Below, piece by piece: positions 1-64,000 of a DNA stretch of 64,000 nucleotides. Made by a program: the position numbers and the translations under genes. Within the stretch, counting starts at the first letter, position 1. Each line of letters begins with the position of its first letter. Where the stretch lies: NCBI GenBank assembly GCA_016235665.1, contig JACRJI010000003.1:1-64000 (forward strand), in the 5' to 3' direction. The notes under the pieces are model-generated. The model had not been told where the DNA came from, made no database searches, and saw only the letters and a list, made by a program, of their open reading frames with translations. Source of the stretch: a candidate division TA06 bacterium (GTDB lineage: Bacteria > Edwardsbacteria > AC1 > EtOH8).

Positions 1-66
1 AGTTTTAAGCGACGAGCTTTTTCTTTTGGTTCTTTTCTTGTTGGCGGTACAAAAAGAAAAGAACAT
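1..66. repeat. Dispersed repeat, copy 1 (cut by window edge)
   Basis: This stretch matches the end of a roughly 200-bp repeat also present at 5106-5301 (inverted) and 14264-14463 (same orientation). It carries a hairpin built from GGTTCTTTTCTT and AAGAAAAGAAC-type arms around GGCGGTAC. As at 14.46 kb, it is followed by the phrase TTTCCTGATCAAGTTAGA (115-133). Only the right end is visible because the window starts here. No coding potential was seen. Confidence 0.75.
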
Positions 67-138
67 AACCGGGTAAAATCTGCATTTTACCAAATCCACT
101 ATATTCTTTCTACTTTTCCTGATCAAGTTAGATAGTCA

Positions 139-621
139 TTATTTCTTAAACTCGTGTCCCAGTTCTTTCCATTTAGCCAGAATATCCTCCCGGGAATAAA
201 AACCCTCGTGCCGGAACAGTTCCTTTCCTTCCGGGCTGTAGAATATCTGGGTGGGTATTACCCGGATCTTGTATTTGCTGCCTTCGTCGGCATTCTGCCA
301 GACATCTATGAACACCACCTCCAATTTCCCCGCGTAATCTTTTTTCAGCTCTTCCAGGATCGGGGCCATCATCTTGCAGGGTATGCATTTCCCGGCGCCC
401 AGGTCCACCAGCCGGGGAAGCTTTAACGGTATGGGTTTCAGGCTGTCGGCTTTGGCAACCATCTTCTTTTTAACCGCGGTCTTCGTTTTGCTTTTTGTTG
501 CGGCCTTGGCGGCAATTGAATCCTTTTTAACCGAGACTGTCTTGGCTTCCTGGGCCATCAACTGGCCGGCCGTAAAAATTAATAATAATGCCAAAATCAA
601 AAAGCTATGGTTTCTCTTCAT
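139..621 (-). CDS. Exported thioredoxin-family protein
   Basis: A 160-residue protein that starts with a signal peptide (about residues 1-23, hydrophobic, ending AQ), followed by a Lys/Ala-rich linker and a thioredoxin fold. The active-site segment reads AGKCIPCKMMAPI: the CxxC is kept, but the usual Trp before it is Lys. A cis-Pro region (RVIPTQIFY) is present. The likely role is periplasmic thiol-disulfide exchange. The start at 621 was chosen because AAAGGAG lies just upstream and the signal peptide begins there; the open frame extends further without support. It is the last gene of the arsenic operon, 53 bp after the small thioredoxin-like gene. Confidence 0.85.
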   Translation of the reverse strand: MKRNHSFLILALLLIFTAGQLMAQEAKTVSVKKDSIAAKAATKSKTKTAVKKKMVAKADSLKPIPLKLPRLVDLGAGKCIPCKMMAPILEELKKDYAGKLEVVFIDVWQNADEGSKYKIRVIPTQIFYSPEGKELFRHEGFYSREDILAKWKELGHEFKK

Positions 622-674
622 CGTTCTCCTTTGATATTTAATATCCGTGTTGATCCGCGCGAATCCGCGTCCAA

Positions 675-905
675 TTAGGTGATCAGTTTCTTGATCTGCT
701 CCGGGGACAACAGGTGCCCGGTGGACTTGACCACGCCGTCTATGGCCAGGGCCGGGGTCATCATCACCCCGAAGGCCATGATATCCTTCAGTTCCGAGAC
801 CTTGACGATCTCCGCTTCTATGCCCAGCTCTTTGACCGCTTTCTCGGCATTGGCGGTCAGGGTCTTGCACTTGGGACAGCCGGTGCCCAGGATCTGGATC
901 TTCAT
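675..905 (-). CDS. Small thioredoxin-like redox-active disulfide protein
   Basis: A 76-residue cytoplasmic protein of the glutaredoxin/thioredoxin-like 'redox-active disulfide protein 2' type. The motif GTGCPKCKTL near the N-terminus gives a CPKC active site, and MMTPALAI supplies the cis-Pro loop. Proteins of this size and motif are known beside arsenic and mercury permeases and are thought to reduce disulfides. It lies 16 bp after the CDF transporter gene, so co-transcription in the arsenic operon is very likely. The substrate is not known. Confidence 0.85.
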   Translation of the reverse strand: MKIQILGTGCPKCKTLTANAEKAVKELGIEAEIVKVSELKDIMAFGVMMTPALAIDGVVKSTGHLLSPEQIKKLIT

Positions 906-921
906 ATTTTATTCCTTGTGT

Positions 922-1848
922 TTATTTGTGGCCACAGCTGTTCTTTGTTTCCGATATGTGGCAGTTCACCCCGTTGCACTCGGTGCATTCGAACTGAATG
1001 GTGGTGTGCAGTATCCCGAACCCATGTTCCAGCAATTCCTGGATCTCCTCCAGCAGGGCATCGCTCTGGCTGGTCATCTGGTCCTCAATCTGCACATGGG
1101 CGCTTAAGGCGTGGATCCCGGAGGACAGGCTCCAGACATGCAGGTGGTGCAGGGCTTTTACCCCTTTGATCCCGCTCAGGGCTTTTTCAATTTCCCGGCT
1201 CTCCATCCCGGCCGGAGCGGCTTCCAGCAAAATGTCCACCGATTCCTTCACCAGGCCGTAGGCCCCCTTCAGGATCATGACCCCGATCAGGATGCTCAAT
1301 ACCGGGTCTATCACCAGCCAGCCGGTGAAGCGGATGATAAGCCCGCCGATGATCACCGCCACCGAGGACAGCAGGTCGCCCACCACGTGCAGAAAGGCTC
1401 CCCGGACGTTGAGATTATCCCGGCTGGAGGCCCGCAGGACAAAGAACCCGGCAATATTGACGGCCAGCCCGGCCAGGGCGACTATGATCATAAGGCCGCT
1501 CTTGATCCCGGTGGGCGAGCTGAAGCGCTGCCAGGCTTCGTAGAAGATGTATCCCGACAAAACTATCAGGGTCACCCCGTTCAGCAGCGCCGCCAGGATC
1601 TCCAGCCGGTAGAAGCCATAGGTCTTTTTGGCGTTGGCTGGAGTGGTGGCAAAGCGGATGGCCAGCAGGGACAGGCCCAGCGCCAGCACGTCGGTCAGCA
1701 TATGCCCGGCGTCGGAGACCAGGGCCAATGAACCCGACAGCCAGCCGCCGGCGAACTCCGCCAGCATCAGCAACGCGGTCAGGACCAGGGTCCACTTCAG
1801 CCCCTTCAGGCTGTCAGCCCGGTGATCGTGTTTGTGTTCGTGTGACAT
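922..1848 (-). CDS. Cation diffusion facilitator (CDF/ZnT-type) metal exporter
   Basis: A 308-residue inner-membrane divalent cation/proton antiporter. It begins with a His-rich tail (MSHEHKHDH) and has six predicted membrane helices. The two metal-site pairs are visible: DAGHMLTD (residues 46-53, helix 2) and HVVGD (154-158, helix 5). A cytoplasmic C-terminal domain (HHLHVW) follows. This pattern is typical of Zn/Cd exporters of the CzcD/ZitB group. Unusually, the C-terminus is rich in Cys and His (CTECNGVNCH ... CGHK). It sits in the arsenic operon, so it may act on a co-occurring metal; the specificity is inferred only. Confidence 0.92.
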   Translation of the reverse strand: MSHEHKHDHRADSLKGLKWTLVLTALLMLAEFAGGWLSGSLALVSDAGHMLTDVLALGLSLLAIRFATTPANAKKTYGFYRLEILAALLNGVTLIVLSGYIFYEAWQRFSSPTGIKSGLMIIVALAGLAVNIAGFFVLRASSRDNLNVRGAFLHVVGDLLSSVAVIIGGLIIRFTGWLVIDPVLSILIGVMILKGAYGLVKESVDILLEAAPAGMESREIEKALSGIKGVKALHHLHVWSLSSGIHALSAHVQIEDQMTSQSDALLEEIQELLEHGFGILHTTIQFECTECNGVNCHISETKNSCGHK

Positions 1849-1912
1849 ATATTATTAACCTCTCCACTTCGTTGGCCAAAGCACCGACAATCTTCTCAGT
1901 GCAAGCCTTCTT

Positions 1913-1933
1913 CCCTCTCCTTGGAGGAGAGGG
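1913..1933. repeat. GA-rich hairpin repeat (CCCTCTCC/GGAGAGGG)
   Basis: An 8-bp perfect stem with a 5-nt loop lies in the 104-bp gap between the CDF and ferredoxin genes. Similar CCCTCTCC-type inverted repeats occur at 4165-4195, 10608-10633, 54727-54810 and around 58075-58115. It belongs to a dispersed REP-like family and has no T-run that would make it a clear terminator. Confidence 0.6.
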
Positions 1934-1952
1934 AGAGTCTTACGTTGCGAGG

Positions 1953-2204
1953 TTAACAGCAAGAAGATCCCGAGCCCCCGCAACTGCAGGAGCATACGGT
2001 CTTACCTTCTTTCTTTTCGGGAAAGGAAATGGCTCCGGTGGGGCAGGCCGGCAGGCACTTTTCTCCGGTGCCGCAGCATTCGTCGGCGTTCTTGACCGAG
2101 GCCTTGCCCTTGATCAGTTCATAGACCTTTTTACAGCAGGCCTGGAGGCAGGCCCCGCAGCCGTTGCAGAGTATTTGATCGATGACTGGTTGTGCTTTTT
2201 TCAT
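1953..2204 (-). CDS. 4Fe-4S ferredoxin-like protein with Cys-rich tail
   Basis: An 83-residue protein. Clusters CNGCGACLQACCK and CCGTGEKCLPACPTGAI resemble a two-cluster ferredoxin, although the second cluster has irregular spacing. After the PTGAI typical of ferredoxins comes a tail, CSCSCGGSGSSCC, that is not part of the fold and could bind soft metals such as As(III). It has good context in the arsenic operon, between the rhodanese-like and CDF genes. The role could be electron transfer or metal capture; the sequence does not decide. Confidence 0.8.
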   Translation of the reverse strand: MKKAQPVIDQILCNGCGACLQACCKKVYELIKGKASVKNADECCGTGEKCLPACPTGAISFPEKKEGKTVCSCSCGGSGSSCC

Positions 2205-2247
2205 ATTTCTCCTAATTTTAGAGTGTTTCGCGTTTTTAGCGGGCAGC

Positions 2248-2679
2248 TTATTTTCCGCCCGGCCGCAGCCGGCAGGTGCAGGAGCCGGAGAGCTTCTTTG
2301 AATTGTCTATCTTGATCGGCATCCCGTCGTGCTCCCAGTCCAGTATCCCGCCGTTGAGGTTGGCAACATTGGTGAACCCATGTTCCATCAGATACCTTAC
2401 CGCCTCCTTGCTGCGCAGGCCCACCGAGTCTGCTACGATCAGGGGGCGGTCTTTGGGCAGCTCGGCCAGGCGGGTTTCCAGTTCCGGGGCGGGGATGTAG
2501 AGCACCTCCGGCACGTCGAATTTCTTGTAATCGGTCTCTATCTGTGCCCTTAGATCTATGAACAGTCCGCCATTTATGGCTGTCTCCAGGGCCTCGCTTC
2601 CGGAAAGATGCGTCATTCCTGCTATTAACAGGCCTTTATCGCCGAAACATGCATTGATACTGTGTTTATCAGTTGCCAT
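2248..2679 (-). CDS. Rhodanese-like protein without catalytic Cys
   Basis: About 143 residues with a single rhodanese fold: FIDLRAQIE near the start, a central loop LIVADSVGLRSKEA, and LNGGILDWEHDGMP at the end. In active rhodaneses the loop is C-x-x-G-x-R-S; here the Cys position is Asp (DSVGLRS), so sulfurtransferase or arsenate-reductase chemistry by that residue is not expected. The C-terminus adds SGSCTC. A TTG codon at 2688 could also start translation three codons upstream; the ATG at 2679 is chosen. It lies 33 bp after acr3 and is probably an operon member that binds or relays a thiophilic ligand. Confidence 0.8.
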   Translation of the reverse strand: MATDKHSINACFGDKGLLIAGMTHLSGSEALETAINGGLFIDLRAQIETDYKKFDVPEVLYIPAPELETRLAELPKDRPLIVADSVGLRSKEAVRYLMEHGFTNVANLNGGILDWEHDGMPIKIDNSKKLSGSCTCRLRPGGK

Positions 2680-2712
2680 ATTACTCAACCCATTACATAT
2701 ATTTCGTGCTCT

Positions 2713-3780
2713 TTAGTGTGTTTCGTGGGTAAAGTACCTCTGCCTGAACCGCAGCGCCACGTTAACCAACCCTATCATCACCGGCACCTCGATCAGCGGA
2801 CCGATCACCGCCGCAAAGGCCGCCTTGGACCCCAGCCCGAAAACCGCCACCGCCACCGCGATGGCCAGTTCAAAATTGTTGCTGGCCGCGGTGAAAGCCA
2901 GCGTGGTGGTCTTGGCGTAGCCGGACCCCATCCTTTTGCCCATCCAGAAGCTTACCAGGAACATCACCACAAAATACACCAGCAGGGGGATGGCTATCAG
3001 CACTACATCCAGAGGACGCTGCACTATCTCCTGGCCCTTGATGGAGAACATGGCCACAATGGTGAACAGCAAAGCCACCAGGGTGACGGGACTGATCACG
3101 GGGATGAACCTGGAATGATACCAGTCCTTGCTCTTGGCTTTAACCAGCGCCAACCGAGTAAGCATCCCCGCCAGGAACGGAATTCCCAGGTAGATGAACA
3201 CGCTTTTGGCAATGCTGCCGATAGTGATCTTGGACAGGTCCGCCGTCCCCAGGTCGATGCCCAACAGCGGGGGGAAAACCTTGATGAACATGTAGGCATA
3301 GACCGAGTAAAGGAACACCTGGAAGATGGAGTTGAAAGCCACCAGTCCCGCGCAGTACTCGGTGTCGCCCCTGGCCAGGTCGTTCCAGACTATCACCATG
3401 GCAATGCAGCGGGCCAGCCCGATCATGATCAGCCCCATCATGTAGTCCGGCTGCCCTCTCAGGAACACCGCCGCCAGCAGGAACATCAGCACCGGGCCTA
3501 TGACCCAGTTCTGGACCAGCGACAGGCCCAGCAACCTGGTATCGCGGAAAGCCGCGCCCAGCTCCTCGTAGCGGACCTTGGCCAGCGGCGGGTACATCAT
3601 CAGTATCAGCCCGATGGCGATGGGAATATTGGTGGTGCCGGAACTGAGCCTGAGGTTGAGGAAACGGACCGTTTCCGGCCACAGCCAACCCAGGCCGACC
3701 CCCAGGCCCATGGCTAAAAAGATCCACAGCGTAAGATAGCGGTCCAGGAATGACAGGCGTTTGGAAAGATGCTCCGACAT
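2713..3780 (-). CDS. acr3: ACR3-family arsenite efflux permease
   Basis: A 355-residue, ten-helix inner-membrane permease of the bile/arsenite/riboflavin transporter superfamily. It exports arsenite using the membrane potential. The family Cys needed for As(III) transport is present in GLARCIAMV (Cys125), followed by the conserved NDLARGD. The length is normal for Acr3. The start lies one base after the arsR stop region (3780 versus 3782), indicating translational coupling. No arsC arsenate reductase accompanies it, so the operon as seen handles arsenite rather than arsenate. Confidence 0.95.
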
Positions 3781-3781
3781 G

Positions 3782-4156
3782 TCACTGATCCTTGCGTTTG
3801 GTTTCTGGTTTGTGAGTATGCGGCCCGCATGGCATCAGCGGCTTGGCCCCCTTGGCCGCCCGGCGGTCCTGTTTGACCGCCGTGTCCTGTGACAGGCCGT
3901 TCAGGCAGGCGCAGATGTTCTTTGAGGCATCCGGACAGCAAAGCCTGTAGTGGACCCATTTCCCCTTCCGGTTGTCCACTATCAGCCCGGCCTCCTTAAG
4001 GATTGAAAGGTGCCGCGAGATCCGGGACTGGCCCATGCCCAGCACCGCTATCAGCTGGCAGACGCACAGCTCCCCGCCCTCCAGCAGCTTGACGATCCGC
4101 AGCCGGGTGGGGTCCCCCAGGGCCTTGAATGTTTTGACGGCTTGTATCATTTTCAC
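3782..4156 (-). CDS. arsR: ArsR/SmtB-family metalloregulator
   Basis: A 124-residue winged-helix repressor. [11 protein letters not shown] and the metal site ELCVCQL (Cys31, Cys33) precede the recognition helix [14 protein letters not shown]. As(III) or Sb(III) binding to the Cys residues normally releases DNA. A second Cys group in the C-terminal extension ([12 protein letters not shown]) could add a ligand site. The start codon is probably GTG at 4156, with GGGGAG upstream; an ATG at 4150 is the alternative. It heads the operon and faces its own operator at 4206-4227. Confidence 0.93.
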
Positions 4157-4205
4157 CTATTCTCCCCTCTCCGCAGCGGGGAGGGGCAGGGGTGGGGTCT
4201 GTTTA

Positions 4206-4227
4206 CATATCAAGATATCTTGATATG
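4206..4227. promoter_or_regulatory. ArsR operator palindrome
   Basis: A perfect 22-bp palindrome lies 50 bp upstream of arsR. Its core, ATATCAAGATATCTTGATAT (4207-4226), contains the ATCAA-N6-TTGAT pattern known for ArsR-family operators. Its position between arsR (minus) and the plus-strand gene at 4336 allows control of both. Confidence 0.85.
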
Positions 4228-4335
4228 ATAATACAAATTTCCAAGAATGTCAAGGCTCCTTCAAATTATTTCAATTTATTGTTGCAGCCGCTTTGTTTTA
4301 ATGCTATATTTAAGCTGTCAACCAATGGAGGAACC

Positions 4336-5076
4336 ATGAAACTTTCCCGCTGGTATCTTTTCCTGGCCGCACTGCTGGCCGCCATCTCGTTCTCCTTTTA
4401 CCTGGCTCAGGTGCTGATATTCCACAAGCCGCACGACACTTTCTTTTACATGCTGCAGGACCTGGCCTTCGTGCCCATCCAGGTGCTGCTGGTGACCCTG
4501 ATCCTTAACGACCTGATGGTCCGGCGGGAGAAGAAGGCGTTGCTTAACAAGATGAACATGGTGATCGGGGCCTTTTTCAGCGAGATGGGCAACGAGCTGA
4601 TAACCAGTCTGACCAAGTATGACCCGGTGTTCAATGACCTGGCGGCGGTGGCCCGGCCCGGCCCGGGATGGAAGGCCGAGGACTTTGCCCTGGCCCGCCG
4701 CCGGCTGGAAGAAAAAGAATTTCAGATAGACGCCCGCCGGGCCGACCTGGGAGCCCTGAAGGATTTTCTTTCGGGAAAACGCGGCTTTGTGCTGGGCTTG
4801 CTGGAGAACCAAAATCTTCTGGAGCATGCCACTTTCACCGACCTGCTGTGGGCCGTCACCCATCTGACCGAGGAACTGCAGTTCAGAACCTCGCTGAAGG
4901 GCCTGCCGCCGGCCGACTGTCAGCATCTCTCCGGCGACATCAAGCGGGTGTACGGCCTGCTGCTGGGCGAGTGGCTGGGCTACGCCCGGCATTTGAAGGA
5001 AGCCTATCCTTATATGTACTCGCTGGTGGTGCGGCACAACCCGTTTGACCCGGAAGCCTCGGTTACCATAAAATAG
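4336..5076 (+). CDS. Membrane-anchored protein of unknown function
   Basis: A 246-residue protein whose first 70 residues form two membrane helices (about 8-30 and 40-62, the second starting in MLQDLAFVPIQVLLVTLIL), followed by a charged, helical cytoplasmic domain with no recognised motif. A strong GGAGG lies 5 bp before the ATG. It stands alone on the plus strand, divergent from arsR, and is followed by a dispersed repeat. I cannot assign a family or function. Confidence 0.75.
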   Translation: MKLSRWYLFLAALLAAISFSFYLAQVLIFHKPHDTFFYMLQDLAFVPIQVLLVTLILNDLMVRREKKALLNKMNMVIGAFFSEMGNELITSLTKYDPVFNDLAAVARPGPGWKAEDFALARRRLEEKEFQIDARRADLGALKDFLSGKRGFVLGLLENQNLLEHATFTDLLWAVTHLTEELQFRTSLKGLPPADCQHLSGDIKRVYGLLLGEWLGYARHLKEAYPYMYSLVVRHNPFDPEASVTIK

Positions 5077-5105
5077 GATGCCGGCCAGTACTGATTTGAC
5101 TCGGT

Positions 5106-5301
5106 TATGTTCTTTTCTTTTTGTACCGCCAACAAGAAAAGAACCAAAAGAAAAAGCTCGTCGCAAAGAACCATCCGGGCGCTGCGCTTCTCGTTGCCGT
5201 CGGGCTTGTCTGAACTCGGGCTTTGGCCAAGCCCTCAAACAGGCGCAGACAAGCTATTAACCGCCGTCAACTGCGATGCTCACTGATGGTTCTTAACGCG
5301 A
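5106..5301 (-). repeat. Dispersed repeat, copy 2 (inverted)
   Basis: About 196 bp closely match the reverse complement of 14264-14463, including GCTGCGCTTCTCGTTG, GGGCTTGTCTGAACTCGGGC and AACTGCGATGCTCACTGAT. The left end carries the same GTACCGCCAAC hairpin as 1-66. It fills the gap between the membrane protein and exonuclease III genes; an open frame through it is read-through of the repeat, not a gene. No transposase or coding capacity is seen. Confidence 0.85.
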
Positions 5302-5354
5302 CAACCGGGGCTGGTACCTGTTGTGCAATCTATTCCTTTAAAGAGCATAAAGCT

Positions 5355-6125
5355 ATGAGCATAAAACTTCTATCTTGGAACGTCAACGGCCTGCGGGCCG
5401 TGTTCAAAAAAGGCTTTGCCCCATGGGTGGCCAAAACCGGCCCCGATATACTCTGTCTGCAGGAAACCAAGGCCAGGCCCGAGCAGGTGGTGAAGGAGCT
5501 GGAAACCATCAAGGGATATGATTTTCATTTTTCCTCGGCCCAAAGGCCGGGATACAGCGGGGTGGCGCTGTTCACTAAAGAAAAGCCCGTGTCTGTGAAA
5601 CAGACCTTCGGTGTGACCAGGTTCGACGACGAGGGCCGCATCCTTCAGGCCGACTACGGCAAATTCATTTTGTTCAACATCTACTTTCCCAACGGCAAGG
5701 CCTCGCCCGAACGGCTGCAGTACAAGATGGATTTCTATGAAGCCTTTCTGCTGGAGATGAAGAAACTGCTGAAGAAGGACAAAAAGATAATCATCTGCGG
5801 CGACGTCAACACAGCGCATAAGGAGATAGACCTGGCCAGGCCCAGGGAGAACTCGAAAGTTTCGGGGTTCTTGCCTCAGGAGCGCGAATGGATAGATAGA
5901 TTCCTGGAACTGGGATTCGTGGACACCCTGCGGTTGTTCAACCGATCGCCCGGCCTTTACACCTGGTGGGATGTGATCAGCCGGGCCCGGGACCGCAACG
6001 TCGGCTGGCGGATAGATTATTTCTACTCCAGCGAAAACCTGAAAAAGAGCATAGAGAAGGCCTACATTTTGCCGGAGGTAATGGGATCTGACCATTGCCC
6101 CATAGGGCTGGAACTGGAGATATAA
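5355..6125 (+). CDS. xth: Exodeoxyribonuclease III (AP endonuclease)
   Basis: A 256-residue enzyme of the exonuclease III/endonuclease-exonuclease-phosphatase superfamily that acts on abasic sites in base-excision repair. Conserved stretches are all present: LSWNVNGLRA, CLQETKA (metal-ligand Glu), GYSGVALF, CGDVNTAHKEIDLARP, NVGWRIDYF and the terminal GSDHCPIGLEL. The length is normal. The start is the Met of MSIKLLSWN; the open frame upstream lies within repeat DNA. The ribosome-binding site is weak (AAAGAG). Confidence 0.95.
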   Translation: MSIKLLSWNVNGLRAVFKKGFAPWVAKTGPDILCLQETKARPEQVVKELETIKGYDFHFSSAQRPGYSGVALFTKEKPVSVKQTFGVTRFDDEGRILQADYGKFILFNIYFPNGKASPERLQYKMDFYEAFLLEMKKLLKKDKKIIICGDVNTAHKEIDLARPRENSKVSGFLPQEREWIDRFLELGFVDTLRLFNRSPGLYTWWDVISRARDRNVGWRIDYFYSSENLKKSIEKAYILPEVMGSDHCPIGLELEI

Positions 6126-6160
6126 TAATCATTCCTGATAAAGTTCAAAGGAGACCCCCG

Positions 6161-7111
6161 ATGGAAGATCAATCCAAATCCAAGGAACAGCTGATCGGCG
6201 AGCTCCACGCCCTGAGAATCAGGTTGACCGAGGCCGAGGTGCTGGAACTGGAGCTGAAGCGCACCCGGGAAAAGCTGGCGGCGTTGGAGCAGATGGTGAA
6301 CAGCCTGCCGATGGGAGTGACCATCTCGGACCTGGAGGGCCGGATCCTCTATTCCAACCCGGCCGAGGCCCAGATGCACGGCTACACGGTGGAGGAGTTG
6401 ACGGGACAGGAGGTCAAGATCTTCGCCCCCCAGGGCCGCTGGAGCCCGCTGGACCCAGAACAGGCCAAAAAGATAAAACGGTTGACCCGCGAGGCCATCA
6501 ACCTCCGCAAGGACGGCAGCACCTTTGAGGCCCTGCTGACCTCGGACGTGGTCAAGAACAAGCGGGGCGAGGCGTTGGCCATCATCACCACCAGCGAAGA
6601 GCTGACCGCCAGAAAACAGGCCCAGGCCTTCATGACAGCGCTATATAAGATATCTGACAAGGCCGCGGCGGCTTCAGATTTGAAGACCCTCTGCTCCGAC
6701 CTGCATAACATCGTGGGTGGCCTGATCTACGCCAGGAATTTCTACCTGGCCCTGTACGACCAGGAGGCCGACAACCTCACCTTCCCCTATTTCGTGGACG
6801 AGTTCTCGGCAGCCCCCGGCCCCCAGCGGCTGAAGAAGGGCCTGATCAAACAGGTGCTGGAGACCGGCCAGGCCCTGTTCGCCACCCAGGAGACCTACTC
6901 TCAGATGCTGCAGCAGGGCGGGTACGAGGAGATGGACACACCTTTCGTCAACTGGCTGGGTGTGCCGCTGAAGAAGGACGGCCGGATCTTCGGGGTGATG
7001 GTGATCAACAGCTACACCGAGGAGATATCCTTCGGCCAGACCGAGAAGGACCTGATGGCCTTCGCCGCCCAGCAGATGGTCAATGCCATGGAAAAGATCG
7101 TCCGGGCATAA
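6161..7111 (+). CDS. PAS-GAF sensory protein without output domain
   Basis: 316 residues: an N-terminal coiled coil (about 5-45), a PAS domain (about 45-155, with YSNPAEAQMHGYTVEELTG) and a GAF domain (about 165-316, ending DLMAFAAQQMVNAMEK). There is no kinase, GGDEF or HTH domain. It therefore probably senses a ligand and signals through a protein partner, or is a degenerate sensor kinase input. AAGGAG lies 8 bp before the ATG. The gene begins 35 bp after xth. Confidence 0.88.
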   Translation: MEDQSKSKEQLIGELHALRIRLTEAEVLELELKRTREKLAALEQMVNSLPMGVTISDLEGRILYSNPAEAQMHGYTVEELTGQEVKIFAPQGRWSPLDPEQAKKIKRLTREAINLRKDGSTFEALLTSDVVKNKRGEALAIITTSEELTARKQAQAFMTALYKISDKAAAASDLKTLCSDLHNIVGGLIYARNFYLALYDQEADNLTFPYFVDEFSAAPGPQRLKKGLIKQVLETGQALFATQETYSQMLQQGGYEEMDTPFVNWLGVPLKKDGRIFGVMVINSYTEEISFGQTEKDLMAFAAQQMVNAMEKIVRA

Positions 7112-7132
7112 AAATATGTTTCAGATTGGCCC

Positions 7133-7161
7133 TTGACTTTACCGGTAAAAAGCCTTACTAT
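7133..7161 (+). promoter_or_regulatory. Sigma-70 promoter with palindrome in spacer
   Basis: TTGACT (7133-7138) and TACTAT (7156-7161) are separated by exactly 17 bp, 48 bp upstream of the kelch protein gene. The spacer start overlaps a perfect 12-bp palindrome, TTTACCGGTAAA (7138-7149), a possible repressor site. Confidence 0.65.
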
Positions 7162-7208
7162 TTAACCTGAAATTCACCCCAATATTAATTCTTTTTTGGA
7201 GGCTGTTC

Positions 7209-9431
7209 ATGAAGCTCAAAGTCATGGTTCTTTTGCTGGCCTTACTATCTCTGGGACTTCCCCTTTGGGCGGCGGTTCCCGCCAGCAGCACCGGCACCCG
7301 TATCCAGGCCCCGGAACAGCCGGCGGCCACAAAAGCCCCGGCCGGGCCCAAGGTGATCACCTGGGCCACCATAGACTCAATCAATCCCGGGGCTTCGCGC
7401 ATGGCCGCGGCTACCTCTCTGGGCAAGGTCTACCGCCTGGGCGGCGAGGCTTCGGGGGGATTGCGTTCGGGATGGCTACAGCGCTACGATCCGGCCACCG
7501 GCCTGTGGACCGACAGAGCCTCCATGGCGGTGGGCATGTCCAACATGTGCGCCACGGAATACCAGGATCAGCTGTTCGTCCCCGGCGGATTTGACGGGGT
7601 GGCCACCCGGAGGATACTGCAGGGTTACAACCAATGGGCCAATTCCTGGTACTCGGGATACGACAGCATGCCCGAACCCCGGTACGGCTCTTCCTGCGCC
7701 GTGGTGGAGGATACGCTTTACGTCTTCGGCGGATGGGACGGAGCCGCTAATTCCCGTTCCTGCTATGCCTATAATTTTGACAACAACACCTGGACCATGA
7801 AGGACAGCATGCCGACCGGCCGCCAATTTTCCGCCGCCGTGACGGTGAACGGAAAGATATACGTGCTGGGCGGAAATGGGTCCCTTAGTGATTTGACCAC
7901 GGTGGAAATGTACGACCCGGCCGCTGGAACCTGGACCACCAAGACTCCGATGCTGACCGGACGGGGCGGCCTGGGAGCGGCCAACATTGGCGGCAGGATA
8001 TATGTGTTTGGCGGGGGCTGGGCAACCTACCTGAATACCGTAGAATATTACACACCTGAAGCCGACACCGCCGGGGGAACCCCCTGGACGGTAGACACCA
8101 GTTTTGTCTTCGGCCGGCGCACGGTCGGAGTAACGGCCGTGGGCAATGATGCCTATGTGCTGGGCGGCTGGAGCGGAGCCTACCGGGCCTGCGCCGAGAA
8201 GGGCGCCACCGACGTCCCGGTGGTCAACGATGCCGAGGTAACCCAGATCGACATCCCCCAGTACTTAGGCAATTACGGGGTGGTGGTCCCGGTCTATGTC
8301 AACGTTCGGAACAACGGGCCGCACCGCCAGTACAACGTCCCGGTTAGCCTTCAGATCGACAGCGCCGGGTCTATAGTGTATAATCTGAACCGCTGGTGCG
8401 ATCTGGATTCGGCCGGCACCACCACCCTCATCTTCCCCGACTGGCCGGCGGCCAAGACCCCCGGCACCATCCACACTTTCAAGGCCTATGTCAACTGGAG
8501 CCTGGACCAGAATACCGCCAACGATACCATGACCGTCACCAGCGAGATCATGGACGCTGTCTGGTACCAGATCGACGGAGCCTCCACTACCGGTTCGGCC
8601 GCCCAGAATTTCGAAGCGGCCAACGATGCATATGACTGCTGGATAATGGAAGACTTTTGGATCGCCGGTCCGGATTCCCTGTGGCTGGATTCCGTTTATG
8701 TCCAGGGCCTGTACACCTCTACCGGACCTTTGGATAGCATCCAGTTCATCATCATGCCGGACAGCGCCGGAGCCCCGGGCTATCCCGCCTTCAGCCAACC
8801 GCTGTGGAGCGGATACTTCACCCCGGCCAGCTATACCGAGACCACCGGGAGCTTCATGGTCCGCCTGCCCACGCAGGTCAAGGTCTACGGAAACAATCCC
8901 GGACTGTGGATGGCTTTCCAGGGCCAGATGAACTATGACGTGGGCGGCCAATGGTATATCAATCAGAACACCATGCCCCTGCGCGGCAGCTATGAAGGAT
9001 TCTGGTATAATCCCGGCGGCGGCTTTGGCATGGGCGGCGGCTATGTTCACCAAAGCAGCGTTTGGGCCGGCGTCTACGGGCATAATTTCGTATTATACGG
9101 CAGCCTGACCCCCACCGGGGTGGCCGGCCAGCCGGTTGACCAGCCGCTGGTTCACAAGTTCGCCCTGGCCCCGGCCTGGCCCAATCCGGCCCGGGGCTCG
9201 GCCCGGCTGAACTTCAGCCTGGACAAGGCCTCCCAAGTGGTGCTCTCGGTCTACAACCTGGCCGGACAGAAGGTGGCCACCGTGGCCTCCGGCAGCTATC
9301 CTGCCGGAAAACACCAGGTGGTGTGGCAGGGCCGGGATGCCAAGGGAAACAGCGTTCCCGGAGGCGTGTACCTCTACCGTATCCAGGCCGGGGACAGGAC
9401 CGCCACCGGCAAGCTGGTTTGGCTTAAGTAA
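7209..9431 (+). CDS. Secreted kelch-repeat protein with FlgD-like C-terminal sorting domain
   Basis: 740 residues. A signal peptide (1-22) is followed by five or six kelch repeats forming a beta-propeller (about 55-325; repeated units such as GKIYVLGGNGS, GRIYVFGGGW). Next come a CARDB/Ig-like domain (about 340-435), a less clear beta-rich region (440-640) and a C-terminal FlgD-type Ig domain (about 650-740: PNPARGSARLNF, GGVYLYRIQAG). That last domain resembles type IX-style sorting tags seen in FCB bacteria, so the protein is probably surface-bound or secreted. GGAGG precedes the ATG, and a promoter lies at 7133-7161. The ligand is unknown. Confidence 0.9.
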   Translation: MKLKVMVLLLALLSLGLPLWAAVPASSTGTRIQAPEQPAATKAPAGPKVITWATIDSINPGASRMAAATSLGKVYRLGGEASGGLRSGWLQRYDPATGLWTDRASMAVGMSNMCATEYQDQLFVPGGFDGVATRRILQGYNQWANSWYSGYDSMPEPRYGSSCAVVEDTLYVFGGWDGAANSRSCYAYNFDNNTWTMKDSMPTGRQFSAAVTVNGKIYVLGGNGSLSDLTTVEMYDPAAGTWTTKTPMLTGRGGLGAANIGGRIYVFGGGWATYLNTVEYYTPEADTAGGTPWTVDTSFVFGRRTVGVTAVGNDAYVLGGWSGAYRACAEKGATDVPVVNDAEVTQIDIPQYLGNYGVVVPVYVNVRNNGPHRQYNVPVSLQIDSAGSIVYNLNRWCDLDSAGTTTLIFPDWPAAKTPGTIHTFKAYVNWSLDQNTANDTMTVTSEIMDAVWYQIDGASTTGSAAQNFEAANDAYDCWIMEDFWIAGPDSLWLDSVYVQGLYTSTGPLDSIQFIIMPDSAGAPGYPAFSQPLWSGYFTPASYTETTGSFMVRLPTQVKVYGNNPGLWMAFQGQMNYDVGGQWYINQNTMPLRGSYEGFWYNPGGGFGMGGGYVHQSSVWAGVYGHNFVLYGSLTPTGVAGQPVDQPLVHKFALAPAWPNPARGSARLNFSLDKASQVVLSVYNLAGQKVATVASGSYPAGKHQVVWQGRDAKGNSVPGGVYLYRIQAGDRTATGKLVWLK

Positions 9432-9449
9432 ACTTCCGAGGACCTTTAA

Positions 9450-9484
9450 GAACGGGCGCACTCCGGTGCGCCCGTTCTTTGTTT
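9450..9484 (+). terminator. Rho-independent terminator after kelch gene
   Basis: A perfect 12-bp GC-rich stem (GAACGGGCGCAC / GTGCGCCCGTTC, loop TCCG) is followed by TTTGTTTT, 19 bp after the kelch gene stop. Confidence 0.93.
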
Positions 9485-9524
9485 TAGACCTGGCCGGACG
9501 GCGTTATTTTTAAGTTTTTTGCTT

Positions 9525-9553
9525 TTGACTTTGACAATGTTTTATGATATTGT
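9525..9553 (+). promoter_or_regulatory. Probable sigma-70 promoter of the APH-like gene
   Basis: TTGACT (9525-9530) and TATTGT (9548-9553) are 17 bp apart, following the upstream terminator. A second -35-like TTGACA overlaps at 9531. An imperfect inverted repeat, ACAATGT...GATATTGT, spans 9534-9553 and might be an operator. Confidence 0.5.
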
Positions 9554-9595
9554 TAAGAGTTATGTCCCCTTAAACCAGACGGAGATTGAGGGATC

Positions 9596-10621
9596 ATGGA
9601 AAGCCGCATAAAAGAGCGATTCAATAAAAACATTTTGGCCGAAGCCATGCAGCGCTACGCCGTGCCGGAAGGAAAGATCCGGGAACTGGGCGGGTTCGAG
9701 AGCTTCATCCATTCGTTTGAACGAGATTCCAGGCATTACATTCTGCGGATCAGCCACAGCCTGCGCCGCAGCGAAGAACTGATCCGGGGCGAGGCCGACT
9801 GGATCAACTACCTGGCCGCAGGCGGGGTGCCGGTGGCCGGAGCGGTGATGTCGGAGAATGGAAACCTGGTGGAGGCGATCGATGACGGCCATGGCGGGCT
9901 TTTTCTGGCCACCGCCTTCAACAAGATCGACGGCCGGCCCATCCATGAGGCCGGCTGGAGCCCGCAACTTTACCGGACCTACGGAAAACTTCTGGGCAAG
10001 ATGCACTCCCTGACCAAGGACTACCGGCCCAGTGATCCTTTGGCCAAAAGGCCCCAATGGGAGGACTCCGCCAACACCGAATGCGTCAAGCATCTACCGG
10101 AGACGGAATCCCTGGTCCGGGAAAAATACTGGAAAGTGATGGAGCAGGTGGCCGTCCTGCCCCGGGACAAAGACTCCTTTGGACTGATCCACTACGACGC
10201 CCACAGCAGCAATATGCTGGTGGATAAGGACGGAAGGCTCTGCCTGTTCGATTTCGACGACAGCCTGCATTCCTGGTTCGTCTGCGATATCGCCATAGTG
10301 CTGTTTTACATGACCGCGGGCAAGGAGCCGGACATCGCTTCGGTTGAGGAATTCCTGGCCCACTTTTTGTCCGGCTACGCCGAAGAGAACAAGCTGGATC
10401 CCAAGTGGCTGAAGGAGATCCCGCATTTTCTGAAGATCCGGGAGATAGACCTTTATGCAGTGATCCACCGCAGCTTCGACGTCAGCAATATCACCAACCC
10501 CTGGGTGGCCGGGTTCATGAAGGGCCGAAAAGAGAAGATCGAGGGGGATGTGCCATTCCTGGACCTTGACTTTGGGGCCTGGGCCGGGCACCTGACCTCA
10601 CCCCTACCCCTCTCCAAATGA
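9596..10621 (+). CDS. Aminoglycoside phosphotransferase-fold kinase
   Basis: A 341-residue protein of the APH/choline kinase superfamily. The Brenner-type catalytic motif is HYDAHSSNML and the metal-binding motif is LFDFDD. Family members phosphorylate antibiotics, homoserine, choline or protein Ser/Thr; the substrate cannot be told here. GAGGG lies just before the ATG. The last residues, TSPLPLSK, and the stop codon come from a GA-rich hairpin repeat (10597-10633), so the native C-terminus has probably been replaced or extended by repeat DNA. Confidence 0.85.
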   Translation: MESRIKERFNKNILAEAMQRYAVPEGKIRELGGFESFIHSFERDSRHYILRISHSLRRSEELIRGEADWINYLAAGGVPVAGAVMSENGNLVEAIDDGHGGLFLATAFNKIDGRPIHEAGWSPQLYRTYGKLLGKMHSLTKDYRPSDPLAKRPQWEDSANTECVKHLPETESLVREKYWKVMEQVAVLPRDKDSFGLIHYDAHSSNMLVDKDGRLCLFDFDDSLHSWFVCDIAIVLFYMTAGKEPDIASVEEFLAHFLSGYAEENKLDPKWLKEIPHFLKIREIDLYAVIHRSFDVSNITNPWVAGFMKGRKEKIEGDVPFLDLDFGAWAGHLTSPLPLSK

Positions 10622-10636
10622 ATTTGGAGAGGGATG
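10597..10636. repeat. GA-rich hairpin repeat overlapping the APH-like gene end
   Basis: The stem CCCTCTCCAAAT / ATTTGGAGAGGG (10608-10633) contains the TGA stop of the kinase gene in its loop. It is preceded by CTCACCCCTA, matching the CACCCCT...GGGGTG style seen at 4165-4200. No T-run follows, so it is read as a repeat rather than a terminator. Confidence 0.65.
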
Positions 10637-10756
10637 GAAGAAGTAATATTATCTGAAATTATAGTTTTCTGTGTTTCAGTAATTCCGTGTTTCTGTGGTA
10701 AAGTTAATTTCTGTAAATCATGTTAATCCTGTCAAATAAATACAAAGGAACTCATT
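10622..10756. other. Intergenic phrase-like repeats before serS
   Basis: This 135-bp gap contains CTGTGTTTCAG, TTCCGTGTTTCTGTGGTAAAG and AAATCATGTTAATCCTGTC (10715-10733). The last is identical to 52377-52395, and the second resembles 24947-24964. No ORF is present. The serS ribosome-binding site, AAAGGAA, is at its end. Confidence 0.6.
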
Positions 10757-12028
10757 ATGCTGGATCCCAAATTCATCCGGGAGAACATCGAACTGGTCAA
10801 GAAGGCCATCGCCGACAAGGGCGAGAAGGCCGACCTGGGGCCGTTCCTGGAACTGGACGCCAAGCGCCGCGGCATCCTCCAGGAGGTGGAGACCCTGAAA
10901 TCGGAGCGCAACAAGGTCTCGGAGGAGATCGCCAGGCTGAAGAAGGAAAAGTCGCCTTTGGCTGACCAGAAGATAGTGGAGATGCGCCAGGTGGGCGACC
11001 AGATCAAGGCGCTGGACGACGAGCTACGCACGGTCGAAGAGAAACTGTCCGAGGCCACCCTTTCCCTGCCCAACATGCCGGACCCCTCGGTACCCATCGG
11101 CAAGGACGAGTCCGAGAACCTGGTGGATCGGGTGGTCGGACAGGAGAAGAAATACGACTTTGCCCTAAAGCCCCACTGGGAGCTGGGCGAAAAGCTGGGC
11201 ATCATAGATTTTGAGCGCGGGGCCAAGATCTCCGGCAGCCGGTTCTATCTGCTTAAAGGCGCCGGGGCCCGGCTGCAGCGGGCGCTGATCACCTGGATGC
11301 TGGACGTCCACACCCGGCAGAGCGGTTACACCGAGATCTATCCGCCCTACATGGTCAGCGGAAAGTGCCTGGTGGGAACCGGCCAGCTGCCGAAATTCGC
11401 CGACACCGTTTACAAGGACATCGAGGAGGACTTTTGGTGGGTGCCCACCGCCGAGGTGCCGGTGACCAACATGTACCGCGAGGAGATTTTGGACGGCGCC
11501 CTGCTGCCGGTCAACCACGTGGCCTACACCGCCTGCTTCAGGCGGGAGAAGATGTCGGCCGGCAAGGACGTCCGGGGCATCAAGCGGGGCCACCAGTTCG
11601 ACAAGGTGGAGCTGGTGAAGTTCGTCCTGCCGGAGAATTCCAACCAGGAATTGGACAAACTGATCGCCGACGCCGAGAAGATCCCGCAGGCTTTGGGCTT
11701 TAAGTACAGGATCTTAAAGATGTGCACCGGCGACCTGGGCTTTACCGCCGCCAAGAAGTACGATATTGAGATCTGGGCCGAGGGCTGCCAGGAGTGGCTG
11801 GAGGTCTCCTCCTGCTCCAACTTCGGGGATTTCCAGGCCCGCCGCGCCAACATCAAGTTCCGGCGCGAGCCCAAAGCCAAACCGGAGTTCGTGCATACCT
11901 TGAACGGCTCGGGGCTGGCCCTGCCCCGGACCATGATAGCGGTGATGGAGAATTACCAGAACGCCGACGGGAGCATTACCGTGCCGGAGGTATTGAGGCC
12001 GTACATGGGGATGGACATTATAAAATGA
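10757..12028 (+). CDS. serS: Serine--tRNA ligase
   Basis: A 423-residue class II synthetase that charges tRNA-Ser. The N-terminal tRNA-binding coiled coil (about 30-105, rich in Glu/Lys/Arg) is followed by the catalytic domain. Class II motif 2 is in FRREKMSAGKDVRGIKRGHQF, adjacent serine-site residues lie in PTAEVPVTN, and motif 3 is in NGSGLALPRTMIAVMENYQ. AAAGGAA precedes the ATG. The last 20 codons are partly duplicated downstream at 12178-12204 and 12871-12930. Confidence 0.98.
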   Translation: MLDPKFIRENIELVKKAIADKGEKADLGPFLELDAKRRGILQEVETLKSERNKVSEEIARLKKEKSPLADQKIVEMRQVGDQIKALDDELRTVEEKLSEATLSLPNMPDPSVPIGKDESENLVDRVVGQEKKYDFALKPHWELGEKLGIIDFERGAKISGSRFYLLKGAGARLQRALITWMLDVHTRQSGYTEIYPPYMVSGKCLVGTGQLPKFADTVYKDIEEDFWWVPTAEVPVTNMYREEILDGALLPVNHVAYTACFRREKMSAGKDVRGIKRGHQFDKVELVKFVLPENSNQELDKLIADAEKIPQALGFKYRILKMCTGDLGFTAAKKYDIEIWAEGCQEWLEVSSCSNFGDFQARRANIKFRREPKAKPEFVHTLNGSGLALPRTMIAVMENYQNADGSITVPEVLRPYMGMDIIK

Positions 12029-12177
12029 TTTATTCATCAGCGATACCATTAATGATATCGCTGGTCATTCATCAAGGTTTCTACGAAACCTACTACGGCC
12101 CAGGCCGCACCCGCGGCCTTGATGATACCCAGCGATGGGTTTCAACCCATCGCGCACCCCCGGTAGTTTTACGGTAG
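12029..12177. repeat. Palindromic repeats downstream of serS
   Basis: Two inverted repeats lie here: 12038-12063 (CAGCGATA / TATCGCTG) and 12132-12153 (GCGATGGGTT / AACCCATCGC around TC). The second resembles the GGGTTTCAAACCC-type palindromes at 15633 and 17466. The stretch lies between the intact serS end and a second, short serS 3' fragment. No ORF is supported. Confidence 0.6.
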
Positions 12178-12204
12178 TATATGGGGATGGATGTGATAAA
12201 ATAA
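12178..12204 (+). pseudogene. serS 3'-end fragment, copy 2
   Basis: 27 bp translate as YMGMDVIK and a stop, repeating the serS C-terminus YMGMDIIK with one conservative change and a few silent differences. It is too short to function; it is read as a duplication scar. See the longer copy at 12871-12930. Confidence 0.7.
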
Positions 12205-12240
12205 ACATTGAGACATAAAACCAACAATACGAGGCGAAAA

Positions 12241-12864
12241 ATGAAAAAGACCACCGGATCATCACTGTTGTTGTTTCTATTAGCAATTCTCACCATTGCT
12301 TCATGTAACAGGCAAACCATAATACCAGCATCAAGGATGCAGCCGCGGCTGAGTTTTTATGGGTTTACCGTGGCCAGACCGCCGGATACTGGATGGTTTG
12401 CACTACAAAGTGAGCAAAAAGACGATAGGGCAATTTTTAGAAAGAAACTTAGTTCGCCCACCCACACTGCTTTTGTTGAGATTTATTTAGGGAGAATGGA
12501 ACGTGCGGCTACAAGCCTTGAGGATCTGGTCTTTATTGATAAAGCCTCCCATGTATTTGAAGACACTGTGCGTTTTAAAATGGTTAACTTTACCCAAACC
12601 CCCACTAACCGGCAAGGGCAATGGTGCGTAAACTGGACAGAGCAGATAATTGACCGTCAACCAGCAATTACACCAAGCATACACCTCGTGGCACGCGCAC
12701 AGGGCTTCAGGTGCATTCAACCTATTTATAAGAACACGGTTGTCATTAAAGCAGAAGTATCAGAGCGGGGCTTGGAAGGGGAGCTTGACTCTTTGATCAT
12801 CAGAGAAGGTGAAGAAATTTTGAAAAGCATTGTGTTAACCGATACCATGGGCGCACCATTTTAG
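12241..12864 (+). CDS. Lipoprotein of unknown function
   Basis: 207 residues with an N-terminal lipoprotein signal (KKTTGSSLLLFLLAI, lipobox IASC at about 18-21), and no recognised domain. GAGGCG lies just before the ATG. The gene is more AT-rich than its neighbours and is bracketed by two fragments of the serS 3' end (12178-12204 and 12871-12930), indicating that it was inserted after serS. Its function cannot be deduced. Confidence 0.75.
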   Translation: MKKTTGSSLLLFLLAILTIASCNRQTIIPASRMQPRLSFYGFTVARPPDTGWFALQSEQKDDRAIFRKKLSSPTHTAFVEIYLGRMERAATSLEDLVFIDKASHVFEDTVRFKMVNFTQTPTNRQGQWCVNWTEQIIDRQPAITPSIHLVARAQGFRCIQPIYKNTVVIKAEVSERGLEGELDSLIIREGEEILKSIVLTDTMGAPF

Positions 12865-12870
12865 TAATTT

Positions 12871-12930
12871 CGGGATTACCGTGCCGAAGGTGCTGAGGCC
12901 GTATATGGGGTTGGATGTTATAAAGTTTAG
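12871..12930 (+). pseudogene. serS 3'-end fragment, copy 3
   Basis: This 60-bp stretch repeats 11968-12026 of serS. Translated, it reads ITVPKVLRPYMGLDVIK against ITVPEVLRPYMGMDIIK. Several differences are third-position changes and there is one 3-bp gap. That pattern suggests a fragment of a diverged, once-functional serS allele rather than random decay of a recent duplicate. It has no start codon of its own. Confidence 0.8.
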
Positions 12931-12965
12931 CTTTGTTCTATAAATCAATAAAATCTATATATAAT

Positions 12966-13610
12966 ATGCCAAATATATGTATTTATTGCGGGAAACCAGC
13001 AACAACAAGTGATCATTTACCACCAAAGTGCTTTTTTCCCAAACCATACCCACCAAATTTAGTTACAGTGCCTTGCTGTTTTGAATGCAACAAATCGTTC
13101 TCTACAGATGAAGATTATACAAGACTTGTTTTTGCTACTTCTCGTAGCATCATTAGCAATAATGAGATCGGTGTTAAATTATGGGAACAGAAAGCACATA
13201 AAACATTATCAAAAAACCATAAACTTGCCTCCGAGATTTATCAGCAATTTAAAAGTATTGACGTATATTGGGGTAAAATTTACCTTGGCAAAACCCCCGG
13301 ATTTAAACCAGACATGAAGAGAATAGTACGTATTGTTGAAAAAATAACACGTGGTTTGTTTTATTTTGAAACAAAAAAAATATTAGATAAAGATACCAAG
13401 GTTATTGTAAAAATGAGGCCCAAATTTGATAATAGCTTGGCAACAAAACAACTTTTAATAAATTTATCTAAAAGCCCCGTTGGAATTTTTGGAAACGGTG
13501 TTCTAATGTATACTTGTGCTTTTTGTGATGAAAGTATACAAAATTCAGTTTGGTTTTTAAGATTTTTAAATGACGATGGGCTTACTTTTATATGTTTTAC
13601 AAGAAGTTAA
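12966..13610 (+). CDS. HNH-nuclease-like protein
   Basis: 214 residues, AT-rich. The N-terminus carries CIYCGKPATTSDHLPPKCF followed by a second knuckle CCFECNKSFSTDED, that is CxxC - DH - CxxCN, the layout of HNH zinc-knuckle endonucleases. The rest (about 60-214) has no recognised motif apart from a late CAFC. A TTG at 12933 is an alternative start, but MPNICIYCG from 12966 is better. The composition and the position next to the serS scar point to acquired DNA. A phage or defence role is possible but unproven. Confidence 0.7.
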   Translation: MPNICIYCGKPATTSDHLPPKCFFPKPYPPNLVTVPCCFECNKSFSTDEDYTRLVFATSRSIISNNEIGVKLWEQKAHKTLSKNHKLASEIYQQFKSIDVYWGKIYLGKTPGFKPDMKRIVRIVEKITRGLFYFETKKILDKDTKVIVKMRPKFDNSLATKQLLINLSKSPVGIFGNGVLMYTCAFCDESIQNSVWFLRFLNDDGLTFICFTRS

Positions 13611-13642
13611 TAGAATGTTTTTCTTTTGTGAAAACATTAGTA

Positions 13643-13687
13643 ATGTCAAACAACATCCTCATCCGCCCATACCAGCTCATCGACTCC
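13643..13687 (+). pseudogene. GNAT gene 5' fragment A
   Basis: The first 15 codons (MSNNILIRPYQLIDS) match the start of the acetyltransferase at 15113 (MTEDILIRPYQPGDS) and of fragment B at 14504. The match stops abruptly; the reading frame continues out of register into the next gene. It is interpreted as a left-over 5' end. Confidence 0.7.
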
Positions 13688-13724
13688 TGCACAAATCCAC
13701 AAACAACAATAACCACCCCCTGCC

Positions 13725-14210
13725 ATGAAACTCGACAAAACCAAACTCTCCCTCCGCAAAGCCACCGCCGCCGACATTGAGACCCTCATCGAGCACCGGA
13801 TCCTCTTTCTAAAAGAGGTCCACTGCAACCCATCCCCCGAACTGGAGACTTCCGTTAGGCAGTCACTGCGGCAATACCTGGCCGGAGCGTTTAAAAACGA
13901 TACCTTTGTTTCCTGGATCGCCGAATACGAAAGCAAGCCCGTTGGCTTCAGCGGCATGGTCATCCGGGAGCAGCCCGGCAACTTTGAACTGCCCACCGGC
14001 CGGACCGGCTACATCTTGAACATGTTCACCATTAAGGAATTCCGCGGGAACGGGATCGGGTCTTCGCTTTTCCAAAAACTGCTGGAAGAGGCCAAACTGC
14101 GGGGCCTGGACAAGGTGGAACTGCACGCCACCAAGGACGGCGAACCGGTCTACCGTAAGTTCAAGTTCACTGAACCGCACGACATAGCCCTGGAGATAAT
14201 TTTAAAATGA
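13725..14210 (+). CDS. GNAT-family N-acetyltransferase (first)
   Basis: A 161-residue GCN5-related acetyltransferase. The acetyl-CoA pyrophosphate loop is visible as EFRGNGIGSSLF, preceded by the beta-4 segment TGYILNMFTI and followed by the C-terminal GEPVYRKFKF. The substrate is unknown. The gene starts 37 bp after a 5' fragment of a different GNAT gene (13643-13687), so it appears as cargo behind that fragment. A dispersed repeat lies after it. Confidence 0.88.
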   Translation: MKLDKTKLSLRKATAADIETLIEHRILFLKEVHCNPSPELETSVRQSLRQYLAGAFKNDTFVSWIAEYESKPVGFSGMVIREQPGNFELPTGRTGYILNMFTIKEFRGNGIGSSLFQKLLEEAKLRGLDKVELHATKDGEPVYRKFKFTEPHDIALEIILK

Positions 14211-14263
14211 TCCTCTAACATACTCCGGAAACTTGTTGAACGCCCGGTGCCAACCCCGGTATG

Positions 14264-14463
14264 TCGCGTTAAAACGATCAGTGAGCATCGCAGTTGATGG
14301 CGGTTAAAAGCTTGTCTGGCGTGTTTGAGGGCTTTGCCAAAGCCCGAGTTCAGACAAGCCCGCCGTCAACGAGAAGCGCAGCGCCAGGAGAGTTTTAAGC
14401 GACGAGCTTTTTTCTTTTTGGTTCTTTTTCTTAGTTGGCGGTACAAAAAAGAAAAAGAACATA
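14264..14463 (+). repeat. Dispersed repeat, copy 3
   Basis: About 200 bp form the inverted counterpart of 5106-5301. The right end (14391-14463) matches 1-66, and TTTCCTGAGCAAGTTAGA (14465-14482) follows as at copy 1. It fills the 293-bp gap between the first GNAT gene and GNAT fragment B. Confidence 0.85.
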
Positions 14464-14503
14464 TTTCCTGAGCAAGTTAGACGGACATAAATTAAAAAAT
14501 AAA

Positions 14504-14596
14504 ATGTCAGACAACATCCTCATCCGCCCCTACCAGCCAACCGACTCCATCCCGGAGATCACCGCCCTTCTGCACCGGGCCATTACTAATCATTAG
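14504..14596 (+). pseudogene. GNAT gene 5' fragment B
   Basis: 30 codons ending in TAG. The first 26 (to LLHRA) match the acetyltransferase at 15113: the DNA between 14516-14581 and 15125-15190 differs at only a handful of positions. The match breaks exactly where the NUDIX leader begins. It could be translated as a short leader peptide, but it looks like a truncated duplicate. Confidence 0.8.
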
Positions 14597-14608
14597 GAGA
14601 CGGCCAAT

Positions 14609-15091
14609 ATGCCTTGGCCTACACACATTGTTGCCGCCGCAGGTTATGTCTTTGACAAAAACGATAACCTTCTCATTGTAAAAACCGAGCACCGGGGATG
14701 GGATTGTACCGGGGGTCAGATAGCCTCTGGCGAAAGCCTTGAAGAAGGGGTCTTGCGTGAAATACTGGAAGAAAACGGCATAAAAGCCTCCGTAAGATGT
14801 TTGGCCGGCATATATTCCAATGTGGGCCAGGACCTATTTCATGACGGCACAACAACAATTCCAACCAAGGTCATGTTTGATTTTATCTGTGATCACATTG
14901 ATGGAAAACCTACGCCCTCAAGCGAGACCAGCAAGGTGATCTGGGTTCCCAAGAGCAAGGTTTTGGAATATGTCACAGCACCCGCGTGTTTGCTCCGATT
15001 TAAAAATATACTAGAATTTGACGGCCGGGTCAGATATTGTTCTTATGTCACAAAGCCGGAATTCAGGGTCTTGTCATCACGGTATGTATAA
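14609..15091 (+). CDS. NUDIX hydrolase
   Basis: 160 residues. The full NUDIX box (G-x5-E-x7-R-E-U-x-E-E-x-G-U) is present from about residue 35 as GGQIASGESLEEGVL then REILEENGI, with the catalytic Glu pair intact. The likely reaction is hydrolysis of a nucleoside diphosphate linked to another moiety; the substrate is unknown. TTAGGAGA lies upstream of the ATG. It sits between GNAT fragment B and the complete GNAT gene. Confidence 0.92.
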   Translation: MPWPTHIVAAAGYVFDKNDNLLIVKTEHRGWDCTGGQIASGESLEEGVLREILEENGIKASVRCLAGIYSNVGQDLFHDGTTTIPTKVMFDFICDHIDGKPTPSSETSKVIWVPKSKVLEYVTAPACLLRFKNILEFDGRVRYCSYVTKPEFRVLSSRYV

Positions 15092-15112
15092 TTCTCATTA
15101 TTTTGTTGTGTT

Positions 15113-15664
15113 ATGACTGAAGATATCCTCATCCGCCCATACCAGCCCGGCGACTCCATCCCGGAGATCACCGCCCTTCTGCATCGGGCCTACGCTAAGC
15201 CGGCCGGGCAGGGCGTCCGCTTTTGGGCCTCACGCCAGGACGACACCGTCACCGAGAAACGGCTCAAAAAGGGAACCTCCTTCCTGGCCGTCAGGGACGG
15301 CGCCATCGTGGGCACCATCTCGGTCTACGGCCCGGACAAAAACTCCGCGGCCGAGTTCTACCGGCGGGAAGACGTCCGCTATTTCGGGCAGTTCGGAGTG
15401 GACCCCACCCTGCAGGGCACCGGCCTGGGCAAACGGCTGTACCAAACAGTGGAGGACCATTGCCAAAAGAACAACATCAGGTACCTGGCCCTGGACACCT
15501 GCGAGAACGCAGCGGACCTGATAGAGATGTACCAGCGCTGGGGCTTTAAGCAGGTGGACCGGGTCAAATGGGAGGTGGTGGATTTCCGCAGTATCATCAT
15601 GGCCAAGGACCTGACCGCCGTAAGGGCAGTAAGGGCGGGTTTCAAACCCGCCCCGACAGGATAA
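15113..15664 (+). CDS. GNAT-family N-acetyltransferase (second, complete copy)
   Basis: A 183-residue acetyltransferase with the acetyl-CoA loop QGTGLGKRLYQ and a typical YQRWGFKQVD end. It is the intact relative of fragments A and B. The last residues, RAGFKPAPTG, are encoded by a palindromic repeat (15633-15653), so the C-terminus has been extended by inserted repeat DNA. The same peptide is read from the repeat copy at 17466. The substrate is unknown. Confidence 0.9.
   Translation: MTEDILIRPYQPGDSIPEITALLHRAYAKPAGQGVRFWASRQDDTVTEKRLKKGTSFLAVRDGAIVGTISVYGPDKNSAAEFYRREDVRYFGQFGVDPTLQGTGLGKRLYQTVEDHCQKNNIRYLALDTCENAADLIEMYQRWGFKQVDRVKWEVVDFRSIIMAKDLTAVRAVRAGFKPAPTG
15633..15653. repeat. GC-rich palindromic repeat, copy 1
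   Basis: A perfect inverted repeat with arms GGGCGGGTTT and AAACCCGCCC around one C, preceded by GTAA and followed by CCGACA. The identical sequence is at 17466-17486. It lies inside the coding end of the GNAT gene. Confidence 0.9.
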
Positions 15665-15670
15665 AGTAAC

Positions 15671-16102
15671 ATGCCGGCCACCGATCCCCGGCAGCACTCT
15701 GCCGAACACATACTGACCGCGGTCTTCGGACTGCTCTTTAACGGCAAATTGCTGGACACCCGGTTCAAGGGCACCAAGGTCCGCTGTGACTTTGCGGTCC
15801 AAAGCGGTCTGCCCCTGGAAGAGATCATCCGGCAGACCGAGGCCAAAGCTAACGGGATCATCGCGCAAAATCTGGATGTCACCTACGAACAGATGACCGC
15901 CGGCGAGGCCGCCGCCTACTGCTCCCTGCACCGCCTGCCGGAGGGCGCGGAGAACGTAAGGCTGGTGCGCATCGGCCCGGATGTGGTGACCCCCTGCAGC
16001 GGCCCGCACGTCAAGAACACCTCGGAGATCGGCCGCCTGCACATCCGCACCTGGAACTGGGTGGAACCGGGACTGATAAGACTGACCTTCGTGGTGGAGT
16101 GA
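15671..16102 (+). CDS. AlaX-like tRNA-editing protein
   Basis: 143 residues, matching the second (editing) domain of alanyl-tRNA synthetase as a free-standing protein. The zinc ligands are HSAEH near the N-terminus and CSGPHVKNTSEIG near the C-terminus. Such proteins deacylate mischarged Ser- or Gly-tRNA-Ala. The gene is short but has all four metal ligands. It begins 6 bp after the second GNAT gene and is followed by palindromic repeats. Confidence 0.88.
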   Translation: MPATDPRQHSAEHILTAVFGLLFNGKLLDTRFKGTKVRCDFAVQSGLPLEEIIRQTEAKANGIIAQNLDVTYEQMTAGEAAAYCSLHRLPEGAENVRLVRIGPDVVTPCSGPHVKNTSEIGRLHIRTWNWVEPGLIRLTFVVE

Positions 16103-16253
16103 TAGATCTGTAAGGACAATTCACCCGTCCGACGAAGTCCATAATGGTGGCGTAGTAGGATGAATTGCCCCAACTTTAAGGACACGGCATGCCGTGTCAC
16201 GATCCCTGTTTCATGCAGCCGGACACATCGCAGAAACGATGGGGAGATACGCC
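16103..16253. repeat. Intergenic palindromes (GACACGGCATGCCGTGTC)
   Basis: The gap contains an exact 18-bp palindrome, GACACGGCATGCCGTGTC (16181-16198), and an imperfect pair, GGACAATTCA (16113) and TGAATTGCCC (16161). These look like mobile palindromic repeat elements. There is no T-run that would make a clear terminator. Confidence 0.6.
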
Positions 16254-16922
16254 ATGGACACTCTTAAGAAAAAGCTTGTCCTTTTCCTGATCATGGCCCC
16301 GGCCGTTACCGGACTGCTGTTGTTCCTTCCGGCCGGCACCCTCCGCTACTGGCAGGCCTGGGCCTTTATGGCCACCCTGTTCATCCCGGCCGGCTTCGTG
16401 ATATCGTATTTCGTCCGGCATGACCCGGCCCTGCTGGAACGGCGGCTTAAAAGCAGGGAAACCGAAACCCGCGAGAAATCCATGATCAAGGCCGGCCAGT
16501 TCTTGTTCCTGGCCGGGTTTCTGGCCCCCGGGCTGGACCGCCGCTTCGGCTGGTCGCAGATGCCCGGCTGGCTGTGCCTGGCCGCGGACGCGGTGGTGTT
16601 CCTGTCGTATATGTTCATCTTCCGGGTCTTTAAGGAGAACAGCTACGCCTCGCGCATCGTGGAGGTCCAGCAGGGCCAGAAGGTGATAGACACCGGACCC
16701 TACGCCGTCATCCGGCACCCCATGTACGCCGGGATCATCCCCATGTACCTGGCCATACCGCTGGCCCTGGGCTCGTACCCGGCGCTGGTCTTCTTCCTGC
16801 CGGTGGTGGCCATAATAATCCTAAGGATCTTCGACGAGGAAAGGCTGCTACTGAAGGACCTGCCAGGCTACCGGGAATACACGACAAAGGTCCGCTTCAG
16901 ATTGATACCGCATGTCTGGTAA
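16254..16922 (+). CDS. Isoprenylcysteine carboxylmethyltransferase-family membrane protein
   Basis: 222 residues with about five membrane helices. The C-terminal signature is YAVIRHPMYAG, then DEERLLLKDLPGYREY, typical of the ICMT/phospholipid methyltransferase-like family, which uses S-adenosylmethionine. The start at 16254 is supported by GGGGAGATAC upstream; an in-frame ATG lies at 16239. The bacterial substrate is unknown. Confidence 0.85.
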   Translation: MDTLKKKLVLFLIMAPAVTGLLLFLPAGTLRYWQAWAFMATLFIPAGFVISYFVRHDPALLERRLKSRETETREKSMIKAGQFLFLAGFLAPGLDRRFGWSQMPGWLCLAADAVVFLSYMFIFRVFKENSYASRIVEVQQGQKVIDTGPYAVIRHPMYAGIIPMYLAIPLALGSYPALVFFLPVVAIIILRIFDEERLLLKDLPGYREYTTKVRFRLIPHVW

Positions 16923-16952
16923 AACAAAGCAAGATCAAGCAAAGGATCAGTT

Positions 16953-17441
16953 ATGACGAAAAATAGCGATCTGATCTTCGTCCTCAAAAACCCCTTCCCG
17001 TCCTACCAGCTTAAATACCCCGGGCATACCGTCCGCCCGGCGCTGGAAGAGGCGGTGGAGAATGACTTTTACCAGGTGCTTTTTGATTCCTACGGCCCGC
17101 CCCGCATGACCCGCGAAGCCTTTGAACTGGACCTTAAAGAGGGTTGGTACACGCGGGCGGACTGTTTGATAATGTATGATGGAGAGCGCCCTGTGGCCGC
17201 CGGTCAGATCAGGACGGAAGCGCAGAACGGCCGGGTGATCGGTTTCTTGGACACCCTGGGCGTGCCCAAAGCCTCGCAGGGTAAAGGTCTTGGCCGCGAC
17301 ATGACCATCCGGCGGGTCAGGATGTTGGCGGAGCGGGGTGCAGAGGAAATCCGGACCGAGGTGGCCGAGGACAACTGGCCGATGATGAACATCCTGATGG
17401 GTCTGGAGTTCGTTCCAGAAGAAGTGAAGCCATCACAATAA
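16953..17441 (+). CDS. GNAT-family N-acetyltransferase (third)
   Basis: 162 residues with the acetyl-CoA loop ASQGKGLGRDMT and a terminal NWPMMNILMGLEFV segment. It is unrelated in its N-terminus to the other two acetyltransferases. A palindromic repeat (17466-17486) follows the stop. The substrate is unknown. Confidence 0.85.
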   Translation: MTKNSDLIFVLKNPFPSYQLKYPGHTVRPALEEAVENDFYQVLFDSYGPPRMTREAFELDLKEGWYTRADCLIMYDGERPVAAGQIRTEAQNGRVIGFLDTLGVPKASQGKGLGRDMTIRRVRMLAERGAEEIRTEVAEDNWPMMNILMGLEFVPEEVKPSQ

Positions 17442-17465
17442 ACATGTCCCGTATGGCAAAGGTAA

Positions 17466-17486
17466 GGGCGGGTTTCAAACCCGCCC
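17466..17486. repeat. GC-rich palindromic repeat, copy 2
   Basis: Identical to 15633-15653, with the same flanks (GTAA before, CCGACA after). Here it lies between genes, 20 bp before the zinc-ribbon protein start. Confidence 0.9.
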
Positions 17487-17506
17487 CGACAAAAAGAGAT
17501 AACCAT

Positions 17507-17986
17507 ATGACCAAACCCAACTGCCCCCATTGCGGGGCCGCCTTCACCGGGCTGATCTGCGACTACTGCGGAGCTCTGGCCGGCACGACATCCACCGTGG
17601 AGGAACAGCGCCGGGCCATAGAGGAACTGCACAAGCTGATCGCCAACAGCCCCCGGGAGAAGCAGGTCCTGCTGATCAAGAACGGCTACCTGCCCGACGA
17701 TACCGCCGCCCTGATAGACGCCGGGCTCAAGTGCATCTCGCTGATGGACGAGGACGAGATCAAACAGGACCGCACCGATGCCGCCGCCCGGCGCCTGGAA
17801 TCGGTCATAGTCAAGCTTGAGCTCCGGCCAGGGGACGCGGAAACAACAAGGGCCCTGCTGCGCTTTAGGGAGCGGGTGGACAAAAATACCCGCCACAAAA
17901 ACAGGGACGTTGCCCTGGGGCTGTCGATCATCGCCGGAATTTTCATGGCCATTGTGTTTTTAATATGGTGGATCTTCTGCCGGTAA
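17507..17986 (+). CDS. Zinc-ribbon membrane protein of unknown function
   Basis: 159 residues. The N-terminus holds CPHCGAAF and CDYCG, a zinc ribbon, followed by a charged helical middle and one C-terminal membrane helix (about 135-156). The upstream open frame is repeat DNA. The next gene starts 26 bp downstream. Its function is unknown. Confidence 0.8.
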   Translation: MTKPNCPHCGAAFTGLICDYCGALAGTTSTVEEQRRAIEELHKLIANSPREKQVLLIKNGYLPDDTAALIDAGLKCISLMDEDEIKQDRTDAAARRLESVIVKLELRPGDAETTRALLRFRERVDKNTRHKNRDVALGLSIIAGIFMAIVFLIWWIFCR

Positions 17987-18012
17987 ACCCCAACAAAAAG
18001 AAAGGATTTGCC

Positions 18013-18468
18013 ATGGGTCCGAGGAACAATGCCATAATGGCCGGTCTTTTGCTGGCCGCGGTGCTGCTGGCGGCCGGCTGCGGGGTCAAGACCGAATGTT
18101 CCACCGCAGAGCAGTTCATCAAGTCCTATTCCAAAGCCTATCAGAACGGGGACGCCAAGGCTATCCTGAAGATGCGGGCCGGGATAGGAATCCTTGAAAA
18201 ACTGGAGATCGATCCCGTCCTGAAGGAAGAGCTCCGGAACTATGACCTGGAAAAGGAAAAAAAGGAATTGGAGAAGAGCCTGAAAGACGATGATATGTGG
18301 GTTCAAGCCTGGAAGAACACCGAGTACCAAAGCGAGCGGGATCACGGAGACCACATTCATGTGGAGGTAATGGTGCAGGGCATCCCCTCGGCGATAGTAT
18401 TGGTGCGCGACGGTGAATTCCTGAGGATCCATCCCCGGCCCAGCATGTTCAACTGCCAGGCAGAATAG
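18013..18468 (+). CDS. Small lipoprotein
   Basis: 151 residues with a lipoprotein signal ending LLAAGC (about residues 19-24). The mature part resembles NTF2-like or 'DUF4878-like' lipoproteins in its opening, AEQFIKSYSKAYQNGDAKAI, but the match is only suggestive. AAAGGA lies before the ATG. It probably belongs to a unit with the zinc-ribbon gene. Confidence 0.8.
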   Translation: MGPRNNAIMAGLLLAAVLLAAGCGVKTECSTAEQFIKSYSKAYQNGDAKAILKMRAGIGILEKLEIDPVLKEELRNYDLEKEKKELEKSLKDDDMWVQAWKNTEYQSERDHGDHIHVEVMVQGIPSAIVLVRDGEFLRIHPRPSMFNCQAE

Positions 18469-18511
18469 ACCCGGCAACTAAAATCCCCAAATATCGAGGA
18501 GAGCAGAACAA

Positions 18512-20284
18512 ATGAAACTCAAACTTGTCTCTTTGCGCGAGCTGGGGGCATCGGCCAAGGAAACCATTTCCAGGTTTCCCCTGCCGTCAGTTTTGCTTCT
18601 GTTGGGCGCAGCCAACCACCTCTACATGAACATTTTTGAAACAGCTGCTTTTAAATACTACTCCCGCAACCTTTTCATGAGCATCCTGGTTCTTCTGCCT
18701 GTTCTTTATTCCCTTCAATTGTTTTTTGAGTCACAATGGCTGGCCAAAAGACTTAAACTGTCATTGGAATTGTCTGCCGTCGGGATAACCTTGATCTATC
18801 TGTTTTCCCTGCCCAACTCCCAATTGCTGGCCTATCATTTTTCCCAATTTTGGCTCTATCTATCGATCACTTTTTTGCTTTCCTTTATCTGCATTAAGAA
18901 CTGCATAAAGGACGATGACCTGTTCTGGCATTTTCACATCAGCCTTTTCTCCCGCTTCAGTATCGCATCCGTTTACACCGGTGTGATCCTGGCGGCCTCC
19001 AGCGCCGCCCTGGGAGCCATCGACACCCTGTTCAAGACCAAACTGCTTCAGCACCAGGAGGTCCGGGTGGTGATCCTGACCCTTTGGATATTCCTGCCGC
19101 TGTTCTTTTTGACCGGAGTCCCGAGATTCAAGAACATGGATGAGATCCTGGCTTTTAAGCCGAAATGGATAAAGAACATCGGGATATACGTCCTGCTGCC
19201 TTTCACCATGGTCTATCTGGGCATCCTCTATGCCTATCTGGGCAAGATCGCAATCCTGTGGAAACTGCCGGAGGGGATGGTCTCTTACCTGGTGCTTTCC
19301 TTCGCCGCTTTCGGGATCGCATCTTTGTTCGTGGTCTATCCTTTCCAAAAGGACGAAAACTCCAAATGGAGCCGCTGGTTCGGCCGACTCTTCTATTACC
19401 TGCAATTCCCTTTGCTGGTGCTGCTGGGCATAGCCATCGTCAGGCGGGTTCTGGATTACGGGATCACCTTCAAGCGGTATTATGTGATCGCTTTGTCGGT
19501 CTGGCTCCTGTTTATCACCATTTACATGGTGATACGGAAGAACAAAGACCTGATAATGATACCGTTCTCGCTTTTCATTGTCGCCCTTTTATCTTCCTTC
19601 GGGCCCTGGAACGCCTTTAACGTATCCTTCATCAACCAGCGGGACCGGTTGAACGGCATTTTAACCAAGTATTCCCTGGTTCAGAACGGGAAGCTGGCCA
19701 AGCCCAATGATGAGATCCCCGTAAAAGTAAAAAGCGAGATCTGTTCCATAACTAAATATCTGTTCGATTATGGCAAGCTCAAGACCTTTTCAAGTTTATC
19801 TAATTCCACGGATACCTTAACACCAAAGGTCTTTATTGCACAGTTGGGCTTTGAATGGCGGCCCCTCTGGAGCTCGGACTATTATGAGAATAATGAGTGG
19901 TTCAACTATTCGTTCGCAAACGATACATACGGCTATGACAAAAATGATTTTGACGCCTTTGTCAAAATGAACGTCCAGTCATGGAGCGACTCCGGCAAAA
20001 ACAAAATGGAGATGAAGGCGCTGAGTGTTGAATACCGGGCGAACCTTCCGGGTTTTGTGATTTCCTCCCCGGCCGGGGATTCCTCGGTCATACTGCTTAA
20101 AGATGTGATCGCTGAGTTTCAAAAGGAATCTCCGGATAAAAGCCAAAAGGTCAATATATATTCCTTTGACGACGCTAATTTCAAAATTGTCTGCCTGTTC
20201 GATGATCTGACGGGCAGGATAAAGCCCGAAGGTTTGGAAATGAACGCCGTAAATGTGAACTTCCTGATAAAGAAAAAGAAATGA
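18512..20284 (+). CDS. DUF4153-family integral membrane protein
   Basis: 590 residues. About ten to twelve membrane helices fill residues 20-385; the C-terminal 200 residues are soluble and probably periplasmic. The pattern (PLPSVLLLLGAA near the start, then paired helices) matches the DUF4153 family, whose function is unknown. GAGGAG lies upstream. The methyltransferase gene follows after 10 bp. Confidence 0.82.
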   Translation: MKLKLVSLRELGASAKETISRFPLPSVLLLLGAANHLYMNIFETAAFKYYSRNLFMSILVLLPVLYSLQLFFESQWLAKRLKLSLELSAVGITLIYLFSLPNSQLLAYHFSQFWLYLSITFLLSFICIKNCIKDDDLFWHFHISLFSRFSIASVYTGVILAASSAALGAIDTLFKTKLLQHQEVRVVILTLWIFLPLFFLTGVPRFKNMDEILAFKPKWIKNIGIYVLLPFTMVYLGILYAYLGKIAILWKLPEGMVSYLVLSFAAFGIASLFVVYPFQKDENSKWSRWFGRLFYYLQFPLLVLLGIAIVRRVLDYGITFKRYYVIALSVWLLFITIYMVIRKNKDLIMIPFSLFIVALLSSFGPWNAFNVSFINQRDRLNGILTKYSLVQNGKLAKPNDEIPVKVKSEICSITKYLFDYGKLKTFSSLSNSTDTLTPKVFIAQLGFEWRPLWSSDYYENNEWFNYSFANDTYGYDKNDFDAFVKMNVQSWSDSGKNKMEMKALSVEYRANLPGFVISSPAGDSSVILLKDVIAEFQKESPDKSQKVNIYSFDDANFKIVCLFDDLTGRIKPEGLEMNAVNVNFLIKKKK

Positions 20285-20294
20285 TGACCCAGCC

Positions 20295-21149
20295 ATGATC
20301 GACGCTCACATCAATAATCCCAAAAGCCCCAAATATTACGTCAAGAAACACCTGGACGGCCAGAAAGACCAGCTGCGGGGCAAGATCGTGCTGGACGTGC
20401 CGGCCGGGAACGGCGCCACCACCGAGATCCTGCTGGCGCACGGCGCACTGGTCGAGCCTTTTGACCTGTTCCCGGAATATTTCATGCTCAAAGGTATCGA
20501 GTGCAAACGAGCTGACATCATGGAGAAGATCCCGGTGGCCGACGGCCATGCCGATATGCTGGTCTGCCAGGAGGGGATCGAGCACTTCAGCGACCAGCTG
20601 AAGGCCTTTAAGGAGTTCAACCGGGTGCTTAAGCCGAACGGAAGGCTTTTGCTGACCACCCCCTCGGCCTCCAGCCTGGCCGCCAAGCTCAGCCATCTGC
20701 TGTTCGAAAGCGAGACCGCCCGGCAGATGCCGCCCAACGAGATTGACGACATCTGGATGTCCGACAAAAGCGTGTCCAGCCAGATCTACCACGGCCACAT
20801 CTTCCTGATCGGTCTGCAGCGCTTGAGGATCCTGGCAAAGCTGGCCGGGTTCAGGATCAGGGAGGTCAAATATGTCCGGCTCAGCAAGGGCTCGCTGTTC
20901 CTGTTTCCCTTCTTTTACCCGTTGATCCTGCTCAGTTCGTATTTCAGGTATTACCGGAGCCTGGCCCGGCACAAAGAAATTCCCGCGGCCTACAAACTTG
21001 AGGTCTACCGGGAACAGCTGCAGATGAACCTTGACCCAAAAAACCTGGTGAACAAGCATACCTTCATCATCTTCGAAAAAGAGAAGGAGCTGAAGGAGGT
21101 TGATTTCCGGGCGGCAGGGGTGATGAAATCGTTTGATAAGATAATGTAA
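20295..21149 (+). CDS. Class I SAM-dependent methyltransferase
   Basis: 284 residues. Motif I is VLDVPAGNGATTEILL (Gly-rich loop with Pro in place of the usual first Gly). VCQEGIEHFSD and the LKPNGRLLLTTPS loop are typical of the methyltransferase 11/UbiE-like fold. A hydrophobic segment (FLFPFFYPLILLSSYF) near residue 205 may touch the membrane. The substrate is unknown; similar proteins occur in envelope polysaccharide or lipid loci. Confidence 0.85.
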   Translation: MIDAHINNPKSPKYYVKKHLDGQKDQLRGKIVLDVPAGNGATTEILLAHGALVEPFDLFPEYFMLKGIECKRADIMEKIPVADGHADMLVCQEGIEHFSDQLKAFKEFNRVLKPNGRLLLTTPSASSLAAKLSHLLFESETARQMPPNEIDDIWMSDKSVSSQIYHGHIFLIGLQRLRILAKLAGFRIREVKYVRLSKGSLFLFPFFYPLILLSSYFRYYRSLARHKEIPAAYKLEVYREQLQMNLDPKNLVNKHTFIIFEKEKELKEVDFRAAGVMKSFDKIM

Positions 21150-21156
21150 AGATAAC

Positions 21157-21486
21157 ATGAGAAAAAGAATCTTCATTGGTTTTGTGCTGGGCCTGGCGGC
21201 CGGGATCATAGACCTGGTCCCCATGCTGCTGCAAAAACTCAGCTGGGACGCCAATTTCTCGGCCTTCAGCCTGTGGCTGGTCTCCGGGGTGCTGACCGCT
21301 TCGGTGGAGTGGAAGATCCACCCGGTTGTCAAGGGCATTATAATTTCCATGCTGGTACTTCTGCCCTCCGCCGTACTGATAGGCGCCAAAGAGCCGTTGA
21401 GCCTGGTGCCCATCGGAGCCATGACGCTGATACTGGGCGGAGCGCTGGGATATTTCACCGCACGACTAAACAAGCCACAAAGGTAA
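21157..21486 (+). CDS. Small membrane protein, unknown
   Basis: 109 residues with three or four predicted membrane helices (about 5-22, 38-52, 58-78, 84-103). It starts 7 bp after the methyltransferase gene and is probably co-transcribed. No family recognised. Confidence 0.7.
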   Translation: MRKRIFIGFVLGLAAGIIDLVPMLLQKLSWDANFSAFSLWLVSGVLTASVEWKIHPVVKGIIISMLVLLPSAVLIGAKEPLSLVPIGAMTLILGGALGYFTARLNKPQR

Positions 21487-21548
21487 TGCATATTGCATAC
21501 TTCAAAATGCAAATTGCCAAATTGTAAATTGTAAACAGAGGTAAGAAG

Positions 21549-21953
21549 ATGTTCGACCGCATGAACGACCAGATGGTAAAAGCCCTGCTGGAGACCGTGC
21601 CCTACGAGCTGACCGTAATTGACCACAACGACGAGGTCATCGGCTGGAACCAGCACGAGACCAGGCTCTTCAAGCGCCCCATGGGCAGCATGGGCATGAA
21701 CTTCCGCCAGTGCCACCCCCAGAGCAGCCTGGCCAAGGTGGAGGCCATCGTCAACGAGTTCAAGGAAAAGAAGCGGGACAAAGCCCGGTTCTGGATCCAG
21801 CTCCCGCTGGGCCCCGGCGGCCAGAAGCAGATGATACTGATCGAGTTCTTTGCCCTGCGCGACGAGACCGGAAAATATCTGGGCTGCCTGGAATGCACCC
21901 GGAACGTGGAGGACATCCGCCAGCTGCAGGGCGAACAGCGGCTGATGAGCTGA
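21549..21953 (+). CDS. Stand-alone PAS-domain protein
   Basis: A 134-residue single PAS domain: PYELTVIDHNDEVIGWNQ at the start and LGCLECTRNVEDI at the end. It resembles the PAS part of DUF438/Kef-type sensor proteins, in which a heme or redox cofactor is sometimes bound. No output domain exists, so it would act through a partner. GAGGTAAG precedes the start. Confidence 0.8.
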   Translation: MFDRMNDQMVKALLETVPYELTVIDHNDEVIGWNQHETRLFKRPMGSMGMNFRQCHPQSSLAKVEAIVNEFKEKKRDKARFWIQLPLGPGGQKQMILIEFFALRDETGKYLGCLECTRNVEDIRQLQGEQRLMS

Positions 21954-22179
21954 AAACGACCAACACGCTGCCCACGAAAAAGCACGAAACCTCTCGAAAA
22001 ATAATTAGGTAAGTTCTGGTTTTAGTGCCTTTAGTGGGGAAAGGGTCCCCCGGACTAATGCCCGCTAAAGCTTGACCTGAGTGCTACACTGTGCAGTGCC
22101 GAAGAGCAACGTCGCAGGAAGCACGAAACAAAGCCAATATTTTAGAGTCATTTAGTGTATTTCGTGGGAAAGGTGCCCC
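21954..22179. other. Intergenic region with CACGAAA/TTTCGTGGG phrases
   Basis: 226 bp without an ORF. CCCACGAAAAAGCACGAAACC at the left and GTGTATTTCGTGGGAAAGG at the right are roughly inverted to each other and belong to the phrase-like repeats also seen at 2711-2731 and 61203-61232. Confidence 0.55.
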
Positions 22180-22884
22180 ATGTGTGGAAGATTCACACTA
22201 ACAGCCAAACTGGAGGAGATCGCCGAGCGGTTCGAGGTTGACGGCGAGGATGTGCTTAGGCTTAAGGAAGAGTATCTCCCCCGCTACAACATCGCGCCGG
22301 CCAACAGCGTGCTGGTGGTGCTGTTCGACGGGAAGCGCCGCCGCTTGAAGACCATGCACTGGGGCCTGCTCCCGCACTTCAAGACCGCCGGCCAAGCCGC
22401 TCCCCTGCTGTTCAACGCCCGCTCCGAGACACTGGGCCAGAAGCCGTCATTTTCCAAACTGATAGAGAAGCAGCGCTGCTTGATAGTGGCCGACGGGTTC
22501 TACGAATTTTTACCGGTAGGCAAGACCAAGCGCCCGGTGCGCTATATTTTGAAGGAAGGAAAGTTGTTCGCCTTTGCCGGGCTGTATGCCGTAGACAAGG
22601 ATGATAAGCCCTCCTGCACCATCGTGACCACCGAAGCCAACGACCTGGTGAAGAAGGTCCACTCCCGGATGCCGGTGATCTTGGAGAAGTTCGGCGAAAA
22701 GCAGTGGCTGGACCCGTCAGTAGCAGACTATGAGAGCCTGGTGCCTTGCTTTACACCATTGGATAAAGACAAGCTGACGGCCTATTTTGCCGACCCCAAG
22801 GTCAATTCCACCAGGAACGAGGGCCCGGAGCTGATAGACCATACTGGGGATATTGAGACATTATTTGACACTAATGGACAATGA
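22180..22884 (+). CDS. SRAP-family protein (HMCES/YedK)
   Basis: 234 residues. Met-Cys at the start (Cys2 becomes the N-terminal nucleophile), RYNIAPAN, FNARSETL, the Glu-containing GFYEF and HSRMPVIL are the family's signature. SRAP proteins crosslink to abasic sites in single-stranded DNA and so shield them. The length is normal. It stands just upstream of dnaG, which suits a role at replication forks, though the link is not demonstrated. Confidence 0.95.
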   Translation: MCGRFTLTAKLEEIAERFEVDGEDVLRLKEEYLPRYNIAPANSVLVVLFDGKRRRLKTMHWGLLPHFKTAGQAAPLLFNARSETLGQKPSFSKLIEKQRCLIVADGFYEFLPVGKTKRPVRYILKEGKLFAFAGLYAVDKDDKPSCTIVTTEANDLVKKVHSRMPVILEKFGEKQWLDPSVADYESLVPCFTPLDKDKLTAYFADPKVNSTRNEGPELIDHTGDIETLFDTNGQ

Positions 22885-22927
22885 CCTTCATTTACCGGTG
22901 TTTACAGGAAATAAGTGGCGCAACCCC

Positions 22928-22956
22928 TTGCTAAATCTGGTTATTTTGGTTATATA
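22928..22956 (+). promoter_or_regulatory. Probable dnaG-rpoD promoter
   Basis: TTGCTA (22928-22933) and TATATA (22951-22956) are spaced 17 bp apart, about 108 bp before the dnaG start in an AT-rich gap. Confidence 0.5.
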
Positions 22957-23064
22957 TAGCTATCAGCTTTATGCTATAAGCCATAAGGGCAGTATCAAGG
23001 AATCTTTGATTTTTTCTTTTTAGTTTTTTATATTCCATAATTAGTAATTCGTTAATTCAGTTAG

Positions 23065-24843
23065 ATGGCCCAGATCCCCGAACATATCATAGACGAGATC
23101 CGCCAGGCCAGTGATGTAGTGGACATCGTGGGTCAGTACCTGCCGTTGAAGAAGATGGGCAACACCTACAAGACCCTCTGCCCCTTTCACCAGGAAAAGA
23201 CCCCCTCGTTCAATGTCAACCCCCAAAAGCAGATCTGGCACTGCTTCGGCTGCGGCAAGGGCGGCAACGTCTATACTTTTTTAATGGAGTACGACAAGGT
23301 CTCGTTCGTGGAGGCGGTGCGCACTTTGGCCCAGAAGGCCGGCATCAAGGTCCCCGAGACCCGGGCCGACTACAAGGATGGCCGGCACGACCTGCTGTAC
23401 CAGGCCAACGAGCTGGCCGCCAGCTTCTTTTCCGAGAACCTGGCCGACCCCAAAAATGCTTCTGCCCGGGAGTATCTGGAAAAGCTGGGCATCACCAAGG
23501 AAACCCAGGAGCTGTTCCGGCTGGGCTATGCCCCCAACGAATGGGACGGCTTCATAAAATACGCCGGGCGCTCCGGCCTGTCCCTGCCCCTGCTGCAGGA
23601 ATCCGGACTGATCGTAGCCCGGGAGACCGGCAGCGGCTTCTACGACCGCTTCAGGCACCGGATCATCTTTCCCTTCTTCTCCCTGGGCGGACGGGTGATA
23701 GGCTTCGGCGGGCGCAGTCTGGAGCAAAGCCCCCAGGCCAAGTACCTCAACTCGCCCGAGACCCCCATCTACCACAAAGGACGAGGCTTCTACGGCTTCA
23801 ACCAGACCAAGTCGGCCGTCGGCGACGCCGGCTACGCCATCCTGGTGGAGGGCAACTTCGACCTGATCGTCCCCTTTCAGGCCGGTTTTAAGAATATTCT
23901 GGCCACCGCCGGAACCGCCCTGACCCCGGACCAGGCCCGGCTGCTCTCCCGCTATGCCCGGCGGGTGGTGGTCTGCTACGACCCGGACAGCGCCGGCCAG
24001 TCGGCCACCGAGCGGGCCATAGAGCCTTTGCTGGAAGCGGGTTTGGACGTAAAGGCCGCCCTGCTGCCGCCCAACATGGACCCCGACGCCTTCATCCGGG
24101 AGAAGGGAGCGGAGGAATTCGGGGCCCTGATCAAGAATGCCATCACCTTCGTGGAATTCCTGGTGATGCGGACCAGCCTGCAGAAGGACCTTTCCCAGAT
24201 CTCGGAGAAGAGCAAGCTGGTGAACGACCTGGCCGGGCTGATGGTCAAGGTGGAGGACACGGTCTCACGGGCGCAATATGCCAGGGAAACCGCCGACCTC
24301 TGCGGAGTGGATGAATCCCTGGTGCTGGACCTGATGCGCAAAAAACAGGGCCTGTCCCCCAAACAGGCGGCGGCCCCGGGCAAGGAACTGCCCCAAATTG
24401 ACTGGGAGCACGAGATCTTTGTGCTTTTGATAAAGCGGCCCCAGTTCCTGGAAGAATTCGGACCCCAACTAAAAGAAGGAAACCTGCCCTCGCCCTGGTT
24501 GCAGGGAATGCTGGCCCGGCTGGAGACCCAGTACAGCCAGAGCGGCCGGATAGAAGGGGCCAAGCTGTTCGAGGACCTGGTGGACCAGGAAGAGCAGAAC
24601 CGGCTGTCGGCCATCATCGCCCGCTCCCACCAGGGCGATGACACCATGGACGACGCGGACAAGGACCGCACCGTGCTCAGGGATTACCTTAAAAAGCTGA
24701 AAGAGCTTAGGCTTAAGCCCCGGATGAAGGAACTGCAGGAGCAGATCAAGCTCTCGGAAAAGGCCGGGAACCGGGAGCAGGTCAGCCAGTTGCTGGCCCA
24801 GTACCAGGAACTGCGCCAAATTTATGCTGGTAAAAAACCCTGA
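23065..24843 (+). CDS. dnaG: DNA primase
   Basis: A 592-residue primase that makes RNA primers for replication. The CHC2 zinc finger is at residues 39-63 (CPFH ... CFGC). The catalytic core includes the Toprim motifs VEGNFDLI and CYDPDSAGQSA. The C-terminal region that would bind DnaB is present but not conserved. The ATG has no good Shine-Dalgarno sequence. It forms the macromolecular-synthesis pair with rpoD; rpsU is absent. Confidence 0.97.
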   Translation: MAQIPEHIIDEIRQASDVVDIVGQYLPLKKMGNTYKTLCPFHQEKTPSFNVNPQKQIWHCFGCGKGGNVYTFLMEYDKVSFVEAVRTLAQKAGIKVPETRADYKDGRHDLLYQANELAASFFSENLADPKNASAREYLEKLGITKETQELFRLGYAPNEWDGFIKYAGRSGLSLPLLQESGLIVARETGSGFYDRFRHRIIFPFFSLGGRVIGFGGRSLEQSPQAKYLNSPETPIYHKGRGFYGFNQTKSAVGDAGYAILVEGNFDLIVPFQAGFKNILATAGTALTPDQARLLSRYARRVVVCYDPDSAGQSATERAIEPLLEAGLDVKAALLPPNMDPDAFIREKGAEEFGALIKNAITFVEFLVMRTSLQKDLSQISEKSKLVNDLAGLMVKVEDTVSRAQYARETADLCGVDESLVLDLMRKKQGLSPKQAAAPGKELPQIDWEHEIFVLLIKRPQFLEEFGPQLKEGNLPSPWLQGMLARLETQYSQSGRIEGAKLFEDLVDQEEQNRLSAIIARSHQGDDTMDDADKDRTVLRDYLKKLKELRLKPRMKELQEQIKLSEKAGNREQVSQLLAQYQELRQIYAGKKP

Positions 24844-24878
24844 TTTTGTGCTATAATCAAAAGTTTACTTAGATTCCT

Positions 24879-24964
24879 ACCACGGAAACACTGAACAGCT
24901 GAATCACTGGGATTATTATTTAGGTTGCCTGTTCCGTGCCTTCCGGTTTCCGTGTTTCTGTGGT
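24879..24964. repeat. Long inverted intergenic repeat between dnaG and rpoD
   Basis: CCACGGAAACAC on the left and GTGTTTCTGTGG on the right are nearly complementary and frame an 86-bp element with further CCGTG phrases inside. Similar words lie at 10690-10702. It is not a terminator (no T-run), so dnaG-rpoD could still be one transcript. Confidence 0.6.
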
Positions 24965-25040
24965 TGGCTGGGTTGGTGATTAGTAACTTATTTTTGCGGA
25001 TATATAACGGGCTTAAAAACCTGAATGCCAAGGAGGGTCC

Positions 25041-26765
25041 ATGGACGACAAGAACGTCAAGAAAAAGATCAAGCAGATCATCACCTACGGCAAAGCCTCG
25101 GGCTACATTACCTATGCCAAGCTCAACGAAATGCTGCCCGAAGAGGTGATCTCGGCCCAGGACCTGGAGAACTTCATCCTGATGCTGGCCCAGAGCGGGG
25201 TGGAGGTGGTGAACTCCGAGGAGGAATATAAGCAGATCAAAGAACTGCGGGACAAGACCCGCTCCAAGGACGACGAGGTGGAGACCCCGGCCGGCATACA
25301 TTACGACGACCCGGTGCGGATGTACCTCCACGAGATCGGCAAGATCCCCCTGCTGGACCGGGAACGGGAGATCGAGATAGCCAAGAAGATCGAGGAGTGC
25401 CAGTACGACATCCTTAACCTGGCCTTTACCGCCCCCTTCAACATGAAGGATTTCATGCACCTGGCCAAGAAGTTCCAGAAGCACGAGCTGGCCATGGAGG
25501 AGCTGGTCCAGACCGACATTGACGGCTGGATGCCCAACTACTCCTCCAACCGGGAGCGCCAAAAGATCATCCAGCTTTTAAAGCGGATCCAGAAGGAATA
25601 CACCCAGATAGAATACCTGCTGACCCTTAAAAACCAGGAAAAAGCCCTGCCCAAGGTGGCCCAGCACCGCCAGAAGATAGCGGTCAGCCTGCTGGCCTTA
25701 AGGCTGAACCCCGAACTGCTGATCGGCATGGTCAAGAAGATCCACCAGGCCGACCACCAGATGAAAAAACAAAAACACATTCAAGACAGGGCTCTCCACC
25801 AGTCGGGCTTAAGCTACGAAGAGATGCGGTCGGCCCTCTCGGCCTACAAGGCCGGAAAAAAGCCCAAGCCTGAGATCAAGGCCAAAATGAAGGTCAACAA
25901 GGAAAAGCTGGCCGCTTTCCGGGAGGAATACGACCATGCCGCCAAGGAGCTGGACCGGATCGGCCATGCGTTTAAGATGGAACCCAAGCTGGCCATGGAG
26001 CTTTCCCTGAACATCCGCCAGAAACAGAAGGCCCGGGACGGGGCCAAGAAGGAGATGGTGGAGTCCAACGTCCGGCTGGTGATCTCCACAGCCAAGCGCT
26101 ATATCAACCGGGGGCTGGAGTTTTTGGACCTGATCCAGGAGGGCAATTCCGGCCTGATGCGGGCGGTGGAAAAGTTTGACTACCGCAAGGGATACAAGTT
26201 CTCCACCTACGCCACCTGGTGGATCCGCCAGGCCATCACCCGGGCCATCGCCGACCAGGCCCGCACCATCCGGGTGCCGGTGCACATGATCGAGGCCATC
26301 AACAAGGTCTCCAAGGCCTCTCGCAAGCTGGTCCAGGACTACGGCCGCGAGCCCACCAGCGAGGAGATCGCCGAGCACATGGAGATGCCCTTCGAGAAGG
26401 TCCGGGCCATCATCAAGGTGGCCCAGGAACCCATCAGTCTGGACAAGCCCATAGGCGATGACGAGGACGCAGTGTTCGGGGACTTCATCGAGGACGTCTC
26501 GGCCAAGAGCCCGGCCCGCACCGCCAACTTTTTGATGCTGCGGGACCAGATAGAGAAAGTCCTCTCCACCCTGACCAAGCGCGAGGAGCACATCGTCCGG
26601 CTGCGCTTCGGCCTCAACGACGGCTGTCCCCGCACTTTGGAGGAAGTGGGCACCATGTTCAATGTCACCCGGGAACGGGTGAGACAGATCGAGGTCAAGG
26701 CCCTGAGAAAACTGCGCCACCCGTCAAGAAGCAAAAGGCTGGAAGGATTTTCGGACGTGCTGTAA
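25041..26765 (+). CDS. rpoD: Primary sigma factor, sigma-70 (RpoD)
   Basis: 574 residues. Region 1.1 is at the start ([20 protein letters not shown]), region 1.2 around [17 protein letters not shown], then a non-conserved spacer rich in Lys. Region 2 ([40 protein letters not shown]) recognises the -10 element. Region 3 follows, and region 4 ([20 protein letters not shown]) recognises the -35 element. AAGGAGGG precedes the ATG. The conserved recognition regions agree with the TTGACA/TATAAT-type promoters found across the window. Confidence 0.98.
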
Positions 26766-26780
26766 ACTTCAGTAATTCCA

Positions 26781-26822
26781 TAAAGGGGGCGCAATGTAAA
26801 TTGCGCCCCCTTTATTTTTTTG
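26781..26822 (+). terminator. Strong Rho-independent terminator after rpoD
   Basis: A perfect 14-bp stem (TAAAGGGGGCGCAA / TTGCGCCCCCTTTA, loop TGTAAA) is followed by TTTTTTT, 15 bp after the rpoD stop. Confidence 0.96.
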
Positions 26823-27117
26823 TTTGATCGAATCTTTACTTTCGGGCCATCCCGTGTTATTATCACCTGTGCAATTATTACCCCAGGTGCAAACCTACCA
26901 CTCAATTTTATTTACAACGGGACAAGGACTTAACACTTTACGGTGCATTTTTCTTCATTCACAACAGGTATTGCGATTTTTTATACAATCACTCATTTGC
27001 CTAATATCTTGCCTGTAAGACAATTATGAACTGACTTCTAGATCTTCGCATGGCATGAAAATTGCTATTATAGCTTTAGTTGGGGCAAAATGGAATTTTT
27101 AAATATTTAGGTTTTTA
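26823..27117. other. AT-rich intergenic region before endonuclease I gene
   Basis: About 295 bp with no supported ORF. A convincing promoter was not identified, though TATTATAG-like words occur near 27067. No good Shine-Dalgarno sequence precedes the next ATG. Confidence 0.5.
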
Positions 27118-29790
27118 ATGAAAAAACATTTTAAAATATTGATTTTTCTGGGCCTCCTGCTGCAAGCCGGCAATTCCCTGGCGGTTGTCTTGTACCCCGG
27201 CGTGACCGGCCGGGCACTGATAGATTCTTTGCGGAAATACTACAAGACCGTAACAGTTCAGACCTATGACACGGCCAGGGACAAGATGTACGGCGAGATC
27301 GACATTCAATCCGGCAGCCTGACCTGCGTTTACTCCGGCTGGACCATCACCGGAGGCCCCACCGCCGACCCCACTGCCTGGGCCACGGCCGGGGACATCA
27401 ACTGCGAGCACACCTGGCCCCAGAGCCTGCTGGACTCCACCAAGACCGAGTCCGACATGCACCACCTGTTCCCCACCAAGATGCTGGTCAATGCCGACCG
27501 GGGCAATTCCCCCTTTGCCGAGATACCAGACGCCAGCACCCAATACTGGTATTACCAGAGCCTGGAGCGCGGCACTTCCATTCCCTCCTCCAACATCGAC
27601 GCCTATGCCGAGGTGATACTGAACATCAGCTGCGAGCCCAGGGAGGTCCAGCAGGGCAACACCGCCCGGGCCATGTTCTATGTTCTGACCATGTACCAGC
27701 TGGGCGACACATCGGACGCCTGGTGGACCGGTCAGAAGTACGATCTGAGGGACTGGCACGCCGGCGACCCATCTGACTCCACCGAAAAAAGCCGGACCTG
27801 GAAGATCGCCGCCTACCAGCAGAACAAGCCCAACCCTTTCGTGATCGACAGCTCCCTGGTGGACCGCTGTTATTTCCCGGAATATCTTAACACCAGCGTT
27901 TATTTTGCTTCCTCTTCGATCACCAAGACCGAGGGGGACGCCCCTTTTAACCTCTCCGTTTCCATCGCCACTCCCAGCGCCACCAACACCACTTCTGTTC
28001 AGGTGGTGCTGACCTCCGGGACTGCAGCCGACATCAACAACTATACCACCCAGACCCTAAACTTCCCGGCCGGATCCTCGGCCAGCCAGAATGCAAGCAT
28101 CACCATCACCGACGACGCCCTGGCGGAAGGAACGGAGACCCTGACCTTCAAACTGCGCAATGTCTCCGGCGGCACCAGCGCCGCCATCGGGGCCGACAGC
28201 GTTTTCACCCTGACCCTGGGCGACAATGACGATGTTACCGCCCCGGTAATCACTTCCGGTCCATCGGTCACCGGGATCACTTCCTCCTCGGCCACCGTCA
28301 ACTGGACCACCGACGAAGCCTCCAACTCCTGGGTCTACTACGGCCTGACCACCGCTTACTCCGACACGGCAAAGAACGAGAGCGATGTCACCGGCCATTC
28401 GGTGGGACTGTCCGGACTGACGACTTCCACCACCTACCACTATAAGGTGTCGTCGGTCGATCCCATGAACAACGGTCCGGCCTTTTCCGGCGATAATACC
28501 TTTACCACCACGGCGGCCGCCGGAGGTACCACTTTTCTCTTCGAGCCCTTCGACTACCCGGCAGGGGACAGCATCAACGGAGTGCACAACTGGATACTTC
28601 ACAGCGGGACCACCAGCCCCATCCGGGTGGTATCTCCGGGATTGACCTACGGCGGATATAAAAGCAAAGCCGTCACCAACGCCTGTTCTCTGACCACCAC
28701 CGGCGAGGATGCCAACCGGGCCTTTTCTGTGCAGAGTTCGGGCACCGTTTACGCGTCCTTCCTGGTGAAGGTTGATTCTGCTACGTTGGCCGGAGACTAT
28801 TTCTTCCACCTATCCACCTCACCGATCAACACCTCTTACTTCGTGGGACGGATCTATGCCCGGAAGGATGCCTCCAACAACCTGGCTTTCGGTTTGGCCA
28901 AAGCCAGCGAAGGAGCCACTTACAGCAGTTACAGCTATACTCTCAAGATAGTCTATGTGCTGGTGCTGAAATACAAGATCGGAGCCGGGGCCGCCGATGA
29001 CTCCATGAGTCTGTTCGTAATAAATGGGACCCTGCCCAGCAGCGAACCTGCCACGGCTACGGTGGGGCCGCTGGGGGCCGTCAGCGCCGACCCGGCCGCC
29101 ATCGGCACTGTGGCCCTGCGCCAGGGCGGATCGACCACCGGCCCGGTGCTTAAGCTGGACGACATCAAGATAGGCTCCTCCTGGGGCAGCGCTCCGCTGG
29201 ACATACAACTGACAAGCTTCACCTCCATGTGCGAACCGGGAATGATCGTCCTGCGCTGGGCCACAGCCAGCGAGCTCAACTGTTATCAATGGCAGATAGA
29301 ACGTTCACGGAATGCATCTTCCGGTTACCAGGTACTGTCCTCAATCCCGGCTTCCGGCAATGTTTCCGGCCAAAGTAATTATTGCTGGACAGACCATGGT
29401 ATCGAACCTGGCCAAATATATTATTACCGGCTAAAAGCGCTCGGTTTGGACGGGATCACTGCGGTCTACGGCCCGGTAACGGCCTCGGCCGCTCGGGTTA
29501 TTTCGGAACGGGCAGATCTGCCCACTGTAAACTGCAGCCCCAATCCTTTCGCCAGGACAGCCACTTTCAGTTACTTGCTTAACCGTCCGGGCATGGTTGA
29601 TCTTAACATTTATAACGTCTCTGGTCATCTGGTGAAGAGCATTAACAGCGGCTTCAAACCGGCCGGCAGGCATTACCTTGTCTGGAACGGACTAAAGGAC
29701 AATGGCCAGGCCTGCGCCAGCGGGATCTATTTTTACCGCCTGACCTGCGGAGAGGAAACATATCATGGCAAACTGATACTGGCAAAATAA
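27118..29790 (+). CDS. Secreted endonuclease I with Calx-beta, Fn3-like and C-terminal sorting domains
   Basis: 890 residues. A signal peptide is followed by an endonuclease I domain (about 25-260) with its catalytic segment CEHTWPQS ... DMHHLFPTK and RGNSPF. Next come a Calx-beta domain (about 262-375), a fibronectin III/phosphatase-N-like domain (about 378-465), a roughly 210-residue beta-sandwich module shared with the next gene, and a C-terminal FlgD-like sorting domain (PNPFARTATFSY ... GIYFYRLTCG). Extracellular DNA degradation for nutrient gain is the likely job. The domain order indicates a cell-surface or released enzyme. Confidence 0.92.
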   Translation: MKKHFKILIFLGLLLQAGNSLAVVLYPGVTGRALIDSLRKYYKTVTVQTYDTARDKMYGEIDIQSGSLTCVYSGWTITGGPTADPTAWATAGDINCEHTWPQSLLDSTKTESDMHHLFPTKMLVNADRGNSPFAEIPDASTQYWYYQSLERGTSIPSSNIDAYAEVILNISCEPREVQQGNTARAMFYVLTMYQLGDTSDAWWTGQKYDLRDWHAGDPSDSTEKSRTWKIAAYQQNKPNPFVIDSSLVDRCYFPEYLNTSVYFASSSITKTEGDAPFNLSVSIATPSATNTTSVQVVLTSGTAADINNYTTQTLNFPAGSSASQNASITITDDALAEGTETLTFKLRNVSGGTSAAIGADSVFTLTLGDNDDVTAPVITSGPSVTGITSSSATVNWTTDEASNSWVYYGLTTAYSDTAKNESDVTGHSVGLSGLTTSTTYHYKVSSVDPMNNGPAFSGDNTFTTTAAAGGTTFLFEPFDYPAGDSINGVHNWILHSGTTSPIRVVSPGLTYGGYKSKAVTNACSLTTTGEDANRAFSVQSSGTVYASFLVKVDSATLAGDYFFHLSTSPINTSYFVGRIYARKDASNNLAFGLAKASEGATYSSYSYTLKIVYVLVLKYKIGAGAADDSMSLFVINGTLPSSEPATATVGPLGAVSADPAAIGTVALRQGGSTTGPVLKLDDIKIGSSWGSAPLDIQLTSFTSMCEPGMIVLRWATASELNCYQWQIERSRNASSGYQVLSSIPASGNVSGQSNYCWTDHGIEPGQIYYYRLKALGLDGITAVYGPVTASAARVISERADLPTVNCSPNPFARTATFSYLLNRPGMVDLNIYNVSGHLVKSINSGFKPAGRHYLVWNGLKDNGQACASGIYFYRLTCGEETYHGKLILAK

Positions 29791-29819
29791 AATCATCTAT
29801 GGTTTTTAAGAAAGATGCT

Positions 29820-32800
29820 ATGAAAACAAGATATTTAATCTTTCTGGCCTTCTCGGTGCTTGTCTTGGGTCCAGCAGCCTGGGCCCAGAGAGCTCTGCCG
29901 GCCACCGAGCATTTTGACTACAACGCCGGTGAACTGCGGTCCGTCGGGACCGACTGGACCAGGATCAGCGGCACCGCCAACGACCTGAACGTGGTTGATG
30001 GGAACTTAAGCTACACCGGTTATCAAATGCCGGCCACCGGCAGGCAGGTCAGGACCTTAAGCACCGGGGCCGACGACGATAAGCTGACCTTCACTTCCCA
30101 GTCAACCGCCGGCACCAAGATCTACGCTTCCTTCATCCTGAATGTGATCGACACTTTGGGACTCACTACCGCCGGCGCCTATTTTGTCATACTGGGCAAC
30201 GGAACCACCAATTTTGCCACCCGCTTGTACATCCGGAAGGTAAGCGGCTCCAATGTTTTTAACCTGGGCCTGGCCAAGAACTCCACCACGGTAAGCGTTT
30301 GGTCTGGCAATATCAGCGTGGCCTCCGAACACCTGATCGTCATCGATTACGAGATCGTTACCGGCACCGCCAACGATACCATCAGAGCCTGGATAGATCC
30401 GGCCCTGAGCGGCGGCCAGCCGGCCCCCGCCATGACCTCATATTCCACCGGCGGCGACCTGACCATAGATGGTTTCTTCATCCGTCAGGCCGCAGGAAAT
30501 CCCAACTCCTATATAGACGGCCTGCGGATCGGCCTCAGCTGGGCCGACATCGATCCCGCCGTCTCCGGAGGATCCGATGTTTCAGACGGGGCGGGCACCG
30601 AGCCGGCCTCAGTCTCCGCTCTTATGGACAGCGACGCCGAGAAGGTGCTGAACTTCGATTTCCGGGTGAAGGACGATTCTACCGGCGGCGACGCCCTGAA
30701 CACCCTGATCGACAAGATCGTCATCACCAAGGGAACCGGGAATGACGTGGCTAATTGGACCGCTGTGGTCGCCGGCGCCAAGCTGTTCGACGGATCAGCC
30801 GATTCGGCCACAGGCGCTGTTTATGCCGACAGCCTGGTGTTTTCAGGGATTGACCATTCCTCCGGCAAGCTGGGCGAAGTGACCGATAACAGCAGCAAGA
30901 CCTACCAGCTTAAGCTCTGGCTTAAAAGCGATCTGGGTTCGCTCAAGACCACTATTGACAACGGCAACCTGGCCTTTAAGGTGGACCGCGCCAGCTTTAC
31001 GGCGGACGCCGCCGGCACACCCTTTGCCAGCGGGGCTGGCACCGCGGTGGAATCCGGCAGCTCCAACAATTCAGTCAGCGTCACCGCCACCAAGCTAAGT
31101 ATTACAACCCAGCCCCCGGCCTCGGTGGATGTGGCTGTGGATTTCAGCCTGTCGGTAGAAGCCGCCGACAGTAACGGCAACCGCGACCTGAATGCGTCCA
31201 ACAGCACCACCCTGACCTTATTGGGCGGCACCGGGAACCTGACCGCAGTCTCAGGCCTTACCCAGAACCTTTCTTCCGGGATAAGAACCTGGAGCGACCT
31301 GCAGTATGACCTGGCTGAAACCGGGCTGGGCATCGAGGCTTCGGCTTCCGGTCTGACGCCAGACACTACCATCACTTTCAGCGCAATAGGCGGGGCGCCT
31401 ACCGTCCAGGCCAGCAGCATAGTCTTCAGCGAAGTTTCCGAGAATCAGCTGATCATCAGCTGGACCAACGGCAACGGCAGCGCCCGGATCGTCCTGATCC
31501 AGGAGGGCAGTGCGGTGGACTCCGACCCCCTGGACGGGGTCTCCTATTACCCCAGCTCAACCTATCTGATGGGCCAGGAGGTGGGCGCTGGCAACTACAC
31601 GGTCTATTCCGCATCGGGAAACTGCGACACCATCCTGGGGCTGGCTCCCAACACCACTTACCATTTTGCGGTCTATGAATACAATGGATCGGGCGGAACG
31701 GAGAATTACCTGACCCTGAACCCGGCCGTAGGCAGCCAGCTGACCACCGAGCATTTTGACACCGGAGATTATCGCTCGCTTAAAACCGGGAACTGGACCG
31801 ACCTGACAGCCTGGGAGACATACAACGGCACAGCCTGGGGCGCTCCCAGTCAGCCGCCCTGTTCCACCAATAATATACTCATCCGGAGCACCGACACCAT
31901 CACCGTGGTTTCCGACGCTTCCTGCAAGAACGCAGTTTTCCTGGGAGCCAGCTTCGGGACCAGGCTGGACATCGGTAACTACACCCTGGCAGTCCACGGA
32001 ATATTGAACGCCGACGGAGTGACCCTGAACGATTATTTGATCCGGTCAAATACGGGAAAGCTTAAATTCGTCGGCGGCCAAAGGGCTCTTTTCGGCGAGA
32101 ACTGGGGAGCCTACGGCACCCGCTGGCGGATGGAGGTGGCCTTGACTTCCGGCGATACCGGATCGTCCACCAAGAACATCAAGGCTTCGGATATCATAAT
32201 CAGTTCCGGAGTCTTCAAGGGACAGGATGTCCGGGCGGATTCCGGCACCGCCTCCACCGGCACGCTGACAGTCAACGCCGGGGCAGCTTTGATCGCCCGA
32301 AGCATCTCCCGCACATCAACTGCCACCGCTCCCTGCCGCAAGGTCACGGTCAACGGAACCCTGGCCATGACCGGCTCCAACATCTCCGGCGACAGCATCC
32401 TGATCAACAACGGGGCTTATTTGAGAAGCTCCTCTGTATCCGGACAGATAATCACAGGGATCCTTCAATACGCCTCAAGCGCCACGCTGGAATATGCCGC
32501 CGCCGCCGCCCAGCACACCAAGCATGAATTGCAGCCTTCGGTGCCCAACATCGTGATCAACACCCCGGCCGGCGTCACCATGGACACCTCGTCCACCGTC
32601 ATTAATTCACTGACCATGACCAGCGGCAGTCTGAACACCGGGGCAGACTCTCTGATACTGGGGTCAAGCGCCACCATGACCGGAGAGCAGGCCGGGCGCT
32701 ATGTGATCGGAAAACTTTTGACCTCAAAGACCGTGGGCACCGGGAGCTCAAGCTTGGGGGGGATCGGCGTGACCCTTAATTCCGGAACAGATGACCTGGG

Positions 32801-33713
32801 AACCGTCAATGTAAGCAGAATCTCCGGGCCGGCCGGGCAGGTGGTGGCCAGCATCACCGGGGCCAGCGCCGACACCGGGATCGCCCGGAAGTGGATCATC
32901 TCTTCGGCCAACCCGCCCTCTGCCGGCCGCGACCTGGGCCTCTCCTGGGTGTCCGACGACGACAACGGCCGCACCCTGAACGCCGCCCAGCTCTGGAAAA
33001 GCACCGACGGCGGAGCCAGCTGGGCCGGGGTGGGTCCGGTGGTTGACGCCTCTTCCAGCCGCACCATAACCCAAACAGTATACTCTTTCTCCCAATGGAC
33101 GGTCAGCGACGCCGCCAATCCCCTGCCGGTACAGCTTTCCCATTTTGCCGCCACAGCCGCAACCAACGGAATAATCATCTCCTGGCGCACCGAAAGCGAA
33201 TGCCAGGCATACCAATGGCTGGTGGAAAGATCTTCGGGGGTTGAAGAACCTTACCAAACCGTGGCCAGACTGCAGGCCCAGGGGCCGTCGGGACAACCAC
33301 AGGAGTATACCTGGACCGATGATCAGGCCATGACTGGGCAGAAATATTACTACCGTTTGGGCCAGATCTTGACCGATGGAAAGACCGTTTATTACGGCCC
33401 TGTCCAGGCCGGATTGGTTTCCTCCTCTCTGGCAGGCGACATCTTACTGACCAACACTCCGAACCCCTTCACCCAGTCCACCCTTATCAGTTACCTGGTG
33501 GGGCAGGTGGAGAAGGACGTTTCGCTTAATGTTTATAACATCTCCGGCCAGCTGGTCAAAACATTATTTGAAGGCAGGCAGACACCGGGAACGTATTCCA
33601 TTAAATGGAACGGGCTGAGCCAAAGCGGGTCCAGGGCCGGCAACGGGGTCTATATATGCCGCCTGGTGCTGGGCAACAGGACTTTTGTAAAAAGGATGAC
33701 CCTTTTAAGGTAA
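29820..33713 (+). CDS. Giant secreted multidomain protein with C-terminal sorting domain
   Basis: 1297 residues. The signal peptide ends near AWAQ; ATG 29799 is an alternative start. Residues about 25-250 repeat the beta-sandwich module of the preceding protein. The middle holds Ig-like and fibronectin-like domains (for example APTVQASSIVFSEVSENQLI, then TTYHFAVYEYNGSGG). A beta-helix-like stretch follows (about 700-1000, many NG and SG turns), then a FlgD-like C-terminal domain (NPFTQSTLISYLV ... GNGVYICRLVLG). No catalytic motif was seen. An adhesin or surface-layer role is likely. It follows the endonuclease gene by 29 bp and is probably co-transcribed. Confidence 0.85.
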   Translation: MKTRYLIFLAFSVLVLGPAAWAQRALPATEHFDYNAGELRSVGTDWTRISGTANDLNVVDGNLSYTGYQMPATGRQVRTLSTGADDDKLTFTSQSTAGTKIYASFILNVIDTLGLTTAGAYFVILGNGTTNFATRLYIRKVSGSNVFNLGLAKNSTTVSVWSGNISVASEHLIVIDYEIVTGTANDTIRAWIDPALSGGQPAPAMTSYSTGGDLTIDGFFIRQAAGNPNSYIDGLRIGLSWADIDPAVSGGSDVSDGAGTEPASVSALMDSDAEKVLNFDFRVKDDSTGGDALNTLIDKIVITKGTGNDVANWTAVVAGAKLFDGSADSATGAVYADSLVFSGIDHSSGKLGEVTDNSSKTYQLKLWLKSDLGSLKTTIDNGNLAFKVDRASFTADAAGTPFASGAGTAVESGSSNNSVSVTATKLSITTQPPASVDVAVDFSLSVEAADSNGNRDLNASNSTTLTLLGGTGNLTAVSGLTQNLSSGIRTWSDLQYDLAETGLGIEASASGLTPDTTITFSAIGGAPTVQASSIVFSEVSENQLIISWTNGNGSARIVLIQEGSAVDSDPLDGVSYYPSSTYLMGQEVGAGNYTVYSASGNCDTILGLAPNTTYHFAVYEYNGSGGTENYLTLNPAVGSQLTTEHFDTGDYRSLKTGNWTDLTAWETYNGTAWGAPSQPPCSTNNILIRSTDTITVVSDASCKNAVFLGASFGTRLDIGNYTLAVHGILNADGVTLNDYLIRSNTGKLKFVGGQRALFGENWGAYGTRWRMEVALTSGDTGSSTKNIKASDIIISSGVFKGQDVRADSGTASTGTLTVNAGAALIARSISRTSTATAPCRKVTVNGTLAMTGSNISGDSILINNGAYLRSSSVSGQIITGILQYASSATLEYAAAAAQHTKHELQPSVPNIVINTPAGVTMDTSSTVINSLTMTSGSLNTGADSLILGSSATMTGEQAGRYVIGKLLTSKTVGTGSSSLGGIGVTLNSGTDDLGTVNVSRISGPAGQVVASITGASADTGIARKWIISSANPPSAGRDLGLSWVSDDDNGRTLNAAQLWKSTDGGASWAGVGPVVDASSSRTITQTVYSFSQWTVSDAANPLPVQLSHFAATAATNGIIISWRTESECQAYQWLVERSSGVEEPYQTVARLQAQGPSGQPQEYTWTDDQAMTGQKYYYRLGQILTDGKTVYYGPVQAGLVSSSLAGDILLTNTPNPFTQSTLISYLVGQVEKDVSLNVYNISGQLVKTLFEGRQTPGTYSIKWNGLSQSGSRAGNGVYICRLVLGNRTFVKRMTLLR

Positions 33714-33730
33714 AATATCCGGAACAGCAA

Positions 33731-33765
33731 AGAACCGCCCTTATCTCTGGGCGGTTCTTTATTAT
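33731..33765 (+). terminator. Rho-independent terminator
   Basis: The stem AGAACCGCCC / GGGCGGTTCT with an 8-nt loop, followed by TTATTATTT, ends the two-gene secreted-protein unit. Confidence 0.88.
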
Positions 33766-33770
33766 TTGTA

Positions 33771-33799
33771 TTGACTGCACCCTTCGGTTGTCTTATACT
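33771..33799 (+). promoter_or_regulatory. Sigma-70 promoter of the TtcA-like gene
   Basis: TTGACT (33771-33776), a 17-bp spacer and TATACT (33794-33799) directly follow the terminator. Transcription would begin near 33806, so coding must begin after that. Confidence 0.8.
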
Positions 33800-33818
33800 A
33801 TCAGAACATTGTTGTTTA

Positions 33819-34619
33819 ATGAGAGGTCCTTTGAAGCATACTTCAGAAACATTTGCCATAAACCCCAGGCCCCCGGGCTGGGGACGCCTTTTGGCCAGGG
33901 CTTCCAGGGCCATCAGGGGTTATGATCTGCTGGAGCCAGGCGACCAGGTGTTGGTGGCGGTCTCCGGCGGCAATGACAGCCTGGTGCTGTTGGACCTGCT
34001 GGCCGAGCGCCAAAGAAAGATCGGCCGCAAGCTGAACCTGACCTTGATCGCGGGGCACGTTCCCGGCAGTTACGGGGGAAAGGCGATCTTCCCTGTAATC
34101 CTGTTGAGGGAAATTGTTGAAGCATACGGCCTAAAGTTTTCAGTTTCAGGCTCGGTTTTGCAGGAAGCAGTATTCAGCGACTGCTTCAACTGCGCCATGG
34201 CCCGGCGCAAGGCCCTGTTCGACCTGGCCGAACGGGAGAACTGCAACAAGATCGCCCTGGGGCACAACTCCGACGACCTGGTGGAGACCGCCCTTCTCAA
34301 CATGTTCTACCAGGGGCGCTTTTCCAGCATGTCAGCCCGGCAGAAGGTGCTTAGAGGTAAGCTGACGCTGATCCGGCCGCTGGCTTTGGTCTGGAAAGAG
34401 GCTATTGATCTTTATGCCGGGGAACGGTTCGGCAAACTGCCGAAGTTCAAATGCCCGGGGAGCAACGATTCCAAAAGGGCCTTCGTCAAACAGTTGGTCA
34501 AAAAGCTGGAGAAACAAAACCCCAAGATCAAAGCCAATATTTTGATGGCCATCACCAACCCTAAGATGGAATATTTACCTGTGATCAAAAACAAGAATCC
34601 GATTGCGGAAAGGGATTAA
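33819..34619 (+). CDS. TtcA/TilS-like PP-loop tRNA-thiolation protein
   Basis: 266 residues. The PP-loop reads VAVSGGNDSLVLLDLL, and CFNCAMARRKAL plus GHNSDDLVETALLNM are typical of TtcA-type enzymes that make 2-thiocytidine in tRNA using an iron-sulfur cluster. The first CxxC is CFNC; the usual second Cys pair is not clear (KFKCPGSNDSKR has one Cys). The start was placed after the promoter at 33771-33799; TTG 33831, with GAGAGG upstream, is a possible alternative. A related tRNA-modifying function cannot be excluded. Confidence 0.82.
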   Translation: MRGPLKHTSETFAINPRPPGWGRLLARASRAIRGYDLLEPGDQVLVAVSGGNDSLVLLDLLAERQRKIGRKLNLTLIAGHVPGSYGGKAIFPVILLREIVEAYGLKFSVSGSVLQEAVFSDCFNCAMARRKALFDLAERENCNKIALGHNSDDLVETALLNMFYQGRFSSMSARQKVLRGKLTLIRPLALVWKEAIDLYAGERFGKLPKFKCPGSNDSKRAFVKQLVKKLEKQNPKIKANILMAITNPKMEYLPVIKNKNPIAERD

Positions 34620-34621
34620 AT

Positions 34622-35068
34622 ATGGATCCCGCAACTCATCTCATTTTTACCCTGATGTTCCTGGGGGCTGGTTTCATTCCGATCATAGCCGTAAAGCATT
34701 TTAAAAAAGAGAAGATCAAATTAAACCGCTGGCATAAGGTCCTGGCGACCATAAAGGCCATCCGGTCCGAAAAGGGCAGTGACAGCGGCCGCCGCTTTTA
34801 TTACCCCAAATATCAATACTCTTATGGCGGCAGAGACTACCAAGGAACTTCATCCATGGGAGTGGGCGGAAACAAGTATAAGATTAATACGCCCGTTGAG
34901 GTAAGGGTTAATCCCTTGAACCCGGAAGAATCGGACATCTTGCATTATACTAAAATCGGCGCCACTACGGTCTTGGCGTTAGATCTGGTTATAATTGTAT
35001 TTACTGGAATGAGTGTGCTGGCTTTTGCGGTTGGCCTGGGGTCAATTATTTGGGGGTTGTTGAAATAG
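34622..35068 (+). CDS. DUF3592-like membrane protein
   Basis: 148 residues. One N-terminal helix (about 8-26), a beta-rich soluble part (YYPKYQYSYGGRDYQG, then VEVRVNPLNPEESDI) and a C-terminal helix pair form the DUF3592 pattern, of unknown function. It begins 2 bp after the TtcA-like stop, so the two are probably co-transcribed. Confidence 0.75.
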   Translation: MDPATHLIFTLMFLGAGFIPIIAVKHFKKEKIKLNRWHKVLATIKAIRSEKGSDSGRRFYYPKYQYSYGGRDYQGTSSMGVGGNKYKINTPVEVRVNPLNPEESDILHYTKIGATTVLALDLVIIVFTGMSVLAFAVGLGSIIWGLLK

Positions 35069-35135
35069 AATACAAGGAACGTTGCCCAGCCAAAAGCCGG
35101 ATTATAAAACAAATGTATATATTTCTTACAACTAC

Positions 35136-35164
35136 TTGACATATATTCATACATTTGGCATAAT
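35136..35164 (+). promoter_or_regulatory. Sigma-70 promoter of the Panacea toxin-antitoxin operon
   Basis: TTGACA (35136-35141) and CATAAT (35159-35164) with a 17-bp spacer. Transcription would begin near 35171, 19 bp before the chosen antitoxin start. The AT-rich spacer (ATATATTCATACATTTG) may hold the autoregulatory site for the HTH domain. Confidence 0.8.
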
Positions 35165-35189
35165 CGCAATGAACTATGGGATTGTTGAG

Positions 35190-35969
35190 ATGAATGTTAA
35201 CATAGATGTCCTGTTGGGCAAACGGATCCAACTGCTGCGCAAGGCCAACGGCGTCAATCAGGAAACACTGGCCAAGGCGCTGGGCATAGCCCGTCCGGCG
35301 GTAACTTTGCTGGAAAAGGGCAAACGTAAGGCCACCCCTTCCGAGCTGGTAAGCCTGGCTAATTTCTTCCAGTTGAACATGGAAGAGCTGTTTGACGAAA
35401 GCAAAACCCATCAAATATCAATTCAAAAGGAAAGGAGACCGGAAAAGAGCAAAGAGGAAGAAATACGCACCAGCGTACCTCAAAAGAATCATGATAAGCT
35501 TAAACAAGCTTTGCTTTATATCCTTAATAAAGTCGGTTCCAAGCCGAATATCGGCGAAACCGTCATTCATAAGCTTTTATATTTTATTGATTTTAATTTC
35601 TACGAAAAATATGAAGAACAGCTGATCGGCGCCACCTACATTAAAAACAAGTTCGGCCCCACCCCGGTGGAATTTAAGAAGGTGGTTGACGATATGGCCA
35701 GAAAAGGAGAGATCGAGTTGGTTAAATCTAATTATTTCCAGTATCCCCAAAGAAAGTATTTGCCTTTAATAAGTTTTGATCTGCGCCATTTTAAGGCCCA
35801 CGAAATCGAAGTAATTAATGATGTATTAAACAGATTATCCGATAAAACAGCCGCTGACTTAAGCGAATACTCGCACCGCGATGTTCCCTGGATCACCGCT
35901 GAAAAAGGCAAGCCCATTGACTACGAGGCCGTTTTTTACCGGACACCTGAATATTCAGTAAGGAAATGA
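35190..35969 (+). CDS. Panacea-domain (DUF4065) antitoxin with HTH domain
   Basis: 259 residues. An Xre-type helix-turn-helix (about 8-68; QETLAKALGIARPAVTLLEK) is joined by a charged linker to a DUF4065/Panacea domain (about 100-259; KLLYFIDFNFYEKYEE, KNKFGPTPVEFKKV, YSHRDVPW). This domain is known to neutralise many unrelated toxins. The gene starts after its own promoter and is directly followed by a RelE-like gene, 1 bp apart. HTH-containing antitoxins usually autoregulate. Confidence 0.93.
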   Translation: MNVNIDVLLGKRIQLLRKANGVNQETLAKALGIARPAVTLLEKGKRKATPSELVSLANFFQLNMEELFDESKTHQISIQKERRPEKSKEEEIRTSVPQKNHDKLKQALLYILNKVGSKPNIGETVIHKLLYFIDFNFYEKYEEQLIGATYIKNKFGPTPVEFKKVVDDMARKGEIELVKSNYFQYPQRKYLPLISFDLRHFKAHEIEVINDVLNRLSDKTAADLSEYSHRDVPWITAEKGKPIDYEAVFYRTPEYSVRK

Positions 35970-35970
35970 T

Positions 35971-36339
35971 ATGGATAAATTCAGGCAATTGCACAGGCAC
36001 CCTGAATTTATCAAAGACATGAAAAAATTGATAAAAAGATTCAAGACGTTGGAGGAAGATTTAGAAAAACTCATTGATTACTCTATTTGTTCACGCCACA
36101 AGCAAGGAATTGATAACGGCGGCATATTTCAAATACCCGGTTTAGGGCTTGAACACCCGCCGGTATGCAAGGTTAAGAAATTTGCCTGCAAATCGCTTAA
36201 GGGAAAAGGGGCGCAAAGCGGGCTACGCCTGATCTATGCTTATTTTAAGGATGAAGACCGGATTGAATTGGTGGAGATATATTACAAGGAGAAACAAGGT
36301 TCTGACTTTAGTATGGCTCGAATCAAAAACTTTTTGTGA
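35971..36339 (+). CDS. RelE/ParE-superfamily toxin
   Basis: 122 residues. The pattern KDMKKLIKRFKTLEEDLEKL, VCKVKKFACKSLKGKGAQSG, LRLIYAYF and IELVEIYYK matches RelE-type mRNA endoribonucleases that act on ribosome-bound mRNA. The start is 1 bp after the antitoxin stop, so translation is coupled. A terminator follows. The nuclease activity is inferred from the family. Confidence 0.88.
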   Translation: MDKFRQLHRHPEFIKDMKKLIKRFKTLEEDLEKLIDYSICSRHKQGIDNGGIFQIPGLGLEHPPVCKVKKFACKSLKGKGAQSGLRLIYAYFKDEDRIELVEIYYKEKQGSDFSMARIKNFL

Positions 36340-36357
36340 AATGATGCTTTCATGTAA

Positions 36358-36385
36358 AACCGTAACATTTAGTTGCGGTTTTTTA
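36358..36385 (+). terminator. Terminator of the toxin-antitoxin operon
   Basis: A stem of AACCGTAAC and GTTGCGGTT (one G-T pair) with a 5-nt loop, followed by TTTTAT. Confidence 0.8.
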
Positions 36386-36469
36386 TTTGCTTTTTAGCCC
36401 CCCTATATAGTATTATGATACTTATAATGCCTTGAACTTAAAACGTTGTTTTAAACATCGGATTGAGCT

Positions 36470-36649
36470 ATGTCCCGCCAAAGACAATCCAGCGACATCA
36501 TAACCTTTGCTCATTTCCAGAAAGAATTGGACCATCTGGTTGAGCAGTTTGGCCGTAATCTTGACCATTGCAAGAGCAAAACCTTTGATGAAGCCAACCT
36601 GTGCAATGAATACTTAAATCTCTTCTTAAGGGCTTTTGCCAAGGCCTAA
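36470..36649 (+). CDS. Short ORF resembling the N-terminus of a type IIG restriction enzyme
   Basis: A 59-residue ORF, ATG to TAA. The text DHLVEQFGRNLDHCKSKTF and EANLCNEYLNLFLRAFAKA resembles the opening of Eco57I-like type IIG restriction-modification proteins, in which a sequence like FGRNLEYY... NEANLR.EFL.PFF is common. No methyltransferase motif follows before 36769. It is probably a remnant of a lost enzyme, less likely a real small protein. There is no clear Shine-Dalgarno sequence. Confidence 0.45.
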   Translation: MSRQRQSSDIITFAHFQKELDHLVEQFGRNLDHCKSKTFDEANLCNEYLNLFLRAFAKA

Positions 36650-36768
36650 ATAGCCATAGCGAAAACAATTGTCCCATTTATAGAAATTGAACTGTTGGCA
36701 CAACATGGTGGAATTTTCAAGGTGGTTTCATACCATTCCTTTTTTAACAACTAAAAGGGAGACAGTTT

Positions 36769-38175
36769 ATGCTTGTTGTATTTGTCCACGGATGGAGCGT
36801 TACCAATACTAACACATACGGCGGCTTGCCTGCCGCTCTGGCAAAAAACGCCCCCGACGACCTTGAAATCAAGATTGAGCATCTCTATCTCAGTAAATAC
36901 GTAAGCTTCTCGGATGAAGTAAATATCGACGACATTGCCCGCGGAATGCAGAACGCCGTAAGAGCCGAAATTCTGCCGAACTTAGAACCGGGGGAACGGT
37001 TTGCGTGCATTACGCATTCAACCGGCGGACCTGTTGTACGCAAATGGATTGACCTTTTCTACAAAGAACGGCTTGACAAATGCCCATTACAGCACCTTAT
37101 TATGCTGGCGCCCGCAAACCATGGCTCTGCGCTTGCCCAACTCGGCAAAAGCCGCCTGTCACGAATGAAATTTTTCGTGGAAGGCGTTCAGCCGGGCACC
37201 GGGGTGCTGGACTGGCTTGAACTGGGAAGCGGCCAAAGCTGGGCGTTAAACCAATCCTGGCTAGATTATGACTGCCTTACTGCGGGACTGTATATCTTCG
37301 TACTTACCGGCCAGCGCATCGATCACAGTTTTTATGACCATCTTAACTCTTATACCGGAGAAGAAGGGTCCGATGGCGTGATCCGGACAGCGGCGGCGAA
37401 TATGAATTACGGCCTGATACGCCTGTTGCAGCAAGACGGCGGGTTTAAACTTGAAAAAGAAAAACTGCCAAAAAAATACGCTTTTGGCATACTACCGGGG
37501 TGCTCGCATTCCGGAGAAACCATGGGCATATTAAACAGCGTAAAATCAAGCGATGACATCACCCATCCTACGGTTAACTGGGCTCTTCAGTGTCTTTCCG
37601 TGAATAGCGCAACCAACTACAAGCGGCTGATCACCAAGTTAAACGAAATAACAGTAGCAACTCAGGTGGCCGAACGGAAGACAAAAACCAAAGAGCTTTT
37701 TCTTTTTGAACGCACCTTTGTCACTAATCGTTACTGCATGTTCGTTTTCAAGATTATGGATGACCGCGATAATAGCCTTGTCAACTATGACGTCCTTTTT
37801 ACTGCCGGACCGGAATATAATGAGAATCACTTGCCTCCAGGATTCTTTGTAGACAGACAACGCAACAAGCTAAATCCCGGAATACTTACGTACTATATTG
37901 ATTACGACGTAATGGCTGACTGGCTTGAAAAACCAGAACTTGGCGGCAAATTCGGCTTTAAAATCGCGGCTCAACCTTCATCGGGCTATTCCTATTACAC
38001 CGTAGCCGAATACAGGGGTACTTTTGACAAACTTAAGCGATACTTCGAACCCAATCAAACGCTCATGGTTGAAATACAACTAAAGCGACATGTGGTAGAG
38101 GGTGTATTTCGGTTAACTAACGATCTTAAACCGGAGTCATTTAAAGCTCAACCTAAAGGGAATGAGTTAATCTAA
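36769..38175 (+). CDS. Lipase-like alpha/beta hydrolase with C-terminal beta domain
   Basis: 468 residues. The N-terminal domain (about 1-260) has the oxyanion-hole motif FVHGWS (5-10) and nucleophile elbow ITHSTGG (Ser84). Candidate acid and base are Asp202 (GSDGVIR) and His247 (GCSHSGE). The elbow has Thr where Gly is common (GxSxG becomes THSTGG). The C-terminal 180 residues form an unrecognised beta-rich domain (FKIMDDRDNSLVNYDVLF). There is no signal peptide, so it is cytoplasmic; a phospholipid-cleaving effector is plausible but inferred. GGGAGA lies upstream. A DUF4062 gene follows after 38 bp. Confidence 0.85.
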   Translation: MLVVFVHGWSVTNTNTYGGLPAALAKNAPDDLEIKIEHLYLSKYVSFSDEVNIDDIARGMQNAVRAEILPNLEPGERFACITHSTGGPVVRKWIDLFYKERLDKCPLQHLIMLAPANHGSALAQLGKSRLSRMKFFVEGVQPGTGVLDWLELGSGQSWALNQSWLDYDCLTAGLYIFVLTGQRIDHSFYDHLNSYTGEEGSDGVIRTAAANMNYGLIRLLQQDGGFKLEKEKLPKKYAFGILPGCSHSGETMGILNSVKSSDDITHPTVNWALQCLSVNSATNYKRLITKLNEITVATQVAERKTKTKELFLFERTFVTNRYCMFVFKIMDDRDNSLVNYDVLFTAGPEYNENHLPPGFFVDRQRNKLNPGILTYYIDYDVMADWLEKPELGGKFGFKIAAQPSSGYSYYTVAEYRGTFDKLKRYFEPNQTLMVEIQLKRHVVEGVFRLTNDLKPESFKAQPKGNELI

Positions 38176-38213
38176 CTGTCTTTTAGCTTTACTAATATTA
38201 TGGAGGTTTTATC

Positions 38214-39365
38214 ATGCCCCGAAATGCTACTATCTATAAACTTCTTGTTTCTTGTCCCTCTGATTTAAACTCAACAAGAAACATTGTAAAGGAAATCGTT
38301 CTAGAGTGGAACACTAACACTGGGAGTAATGAGGGCATTTGGTTTGAACCTATTGATTGGGCGACACATTCAGTGCCACAATATGGGAAAAGGCCTCAAG
38401 CAATACTAAATGAACAACTTATAAAAGATTCTGATATTATTGTTGCTCTTTTTTGGGCGCAACTAGGTACACCAACCGGCAAAGCACCTTCAGGTACGGT
38501 AGAGGAAATAATTGTGGGGCAAAAATTAAATAAACCCGTACTATTGTATTTTTCTAATCGCTCTATCCCAAAAAATGAAATTAAGCCTAAGGAAATTATA
38601 CGTTTAAATAAATTCAAAGAGATCTGCAAGAAAAAGGGTCTGTATCGCGAATTTAGAAGTCACTCTGAGTTAAAGAATATTTTACACCGACATCTTACCA
38701 GTAGTATAAATAAACTTCGTTATATGGACATCCCTAATCCACTTAATAATTACTGTAAGCAATATCCAAACCTATCAACAGCAACTGATATACGTGCACA
38801 ACGTGTTAGAACAACGGCAGAAAGCTTCATGGCTGCATCTGAAGCTATATTTTCTTCTCTAAAGAAAGGTGATGAAGTTATCACAACTGATGCTGTTAAT
38901 TTAAGTCAATTTCCTCTCTATTGGGCTATAGAAGGTTTAGAGTATCTCCGTATAAACCACGAAGCAACAAAACGTGGCGTTAAGATTAAACGTATTTTTG
39001 TCGCGCAGGAACATGATTTAAAGGATCATAAAGAAATCATTCAAGAACTATGTCGTCTCCAATATTTGTCGGGAGTAACGCCAATTGTCGTTAAGTACGA
39101 AGACCTTGATAAAGATCTACGGCGTGAATTTGCTGTATTTGGCCATTCCTTTGTTGACGAGGTAATTTATGATTATTTTTCCCAAGAGGTGGTAGATAAT
39201 TATATTTGGTGGACACCACAGGTAATAGAAAATTTTAAACGTAAGGCAAATTTAATTGAAAGCAAGAACCGTTTAGATTATAAAATTAACGTTCGAAAAG
39301 CTATAAACTTTAAAAAAGTACGAGAATATGCCGAAGGTTTGCGTATGAAATTTGAAAAGCTATAA
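38214..39365 (+). CDS. DUF4062 (TIR-like) protein with unknown C-terminal domain
   Basis: 383 residues, AT-rich. The first 175 residues are a DUF4062 domain (LLVSCPSDLNSTRNIVKEIV, SDIIVALFWAQLGTPTG, SGTVEEI, KPVLLYFSN), a TIR-related fold found at the N-terminus of many NTPase and defence proteins. Residues about 190-345 (SLKKGDEVITTD, HEATKRGVKIKRIFV, LSGVTPIVVKYED) look like a phospholipase-D-like or TrmB C-terminal fold but lack HKD motifs. GGAGG precedes the ATG. A 59-bp tandem duplication (39295-39385) created the stop codon, so the original C-terminus was different. Confidence 0.82.
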   Translation: MPRNATIYKLLVSCPSDLNSTRNIVKEIVLEWNTNTGSNEGIWFEPIDWATHSVPQYGKRPQAILNEQLIKDSDIIVALFWAQLGTPTGKAPSGTVEEIIVGQKLNKPVLLYFSNRSIPKNEIKPKEIIRLNKFKEICKKKGLYREFRSHSELKNILHRHLTSSINKLRYMDIPNPLNNYCKQYPNLSTATDIRAQRVRTTAESFMAASEAIFSSLKKGDEVITTDAVNLSQFPLYWAIEGLEYLRINHEATKRGVKIKRIFVAQEHDLKDHKEIIQELCRLQYLSGVTPIVVKYEDLDKDLRREFAVFGHSFVDEVIYDYFSQEVVDNYIWWTPQVIENFKRKANLIESKNRLDYKINVRKAINFKKVREYAEGLRMKFEKL

Positions 39366-39385
39366 ACTTTAAAAAAGACGAGAAT
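39295..39385 (+). repeat. 59-bp tandem duplication at the DUF4062 gene end
   Basis: The string GAAAAGCTATAAAC, continuing to TTTAAAAAAG and CGAGAAT, occurs first from 39296 and again from 39355. The unit length (59 bp) is not a multiple of three. The second copy is read in another frame and gives CTA TAA, the gene's stop. Confidence 0.85.
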
Positions 39386-39400
39386 GTAATGTTTAGCAAA

Positions 39401-39437
39401 CAAGAAGCCCCGCCTTTCGGCGGGGCTTCTTGTTTTC
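39401..39437. terminator. Bidirectional terminator between DUF4062 gene and clpB
   Basis: A perfect 14-bp stem (CAAGAAGCCCCGCC / GGCGGGGCTTCTTG, loop TTTC) with T-rich flank on the plus side and AAAC (TTTG on the minus strand) on the other, so it can end transcripts from both directions. Confidence 0.92.
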
Positions 39438-39444
39438 CGTTATC

Positions 39445-42024
39445 TTACCCTTTGGTAAATATAATCTCCCCCTTCTTAACCTCCGCCTTCACCGTATCCC
39501 CGTCCTTGAACTCTCCCTCCAGTATCCTCATGGACAAGGGATCCTGCAGCAACCTCTGGATCGCCCGTTTCAACGGCCTGGCCCCGAAGGCCGGATCGTA
39601 GCCCTCGCTGGCCAGCAGCTCCTTGGCCTTATCTGTCACCTCCAGCTTTATCTTCCGGTCGGCCAGCCTCAGGTACAAATGCTTCAGCTGAATGTCCACT
39701 ATGGCCGTGATCTGCTGCTTGTCCAGCCGGTGGAAGATGATGGTCTCATCCACCCGGTTAAGGAACTCCGGCCTAAAATGCTGGCGCATGGCCTCCATCA
39801 CTTTTTCCTTCATCTTGGCCTCGTCGTCCCCCAGCTCGCTGATCCACTGGGAGCCGATGTTGGAGGTCATGATGATCACCGTGTTCTTGAAGTCCACCGT
39901 ACGGCCCTGGCCGTCGGTCAACCGGCCGTCGTCCAGCACCTGCAGCAGCACGTTAAACACGTCGTAGTGGGCCTTCTCTATCTCGTCGAACAATATCACG
40001 CAGTAGGGCCGGCGCCGCACCGCTTCGGTCAGCTGGCCGCCCTCGTCGTATCCCACATAGCCCGGAGGCGCGCCCAGCAAACGGGACACCGTGTGCTTCT
40101 CCATGTATTCCGACATGTCGATCCGCACCATGGCCCGCTCGTCGTCGAACAGGAATTCGGCCAGAGCCCGGGCCAATTCTGTTTTGCCCACCCCGGTGGG
40201 CCCCAGGAAGATGAAGGAACCTATCGGCTTGTTGGGGTCGGACAGCCCGGCCCGTGACCGCCGGACAGCATTGCCGATGGACTTTAAGGCCTCGTCCTGG
40301 CCGATCACCCGCTCCCGCAGACGTTCTTCGATCTTGATAAGCTTTGATGTCTCGCCCTCCAGCATCCTGGTGACCGGGATACCGGTCCACTTGGCCACCA
40401 CCTCGGCTATGTCATCTTCGTCCACTTCCTCCTTCAGGAATTTCTGGGATTGTTGGATTTCGGCCAGGTGCTTGTTCTCGTGCTCCAGGTCCTTCTGCAG
40501 GGCAACCAAAGTGCCGTAGCGGAACTCGGCCACCTTGTTGTAGTCGCCCTTCTTCTCGGCCTGCTGTTCCTCGATCTTGGAATTCTCCACCCGCTGTTTG
40601 ATATCGGAGATCTTCTTGATGATGGCCTTCTCGTTCTGCCAGTGGGCCTTCATGGTGGAGGATTTCTCCTTGAGCTCGGCCAGCTCGGAATCTATTTTGG
40701 CCAGCCGCTCCCTGGAAAGCGCGTCGTGGTCCTTTTTTAAGGCCGTGCGCTCGATCTCCATCTGCATGATCCGCCGCTCCACTTCGTCGATCTCGGTAGG
40801 CAGGCTGTCGATCTCTATCCGCAGGCGGGAGGAGGCCTCGTCAATCAGGTCCACCGCCTTGTCCGGCAGAAAGCGGTCGGAGATGTAGCGATGGGAAAGC
40901 ACCGCCGCCGCCACCAAAGCTGAATCCTTGATCCTTACCTTGTGATGCAGTTCGTAGCGTTCCTTTAAGCCGCGTAAGATGGCAATGGTGTCCTCCACCG
41001 ACGGCTCCTGCACTAGCACCGGTGCCAAACGGCGCTCCAGGGCCGGATCCTTCTCTATGTTCTTGCGGTACTCGTCCAGGGTAGTGGCGCCCACCATCCG
41101 CAGTTCGCCCCGGGCCAGGGCCGGTTTCAGCATGTTGGAGGCGTCCATGGACCCCTCGGCCTTGCCGGCGCCAACCAAAGTATGGAGCTCATCGATGAAC
41201 AAAATGACCAAACCGGCCGCGGCTTCGATCTCCTTGAGCACTGCTTTAAGACGTTCTTCAAATTCGCCCCGAAACTTGGCCCCGGCGATCAGGGCCCCCA
41301 GGTCCAGGGCCACAACCTTCTTGTTCTTAAGGGTCTCGGGCACGTCGCCGGAATTTATCCGCTGGGCCAGGCCTTCGGCGATGGCGGTCTTGCCCACTCC
41401 CGGCTCGCCGATCAGGACCGGATTGTTCTTGGTGCGGCGGGAAAGCACCTGGATCACCCGGCGAATCTCGTCATCCCGGCCGATCACCGGGTCCAGCCTG
41501 CCCTGGCGGGCCAGTTCGGTCAGGTCCCGCGAATATTTCTGCAGGGCCTGGTACTTGCCCTCGGGATCCTGGTCGGTCACCCTCTGGCTGCCCCGGACAT
41601 CCACCAATGCTTTTAGGATGTGGTCGCTGTTGATCCCTGAGTTCTTCAGGATTTGGGAGGCTTTGCCATGTTCCTCGGCCAGGGCCAGCAGCAGGTGCTC
41701 GCCGGAGACGTATTCATCCTTCATCTTTTCGGCTTCGGCCTGGGCCTTTTGCAGAAGCTTATTCAGCGCGTTGGAAAGGTAGGGCTGGGAGGCTCCACCG
41801 TAAACCTTGGGAAGGTTCTGGATCTCGACTTCCACCCGGTTTTTTAACAGGGCCGGGTTGGCCCCCATTTTTTGGAGCAGGGAAATGACCACGCCCTCGG
41901 GCTGGTCCAGCAGGGCGGCCAGCAGGTGCTCCGGCGCTATCTCCTGTTGGTTACCTTGGGCGGCCAGCTGGGACGCGGCATCCAGGGCTTCTTGGGATTT
42001 GATAGTGAATTTGTCTAATCGCAT
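39445..42024 (-). CDS. clpB: ClpB disaggregase (AAA+)
   Basis: An 859-residue Hsp100 chaperone that extracts proteins from aggregates with DnaK. It has an N-terminal Clp repeat domain, a first AAA+ domain (Walker [14 protein letters not shown], Walker [11 protein letters not shown]), the coiled-coil middle domain (about 410-525) and a second AAA+ domain (Walker [15 protein letters not shown], Walker [11 protein letters not shown]). The start is MRLDKFTIK at 42024. A sigma-70 promoter lies at 42087-42115, so the earlier in-frame codons are untranslated. No CIRCE element was seen. Confidence 0.97.
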
Positions 42025-42056
42025 CTTGTAACTTTCTTTATTGTCTTCAAGGCAAC

Positions 42057-42079
42057 GGGCGATTCCTAAAGAACCGCCC
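42057..42079 (-). promoter_or_regulatory. Hairpin at the 5' end of the clpB transcript
   Basis: On the minus strand, GGGCGGTTC and GAATCGCCC pair (one G-T) around a short loop, exactly where transcription should start (near 42080). Such a 5' hairpin could stabilise the mRNA or affect translation. The ribosome-binding site is about 25 bases further on and is not clearly trapped in it. Confidence 0.5.
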
Positions 42080-42086
42080 ATAAAGC

Positions 42087-42115
42087 AATATAATCATGAA
42101 TGCTAGTTTTGTCAA
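42087..42115 (-). promoter_or_regulatory. Sigma-70 promoter of clpB
   Basis: On the minus strand, TTGACA (42115-42110), a 17-bp spacer and TATATT (42092-42087). The -35 region overlaps the last codons of the upstream capA-like gene. Confidence 0.85.
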
Positions 42116-43188
42116 GGTGCTCCTTTTTTTCCTTGGACAGCGGGCCGGAGTCTAAGGTTTTGCCCGGACCCGGTGACCTGTGTCCCCAGCTTCCAGCACA
42201 ATTGCCGTAGCCGGGCTTGAATGTCCCGGTCCTTCTTCCTCCCGGCCGGGACCGGCCGGTTACTTACGATCTCCAGGGGAACCATCGAGACCGCCGTCAG
42301 AGAATCTCCCTTAAGTTCCGCAAACAGCATGGCGCTTTCCCGGCAGACCTGATTTTTCTGATCAAAGATGAAATTCCCAAGGCTGTAGGCGATCAGCCCG
42401 TCCCGGTAAAATTCTACCCCTTGCAAAACATGGGGGTGATGGCCGTGCACCAGCTTGGCCCCGCAGTCAATGGCCAGCCGGCCGAGTTTTTTCTGGGTCC
42501 AGGTTGGAAGGTCCTTGTATTCAAAGCCCCAGTGGAAAGAGGCGACGATGATGTCGCAGGAATCGCGGATGGCGGCGATGGAACGGGCCACGCAGGCCGA
42601 GTCGGCCGGGGCGATGTTCACGGCCCCGTGATCTTTGGCAATGTCCAAGAGATAAGGTTCGCAAAAGGCCACCAGGCCTATTTTTTTGTTTTTGACCCGA
42701 AGATATGACGGCCGGGCCAGGATCACGGTATCCCCGGATGGATCAACCATTGTTCGAACCAGCCCGCCGTAGGCGATGCCCGCGGTGTCCAGCACCCCGG
42801 TGCAATCAAAAAGGCCCTGGATGCCGCAGTCCAGGGTGTGGTTATTGGCCAGGGACATCATGTCGAACCCCGCCTTCTTGAGTTCCAGGGCGGCTGTGAT
42901 GGTGTCGCCCTTAAAATGCCAGGGGCTGGTGCTTTGGTTTTCGGCCGAGGTCAAAGGGGATTCCAGGTTGCCTATAGTGAGGTTGGCTCCGGCCGTCAGC
43001 GAACAGGTCCCGGCAAAGGGGTAGCCCGTGCCGTATCTGTCCGACATCCTCTTAACCCCCCGGCCCAGCATGATGTCCCCGGTCAGGCAAAACCGGATGG
43101 CAGGATCGTTCTGCGCCCGGACCGTGGTTGTGATCAACGTCCCCGCAAGCATCGCAGCGGGAAGAACTATGGCCAGTATTTTTCTCAT
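42112..43188 (-). CDS. CapA/PgsA-type metallophosphatase-fold protein
   Basis: 358 residues with a signal peptide (1-25). The CapA family signature is present: LTGDIMLGRGV, GNLESPLTS, ANNHTLDCG, SFHWGFEY and HGHHPHVLQG ... GNFIFDQ. In Bacillus, CapA/PgsA takes part in poly-gamma-glutamate export; most homologues are calcineurin-like phosphatases of unknown substrate. The gene is the last of the glycosidase operon, 14 bp after the deacetylase-like gene. A cell-envelope polymer role is inferred. Confidence 0.9.
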   Translation of the reverse strand: MRKILAIVLPAAMLAGTLITTTVRAQNDPAIRFCLTGDIMLGRGVKRMSDRYGTGYPFAGTCSLTAGANLTIGNLESPLTSAENQSTSPWHFKGDTITAALELKKAGFDMMSLANNHTLDCGIQGLFDCTGVLDTAGIAYGGLVRTMVDPSGDTVILARPSYLRVKNKKIGLVAFCEPYLLDIAKDHGAVNIAPADSACVARSIAAIRDSCDIIVASFHWGFEYKDLPTWTQKKLGRLAIDCGAKLVHGHHPHVLQGVEFYRDGLIAYSLGNFIFDQKNQVCRESAMLFAELKGDSLTAVSMVPLEIVSNRPVPAGRKKDRDIQARLRQLCWKLGTQVTGSGQNLRLRPAVQGKKGAP

Positions 43189-43202
43189 TCTTACGGACGC
43201 TT

Positions 43203-44285
43203 TTATTGGCCGATCCTGGAGACCGAAATAAAGTCAAACTCCTTTTTCGTTTTTTCTCCCGCCGTCTCCTTTAGGGCCTTGATGAATGCCGGGCTGGCCG
43301 GGGCCAGAACAATGTACCGGCCCTTTTCCCGGCAGGCGCTCAGCGCCTTGTTCAATTGCCCGGCGGCGGAAGAACGGGGATCCTTGGCTTCAATGACCAT
43401 ATCCGGCTTCAGGTACCGGCATTCCAGCTGGCCGGCCAGTTCAAAAGCCAGGGAGCGAGTGGAGGGCTGGGGTTCCAGGAAGATCAGGCCCTTTTGGAGG
43501 CAGTATTTAAGAACAATGTTGCAGACCCGGGAATCCTCCAATGCCCGGGATCCGGCCACGGCGTAAAAACCGGCGGCCTTGGGATAAAGCTTTAAAGCCT
43601 GGTCCATCTTGGCCTTGATCTTCAGTTCCGAGTCATCCACCAGGATCGTGCCGGGGCCGGGATCCTGCCGGGGGTATCCCTTGGGCTCCAGCGGCAGGGC
43701 CGCCAAAACCGTTTTGCTGATATTTTGAGCGGAAGCCTTGATTATCAGGGTTGCCGCCTGGGGACAGTTCAGGAATTCCTGGGCGGTCTTGGTGTCCTGG
43801 GGGGGCCAGTTGTATATTACTATCACCATCCTGGGTTTTGCGGCCGGAGGAACGATCTCGGACCTTTTCCTTTTCACCAGGATATTTACCGTCAGCGTCT
43901 CCTGAAAGGCATAGCTCAGCTTAAGCGTCTGTTTTTTGCTGTCCTCTTCGGCCGCCACGGTCTTAAGACCGCAGGATCCTGCCATCCGGCTCAGGCGCAG
44001 GTTCAGCAGGATATAGGAAACATCCTTGCCGGCCGCTATCTGATACCAGGTTCCCGAGTCCGGCCCAACCGTCAATGGCCGGACCGCCAGGCTGTCATCC
44101 TTCAATCCTGACAGGGCCTGGTCAAAGGCCTTAAGCCCCCCGGCCTCCCGGGCAAAGGAGATCGGACCGGGCCGCGGGATCTTCACTCCGCTGCTCCACA
44201 AATACTTCATGACCAGGGCGGCGGCCACAATGGCCGCCAGGGCCAGGATCACGCCCCTGAAGTTGTTGTTCTTCTTTTTTGCCAT
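43203..44285 (-). CDS. Divergent polysaccharide deacetylase (YibQ-like)
   Basis: 360 residues with one N-terminal membrane anchor (about 10-28). The C-terminal half (about 150-360) follows the YibQ-like NodB fold (LPLEPKGYPRQDPGPGTILV, then KGLIFLEPQPSTRSLA). The usual NHMGS stretch reads FYAVAGSRAL, so some metal ligands are missing and it is probably inactive or altered. It starts one base into the glycosidase stop codon (overlapping TGATG), indicating coupled translation. Confidence 0.8.
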   Translation of the reverse strand: MAKKKNNNFRGVILALAAIVAAALVMKYLWSSGVKIPRPGPISFAREAGGLKAFDQALSGLKDDSLAVRPLTVGPDSGTWYQIAAGKDVSYILLNLRLSRMAGSCGLKTVAAEEDSKKQTLKLSYAFQETLTVNILVKRKRSEIVPPAAKPRMVIVIYNWPPQDTKTAQEFLNCPQAATLIIKASAQNISKTVLAALPLEPKGYPRQDPGPGTILVDDSELKIKAKMDQALKLYPKAAGFYAVAGSRALEDSRVCNIVLKYCLQKGLIFLEPQPSTRSLAFELAGQLECRYLKPDMVIEAKDPRSSAAGQLNKALSACREKGRYIVLAPASPAFIKALKETAGEKTKKEFDFISVSRIGQ

Positions 44286-47200
44286 CAGCTGATCATGCCC
44301 GTATATTTGTTGAGGTCATAGCCTGATTCTTCGGCGGACTGGATATACTTCCTGTCAATCTTCAATATTCGCAGCAGTCTCTTGGCCGCCTTGATTCCCG
44401 GCTTTTCCTCCATGAGGGAGACCACTGTCTGCCAGTATAGCAGGGTAAGGAACCTTTCCCGGTTGAACCACAGTATCCCCTGGTGCCAATTGCATCCCAG
44501 GAATTCCTGCACCCGGGGCTGGCTTAAGAAATCTTTGAACCTGCCACTGTCCTCCAGCAAGTTGTCCCTGGTTGTTTCGGGGAGAGCCAGGTTCTCCCAC
44601 AACCAGCGCATTTGCGAGGCTGTTTCCCGGGCCACGCCCCCGGCCTGCAGTGACTCTGCGGCCTTTTCCCCGTACAAACCGGCGGAGACTGCGTCCCCCA
44701 GCCCCTGCCGGAGTGCCTTCTGCAGCAGTACGGCGTATAAGAACTTGTATCCGGGATCGTTAAACAGAGTAAAAGACATTTCAGCTTCGGGAACAGCTTT
44801 TAAATACTTTTGGCCCAGGTGAGAGGCTCTGATGCTTTTGAGCTCCGGTTCATTGGCCAGTCTGGAAACTGATTTGAACTGTTTTTCCGCCTGCCTGATG
44901 ACATCGTCTTCAGCGGACAGCGGACCAATTATCTTTTCGGCTTCTATAAAATATCTTTTCAGGGAGGAGTTTTGCTGCGATATGAGGACCGTCTGCTTTT
45001 CCGGAGAAGCCAGGTATTCCCGGCCAAGATCCGCCGCCGCCAGTGGAAGGAAAAGCTTTGATACTTCATTCAGCACTCCGGCCAGCTTCAATTCCCACAA
45101 GGCCCGGCCCATTTCCGGCACGCCCCGGCCCGACAGATGCCGGCACAAATTCCCGTATTCTTCCCCATCAACTTTGCGGAAGGAAGAAAGCAGATTATAT
45201 TGGTAACCGTTCAGGCTGAAATAAAATCCCTTCTCGATCAGCTCCCCGGACGTCTTGATGTACTCCAGCCCCAAGACCTCGTCCCTGAAGATGTACCAGC
45301 CTCCGTGCGTCAGCTGCAGGCGCTGGGCCAGGCTGCTTTTCCCGGCCTGTCTGTCGTTCTCATCCCGGCGCTGGCTGACCGTTTCCCGTATCCATCCCGC
45401 CACCGACTGCAACCGGTTGTTGTAAATGAACAGGGCCTGTTCCGGCCCCTGCCCGTTGGAGTAGGCATAAATGTCCGGATGGATGTGGCCCTGTTCCGAG
45501 ACCGCGTCGTAAAAGGCGAACTGGTCCACCCCGCTGAACAAATGGCGCTTTTTAAGCAGGGGAAAGATCTCCCGCTGGTGCCGTTCCATCAGCCCCTGAT
45601 CCTCGGTCTCGTTCTGGTAGGAGCGGCCGTACTCCATCCCGTACTTTTCGCCAAACCCTTCCAGCTGGCCGTGGCCGAACAGCGGCAGGCCGGGCAGGGT
45701 GGCCATCATGGCGCAGACCCCGAAATACTTGTCCCCCCTGCCGAAGTGGGCGGCGGCCGGCTCCTCGTCGGGGTTGCTGAGGAAGTTGACAAAGCGTTTC
45801 AGTATCTCGGGGTTGAACTCCAGCACGTTCCGGATCACCGTCCGGTAATTGGAATTCTCCTCCTTCTTCAGCATGTTCATGAAGGCGCTGTTGTAGACCC
45901 GGTGCATCCCCAGGGTTCTCACGAAGAATCCCTCCATCAGCCAGAAAGCCTCGGCCAGCAGCAGGGTCTGGGGGGCCTCGGCGGCGATCCGGTCCACCAC
46001 GGTCCGCCAGAACTCGGCCGGGAAGGCCCGCTCGAAATCCTGGCGGGACAGGCCCTGGCCGGCCCGGGAGGGGATGTCGCCGCCCGAGCCCGGTTCCGGG
46101 AACCACAGCCTCTGGTAATGGCGCTTGGCCAGGGTCATGGCCGCGTCGAAGCGGATGATGGAGGAATAGCGGGCCACGGTCAGTATCTTCTCCATCACCG
46201 CCTCCCGCACCGCCGGCAGCAGAAAGTTCAGCTGGGCGGTGTCGTTCCAGGGCAGGTGGGTGCCGTCATTGCCGTGATAGATGTAGCGCGCCTCTCCGGA
46301 ATTCTTGTCAACCCGCTTGAAGACCACCGCCGCATCCCGGCGATTCCAGTAACCGTCCTCTATGAAAAGGCCTATGCCTGGGTCCTCCGAAAGATCGGGG
46401 CCGTTGAAGGCATACCCCGGAAAGGGCGGCTGGGAGGTCTGGACGAACCAGTCGGGATGCTCCACTATCCACCGGGAATACAGGCCGGTGTGGTTGGGCA
46501 CCATGTCCACCGCCAGCCTTATCCCGCAGCGCTGGGCCCTGTCCTTCAGGTTCCAGTAGGCCGGGTCCCCGCCCAGGTCATGGGAGATGGAATAATCGTA
46601 AAGCGAATAGGCCGAGGCCAGCGCTTCCTGGTTCCCGGTCATCTGCTTGATCCGGCGGGAGGCGGAACTGCGCTGCCAGATGCCGATCAGCCACAGGGAG
46701 TTGAATCCCCGCTGGGACAGCAGCTCCAACTCCCGGTCGGGGACCTGGTCCAGGGTGGTTATCGGGTATCCGTATTTCTGCGACAGCTGGTAAAGCCAGA
46801 CCGGGGCATTCTTGGCCATCATCACCACGTTGGGCATCCAGTCCAGGTCCGGGGAAAAGGCTTTTGGCTCGTACTCCGGGCCGGCTTTGGCGCCTGGGGC
46901 GGCCCCGCTGAAATCCAGCACCCGAGACGGTCCCGGCCCGCCGCCCCTCATCCGCTCCTCTTCCCGGATGATGTCCAGCGCCAGCAACAGTTTTTGGAAC
47001 AGCCGCTCCAGCGCCCCGGCCGGCAGTATCTCCAGCCAATGGAGTTTTATATAGTTCAGCTGGTCCGCCAGAGAGTATGGATGGGCCCTGGACGGGGCCA
47101 GCAGCAGTTCCACCAGGTTCTGGTTGAAGGGGCCGAACCCGGGCTGTCCGGAGAAAAAGATCTTTAGTGATTCCGTTAACTCCGGGTACCGGCTGTTCTG

Positions 47201-47746
47201 CCGCAACGGCAGGTCGCCGAATAATTCGCCGAACGGCTCCAGGGCAGGGTTCTGATTGGCTGTCCACAGCAGCAGCATTTCCTCCAGGGAGATCTCCCTG
47301 TGGGACACTTTGGCGGTGCTGCCTTTAAGATATTCTGCCAGGGTGATCTGCCGACGGTGCACTAAAAGCGGAGGAAAGGTTTTGACGAATTCCGTCAGAC
47401 AGTCTTTAGTGTCAGCCGGGGAAAGCTCCCGGTCCAGGTGCGCCAGGGCCTGGGAAAATGCCTTCTGGTTGACCCGGGCACGGTACTGGGCTATCACATA
47501 GTGCTGCAGCTCGTCGATCAGGCCCATGGCGGCCAGCTGTCCGGCCGTGATCTGAACCCCGGAACAGTTCATTTTATATGCCAATTGCCGGGCGGCGTTC
47601 AGATCGGCCAGGATCACGTTGCCGGAAATGGAAAAAAGGCCATCGTCACAGCCGTACTTCTTTCTGGCGGCGGCCGAGATGTGAAACTCGTAAAGAGGAT
47701 TGGGGGAGGCCTCGCCCGTTATCCCGGGCAGGACTATTTTAACCAT
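44285..47746 (-). CDS. Large GH13 alpha-amylase-family protein
   Basis: 1153 residues. The GH13 barrel spans about 300-760. Region I DMVPNHTG (about 415), region II IRFDAAMTLA (nucleophile Asp, about 533) and region III LLLAEAFW (acid/base Glu, about 597) are present. Region IV reads NFLSNPDEE (about 659), where His of the common NHD is Pro while Asp is kept. N- and C-terminal helical extensions are unassigned. There is no signal peptide, so it is cytoplasmic; glycogen or maltodextrin handling is likely. The start is set by the promoter at 47780-47807. Confidence 0.88.
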   Translation of the reverse strand: MVKIVLPGITGEASPNPLYEFHISAAARKKYGCDDGLFSISGNVILADLNAARQLAYKMNCSGVQITAGQLAAMGLIDELQHYVIAQYRARVNQKAFSQALAHLDRELSPADTKDCLTEFVKTFPPLLVHRRQITLAEYLKGSTAKVSHREISLEEMLLLWTANQNPALEPFGELFGDLPLRQNSRYPELTESLKIFFSGQPGFGPFNQNLVELLLAPSRAHPYSLADQLNYIKLHWLEILPAGALERLFQKLLLALDIIREEERMRGGGPGPSRVLDFSGAAPGAKAGPEYEPKAFSPDLDWMPNVVMMAKNAPVWLYQLSQKYGYPITTLDQVPDRELELLSQRGFNSLWLIGIWQRSSASRRIKQMTGNQEALASAYSLYDYSISHDLGGDPAYWNLKDRAQRCGIRLAVDMVPNHTGLYSRWIVEHPDWFVQTSQPPFPGYAFNGPDLSEDPGIGLFIEDGYWNRRDAAVVFKRVDKNSGEARYIYHGNDGTHLPWNDTAQLNFLLPAVREAVMEKILTVARYSSIIRFDAAMTLAKRHYQRLWFPEPGSGGDIPSRAGQGLSRQDFERAFPAEFWRTVVDRIAAEAPQTLLLAEAFWLMEGFFVRTLGMHRVYNSAFMNMLKKEENSNYRTVIRNVLEFNPEILKRFVNFLSNPDEEPAAAHFGRGDKYFGVCAMMATLPGLPLFGHGQLEGFGEKYGMEYGRSYQNETEDQGLMERHQREIFPLLKKRHLFSGVDQFAFYDAVSEQGHIHPDIYAYSNGQGPEQALFIYNNRLQSVAGWIRETVSQRRDENDRQAGKSSLAQRLQLTHGGWYIFRDEVLGLEYIKTSGELIEKGFYFSLNGYQYNLLSSFRKVDGEEYGNLCRHLSGRGVPEMGRALWELKLAGVLNEVSKLFLPLAAADLGREYLASPEKQTVLISQQNSSLKRYFIEAEKIIGPLSAEDDVIRQAEKQFKSVSRLANEPELKSIRASHLGQKYLKAVPEAEMSFTLFNDPGYKFLYAVLLQKALRQGLGDAVSAGLYGEKAAESLQAGGVARETASQMRWLWENLALPETTRDNLLEDSGRFKDFLSQPRVQEFLGCNWHQGILWFNRERFLTLLYWQTVVSLMEEKPGIKAAKRLLRILKIDRKYIQSAEESGYDLNKYTGMIS

Positions 47747-47779
47747 ATGGTGGACTCTAGTGCGAACTGCATTGATATG

Positions 47780-47807
47780 ATTATACATTATTTTTGGCAT
47801 AAAGCAA
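47780..47807 (-). promoter_or_regulatory. Sigma-70 promoter of the glycosidase operon
   Basis: On the minus strand, TTGCTT (47807-47802), a 16-bp spacer and TATAAT (47785-47780). Transcription would start near 47773, which excludes the upstream in-frame codons as starts. Confidence 0.7.
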
Positions 47808-47840
47808 CCAGAAATATGGCTTCCCAAAAGAAGCTAACGT

Positions 47841-47869
47841 AAAACCCCTTCCGCTGGGGAAGGGGTTCT
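47841..47869 (-). terminator. Terminator of the DUF1028 gene unit
   Basis: The stem AACCCCTTCC / GGAAGGGGTT with a 5-nt loop; on the minus strand it is followed by TTTTAC, 19 bp after the DUF1028 stop. Confidence 0.8.
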
Positions 47870-47887
47870 GTTGATTCGCCGAAGTAG

Positions 47888-48952
47888 CTACCTGGCCTTT
47901 TTCCGCCAATCGCCGAGCTTCTTTTTGAACTCTGGATTCGGGGAGATGGCCAGGGCCTTTTTCTCCAGCTCCACCGCCTTTTTGAAGTTACCCATCCTGG
48001 CGTATATCTCGGCCGCGGTGTCCATGATGTTGGCGTCGCCGGGCGCCAGGGCCAATGCCTTCAAGGCCAGCTCCAGGGCCTGCGGCAGGCGGAAATCGTT
48101 GAGGGCCATCTCCCAGGCTATCCCGTTGTAAAGCTGGGGGTCGTCATGAAACTCGTCGGCGATCTCTGCCGCCCGGGCAAAGGCGTTTTCCGCCCGGGCT
48201 TGGTCGTTCTGCCTGGCCGAGGCGATGGCGATCCGGATATAGGCTTCGGCCCCGAACGTCTTTTGATGTAGCCTGAAGATCCGCTCCAGTTCCTCGATCG
48301 GCCGGGGATGGTCGTCCACCCTCAGGTCTATCATCCGGTCGTTGTATCCGGAGTAGCCTCCGGCCTCGGTCACCACCAGCATAGCGGCCGACTGCATCCC
48401 CCGGCTGTCGCCGCCGGCCGCCTGCCCGGCGTGAAGGGCGGCTATCAGCCTTTGGGCCAGGCATCCACGGGACCGGACAAAGGCCGCCGCCATGCTGTCG
48501 GCCACCTGCGGGCCGGCCAATATATTCCCCTGGACGCAGAAGCCTTCCCCAGCGATGCCGCCGGCCCAGGGCTGACAAAGCTTTCCGGTGAAGGTCACCG
48601 CCCGCCCGGCATTGTCGACGATTCCCGCCTGCCGGTTCTGGGCGCTGCTGTCCGCTGATAGAAGCGCTTTCAGGACTGAGTCCGCCGGCAGGCCCCGGGT
48701 TAGCATTTCCAGCCCTTCGGGCCCGTACCTGGTGTTGCCCCAAGCTTGGGAGGCCAGGGCGCCGATCCCCGCCCTGGCGTATGGCACCACTGCGCCCACC
48801 GCCAGGAACCGCGATTGCACCGCCACTCCCCATTCGCGGGCCACGGAATCGTAGGCCACTATGGAGAAGGTGGCGATATTGCCGTTCCCGCCTGCGACCG
48901 CAGCGGAGACTATCAAGACCGGCAGTGAGATTGCTAGTAGCAACGATTTCAT
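47888..48952 (-). CDS. DUF1028 protein with TPR tail
   Basis: 354 residues. A signal peptide is followed by DUF1028 (about 25-225: TFSIVAYDSVAREWGVAVQS, ASQAWGN, CVQGNILAG). This is an Ntn-hydrolase-like family with no assigned reaction. Two to three TPR-like repeats end the protein (about 235-345). AAAGGAG lies 10 bp before the ATG. It lies 33 bp after the M6 metalloprotease gene, probably the same transcript. Confidence 0.88.
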   Translation of the reverse strand: MKSLLLAISLPVLIVSAAVAGGNGNIATFSIVAYDSVAREWGVAVQSRFLAVGAVVPYARAGIGALASQAWGNTRYGPEGLEMLTRGLPADSVLKALLSADSSAQNRQAGIVDNAGRAVTFTGKLCQPWAGGIAGEGFCVQGNILAGPQVADSMAAAFVRSRGCLAQRLIAALHAGQAAGGDSRGMQSAAMLVVTEAGGYSGYNDRMIDLRVDDHPRPIEELERIFRLHQKTFGAEAYIRIAIASARQNDQARAENAFARAAEIADEFHDDPQLYNGIAWEMALNDFRLPQALELALKALALAPGDANIMDTAAEIYARMGNFKKAVELEKKALAISPNPEFKKKLGDWRKKAR

Positions 48953-48985
48953 GGCCGAGCATCTCCTTTATCCGTAAGTCCTAAG

Positions 48986-50869
48986 CTATTTCACCAGCAC
49001 CAAACGGGCGGTGGCCTGCCGGTCCCCGGAGGACAGGCGCAATATGTATATCCCGGCCGGCAGTCTTTTCCCGTGATTGTCCCGCAGATCCCATTTCACC
49101 AGATGCTGGCCGGGCTCCCGGCTGCCTAGTTCCAGGCTGGCCGCTTTTTGCCCGCTTATGGCATAGACATCCAGTCTGGCGGCGGAACGATTGTCCGTTT
49201 CAAAGCGAATGTCGGCAAAACCCGCCGCAGGATTGGGCCCGCAGGATATGATCCTTATTCCCCGGGAAAGGACGCCGGAGCCGGGCCCCCCGGAAACCCC
49301 GGCGGGAAAACCGACCGTAAAGCAGATGGAATCCCCGGCCGCCCCGATGTCGTAAATGTCCAGCCCACCCAATGACCCGTCGTGCAAAAATCCGGTGGGG
49401 TTGGTGGCATCGTTGATGGCGTTGCGGGCCGAGCCTTCCGAAAAATAGGCGGTGGAAATGGTGCCGTTGGCCGCAATTGTGCCTCCGGGGCGGTAGAGGT
49501 AGACCTCATCAAATATGGTGCTGCCGTCATAGTAGGCATTGCCTTCCCCGGCAAAACTGCTGTTGATCCGGTATACCAGCAGACCGGAACCGTAGAGCGA
49601 GTTCTCGTAGATCCCCGCCTTTCGGCGGTACTCCACCACATAATACTCCGAAACGGAGTTCGGCGAGGCGATCTTATAACAGGATCCCCCGGCGCTGTCA
49701 GCCAGCGGCTTCAGCCAGTAAGTCCCGGCCGTGATGATCTCCGGCATACTGTCCACCCAGCCGGTATAGTAATATTTCATGTAAGAGCTGGAATGGGCCG
49801 GCGGGTTGGGGGTGGAGCACATGATGTCCCAGATGCCGGTGGGAGAAAGGCTGGTGCCGGTGTAATAGTGGTAGAGATCGGGATACCCCACCGAGTGGCC
49901 CATTTCGTGGCACAGCACCCCCACGTTGAACTGCGACTGCATCTGAAAATTATAGTCCCAGACCTGCTTTCCGTTTATGTAGGCATCCTCATAATACATT
50001 GACCAGCGGTGGGACCAGAGCAGGGTGGCCCAGGCCGTGGTCGGGCCGCGGATCACAAAGCAGACATTGTCCACGTACCCGTCATCATCGGCGTCTATAT
50101 CCAGCCCGGCCGGAACCTGCCCGGCTATCGATTCAATGGCCCGCCGGAGCAGGCCGTGCTCCCTGGTGGCCCGGTCGTAGCTGTTGTTCCCGCCGGTGTA
50201 CCCTTCGGGATTGGTGGCGGCATCGTAGGGACAGTAGTAATTACGGTTCAAAGTATCCTGGTAGGAGACCACAAAGGTATCTCCCGACAAAGGATACAGG
50301 GTGGACCTTACCGTTAGCCTTTTGTAACTTACCTCATGAAAATAATTCCGCAGGGAGTTGGTCGATCCGGTGCTGTCGTTGAAGGTCCGGCCGTAGTAGT
50401 TTAACGATCCGGAGGTGTCCGGGAACTCCGTCTGATCGGCAAAGCTAATGAACACCACCAGATTATTTATCGCCCCGGTAGACGGGGTTTTGGCGCCCTG
50501 ACCGGCCATATACGGCATAGCCTCCCTGGCCTGCTGCAATACAAAAGGATCGTCATCGAGCCCCGGCACCAGCTTGGCTCCGGCCGGATCATCGCGGCCA
50601 GCTACCAACGGCCCCGGTACCAGACGGCCCTGCTCTTTGGCAGCGTATACTATGAACCCGGTGGCGGGGTCCTTTAACACCGTATATCCATTTTTGTCGT
50701 ACACCCGGTGATGGAACTCGTCCCCGGTCAGGAACAGAAATAGGTTTTGTCCGTCCGGTTGGGTCAAGGTGACGGGAGAATTTTCCACTAACACGGCCTG
50801 GGCCGTTGCCGTCCAGCCCAGGATAAACGCCAATAAAAATAGTTTGCCGCATGATAGTTTTAGCTTCAT
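48986..50869 (-). CDS. Secreted M6-family metalloprotease with C-terminal sorting domain
   Basis: 627 residues. The zinc motif HEMGHSVGYPDLYH sits near residue 322 (HExxH plus a third ligand region), typical of immune-inhibitor-A-like M6 peptidases. A signal peptide (1-26) and a pro-region precede it. The C-terminal FlgD-like domain (PNPAAGFADIRFE, GIYILRLSSG) matches the tails of the proteins at 7209, 27118 and 29820. It is a secreted protease. Confidence 0.93.
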   Translation of the reverse strand: MKLKLSCGKLFLLAFILGWTATAQAVLVENSPVTLTQPDGQNLFLFLTGDEFHHRVYDKNGYTVLKDPATGFIVYAAKEQGRLVPGPLVAGRDDPAGAKLVPGLDDDPFVLQQAREAMPYMAGQGAKTPSTGAINNLVVFISFADQTEFPDTSGSLNYYGRTFNDSTGSTNSLRNYFHEVSYKRLTVRSTLYPLSGDTFVVSYQDTLNRNYYCPYDAATNPEGYTGGNNSYDRATREHGLLRRAIESIAGQVPAGLDIDADDDGYVDNVCFVIRGPTTAWATLLWSHRWSMYYEDAYINGKQVWDYNFQMQSQFNVGVLCHEMGHSVGYPDLYHYYTGTSLSPTGIWDIMCSTPNPPAHSSSYMKYYYTGWVDSMPEIITAGTYWLKPLADSAGGSCYKIASPNSVSEYYVVEYRRKAGIYENSLYGSGLLVYRINSSFAGEGNAYYDGSTIFDEVYLYRPGGTIAANGTISTAYFSEGSARNAINDATNPTGFLHDGSLGGLDIYDIGAAGDSICFTVGFPAGVSGGPGSGVLSRGIRIISCGPNPAAGFADIRFETDNRSAARLDVYAISGQKAASLELGSREPGQHLVKWDLRDNHGKRLPAGIYILRLSSGDRQATARLVLVK

Positions 50870-50900
50870 GACCGCTGCCTCTTAAATGTTTCTTGGTTGC

Positions 50901-51377
50901 TTAAAACCTAACCCTGTCCCCGGGTTTTATACCGTTACTCTGGAACCACCCGGCGTTGGCCTCTATGGCGTAAAGGGCTGGACCCCGGGAGAGATAACGG
51001 GGAACCTCGTTCAGAGGTTCCATCCTGAGGATGTTAAGGATGATCCCGTCTTTTGAAACGAATGCTATGTCCAGCGGAAGATAGGTGTTCTTCATCCAAA
51101 ATGAAAGCGGCTGGGGATACTCGAACACGAACAGCATTCCTTCGTCCTGGGGCATCTGGTGGCGGTGCATCAGCCCTTGGGACCGGGCGGCCTCGTCTTC
51201 CGCCACTTCCACCCACAGCCTGGCCCCGCCCATGGCCAGCTGTACCTTGCCCGGCCGGGACTCCTTGGTGGGCAGGGTTTGGGTAGATGTCTCCTGTCTG
51301 CAGCCGGCAAGCACCGCCAGGCTGAGATAGGCCAGAACGAAAAAATATCTTTTTTGTATTTTCAAAATGCTAAACAC
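50901..51377 (-). CDS. DUF192 lipoprotein
   Basis: 158 residues starting at GTG. A lipoprotein signal (SLAVLAGC) is followed by a DUF192 domain (about 45-158; RSQGLMHRHQMPQDEGMLFV, FWMKNTYLPLDIAFV, YAIEANAGWF), a small beta-barrel of unknown function common in periplasmic proteins. It lies 31 bp upstream of the M6 protease gene and faces the same way. Confidence 0.9.
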   Translation of the reverse strand: MFSILKIQKRYFFVLAYLSLAVLAGCRQETSTQTLPTKESRPGKVQLAMGGARLWVEVAEDEAARSQGLMHRHQMPQDEGMLFVFEYPQPLSFWMKNTYLPLDIAFVSKDGIILNILRMEPLNEVPRYLSRGPALYAIEANAGWFQSNGIKPGDRVRF

Positions 51378-51403
51378 TTCTTGTGCAACTGATCCAAGTA
51401 AAT

Positions 51404-51430
51404 GAGGAGGCAGGTTATTCCTGCCTCCTC
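51404..51430 (-). terminator. Terminator-like hairpin
   Basis: A perfect 11-bp stem, GAGGAGGCAGG / CCTGCCTCCTC, around TTATT, 18 bp after the stop of the 51448-51828 gene. The T-run on the minus strand is weak (ATTTAC). Confidence 0.65.
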
Positions 51431-51447
51431 TGAAATTGTTTCTCCGT

Positions 51448-51828
51448 TCACTGGCGGCTGGCTACCTGTTCCCATTCATTCTTGTCCCCCAGGAACAGCA
51501 TGTAACTGCCGGAACCGCTGTATCCCACTATCTCAAAGCGATAGGTCCCGGAATAGGTGAAGGTTACCATTTGGGGCTTCTGTTCGGCCGACCCGCTCAT
51601 GGTGAATATCTTGTTGCCGTAGGGCGAATAGATGCACAGGTCCGCGTCCAGCGTCCCGTTGGCGCCCATATAGACCAGGCTTTGGTAATTCCCGGTGGAG
51701 TTTATCTCGATGTCGATGTATATCCTCTGGCCGCGGGAAAGGCTGCCGTCCCGGTAGATGTATGCCTGACCGGGAAGGGCGTACAACAACAGCAGCGATA
51801 CTGCGGCTATCGCGGTCTTCCATTTCAT
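51448..51828 (-). CDS. Small exported beta-sandwich protein
   Basis: 126 residues. A signal peptide (1-22) and a single domain resembling bacterial pre-peptidase C-terminal domains (DLCIYSPYGNKIFTMS, TYSGTYRFEIVGYSGSGSY). The domain is usually an accessory of secreted proteases; here it stands alone. GGAGGGC lies upstream. Confidence 0.72.
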   Translation of the reverse strand: MKWKTAIAAVSLLLLYALPGQAYIYRDGSLSRGQRIYIDIEINSTGNYQSLVYMGANGTLDADLCIYSPYGNKIFTMSGSAEQKPQMVTFTYSGTYRFEIVGYSGSGSYMLFLGDKNEWEQVASRQ

Positions 51829-51873
51829 GATGAGCCCTCCTTGTAAATGGTTGTGGTGATGGGGCGGTGCGCC

Positions 51874-52209
51874 TTAGCGCAGCACCGAGATGGCCAGAAG
51901 TCCCACCATCACAATCATGCTGATCAGGATCAGGGCCACGCTCCAGTTGCCTTTCTTGATCTCCTCCCACTCGTCGATGTTGGTGGACAGGGCGTCGAAG
52001 ACCTTGATGGCGATCCCCACCCCCAGGGCGAACCCGATGGAGGCGGTCAGTATCCAGCCCAGGGACATCAGCAGCTTGATGATCCAGGTTCCGAAGGAAA
52101 TGCTGACGTTGACCGGCCGGCCGGCCCCCTCCTGCACCACCTGGGCCTGGGCTAACAATGAGGCGGCGGACGTTAACAGAACCAGAGACATGGCGGAAAG
52201 CTTTTTCAT
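51874..52209 (-). CDS. DUF350-like small membrane protein
   Basis: 111 residues. A signal peptide is followed by two membrane helices (about 45-70, 90-110) and the linker DEWEEIKKGNWSVALILISM, typical of one half of a DUF350 protein. Its function is unknown. It has a clear promoter at 52271-52299. Confidence 0.7.
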   Translation of the reverse strand: MKKLSAMSLVLLTSAASLLAQAQVVQEGAGRPVNVSISFGTWIIKLLMSLGWILTASIGFALGVGIAIKVFDALSTNIDEWEEIKKGNWSVALILISMIVMVGLLAISVLR

Positions 52210-52270
52210 TTTCCATCCCCTTATGTTTATGTTGAACCGTTGGTTTTTGTTTGTTTAAAATCTGGTTTAT

Positions 52271-52299
52271 ATGTTACCTCTTTTAAAACCAATTGTCAA
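52271..52299 (-). promoter_or_regulatory. Sigma-70 promoter of the DUF350-like gene
   Basis: On the minus strand, TTGACA (52299-52294), a 17-bp spacer and TAACAT (52276-52271), about 55 bp upstream of the start. The rest of the gap (52300-52416) contains the AAATCATGTTAATCCTGTC phrase, also found at 10715. Confidence 0.8.
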
Positions 52300-52416
52300 G
52301 AAGGCTCATATCCTGTTGTTTGGATACTATTGAAGGATTCCGTAAAGCTTGGGAAAAGTTATTTATTGATCACGAAAAATCATGTTAATCCTGTCTACCT
52401 TGGGGAAAGGAAAAGG

Positions 52417-53097
52417 TTATCCCGCTTTCTTTCCCGCCTTCAGCTTGGCCAATCCCAGGATTAGTCCCAGAGCTATGGCCAGCAGGGCCGCCACCACCAC
52501 CCGGAACTCCGGAGGCAGCATGAAATTCACCGACTGGACCGGCAGCCAAAACCAGATGATGGACCCGCCCACTATCTTGAACATGTTGTCCCAGTCTATG
52601 TTCCGGTAGGTCTCGATCAGCGGCCACTTGGAGAACAGCTTATTGCCGTCGATCAGGGTGTCGGTGATCCGGTGAAAGGTCATGAAGGGAAAACCGAACA
52701 CTGCCTGAAAGAAGAAAGATTTCCAGAAAGCGGTCAGCCAGATTACACCCCGGCCCGGCAAGTAGCCCAGTTCCAGCAGGCCTTCAGTCCCGGCCGAGAA
52801 CAGGGGAAAGGCCAGGGTCATCATTACACCAAGCAGTCCCCAGACCAGGGCCCGCTGCCACAGCCGGATCCCGGCCAGCTGCCATTTGCCGGAGACCACT
52901 TTCCGGCTAAGCAGTTCGCCCATGGTCCCCAGCAGAATGAACTTGGCCATGCCCATTAGGTAGGGATAGGCCCGGGTGGTGGTTACGAATAACTCTCTGG
53001 TGCCAGGGATGATCAGAATGGTCAGCACTCCACCCAGCAGCAAAGCCCAGACAAGGGAGATGAAAAGATCCAAGACAAAGTTCTTCGTTTGTTCCAT
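52417..53097 (-). CDS. Integral membrane protein with Mpv17-like C-terminus
   Basis: 226 residues with about five membrane helices. The segment IIWFWLPVQSVNFMLPPEFR, followed by a long helix, resembles the signature of eukaryotic Mpv17/PMP22 peroxisomal and mitochondrial membrane proteins (W..WP.xQxxNF..VP...R). The N-terminal half shows no match. The family assignment is tentative and the function unknown. The Shine-Dalgarno sequence is weak. Confidence 0.65.
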   Translation of the reverse strand: MEQTKNFVLDLFISLVWALLLGGVLTILIIPGTRELFVTTTRAYPYLMGMAKFILLGTMGELLSRKVVSGKWQLAGIRLWQRALVWGLLGVMMTLAFPLFSAGTEGLLELGYLPGRGVIWLTAFWKSFFFQAVFGFPFMTFHRITDTLIDGNKLFSKWPLIETYRNIDWDNMFKIVGGSIIWFWLPVQSVNFMLPPEFRVVVAALLAIALGLILGLAKLKAGKKAG

Positions 53098-53099
53098 TC

Positions 53100-53160
53100 T
53101 TAATAAAGCGCTATATTTGGTAAGTTAAATCTGCGCCAATCTGCGAAATCTGCGGATACG
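53100..53160. repeat. ATCTGCG phrase repeats
   Basis: Three near-tandem words, AATCTGCGCC, AATCTGCGAA and ATCTGCGG, lie at about 53128-53155 in the gap after the V4R-like gene. Similar words occur at 58215-58285 and 643-673. Confidence 0.6.
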
Positions 53161-53781
53161 TTATTTAAAGTCCCCGGGCAGATGGATGGCAAACTTGCAG
53201 TGCTCGTCCCCGCTGATGACGGCCTCCAGCACTTCCACCCGGACCTTGGTTCCGAAGATCCCCTCGTAGATCCCCTTGTACCAGCCAGCGCTGCAGTGGC
53301 AGTATTCCTTGGAGACCACATTCTTGGTGGCGCGCATCAGGGGGCAGAAACAGGCCGCCATTTGTTTTTCATAGGGCGTAGTGGCTTTGGCAAAGGCCGC
53401 CGGGTCGCGCGGACTGCGAATCTCGTAGATCACATTGCCCTCCCGGTAGGGATGGCCGAATTTACCCTTGTCCGCGCCCATGGCTTCCAGCACCCGGTCC
53501 ACACTTTGGGTCTCGGCATACAGCTTGGTCAGGGCGTCTATCGGCCCGGTCCCGAATTCCTCGGTAAAGACGCAGGCCCGGCCCTGCATGATCTCCTCCC
53601 GGGCTGTTTGATCCGGGACGGCCGTCTCCAGCCTCTTCATGGCTTGCTCCGACCAGACAGCATACTCATCCGGACGATCCGGGATCTTGTCACAGCCCGC
53701 GATCACGGAATCTCCCTTACCTGGTGCATGGCGGTCTATCTGGGCCGCCCATTTTTTCATCTTATCCGACAGCCACGGCAT
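53161..53781 (-). CDS. Cys-rich protein with V4R-like C-terminal region
   Basis: 206 residues. The last 60 residues (CFCPLMRAT, then YCHCSAGWYKGIYEGIFG, VEVLEAVISGDEHCKF) resemble the V4R/4-vinyl reductase-type ligand-binding fold, with clustered Cys that might bind metal. The N-terminal part is helical. AAAGG lies 8 bp before the ATG. Its role is unknown. Confidence 0.68.
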   Translation of the reverse strand: MPWLSDKMKKWAAQIDRHAPGKGDSVIAGCDKIPDRPDEYAVWSEQAMKRLETAVPDQTAREEIMQGRACVFTEEFGTGPIDALTKLYAETQSVDRVLEAMGADKGKFGHPYREGNVIYEIRSPRDPAAFAKATTPYEKQMAACFCPLMRATKNVVSKEYCHCSAGWYKGIYEGIFGTKVRVEVLEAVISGDEHCKFAIHLPGDFK

Positions 53782-53828
53782 GTCACGTACCTTTCATAAG
53801 AAAATTGACACGAGCATTGTTTTCGTTG

Positions 53829-54701
<873 letters not shown>

Positions 54702-54726
54702 ATATTCCTTTCTTTTCTTCTTGTGA

Positions 54727-54788
54727 ACAAGTCCCTCGCCTGGCGGGAGAGAGATTTAGGCCTGCACTGAGTAAGACAACTCCCTTTG
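54727..54788. repeat. GA-rich repeat between sucC and sucD
   Basis: CCCTCGCCTGGCGGGAGAGAG and CTTTGCTAACGAAGTGGAGAGG resemble the GA-rich hairpin family and the phrase CTCCACTTCGTTGGC at 1862. It is not a T-run terminator, so sucCD remain one transcript. Confidence 0.5.
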
Positions 54789-55961
54789 CTAACGAAGTGG
54801 AGAGGTAGCCTCCTTGACTATCAGCTGGGCCGCCTCGCCCAGCGACGAGGCCGGTATTATCTTCAGACCGGAGCCGGCCAGTATCTTCTTTCCCTGTTCC
54901 ACGTTGGTGCCGTCCAGCCGGGCCACGATCGGCACTTTCACGCCCAGGGTCTTGGACGCCGCCACTATCCCCTCGGCTATCACGTCGCATTTCATGATCC
55001 CGCCGAAGATGTTCACCAGTATGCCCCGGACGTTGGGATCGGACAAAATTATCTTGAAAGCCTCGGTCACCTTTTCCGTCGAGGCGGAACCTCCGACATC
55101 GAGAAAGTTGGCTGGGCTGCCGCCGTAATGCTTGACGATGTCCATGGTGGCCATGGCCAGGCCGGCCCCGTTGACCAGGCAGCCGATGGTCCCGTCCAGC
55201 TTGATGTAGCTGAGGTCGTGTTTGGAAGCCAGCACCTCGTTGGGGTCCTCCTCGTCAATGTCCCGCAGGCTGGCGATCTCGGAATGCCGGGCCAGGCCGT
55301 TGTCGTCGAAGGTGACCTTGGCGTCCAGCGCAAACAGCGTATCCTCCGGCGTCCGCACCAGAGGGTTGATCTCCACCAATGAGGCGTCCTTGGAAATGAA
55401 CAGCTGGTACATCCCGGACATCACCTGGCCCAGCTGCTTGGCCAAAGCGCCTTTGAATCCCAGTTTCCGGGACATCTCCGTTCCGTGGTAGGCACGGTAG
55501 CCTGATACCGGATCGACCGACACCTTGATGATCTTGTCCGGCGTTTCCGCCGCCACTTTTTCGATCTCCACTCCGCCCTCGGTGGAGCCGATGAAGATGT
55601 AGCTGGCGGTGGCTCGGTCGGCCAAAAAGCCCAGATAGTATTCCTTGGCGATGCGGGTATCCTCGGCCACCATTATCCGGCGGACCAGTTTCCCCTTGGG
55701 CCCGGTCTGGGGTGTTACCAGCGTCATGCCTAGGATGTTTTTTGAGTGGGCCAGCGCCTCGTCCCTGGACTTGGCCAGCTTGACCCCGCCAGCCTTGCCC
55801 CGTCCCCCGGTGTGGGCCTGGGCCTTGATGATCCAGGGCGGGCCGATCAGCCGGGACAGTTTTTGTTCCACTTCGTCAACGCTGGTGGCCATGAAATCCG
55901 GCTTGACCGGGATCCCGTGATCGCGCAGCAGCTGGCGGGCTTGGTATTCGTGAATGTTCAT
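54789..55961 (-). CDS. sucC: Succinyl-CoA synthetase, beta subunit
   Basis: 390 residues. An ATP-grasp domain opens the protein (MNIHEYQARQLLRDHGIPVK) and the CoA-ligase domain (NGAGLAMATMDIVKHYGG, then LDVGGSA) ends it. With SucD it converts succinyl-CoA, ADP and phosphate to succinate, CoA and ATP. No Shine-Dalgarno sequence is visible before the ATG. Confidence 0.97.
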   Translation of the reverse strand: MNIHEYQARQLLRDHGIPVKPDFMATSVDEVEQKLSRLIGPPWIIKAQAHTGGRGKAGGVKLAKSRDEALAHSKNILGMTLVTPQTGPKGKLVRRIMVAEDTRIAKEYYLGFLADRATASYIFIGSTEGGVEIEKVAAETPDKIIKVSVDPVSGYRAYHGTEMSRKLGFKGALAKQLGQVMSGMYQLFISKDASLVEINPLVRTPEDTLFALDAKVTFDDNGLARHSEIASLRDIDEEDPNEVLASKHDLSYIKLDGTIGCLVNGAGLAMATMDIVKHYGGSPANFLDVGGSASTEKVTEAFKIILSDPNVRGILVNIFGGIMKCDVIAEGIVAASKTLGVKVPIVARLDGTNVEQGKKILAGSGLKIIPASSLGEAAQLIVKEATSPLR

Positions 55962-56004
55962 GTTTTTTGTTTAGTATTGTTAAATAAAATAGTGTTTACT
56001 GATT

Positions 56005-56458
56005 TTATGCTTTGATCGACAAATATGCAATATAACCCACGAAGCACATAGGCAAAATACTTATAAAAGGTATGAACAAAAAACCTATAACAGACGTTGA
56101 TGAGCCTGGTGAATGTGTATATATCGAATGCCAAATTGAAAAATGGCCTAATGTCGTAGCTGTAAGTGCACCAATGATACCACCTATGCCGTTGGCATAT
56201 GCCTTTCTTATAGACCCTTTTGAAGTGTAGTATAGTAAATATCCCGACAGTAAAAGAAACGGAATTAAACTTGTTAATTCAATAAAAAATTAAATTATAG
56301 CCTTCTTTAAATTGTGAAACATATATCTCCTGAATTGCTATAAATATTCCGATTTTACCATAAACTACCTTAACGTATAATAATACTGCTGGTGCCACAA
56401 GCACACCTACAAGCAAAGGTAAAAAAGAGCAGAGGAGACGTTGTTTTAAATCCTTCAT
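56005..56458 (-). pseudogene. Frameshifted membrane protein gene
   Basis: The first 59 codons (MKDLKQRLLCSFLPLLVGVL ... GYNLIFY) end in TGA just after a run of six T (56286-56291). If one T is removed, the frame continues for about 90 residues (IELTSLIPFLLLSGYLLYY to YIAYLSIKA), giving a roughly 150-residue protein with about four membrane helices. AGGGTGG lies before the ATG, which begins one base after the upstream gene's stop. Either a real frameshift, a sequencing indel or a slippage site explains this. AT-rich, family unknown. Confidence 0.7.
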
Positions 56459-56459
56459 A

Positions 56460-57422
56460 CTATGCCACCCTATTTGTCTCAATTCCCTTCTCAAAATCCG
56501 CAATATTCCTGAACGTCACTTCCAGCTTCCTCAACAGCGCCTCATGCGTCTTATATCCCAAATGCGGGGTCAGCACTGTGTTCTTGGCGGTCAAGAGGGG
56601 GTTGTCCGGGTTTGTCGGCTCGCTTCCGAACACGTCCAGACCGGCGCCGGCCAGTTTCCCGTCGTTGAGGGCTTGGGCCAAAGCCGCCTCGTCGATCAGC
56701 CCGCCCCGGGCGGTGTTGATCAGGTAGGCCGAGGGTTTCATCAATGCTAGCCGCTCCGCGTTCATGATATGCTTGGTCCCGGCGTTAAGCGCCAGGTGCA
56801 GGGAAACTATGTCCGAGCGTTTTAACAGATCATCTAACTCGCAATATATCCCGCCCAGCTTCTGGAACTCATCCTTCTTGACCCGGTTGTAACCCAGCAC
56901 CTTGCAGCCAAAGGCGGCGAACAGTTTTGCCGCGGCCAGCCCGGTGGCCCCGGTGCCTACTATGCCCACGGTTTTTCCTTTGAGCTCCACGCCATCCGGA
57001 AAAGCAAAGAACTTCTGTTCGGTCTGGCGGGCGTGGGCGTCGCCCCTGGGGATCTTGCGAAGAATCGACAACGCCAGGCCCAGCGCCAGCTCGGCCACCG
57101 AGTCGGTGGAATACCCCGGCGTGTTGTAGACCGCGATCCCCTTCTCTTTGCAGGCCGCCAAGTCCACGTGGTCGTACCCGGTAAAGGAGACGGAGATCAT
57201 TGACAGCGCGCAGTTGCGGATGGTCTGGCCGTCTATCGGTAAACTGCCTGTGATCAGGTACTTGGCGCCGCCCACCAGCTCGGCCAGCGGCTTGCCTTCG
57301 GCCAGCTCGGAGCCCTTCCAGACCAGCATATGATCTGGCAGGATCTCAGCAAACCGCTGCTGCACCAGTTCCCGGGGCACGCCCAGCGTCTGGATAAGTA
57401 TGACCTCTGATGGTTTGTTCAT
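56460..57422 (-). CDS. D-2-hydroxyacid dehydrogenase
   Basis: 320 residues. The NAD-binding Rossmann motif GIVGTGATGLAAAKL and the catalytic trio are visible: Arg in INTARGGLIDE, Glu in GLDVFGSEP, His in TPHLGYKT. Family members reduce 2-keto acids (glycerate, lactate or phosphoglycerate types) with NADH. The substrate cannot be told. The pseudogene at 56458 follows within one base. Confidence 0.92.
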   Translation of the reverse strand: MNKPSEVILIQTLGVPRELVQQRFAEILPDHMLVWKGSELAEGKPLAELVGGAKYLITGSLPIDGQTIRNCALSMISVSFTGYDHVDLAACKEKGIAVYNTPGYSTDSVAELALGLALSILRKIPRGDAHARQTEQKFFAFPDGVELKGKTVGIVGTGATGLAAAKLFAAFGCKVLGYNRVKKDEFQKLGGIYCELDDLLKRSDIVSLHLALNAGTKHIMNAERLALMKPSAYLINTARGGLIDEAALAQALNDGKLAGAGLDVFGSEPTNPDNPLLTAKNTVLTPHLGYKTHEALLRKLEVTFRNIADFEKGIETNRVA

Positions 57423-57449
57423 TGTTTGGATATTATAATCTCTTAAGAC

Positions 57450-57947
57450 CTATTTGACTATAAAACGACCATTATAATTTTTCAGGTCATTTAAAGTTTC
57501 TATATATGCTTCATGTGTATCCGGCAGATCGTCCAAACCAAAGAAGTCGCAGCTCAGGCTTTCATCATTTTCTCCGATCAGTTCACCACTCCATTCATCA
57601 ACCCGAAAAACGATGACAAATATCTGCGTTTGGTCGCCATTGGGATAGGTAACAGAATATTTTGGTTCGGAATATACTGCAAACGGTTCGGCCGATTCAA
57701 CATTCAGTCCGGTTTCTTCTTTGACTTCCCGTTTGAGCGCTTCTGTGACCGATTCTCCCAGCTCAACCGAACCTGCGGGCATACCCCACCTATTGGTGTC
57801 TTTCCTGTGGATCAGAAGAATCTTTCCTTCTTTATTCCTGACAACGGCCCTTACCCCGGCAACGATCAGCTTCTTACTACCTACCAGTTTTCTTAGTTGA
57901 CCTATATAAGAATCGTTGAATGACTTTTCCATTATACCGTTTTTCAT
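57450..57947 (-). CDS. NUDIX hydrolase
   Basis: 165 residues. The NUDIX box is intact: GSVELGESVTEAL then KREVKEETGL. The preceding part, AVVRNKEGKILLIHRKD and RWGMPAG, fits ADP-ribose or nucleotide pyrophosphatases. The Met at 57947 is used, with a second Met five codons later. The substrate is unknown; it may belong with the dehydrogenase, 27 bp away. Confidence 0.92.
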   Translation of the reverse strand: MKNGIMEKSFNDSYIGQLRKLVGSKKLIVAGVRAVVRNKEGKILLIHRKDTNRWGMPAGSVELGESVTEALKREVKEETGLNVESAEPFAVYSEPKYSVTYPNGDQTQIFVIVFRVDEWSGELIGENDESLSCDFFGLDDLPDTHEAYIETLNDLKNYNGRFIVK

Positions 57948-58289
57948 TTTGTTTTAGTTGACTATCTAACTACCTCAGGAACCACCGCTGAGTTCGAGGG
58001 CTATTCTGAACTCAACCCCGCTTCGTTTGTGAAATGCTTGCACGTCTCAGTGCATGCTTCGCTTCCCCTTCTCTTACTCCAAGATAGCCCTAATTTATCC
58101 AAGAGAAGGGGACAGAGGGGATGAGTTGGGGAAGATGTTTTTTCAATCATCATACTGCTACTCTATACAAATAGGTACTCAAAATACATGATTTTCCTGA
58201 ACAAGATAGATAGTCGATTTTCGCAGATCATATCGATAAGTATCTGCGGGCATCAACAATGATCAGCGGGAATCTGCGTTCCGGCTAGT
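57948..58289. other. Intergenic region with several dispersed repeat words
   Basis: 342 bp with no supported ORF. It holds a CTTCTCTTACTC ... AAGAGAAGGGG inverted repeat (58079-58112), the phrase TTTTCCTGAACAAGATAGAT (58193) that follows the dispersed repeat at 115 and 14465, and ATCTGCG words (58233-58280). It looks like a landing zone for repeats. No terminator is clear. Confidence 0.6.
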
Positions 58290-58847
58290 TTATAGTTTTC
58301 TAAATTTCTTCGGCCCTTCTTCGTAAACATCCCGGCCCAGGCAGTCCACCGCCACTACCGCCGGAAGATCTTTCACTGTCAGCTTTAGCACGGCCTCCGG
58401 GCCCAGTTCGGCAAACAGGACTGTTTCCGCCCTGACCACCGTTTGGGCCAGCAAGGCCGCCGCGCCGCCGGTGGCGGCAAAATACACCGCTTTGTTCTTC
58501 TTGATGGCTTCGATCACTTCCGGACTGCGCCGCCCCTTGCCGATCATGGCCTTCAGCCCGGCCTTAGCCAAAAGCAAGGGAGTGTAGGCATCCATCCTTC
58601 CGCTGGTGGTGGGCCCGATGCTGCCGATCACCTTTCCCCTGGGGGCCGGGACCGGCCCGGCGTAGAACAAGGTCTGGCCCTTAAGATCTACCGGAAGCTT
58701 ACGGCCCATGGCTAACAGCTTATGGAACCTTTGGTGCACCGCATCCCTGGCCGTGAACAGTTCGCCCGAGATCAGCACCCGGTCGCCGCTTTTAAGCCGG
58801 CTGACCTCGTCCCCGCCCAGCGGGAGGGATATTCTTTTCGCCTTCAT
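58290..58847 (-). CDS. Class I fumarate hydratase, beta (C-terminal) subunit
   Basis: 185 residues. The fold is shared with L(+)-tartrate dehydratase beta. Typical segments are LISGELFTARDAVHQRFHKL, YAGPVPAPRGKVIGSIGPTT, SGRMDAYTP and MIGKGRRS. With the alpha subunit it hydrates fumarate to malate using a 4Fe-4S cluster. The ATG overlaps the alpha stop by one base (TGATG), so translation is coupled. A tartrate dehydratase cannot be fully excluded. Confidence 0.93.
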   Translation of the reverse strand: MKAKRISLPLGGDEVSRLKSGDRVLISGELFTARDAVHQRFHKLLAMGRKLPVDLKGQTLFYAGPVPAPRGKVIGSIGPTTSGRMDAYTPLLLAKAGLKAMIGKGRRSPEVIEAIKKNKAVYFAATGGAAALLAQTVVRAETVLFAELGPEAVLKLTVKDLPAVVAVDCLGRDVYEEGPKKFRKL

Positions 58848-59692
58848 CACAATACCACCGTCTGGTGCCTGTGCGCATGGCAGTTGATGTTCACCGCCAC
58901 CGGCAGGCTGGACATGTGGCAGGGCTCGTGCTCTATGTGCACGCCCAAACAAGAAACGGTCCCGCCCAGCCCCTGCGGCCCCAGGCCGGAAGAATTGATC
59001 GCTTTCAGGATCTTCTTTTCCAGTTGGTCGTATCTTTTGTCCGGGTTGGCTTTTCCCACCGGCCACATCAACGCTTTTTTGGCCAGCAGCGCACAGCGCT
59101 CAAAATTCCCGCCGATCCCCACTCCCACCACCGTCGGGGGACAGGGGTTGGCCCCGGCCTGGATCACGGTCTCGGACACAAAGGAGAGAATGCCTTGTTC
59201 GCCGTCCGAAGGTTTTAGCATGGCCAGCCGGCTGGTGTTCTCGGCCCCGCCGCCCTTGGGCATATAATTTATCTCCAGCCTGCCGCCGGGAACCTGCTCT
59301 ATGTGGATGATGGCCGGAACATTGTTGCCCGTGTTCCTGCGGGCAAAGACCGGATCGTTAACGCAGGAGGCGCGAAGAAAACCAAGGCGGCAGGCGTTGG
59401 CCACACCTTTGTTTATTGCGTCATGGAGCGGGCCGCCTTTTATCTCCACATCCTTTCCCTGTTTTACGAAAAACACCGCCAGTCCCGTGTCCTGGCAGAC
59501 CGGCATCTTTTGGGTTTTGGCAATTTTGGCATTCAAAAGACATTGTTCCAGGATGTCCCGGCCCAGCGGTGACTTTTCTATTTTCAGAGCTTTGTCCAAA
59601 GCCTTTTCGGTGTCCTTAGGCAGAACGCCGTTGGCCACCCGGCACATCTTCTCCACCGCAGTTGCGATGGTGTCGCATCCTATGGCCCTCAT
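58847..59692 (-). CDS. Class I fumarate hydratase, alpha (N-terminal) subunit
   Basis: 281 residues. The three cluster-binding Cys are in MPVCQDTGLA, NPCPPTVVGVGIGG and GTVSCLGVHIE. The start overlaps the malic enzyme stop in ATGA, so the two are expressed together. This two-subunit form is typical of anaerobes and microaerophiles because the cluster is oxygen-sensitive. Confidence 0.94.
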   Translation of the reverse strand: MRAIGCDTIATAVEKMCRVANGVLPKDTEKALDKALKIEKSPLGRDILEQCLLNAKIAKTQKMPVCQDTGLAVFFVKQGKDVEIKGGPLHDAINKGVANACRLGFLRASCVNDPVFARRNTGNNVPAIIHIEQVPGGRLEINYMPKGGGAENTSRLAMLKPSDGEQGILSFVSETVIQAGANPCPPTVVGVGIGGNFERCALLAKKALMWPVGKANPDKRYDQLEKKILKAINSSGLGPQGLGGTVSCLGVHIEHEPCHMSSLPVAVNINCHAHRHQTVVL

Positions 59693-61164
59693 TTTGCCCC
59701 TCCGGCCCGGACCCGGGCCACCGCCTTCTCCAGGGCCTTTTCCAGCAGTTCCATCGGCGGCTTCTTGATGAACCCGTGGTCCATCAGGCCGTGGATTACC
59801 GCCCGGGCCTCGCTGATATCCTGCCGGGCCTTGTTGTACACTTCGGCTTTGGTCAAAGGGCTGCGGGCCACTCCGTCTTTGACCGCCTGGGCGGCTACCT
59901 CGGCGGCCACCTTGGGGAACATCTCCCATTCTTCCATGGAGGAGACTATGCGCTCCGGCCTAAGACCTGAGTCTTCAGCGAATTCCGCTATGGCGCGGGC
60001 GGCAACGATGGCCATGTTGTCGGTGATATTGGAGGCCCTGGCCAGCAGTGCGCCTTTGAGGATGCCGGGAAAGCCCAGGGAATTGTTGACCTGGTTGGGG
60101 AAATCGCCTCTGCCTGTAGCTACGATGAAAGCCCCGGCCGCCAGGGCTTCGCTGGGATAGATCTCCGGCACCGGGTTGGCGCAGGCAAAGACGATAGATC
60201 TTGGGGCCATCCCCGCTATCCATTCGGGCTTGATCACACCCGGCCCGGACTTTGAAAGCGAGATCAGGACATCCGCCCCCTTTAAGGCATTTTCAACCTT
60301 TATATCATTTACAACCTTTGACCGTTGGCAGATCTCCCATTGCTGGTAGTATCTGGTGTCGTTCCTGATATCCTGCCGGTGCAGGCCCAGTGAGCCGTCA
60401 ATGTCAAACATCACGCAGTTATCCGGCTTCCCTCCGGCGGCCATCACCAGCTGGAAGATGGTGGTGTTGGCGGCTCCGGCCCCGTAAAATACTATTTTGA
60501 CATCCGAAAGTTCCTTGCCGGCCAGCTTCAGGGCGTTGATCAGCCCGGCCAGGGTCACGCAGCCGGTACCTTGGGCGTCGTCGTGCCAAACCGGGATGCC
60601 GCATTCCTCGCGCAGGGTGTCCAGCACCTGATAGCAGTTGGGCTGGGAGATGTCCTCCAGGTTGACCGCCCCGAAACTGGGCTGAGCCATCTTTACAAAA
60701 TCGATGATCTTCTGGGCATCGGGCTTACCGTTTTGATCCCGGCTGTCCATGCACAAAGCCACCGCGTCCACCCCGCCCAGGTACTTCATCAGAAAAGCCT
60801 TGCCTTCCATCACCCCCAAGCCGCCGGCCGGGCCGCAGTCGCCGTCGCCCAGCACCCGGGTGGAATCCGAGACCACCGCCACCAGGTTGCCCCGGTTGGA
60901 AAGGTCAAAGGAGGCCTGCTGGTCGTCCCGGATGGCGGTGGAGACGCCGGAGACCCCGGGCGTGTACCAGAGGTTGAACCAGTTGTTCCCGTATAGCCCG
61001 GCCTTGGGCAGGGTCATCATCTTCCCACCGTAATGCCGGTGCAGGCTTAATGAAAGCTCCTTCAGGAACAGGGTCTTGGCGGAATTCACCTGATCCGGGG
61101 TGAGATCCCGGGGGAAAAGTTCATCTATGTTCTTAAGTTCAATGTCCATATTTCGATGCCGCAT
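59689..61164 (-). CDS. Malic enzyme (NAD(P)-dependent)
   Basis: 491 residues. It has the malic enzyme N-terminal domain (YTPGVSGVSTAI; SDSTRVLGDGDCGP; the Lys in MEGKAFLMKYL) and the NAD-binding domain (VFYGAGAANTT; FACANPVPEIYPSEA). It oxidatively decarboxylates malate to pyruvate. Unlike typical enzymes, the common TDGSRILGLGD reads SDSTRVLGDGD. A helical C-terminal extension (about 430-491) is longer than usual. The Met at 61164 has AAAGG close upstream; ATG 61149 is the alternative. Confidence 0.92.
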   Translation of the reverse strand: MRHRNMDIELKNIDELFPRDLTPDQVNSAKTLFLKELSLSLHRHYGGKMMTLPKAGLYGNNWFNLWYTPGVSGVSTAIRDDQQASFDLSNRGNLVAVVSDSTRVLGDGDCGPAGGLGVMEGKAFLMKYLGGVDAVALCMDSRDQNGKPDAQKIIDFVKMAQPSFGAVNLEDISQPNCYQVLDTLREECGIPVWHDDAQGTGCVTLAGLINALKLAGKELSDVKIVFYGAGAANTTIFQLVMAAGGKPDNCVMFDIDGSLGLHRQDIRNDTRYYQQWEICQRSKVVNDIKVENALKGADVLISLSKSGPGVIKPEWIAGMAPRSIVFACANPVPEIYPSEALAAGAFIVATGRGDFPNQVNNSLGFPGILKGALLARASNITDNMAIVAARAIAEFAEDSGLRPERIVSSMEEWEMFPKVAAEVAAQAVKDGVARSPLTKAEVYNKARQDISEARAVIHGLMDHGFIKKPPMELLEKALEKAVARVRAGGAK

Positions 61165-61317
61165 CTGCCTTTTATTTTGGGCCGGTATACGTTAAAATCA
61201 TTTCGTTGTTTTCGCGTGTTTCGCGGGCAGGGATTTAATAATTAAAGCACAAACCACGGGCTTTGTAAAGAGGAAATCTTTTGTTGACCGCACCGGCGAT
61301 CCGGCTGTAAATTTCAA

Positions 61318-61347
61318 TTGACAGCCCTTGCGTTTACGTGGTATGCT
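61318..61347 (+). promoter_or_regulatory. Sigma-70 promoter of the YigZ-like gene
   Basis: TTGACA (61318-61323), an 18-bp spacer and TATGCT (61342-61347). Transcription would start near 61354, giving a 21-base leader before the GTG start. The rest of this gap (61165-61317) carries CGTGTTTCGCGGG phrases. Confidence 0.75.
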
Positions 61348-61374
61348 TTTGGTTCAAATTGAAAAACGACCGCC

Positions 61375-61761
61375 GTGGAACAAGCTTTTAATCAAATAAA
61401 CCCCTTTGTGGTGGACCGCAAGTCCAAATACGCCGTCACCTCTTTTCCGGTGACTTCGGAGGAAGATTTCAAGGAAAAGCTCAAACTGCTTTTGAAGGAC
61501 AAGAAATTCCGCAGCGCCGACCACAACATCGCGGCTTACCGCATCCTAAGCCCGGAGGGCAGACTGCTGGAATACAAGAACGACGGCTACAATTCTCCGT
61601 CAAAAGAAACCGGGGCCGGGGTGATGATGCTGGAGATCATGCGCCAGAAAAAGGCCGAGAACCTCTGCATCGTGGTCACCCGCTGGTACGGGGGGATCCA
61701 CCTGGGGGCCGACCGGTTCAAGCACGTCCGGGAGGCAACCATTAAAATACTGGAAGGTTAA
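61375..61761 (+). CDS. YigZ/IMPACT-family protein (short form)
   Basis: 128 residues starting at GTG, the only start after an in-frame stop. The IMPACT domain is present: SKYAVTSFPVTSEEDF, ADHNIAAYRI, GAGVMMLEIM and VTRWYGGIHLGADRFKHV. The usual bacterial protein is about 200 residues with a second domain; here it ends after the IMPACT fold. Function in bacteria is poorly known. The next gene starts 1 bp after its stop. Confidence 0.88.
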   Translation: MEQAFNQINPFVVDRKSKYAVTSFPVTSEEDFKEKLKLLLKDKKFRSADHNIAAYRILSPEGRLLEYKNDGYNSPSKETGAGVMMLEIMRQKKAENLCIVVTRWYGGIHLGADRFKHVREATIKILEG

Positions 61762-61762
61762 A

Positions 61763-63169
61763 ATGAAGAAGTTCTTCCTCGCTTTTTCCCTTATGGTGGC
61801 CCCGGCCCTGGCCCTGGGCCAGACCATGGAGACGCCGGTTTCGTTTGATTCCAATGGCAAGATCCTGGAATGGACCCGGAAGCTGGAATCTCAGGCCGGC
61901 CTTTTCCCCGAGGTGGCAGATTTTAAAAGCGCCGTACTGTGGAAAGCGGATACGCTCTATACTCTGGAGATTACCGCCGGACTGGGAAGAATGCGAAAAC
62001 CCCTCCCCAAAAGCGGCTATGACACACTGAAATTAAAAGTCGATAACTTTCTTAGTGCTTCCGGAGGTTCGCTGGCTTTAAATCAGGAAGGGCGCGGAGC
62101 CTACCTCCTGTGGCAGATCCCGCTTTCCCTGGGCTGGTACGGTCCGGCGGTATTGGGAATAATTCAGCCCGAAGAAGCCACCACCGGAGCGGGATTATAT
62201 CTGGCCAGCGCTTCGGCCTCGTATTTTATACCTTTTATTATAACCAACAATAAACAGGTCACCTCCGGACAGGAACATTTATCCATCGCAGGCGGTTTTC
62301 GCGGAATAACAGCTGGCGTGGCCATCTCGAATCTGCTGAACATGGAGGATTCCAAGGGCTATTTTGCAACCATGCTGGCTACCAGCATCTCCGGCCAGAT
62401 CGCAGGCTATCATTACGGAAAATATTTTACCAAACCCCAGGCCCGGATGATAAGCAATTATGCCACTTTCGGCATGATAGAGTTGCCGTTGGCTTCGATA
62501 TTGCTCAAAACTGAATACGAGACAGGCGAATCGTTTTTAAGGGTCCAGTCTGCCTATCTCTTGGCTGGCATGGCCGGTGGTGCCTATCTGGGTTACAAGC
62601 TGGCCTACCGTAAAAACTACTCCGACGGCCATCCAACCATCATCGCCTCAGCCGGATGGACCGGGTTAGTGGCTGGTTATGGAACATATTTATTTTTCAA
62701 GAGTCCTTACAAACACACTACCTTCATAAGCCCCTATGGAGATACATACTCTAGTTCTTCGTTTGAGTTAAAGGCATCCGATATCCGTACCGCAACCTTT
62801 ATAGCCCTGACCACTAGCGCTTCAGGCCTTTATCTGGCCCACAAATACACCAACGGCTACACTTTTTCCCGCGGCGACGGTTTTATCGTTATGGGCAGCA
62901 CCGCCGCCGGTGGTCTGTTGGGTTGCGGGTTGGGATTTTTGATCCATCCCTCCAGCGACAGTGAAAGCAATGAGATATTTCAATCTGTTTCCGGCTTGTC
63001 TTCTTTGGGAATGATCGCAGGTTTTACGTTGGGACTTTATTCTGTCCGCAACCAAAATCATAAAAATTTGGGCAACCTGGACATCAACTTCGACGGGATA
63101 CCGCTGGGCCTGGCTTTGGCCGCCGGCAAAACAAAAACGAAGATTCCCTGGATAACCGGAAGCTTTTGA
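61763..63169 (+). CDS. Exported protein of unknown function with many hydrophobic segments
   Basis: 468 residues. A signal peptide (1-19, ending LALGQ) is followed by about ten Gly/Ala-rich hydrophobic stretches (for example GMAGGAYLGYKLAY, GLLGCGLGFLIH). This could be an outer-membrane beta-barrel or a helical membrane protein; the pattern does not settle it. No family recognised. It begins just after the YigZ-like gene. Confidence 0.7.
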   Translation: MKKFFLAFSLMVAPALALGQTMETPVSFDSNGKILEWTRKLESQAGLFPEVADFKSAVLWKADTLYTLEITAGLGRMRKPLPKSGYDTLKLKVDNFLSASGGSLALNQEGRGAYLLWQIPLSLGWYGPAVLGIIQPEEATTGAGLYLASASASYFIPFIITNNKQVTSGQEHLSIAGGFRGITAGVAISNLLNMEDSKGYFATMLATSISGQIAGYHYGKYFTKPQARMISNYATFGMIELPLASILLKTEYETGESFLRVQSAYLLAGMAGGAYLGYKLAYRKNYSDGHPTIIASAGWTGLVAGYGTYLFFKSPYKHTTFISPYGDTYSSSSFELKASDIRTATFIALTTSASGLYLAHKYTNGYTFSRGDGFIVMGSTAAGGLLGCGLGFLIHPSSDSESNEIFQSVSGLSSLGMIAGFTLGLYSVRNQNHKNLGNLDINFDGIPLGLALAAGKTKTKIPWITGSF

Positions 63170-63174
63170 ACGTT

Positions 63175-64000
63175 ATGTCTAAAAATACCCTCATCGACAC
63201 CCACGCCCACCTGAACAACAAGGACTTCAACGGCGACCTGAGCCAGGTAATAGACCGGGCTAAGGCTGCCGGGGTGGAATATATCATCAACATCGGCTAT
63301 GACCTCCGGTCCAGCCACCGGGCGGTGGAGCTGGCTGAGAAGTACGACTGCTGCTACGCCGCGGTGGGCGTGCATCCCCACGATGCCAAGACCCTTGACC
63401 AGGAAGTGTTCCAGCACCTGGGCGAGCTGGCCAAGAACCCCAAAGTGGTGGCCGTCGGCGAGATGGGCCTGGATTTCCATAGGAACCTGTCGCCCCGGGA
63501 CATTCAGATAGAGGCCTTCAAAAAACAGCTGGCCTGGGCGGAAACCCTGAACCTGCCGGTGGTGGTCCACGACCGGGAGGCGCATCCGGAGACCATGGAC
63601 ATCCTGAAAGACCATCCGGAACTGAAGGTGGTGCTCCATTGTTTTGCCGGCGATGCGGAGATGACCAAAGAGGCCAAACGGCGGGGATACCTGCTATCTA
63701 TAGGCGGGCCGGTGACCTTCAAGAATTCCAAGCATCTGCCGGAAGTACTGAGAACATTGGGTCTGGAAGGATTGATGCTGGAGACCGACTGCCCCTACCT
63801 GGGCCCGGAACCGCACCGGGGAGCCCGCAACGAGCCGGCCTACCTGCCCCTGATAGCCCGAAAAGTCTCGGAACTGCTCGATCCCCTCACCTACGATGAC
63901 GTCTGCAGGGTGACCACGGTCAACGCCAAGAAATTCTTCAACATCGGAAAGATCGACCCCGCCAAGATCGCCTACCAGATCCGGGACTCCCTCTATCTCA
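63175..64000 (+). CDS. tatD: TatD-family metal-dependent DNase (partial, runs off window)
   Basis: At least 275 residues; the 3' end is beyond the window. Metal-site motifs are visible: IDTHAHL, VGEMGLDFHR, VVHDREAH, HCFAGD and LETDCPYLGPEPHRG. TatD enzymes are 3'-5' exonucleases or deoxyribonucleases used in DNA repair and turnover. Canonical proteins end near residue 260, so this one has an extension (after VNAKKFFNI). It lies 5 bp after the preceding gene. Confidence 0.93.
   Translation, partial: MSKNTLIDTHAHLNNKDFNGDLSQVIDRAKAAGVEYIINIGYDLRSSHRAVELAEKYDCCYAAVGVHPHDAKTLDQEVFQHLGELAKNPKVVAVGEMGLDFHRNLSPRDIQIEAFKKQLAWAETLNLPVVVHDREAHPETMDILKDHPELKVVLHCFAGDAEMTKEAKRRGYLLSIGGPVTFKNSKHLPEVLRTLGLEGLMLETDCPYLGPEPHRGARNEPAYLPLIARKVSELLDPLTYDDVCRVTTVNAKKFFNIGKIDPAKIAYQIRDSLYL

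Follow-up and report, generated by a model that had tools for sequence, protein, structure and literature searches.

Several described systems resemble the gene-end remnants reported here. Integron cassette arrays consist of single-gene units, with the newest nearest the anchor, and the tandem accretion of CIMEs and IMEs at gene 3' ends lines up inserts that are each delimited by a copy of the gene's 3' end. In the minimal mobile elements of Neisseria, the cargo is exchanged, and experiments on homology-facilitated illegitimate recombination have mostly ended in the loss of recipient DNA. For rhs genes, Jackson and colleagues proposed C-terminal displacement through one crossover of a circular molecule (PMC2935791), while Kirchberger and colleagues invoked homology-facilitated illegitimate recombination to account for the immunity arrays of Vibrio (V. 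cholerae; PMC5361080). Restriction-modification genes of H. pylori are described as inserted with a long target duplication (Nobusato 2000; PMC1643837, PMC4978471). Many variable bacterial regions change their content without integrases, and little is understood of how genes are gained there while the resident DNA is kept.

Here, we describe a locus at which such gain can be followed. The window, by which we mean the whole stretch of 64,000 nucleotides that was analyzed, belongs to a candidate division TA06 bacterium (genome G000), one of the ten genomes, G000 to G009, in the family of the source genome. We consider it probable that the region running from serS through an acetyltransferase gene to an AlaX-like gene is an integrase-free hotspot formed by repeated homology-driven displacement of gene ends. 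Its features are as follows:

10757-12028, plus strand: serS, intact, 423 aa; its current 3' end (last ~54 nt) is apparently imported
12039-12153, no strand assigned: dispersed hairpin element, probably REP-like, 115 nt, between serS and remnant 1; apparently the youngest serS-side insert
12160-12204, plus strand: serS remnant 1, a putative displaced earlier 3' end joined to the lipoprotein gene; aligns with the last 45 nt of serS including TAA
12241-12864, plus strand: lipoprotein-like cargo gene between remnants 1 and 2; no family match, but a homologue with 52% amino acid identity directly behind serS in G005
12875-12924, plus strand: serS remnant 2, a putative older displaced 3' end; about the last 50-51 coding nt of serS
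12966-13610, plus strand: HNH-like cargo gene, a weak assignment (HNH_5, E=0.0037, under the Pfam cut-off; Cys pattern)
13643-13687, plus strand: 5'-end remnant a of the acetyltransferase gene at 15113-15664, from the direct-repeat scan
13725-14210, plus strand: GNAT acetyltransferase, cargo or older resident; present in G002 too
14504-14583, plus strand: 5'-end remnant b of the acetyltransferase gene at 15113-15664; native MSDN-type start ATGTCAGACAA as in G002
14609-15091, plus strand: NUDIX cargo gene, apparently the youngest right-side insert; 89% DNA identity with G009 (another genus)
15113-15664, plus strand: GNAT acetyltransferase, the right anchor; body like G002, first codons (MTED) apparently imported and like those of G009 (MNED)
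15671-16102, plus strand: AlaX-like (tRNA_SAD) gene; its own 5' end is found as a remnant in G009

The last codons of serS recur twice downstream, as the original prediction had claimed, with local alignment scores of 29 (remnant 1) and 44 (remnant 2) that lie far above the best obtained with shuffled sequences (10-11). Both remnants lie where they had been placed; remnant 1 (CCGGTAGTTTTACGG...AAATAA) proved longer than described, running from 12160 to 12204, and carries an in-frame TAG in place of the expected CCG, and remnant 2 has lost its stop codon. The alternative raised at the time, that the fragments are a general intergenic repeat, is ruled out, since all three matches to the serS 3'-end motif in the 2.7-Mb genome lie at the serS locus.

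Silent changes predominate in both remnants (5 of the 8 changed codons in remnant 2 and 5 of 7 in remnant 1), which agrees with the earlier view that the fragments came from a diverged serS under selection. Across the final 45 nt, the best match of remnant 2 is the serS end of the congener G002 (40/45, with part of the mismatch being the lost stop codon, vs 35/45 to the serS of the window), and that of remnant 1 is the serS end of G005 (38/45), where the same lipoprotein gene lies behind serS; this comparison leaves out the remnant row of G008, which is out of register by one base. When serS itself is compared with that of G002, silent identity falls to 8/14 in the last 17 codons, against 323/377 before them (p=0.011), with a similar drop over codons 361-423 (p=0.009). 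Between genera, silent identity shows no rise at the 3' end of serS and, hence, no sign of a long imported tract. Taken together, the affinities of the remnants and of the serS end and the drop in silent identity to G002 suggest that the end of serS travelled with the insert and that the former end was left behind. The two events that had been predicted at serS, each with a replacement 3' end and cargo and each leaving the old end in place, hold up on this evidence.

The hairpin-rich element between serS and remnant 1 was absent from the original prediction. A 130-nt query (12026-12155) has matches at eight distinct sites in G000 (E<1e-4), some of them full-length and many partial, and copy numbers in G005 and G008 are comparable. 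The element folds into several hairpins (z -6.2); aligned copies share palindromic arms (AGCGAT...ATCGCT), of which the terminal arms are conserved, and a central stem (CATCAAG...CTTGATG), and the middle hairpin is variable and covarying. An Rfam search with the element returned no family match. In G005 (contig C6), a Y1 transposase gene sits between copies of the element, and in G008 (contig C64), one sits beside a single copy; the window copy has no such gene beside it. Given these transposase genes, 12039-12153 most likely belongs to a RAYT-type transposase as its REP-like element, and it shares two traits with REP/BIME sequences and their RAYTs, namely a dispersed, short, palindromic intergenic form and an association with a Y1 transposase gene that has copies of the element beside it (on one side only in G008). 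The element of ~115 nt is undescribed and dispersed in two genera (window 12039-12153; loci L210, L211, L166, and L198).

The cargo behind serS differs between the genomes of the family. In G002, one finds an HNH protein and, in G009, a RelA/SpoT-domain protein. G005 has a lipoprotein-like gene as in the window, followed by a serS remnant (L121 9792-9841) and a DUF5677 protein; G008 has a hairpin element of the window kind, then a serS remnant (about L123 9503-9542), and beyond this a small protein, a methyltransferase, and a Bro-N protein. The cargo, therefore, varies at a fixed place. In all, there are four serS remnants with different neighbors in three genomes (G000, G005, and G008), and G002 and G009 are without one; no precise empty site was found. 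The lipoprotein gene (G005) and the hairpin element (G008) each recur with a serS remnant, which means that cargo and remnant recur together in another genus. The junction between the serS stop codon and the element is identical at 23 of 25 positions in G008, with the serS remnant again behind the element, and the 37-nt spacer between stop codon and lipoprotein start is 78% identical between the window and G005 (62% for the lipoprotein gene).

Candidate defense proteins recur in this cargo, namely the HNH protein (G002), PDC-S33 (the RelA/SpoT protein of G009), and PDC-S13 (the Bro-N protein of G008), and the NUDIX gene of the window has a weaker match to PDC-S07. The region between serS and the acetyltransferase gene, thus, looks like a small defense-gene hotspot. 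Elsewhere, at the folD locus of G005, a methyltransferase with a BglII-type endonuclease forms a candidate defense pair; this MT-A70 methyltransferase and the endonuclease (L211 2494-3788) adjoin a folD 5'-end remnant.

Among G001, G006, and G007, serS is absent from two nearly complete genomes, and in G006, it runs off the contig end at residue 411, perhaps because the repeated serS ends break assemblies. Contig C39 of G001 reads N in part, and its end (L213) carries a partial lipoprotein gene followed by the apparent start of an insertion sequence, not by a serS remnant.

A scan for local direct repeats across the whole 64 kb yielded two gene-end patterns: the one at serS and, at the opposite edge of the locus, a mirror-image one at the 5' end of the acetyltransferase gene. 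Remnants of the latter gene are present in G000, G008, and G009, and in the window, remnants a and b each sit ahead of a cargo gene, the order expected if inserts enter at the 5' end. In G009, the NUDIX counterpart likewise has an acetyltransferase remnant on one side and the acetyltransferase gene on the other. The gene itself (15113-15664) is 88% identical to that of G002 and 74% to that of G009, whereas the adjacent NUDIX gene is 89% identical to G009. The first codons in the window (ATGACTGAAGAT) group with those of G009 (ATGAATGAAGAC), and those of remnant b (ATGTCAGACAAC) with G002 (ATGTCAGACAAT); the start codons, in other words, go with the NUDIX cargo and not with the body of the gene. 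An identical 30-nt palindrome (GTAAGGGCGGGTTTCAAACCCGCCCCGACA) also occurs twice in the window (15629-15658 and 17462-17491), and the first copy, near the close of the acetyltransferase gene, adds a C-terminal extension, VRAGFKPAPTG, where G002 has TAPN.

Other genes of the family possess such remnants as well. Gene-start remnants were found for V-ATPase beta in G000 and G008, for folD in G005, and for a glycyl-type tRNA synthetase and the AlaX-like gene in G009. Across anchors, every remnant is short, at about 18-100 coding nt, and break positions vary. Among nine pairs of functional gene and remnant, 24 of the 39 changed codons are silent against an expected share of about 0.25 (p=1.5e-6, with codons taken as independent and pairs picked by eye).

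One way of assessing frequency is an automatic criterion, which in 664 kb sampled from G000 and G009 returned three gene-end remnants (serS, V-ATPase beta, and tRNA synthetase) and two other repeats, and missed the acetyltransferase and AlaX remnants that were found by eye. In 789 kb of 80 other bacteria, it gave two candidates, one of which touches both contig ends and is likely an artefact, and 200 kb of genome G021 gave no gene-end remnant candidates. The numbers are suggestive of gene-end remnants being commoner in the family than in the controls, but too small to carry a claim. The only plausible gene-end repeat of the control set lies on an Omnitrophota contig (L050 8574-8625 and 9719-9770). 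A different kind of repeat, a long array of diverged ~21-nt tandem units (CTTGCTTACAGGTGAAATACG), adjoins a repeat-rich coding region at L208 (G000:C8 191900-195100), with a similar array at L212.

Which process could have left these remnants? On the serS side, the layout matches integration into the 3' end of a gene exactly, with the replacement end near and the displaced end far, as for an IME, a CIME, or a prophage. A tyrosine or serine recombinase acting in trans on an attachment site at the serS 3' end, with tiny CIME-like cargo elements and with the remnants as tandem attR sites, would also suit the serS-side break points, which fall within ~12 nt of one another (45-57 nt ahead of the stop codon), and the likeness of the lipoprotein and hairpin-element junctions in two genera; the other contigs of G000 hold six tyrosine-recombinase and two resolvase-type matches. 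However, the site-specific recombinase that one expects in, or linked to, such an element was not found. Profile searches (PF00589 and PF00239) found none on the serS contig of G000, G002, G003, G004, or G008; in G005, a resolvase-domain match on that contig is the nearest, about 270 kb off, and in G009, the nearest recombinase matches are more than 400 kb from serS. None was seen among the scanned cargo genes, and viral contigs, searched by pattern for an attachment site containing the serS end, yielded nothing. The remnants at the acetyltransferase 5' end and at four further genes break at variable positions, with lengths of ~18-96 coding nt, and would need different sites, so one attachment site would hardly explain them. 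We, therefore, find no support for an integrase-bearing element that inserted itself into the 3' end of serS, and we regard the action of a recombinase in trans as unlikely, although it is the most credible of the alternatives. The original prediction of a 3'-end integration history survives in its displaced ends, which cargo variation and remnant affinities bear out, but not in its implied integrase, given that none is linked and that remnants occur at 5' ends too. Its remark that the window lacks an integrase can be extended to the whole serS contig of 295 kb, and the search that it proposed for an integrase next to serS elsewhere found none in the relatives covered.

Other origins should be considered as well. 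The remnants could be decayed copies of the local gene end, made by tandem duplication or by a long target-site duplication, and an insert between direct repeats is just what "insertion with long target duplication" describes; yet the changes are mostly silent, remnant 2 is nearer the serS end of another species than the local one, and two REP-like copies beside V-ATPase beta diverge from each other more than the repeated gene start does, all of which make such an origin improbable. We find it very improbable that the RAYT/REP system is responsible, with the Y1 transposase moving single-stranded DNA beside REP-like hairpins and copying the adjoining gene end. REP-like copies do adjoin remnants at serS, V-ATPase beta, and folD, and the transposase gene lies among or beside copies in G005 and G008, but most copies have no gene-end repeat. 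The hairpin element is rejected as the general cause of the duplications because several remnant-bearing inserts (lipoprotein, NUDIX, and Bro-N) lack it at their junctions. The least probable reading of all is that the remnants are functional, as short peptides or as a terminator or regulatory site taken from the gene end, and kept by selection: several are open in frame with a conserved peptide, but remnant 1 has its in-frame TAG and remnant 2 no longer has a stop codon, neither position nor length is constant, and G002 and G009 do without a serS remnant.

Repeated displacement of gene ends, the explanation that we favor, would proceed as follows. Foreign DNA, probably from related cells, would bring the end of an anchor gene together with cargo; homologous recombination with the resident anchor gene would restore that gene with the donor end and add the cargo, and the resident end would be shoved outward and kept as a remnant of ~30-100 nt. 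On the serS side, there would have been two rounds, the lipoprotein gene entering before the REP-like element, and on the acetyltransferase side two mirror-image rounds, a unit with the GNAT gene at 13725 and then the NUDIX gene. Once the cargo lies between a gene end and a remnant, it has homology on both sides and could move as a cassette by ordinary recombination. Uptake would probably occur by natural transformation and the joining would presumably depend on RecA, through the single crossover of a circle, as in the Rhs model, one-sided illegitimate joining, or recombination between remnants. The DNA uptake channel ComEC is encoded in 10 of the 10 genomes, and from this one gene, we infer that the family may be competent. 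Some observations sit less easily with displacement, among them the missing empty site and the lack of a rise in the silent identity of serS between genera. The remnants are consistently short, unlike the prediction of plain one-sided joining, for which one may assume that longer repeats are unstable and lost by deletion, or that some step limits their length. The clustering of serS break points (~12 nt) also fits a site-specific enzyme.

The remnants record the time order of insertions and show that the anchor gene's end arrived with the donor DNA. If general, they would give a simple sequence signature of gene gain without an integrase, in this case the gain of restriction genes and other candidate defense genes, and would broaden end displacement beyond toxin genes to include housekeeping genes. 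A broader proposition is that the ends of core genes serve as portable, integrase-free cassette joints, such that cargo carrying 30-100 nt of a housekeeping-gene end stacks by RecA recombination at several loci, at 3' and 5' ends alike, as a general route for defense genes; we put this forward tentatively and think it rather less likely to be right than wrong.

Among known systems, tip displacement in Rhs, CDI, and T6SS genes (Jackson 2009, PMC2935791; Kirchberger 2017, PMC5361080) shares these traits: a new 3' end with cargo joins the conserved part of a gene, the old end lies downstream with a short piece of that conserved part, arrays build up, no integrase is involved, and homology limits the donors. 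The ends are likewise exchanged independently of the gene body, here between species and genera. It differs in that the anchor here encodes a housekeeping product that stays essentially the same, that the cargo consists of independent genes or a REP-like element, that 5' ends are used too, in mirror image, and that the anchors (serS, GNAT, folD, V-ATPase beta, an aminoacyl-tRNA synthetase, and an AlaX-like gene) lie outside the rhs, cdiA, and T6SS families.

Among described signatures for defense genes, the long target duplication of H. pylori comes nearest; it shares defense-type cargo set between direct repeats of target sequence. The repeats here carry silent lineage-specific differences and are stacked on both flanks, and this divergence at silent sites speaks against one target copy as their source and points to a foreign origin. 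Homology-facilitated illegitimate recombination (PMC3240628; discussed in PMC5361080) also joins one end by homology and the other without, but here the recipient DNA is retained and a short repeat remains. The minimal mobile elements of Neisseria share varied cargo between the same two core genes and the lack of an integrase, whereas here cargo is added and scraps of gene ends stay. CIME/IME accretion shares the array of inserts bounded by gene 3'-end copies and differs from a locus with no recombinase and with 5' ends in use; integron arrays share stacked single-gene units with the newest beside the anchor, but the repeats here are coding gene ends.
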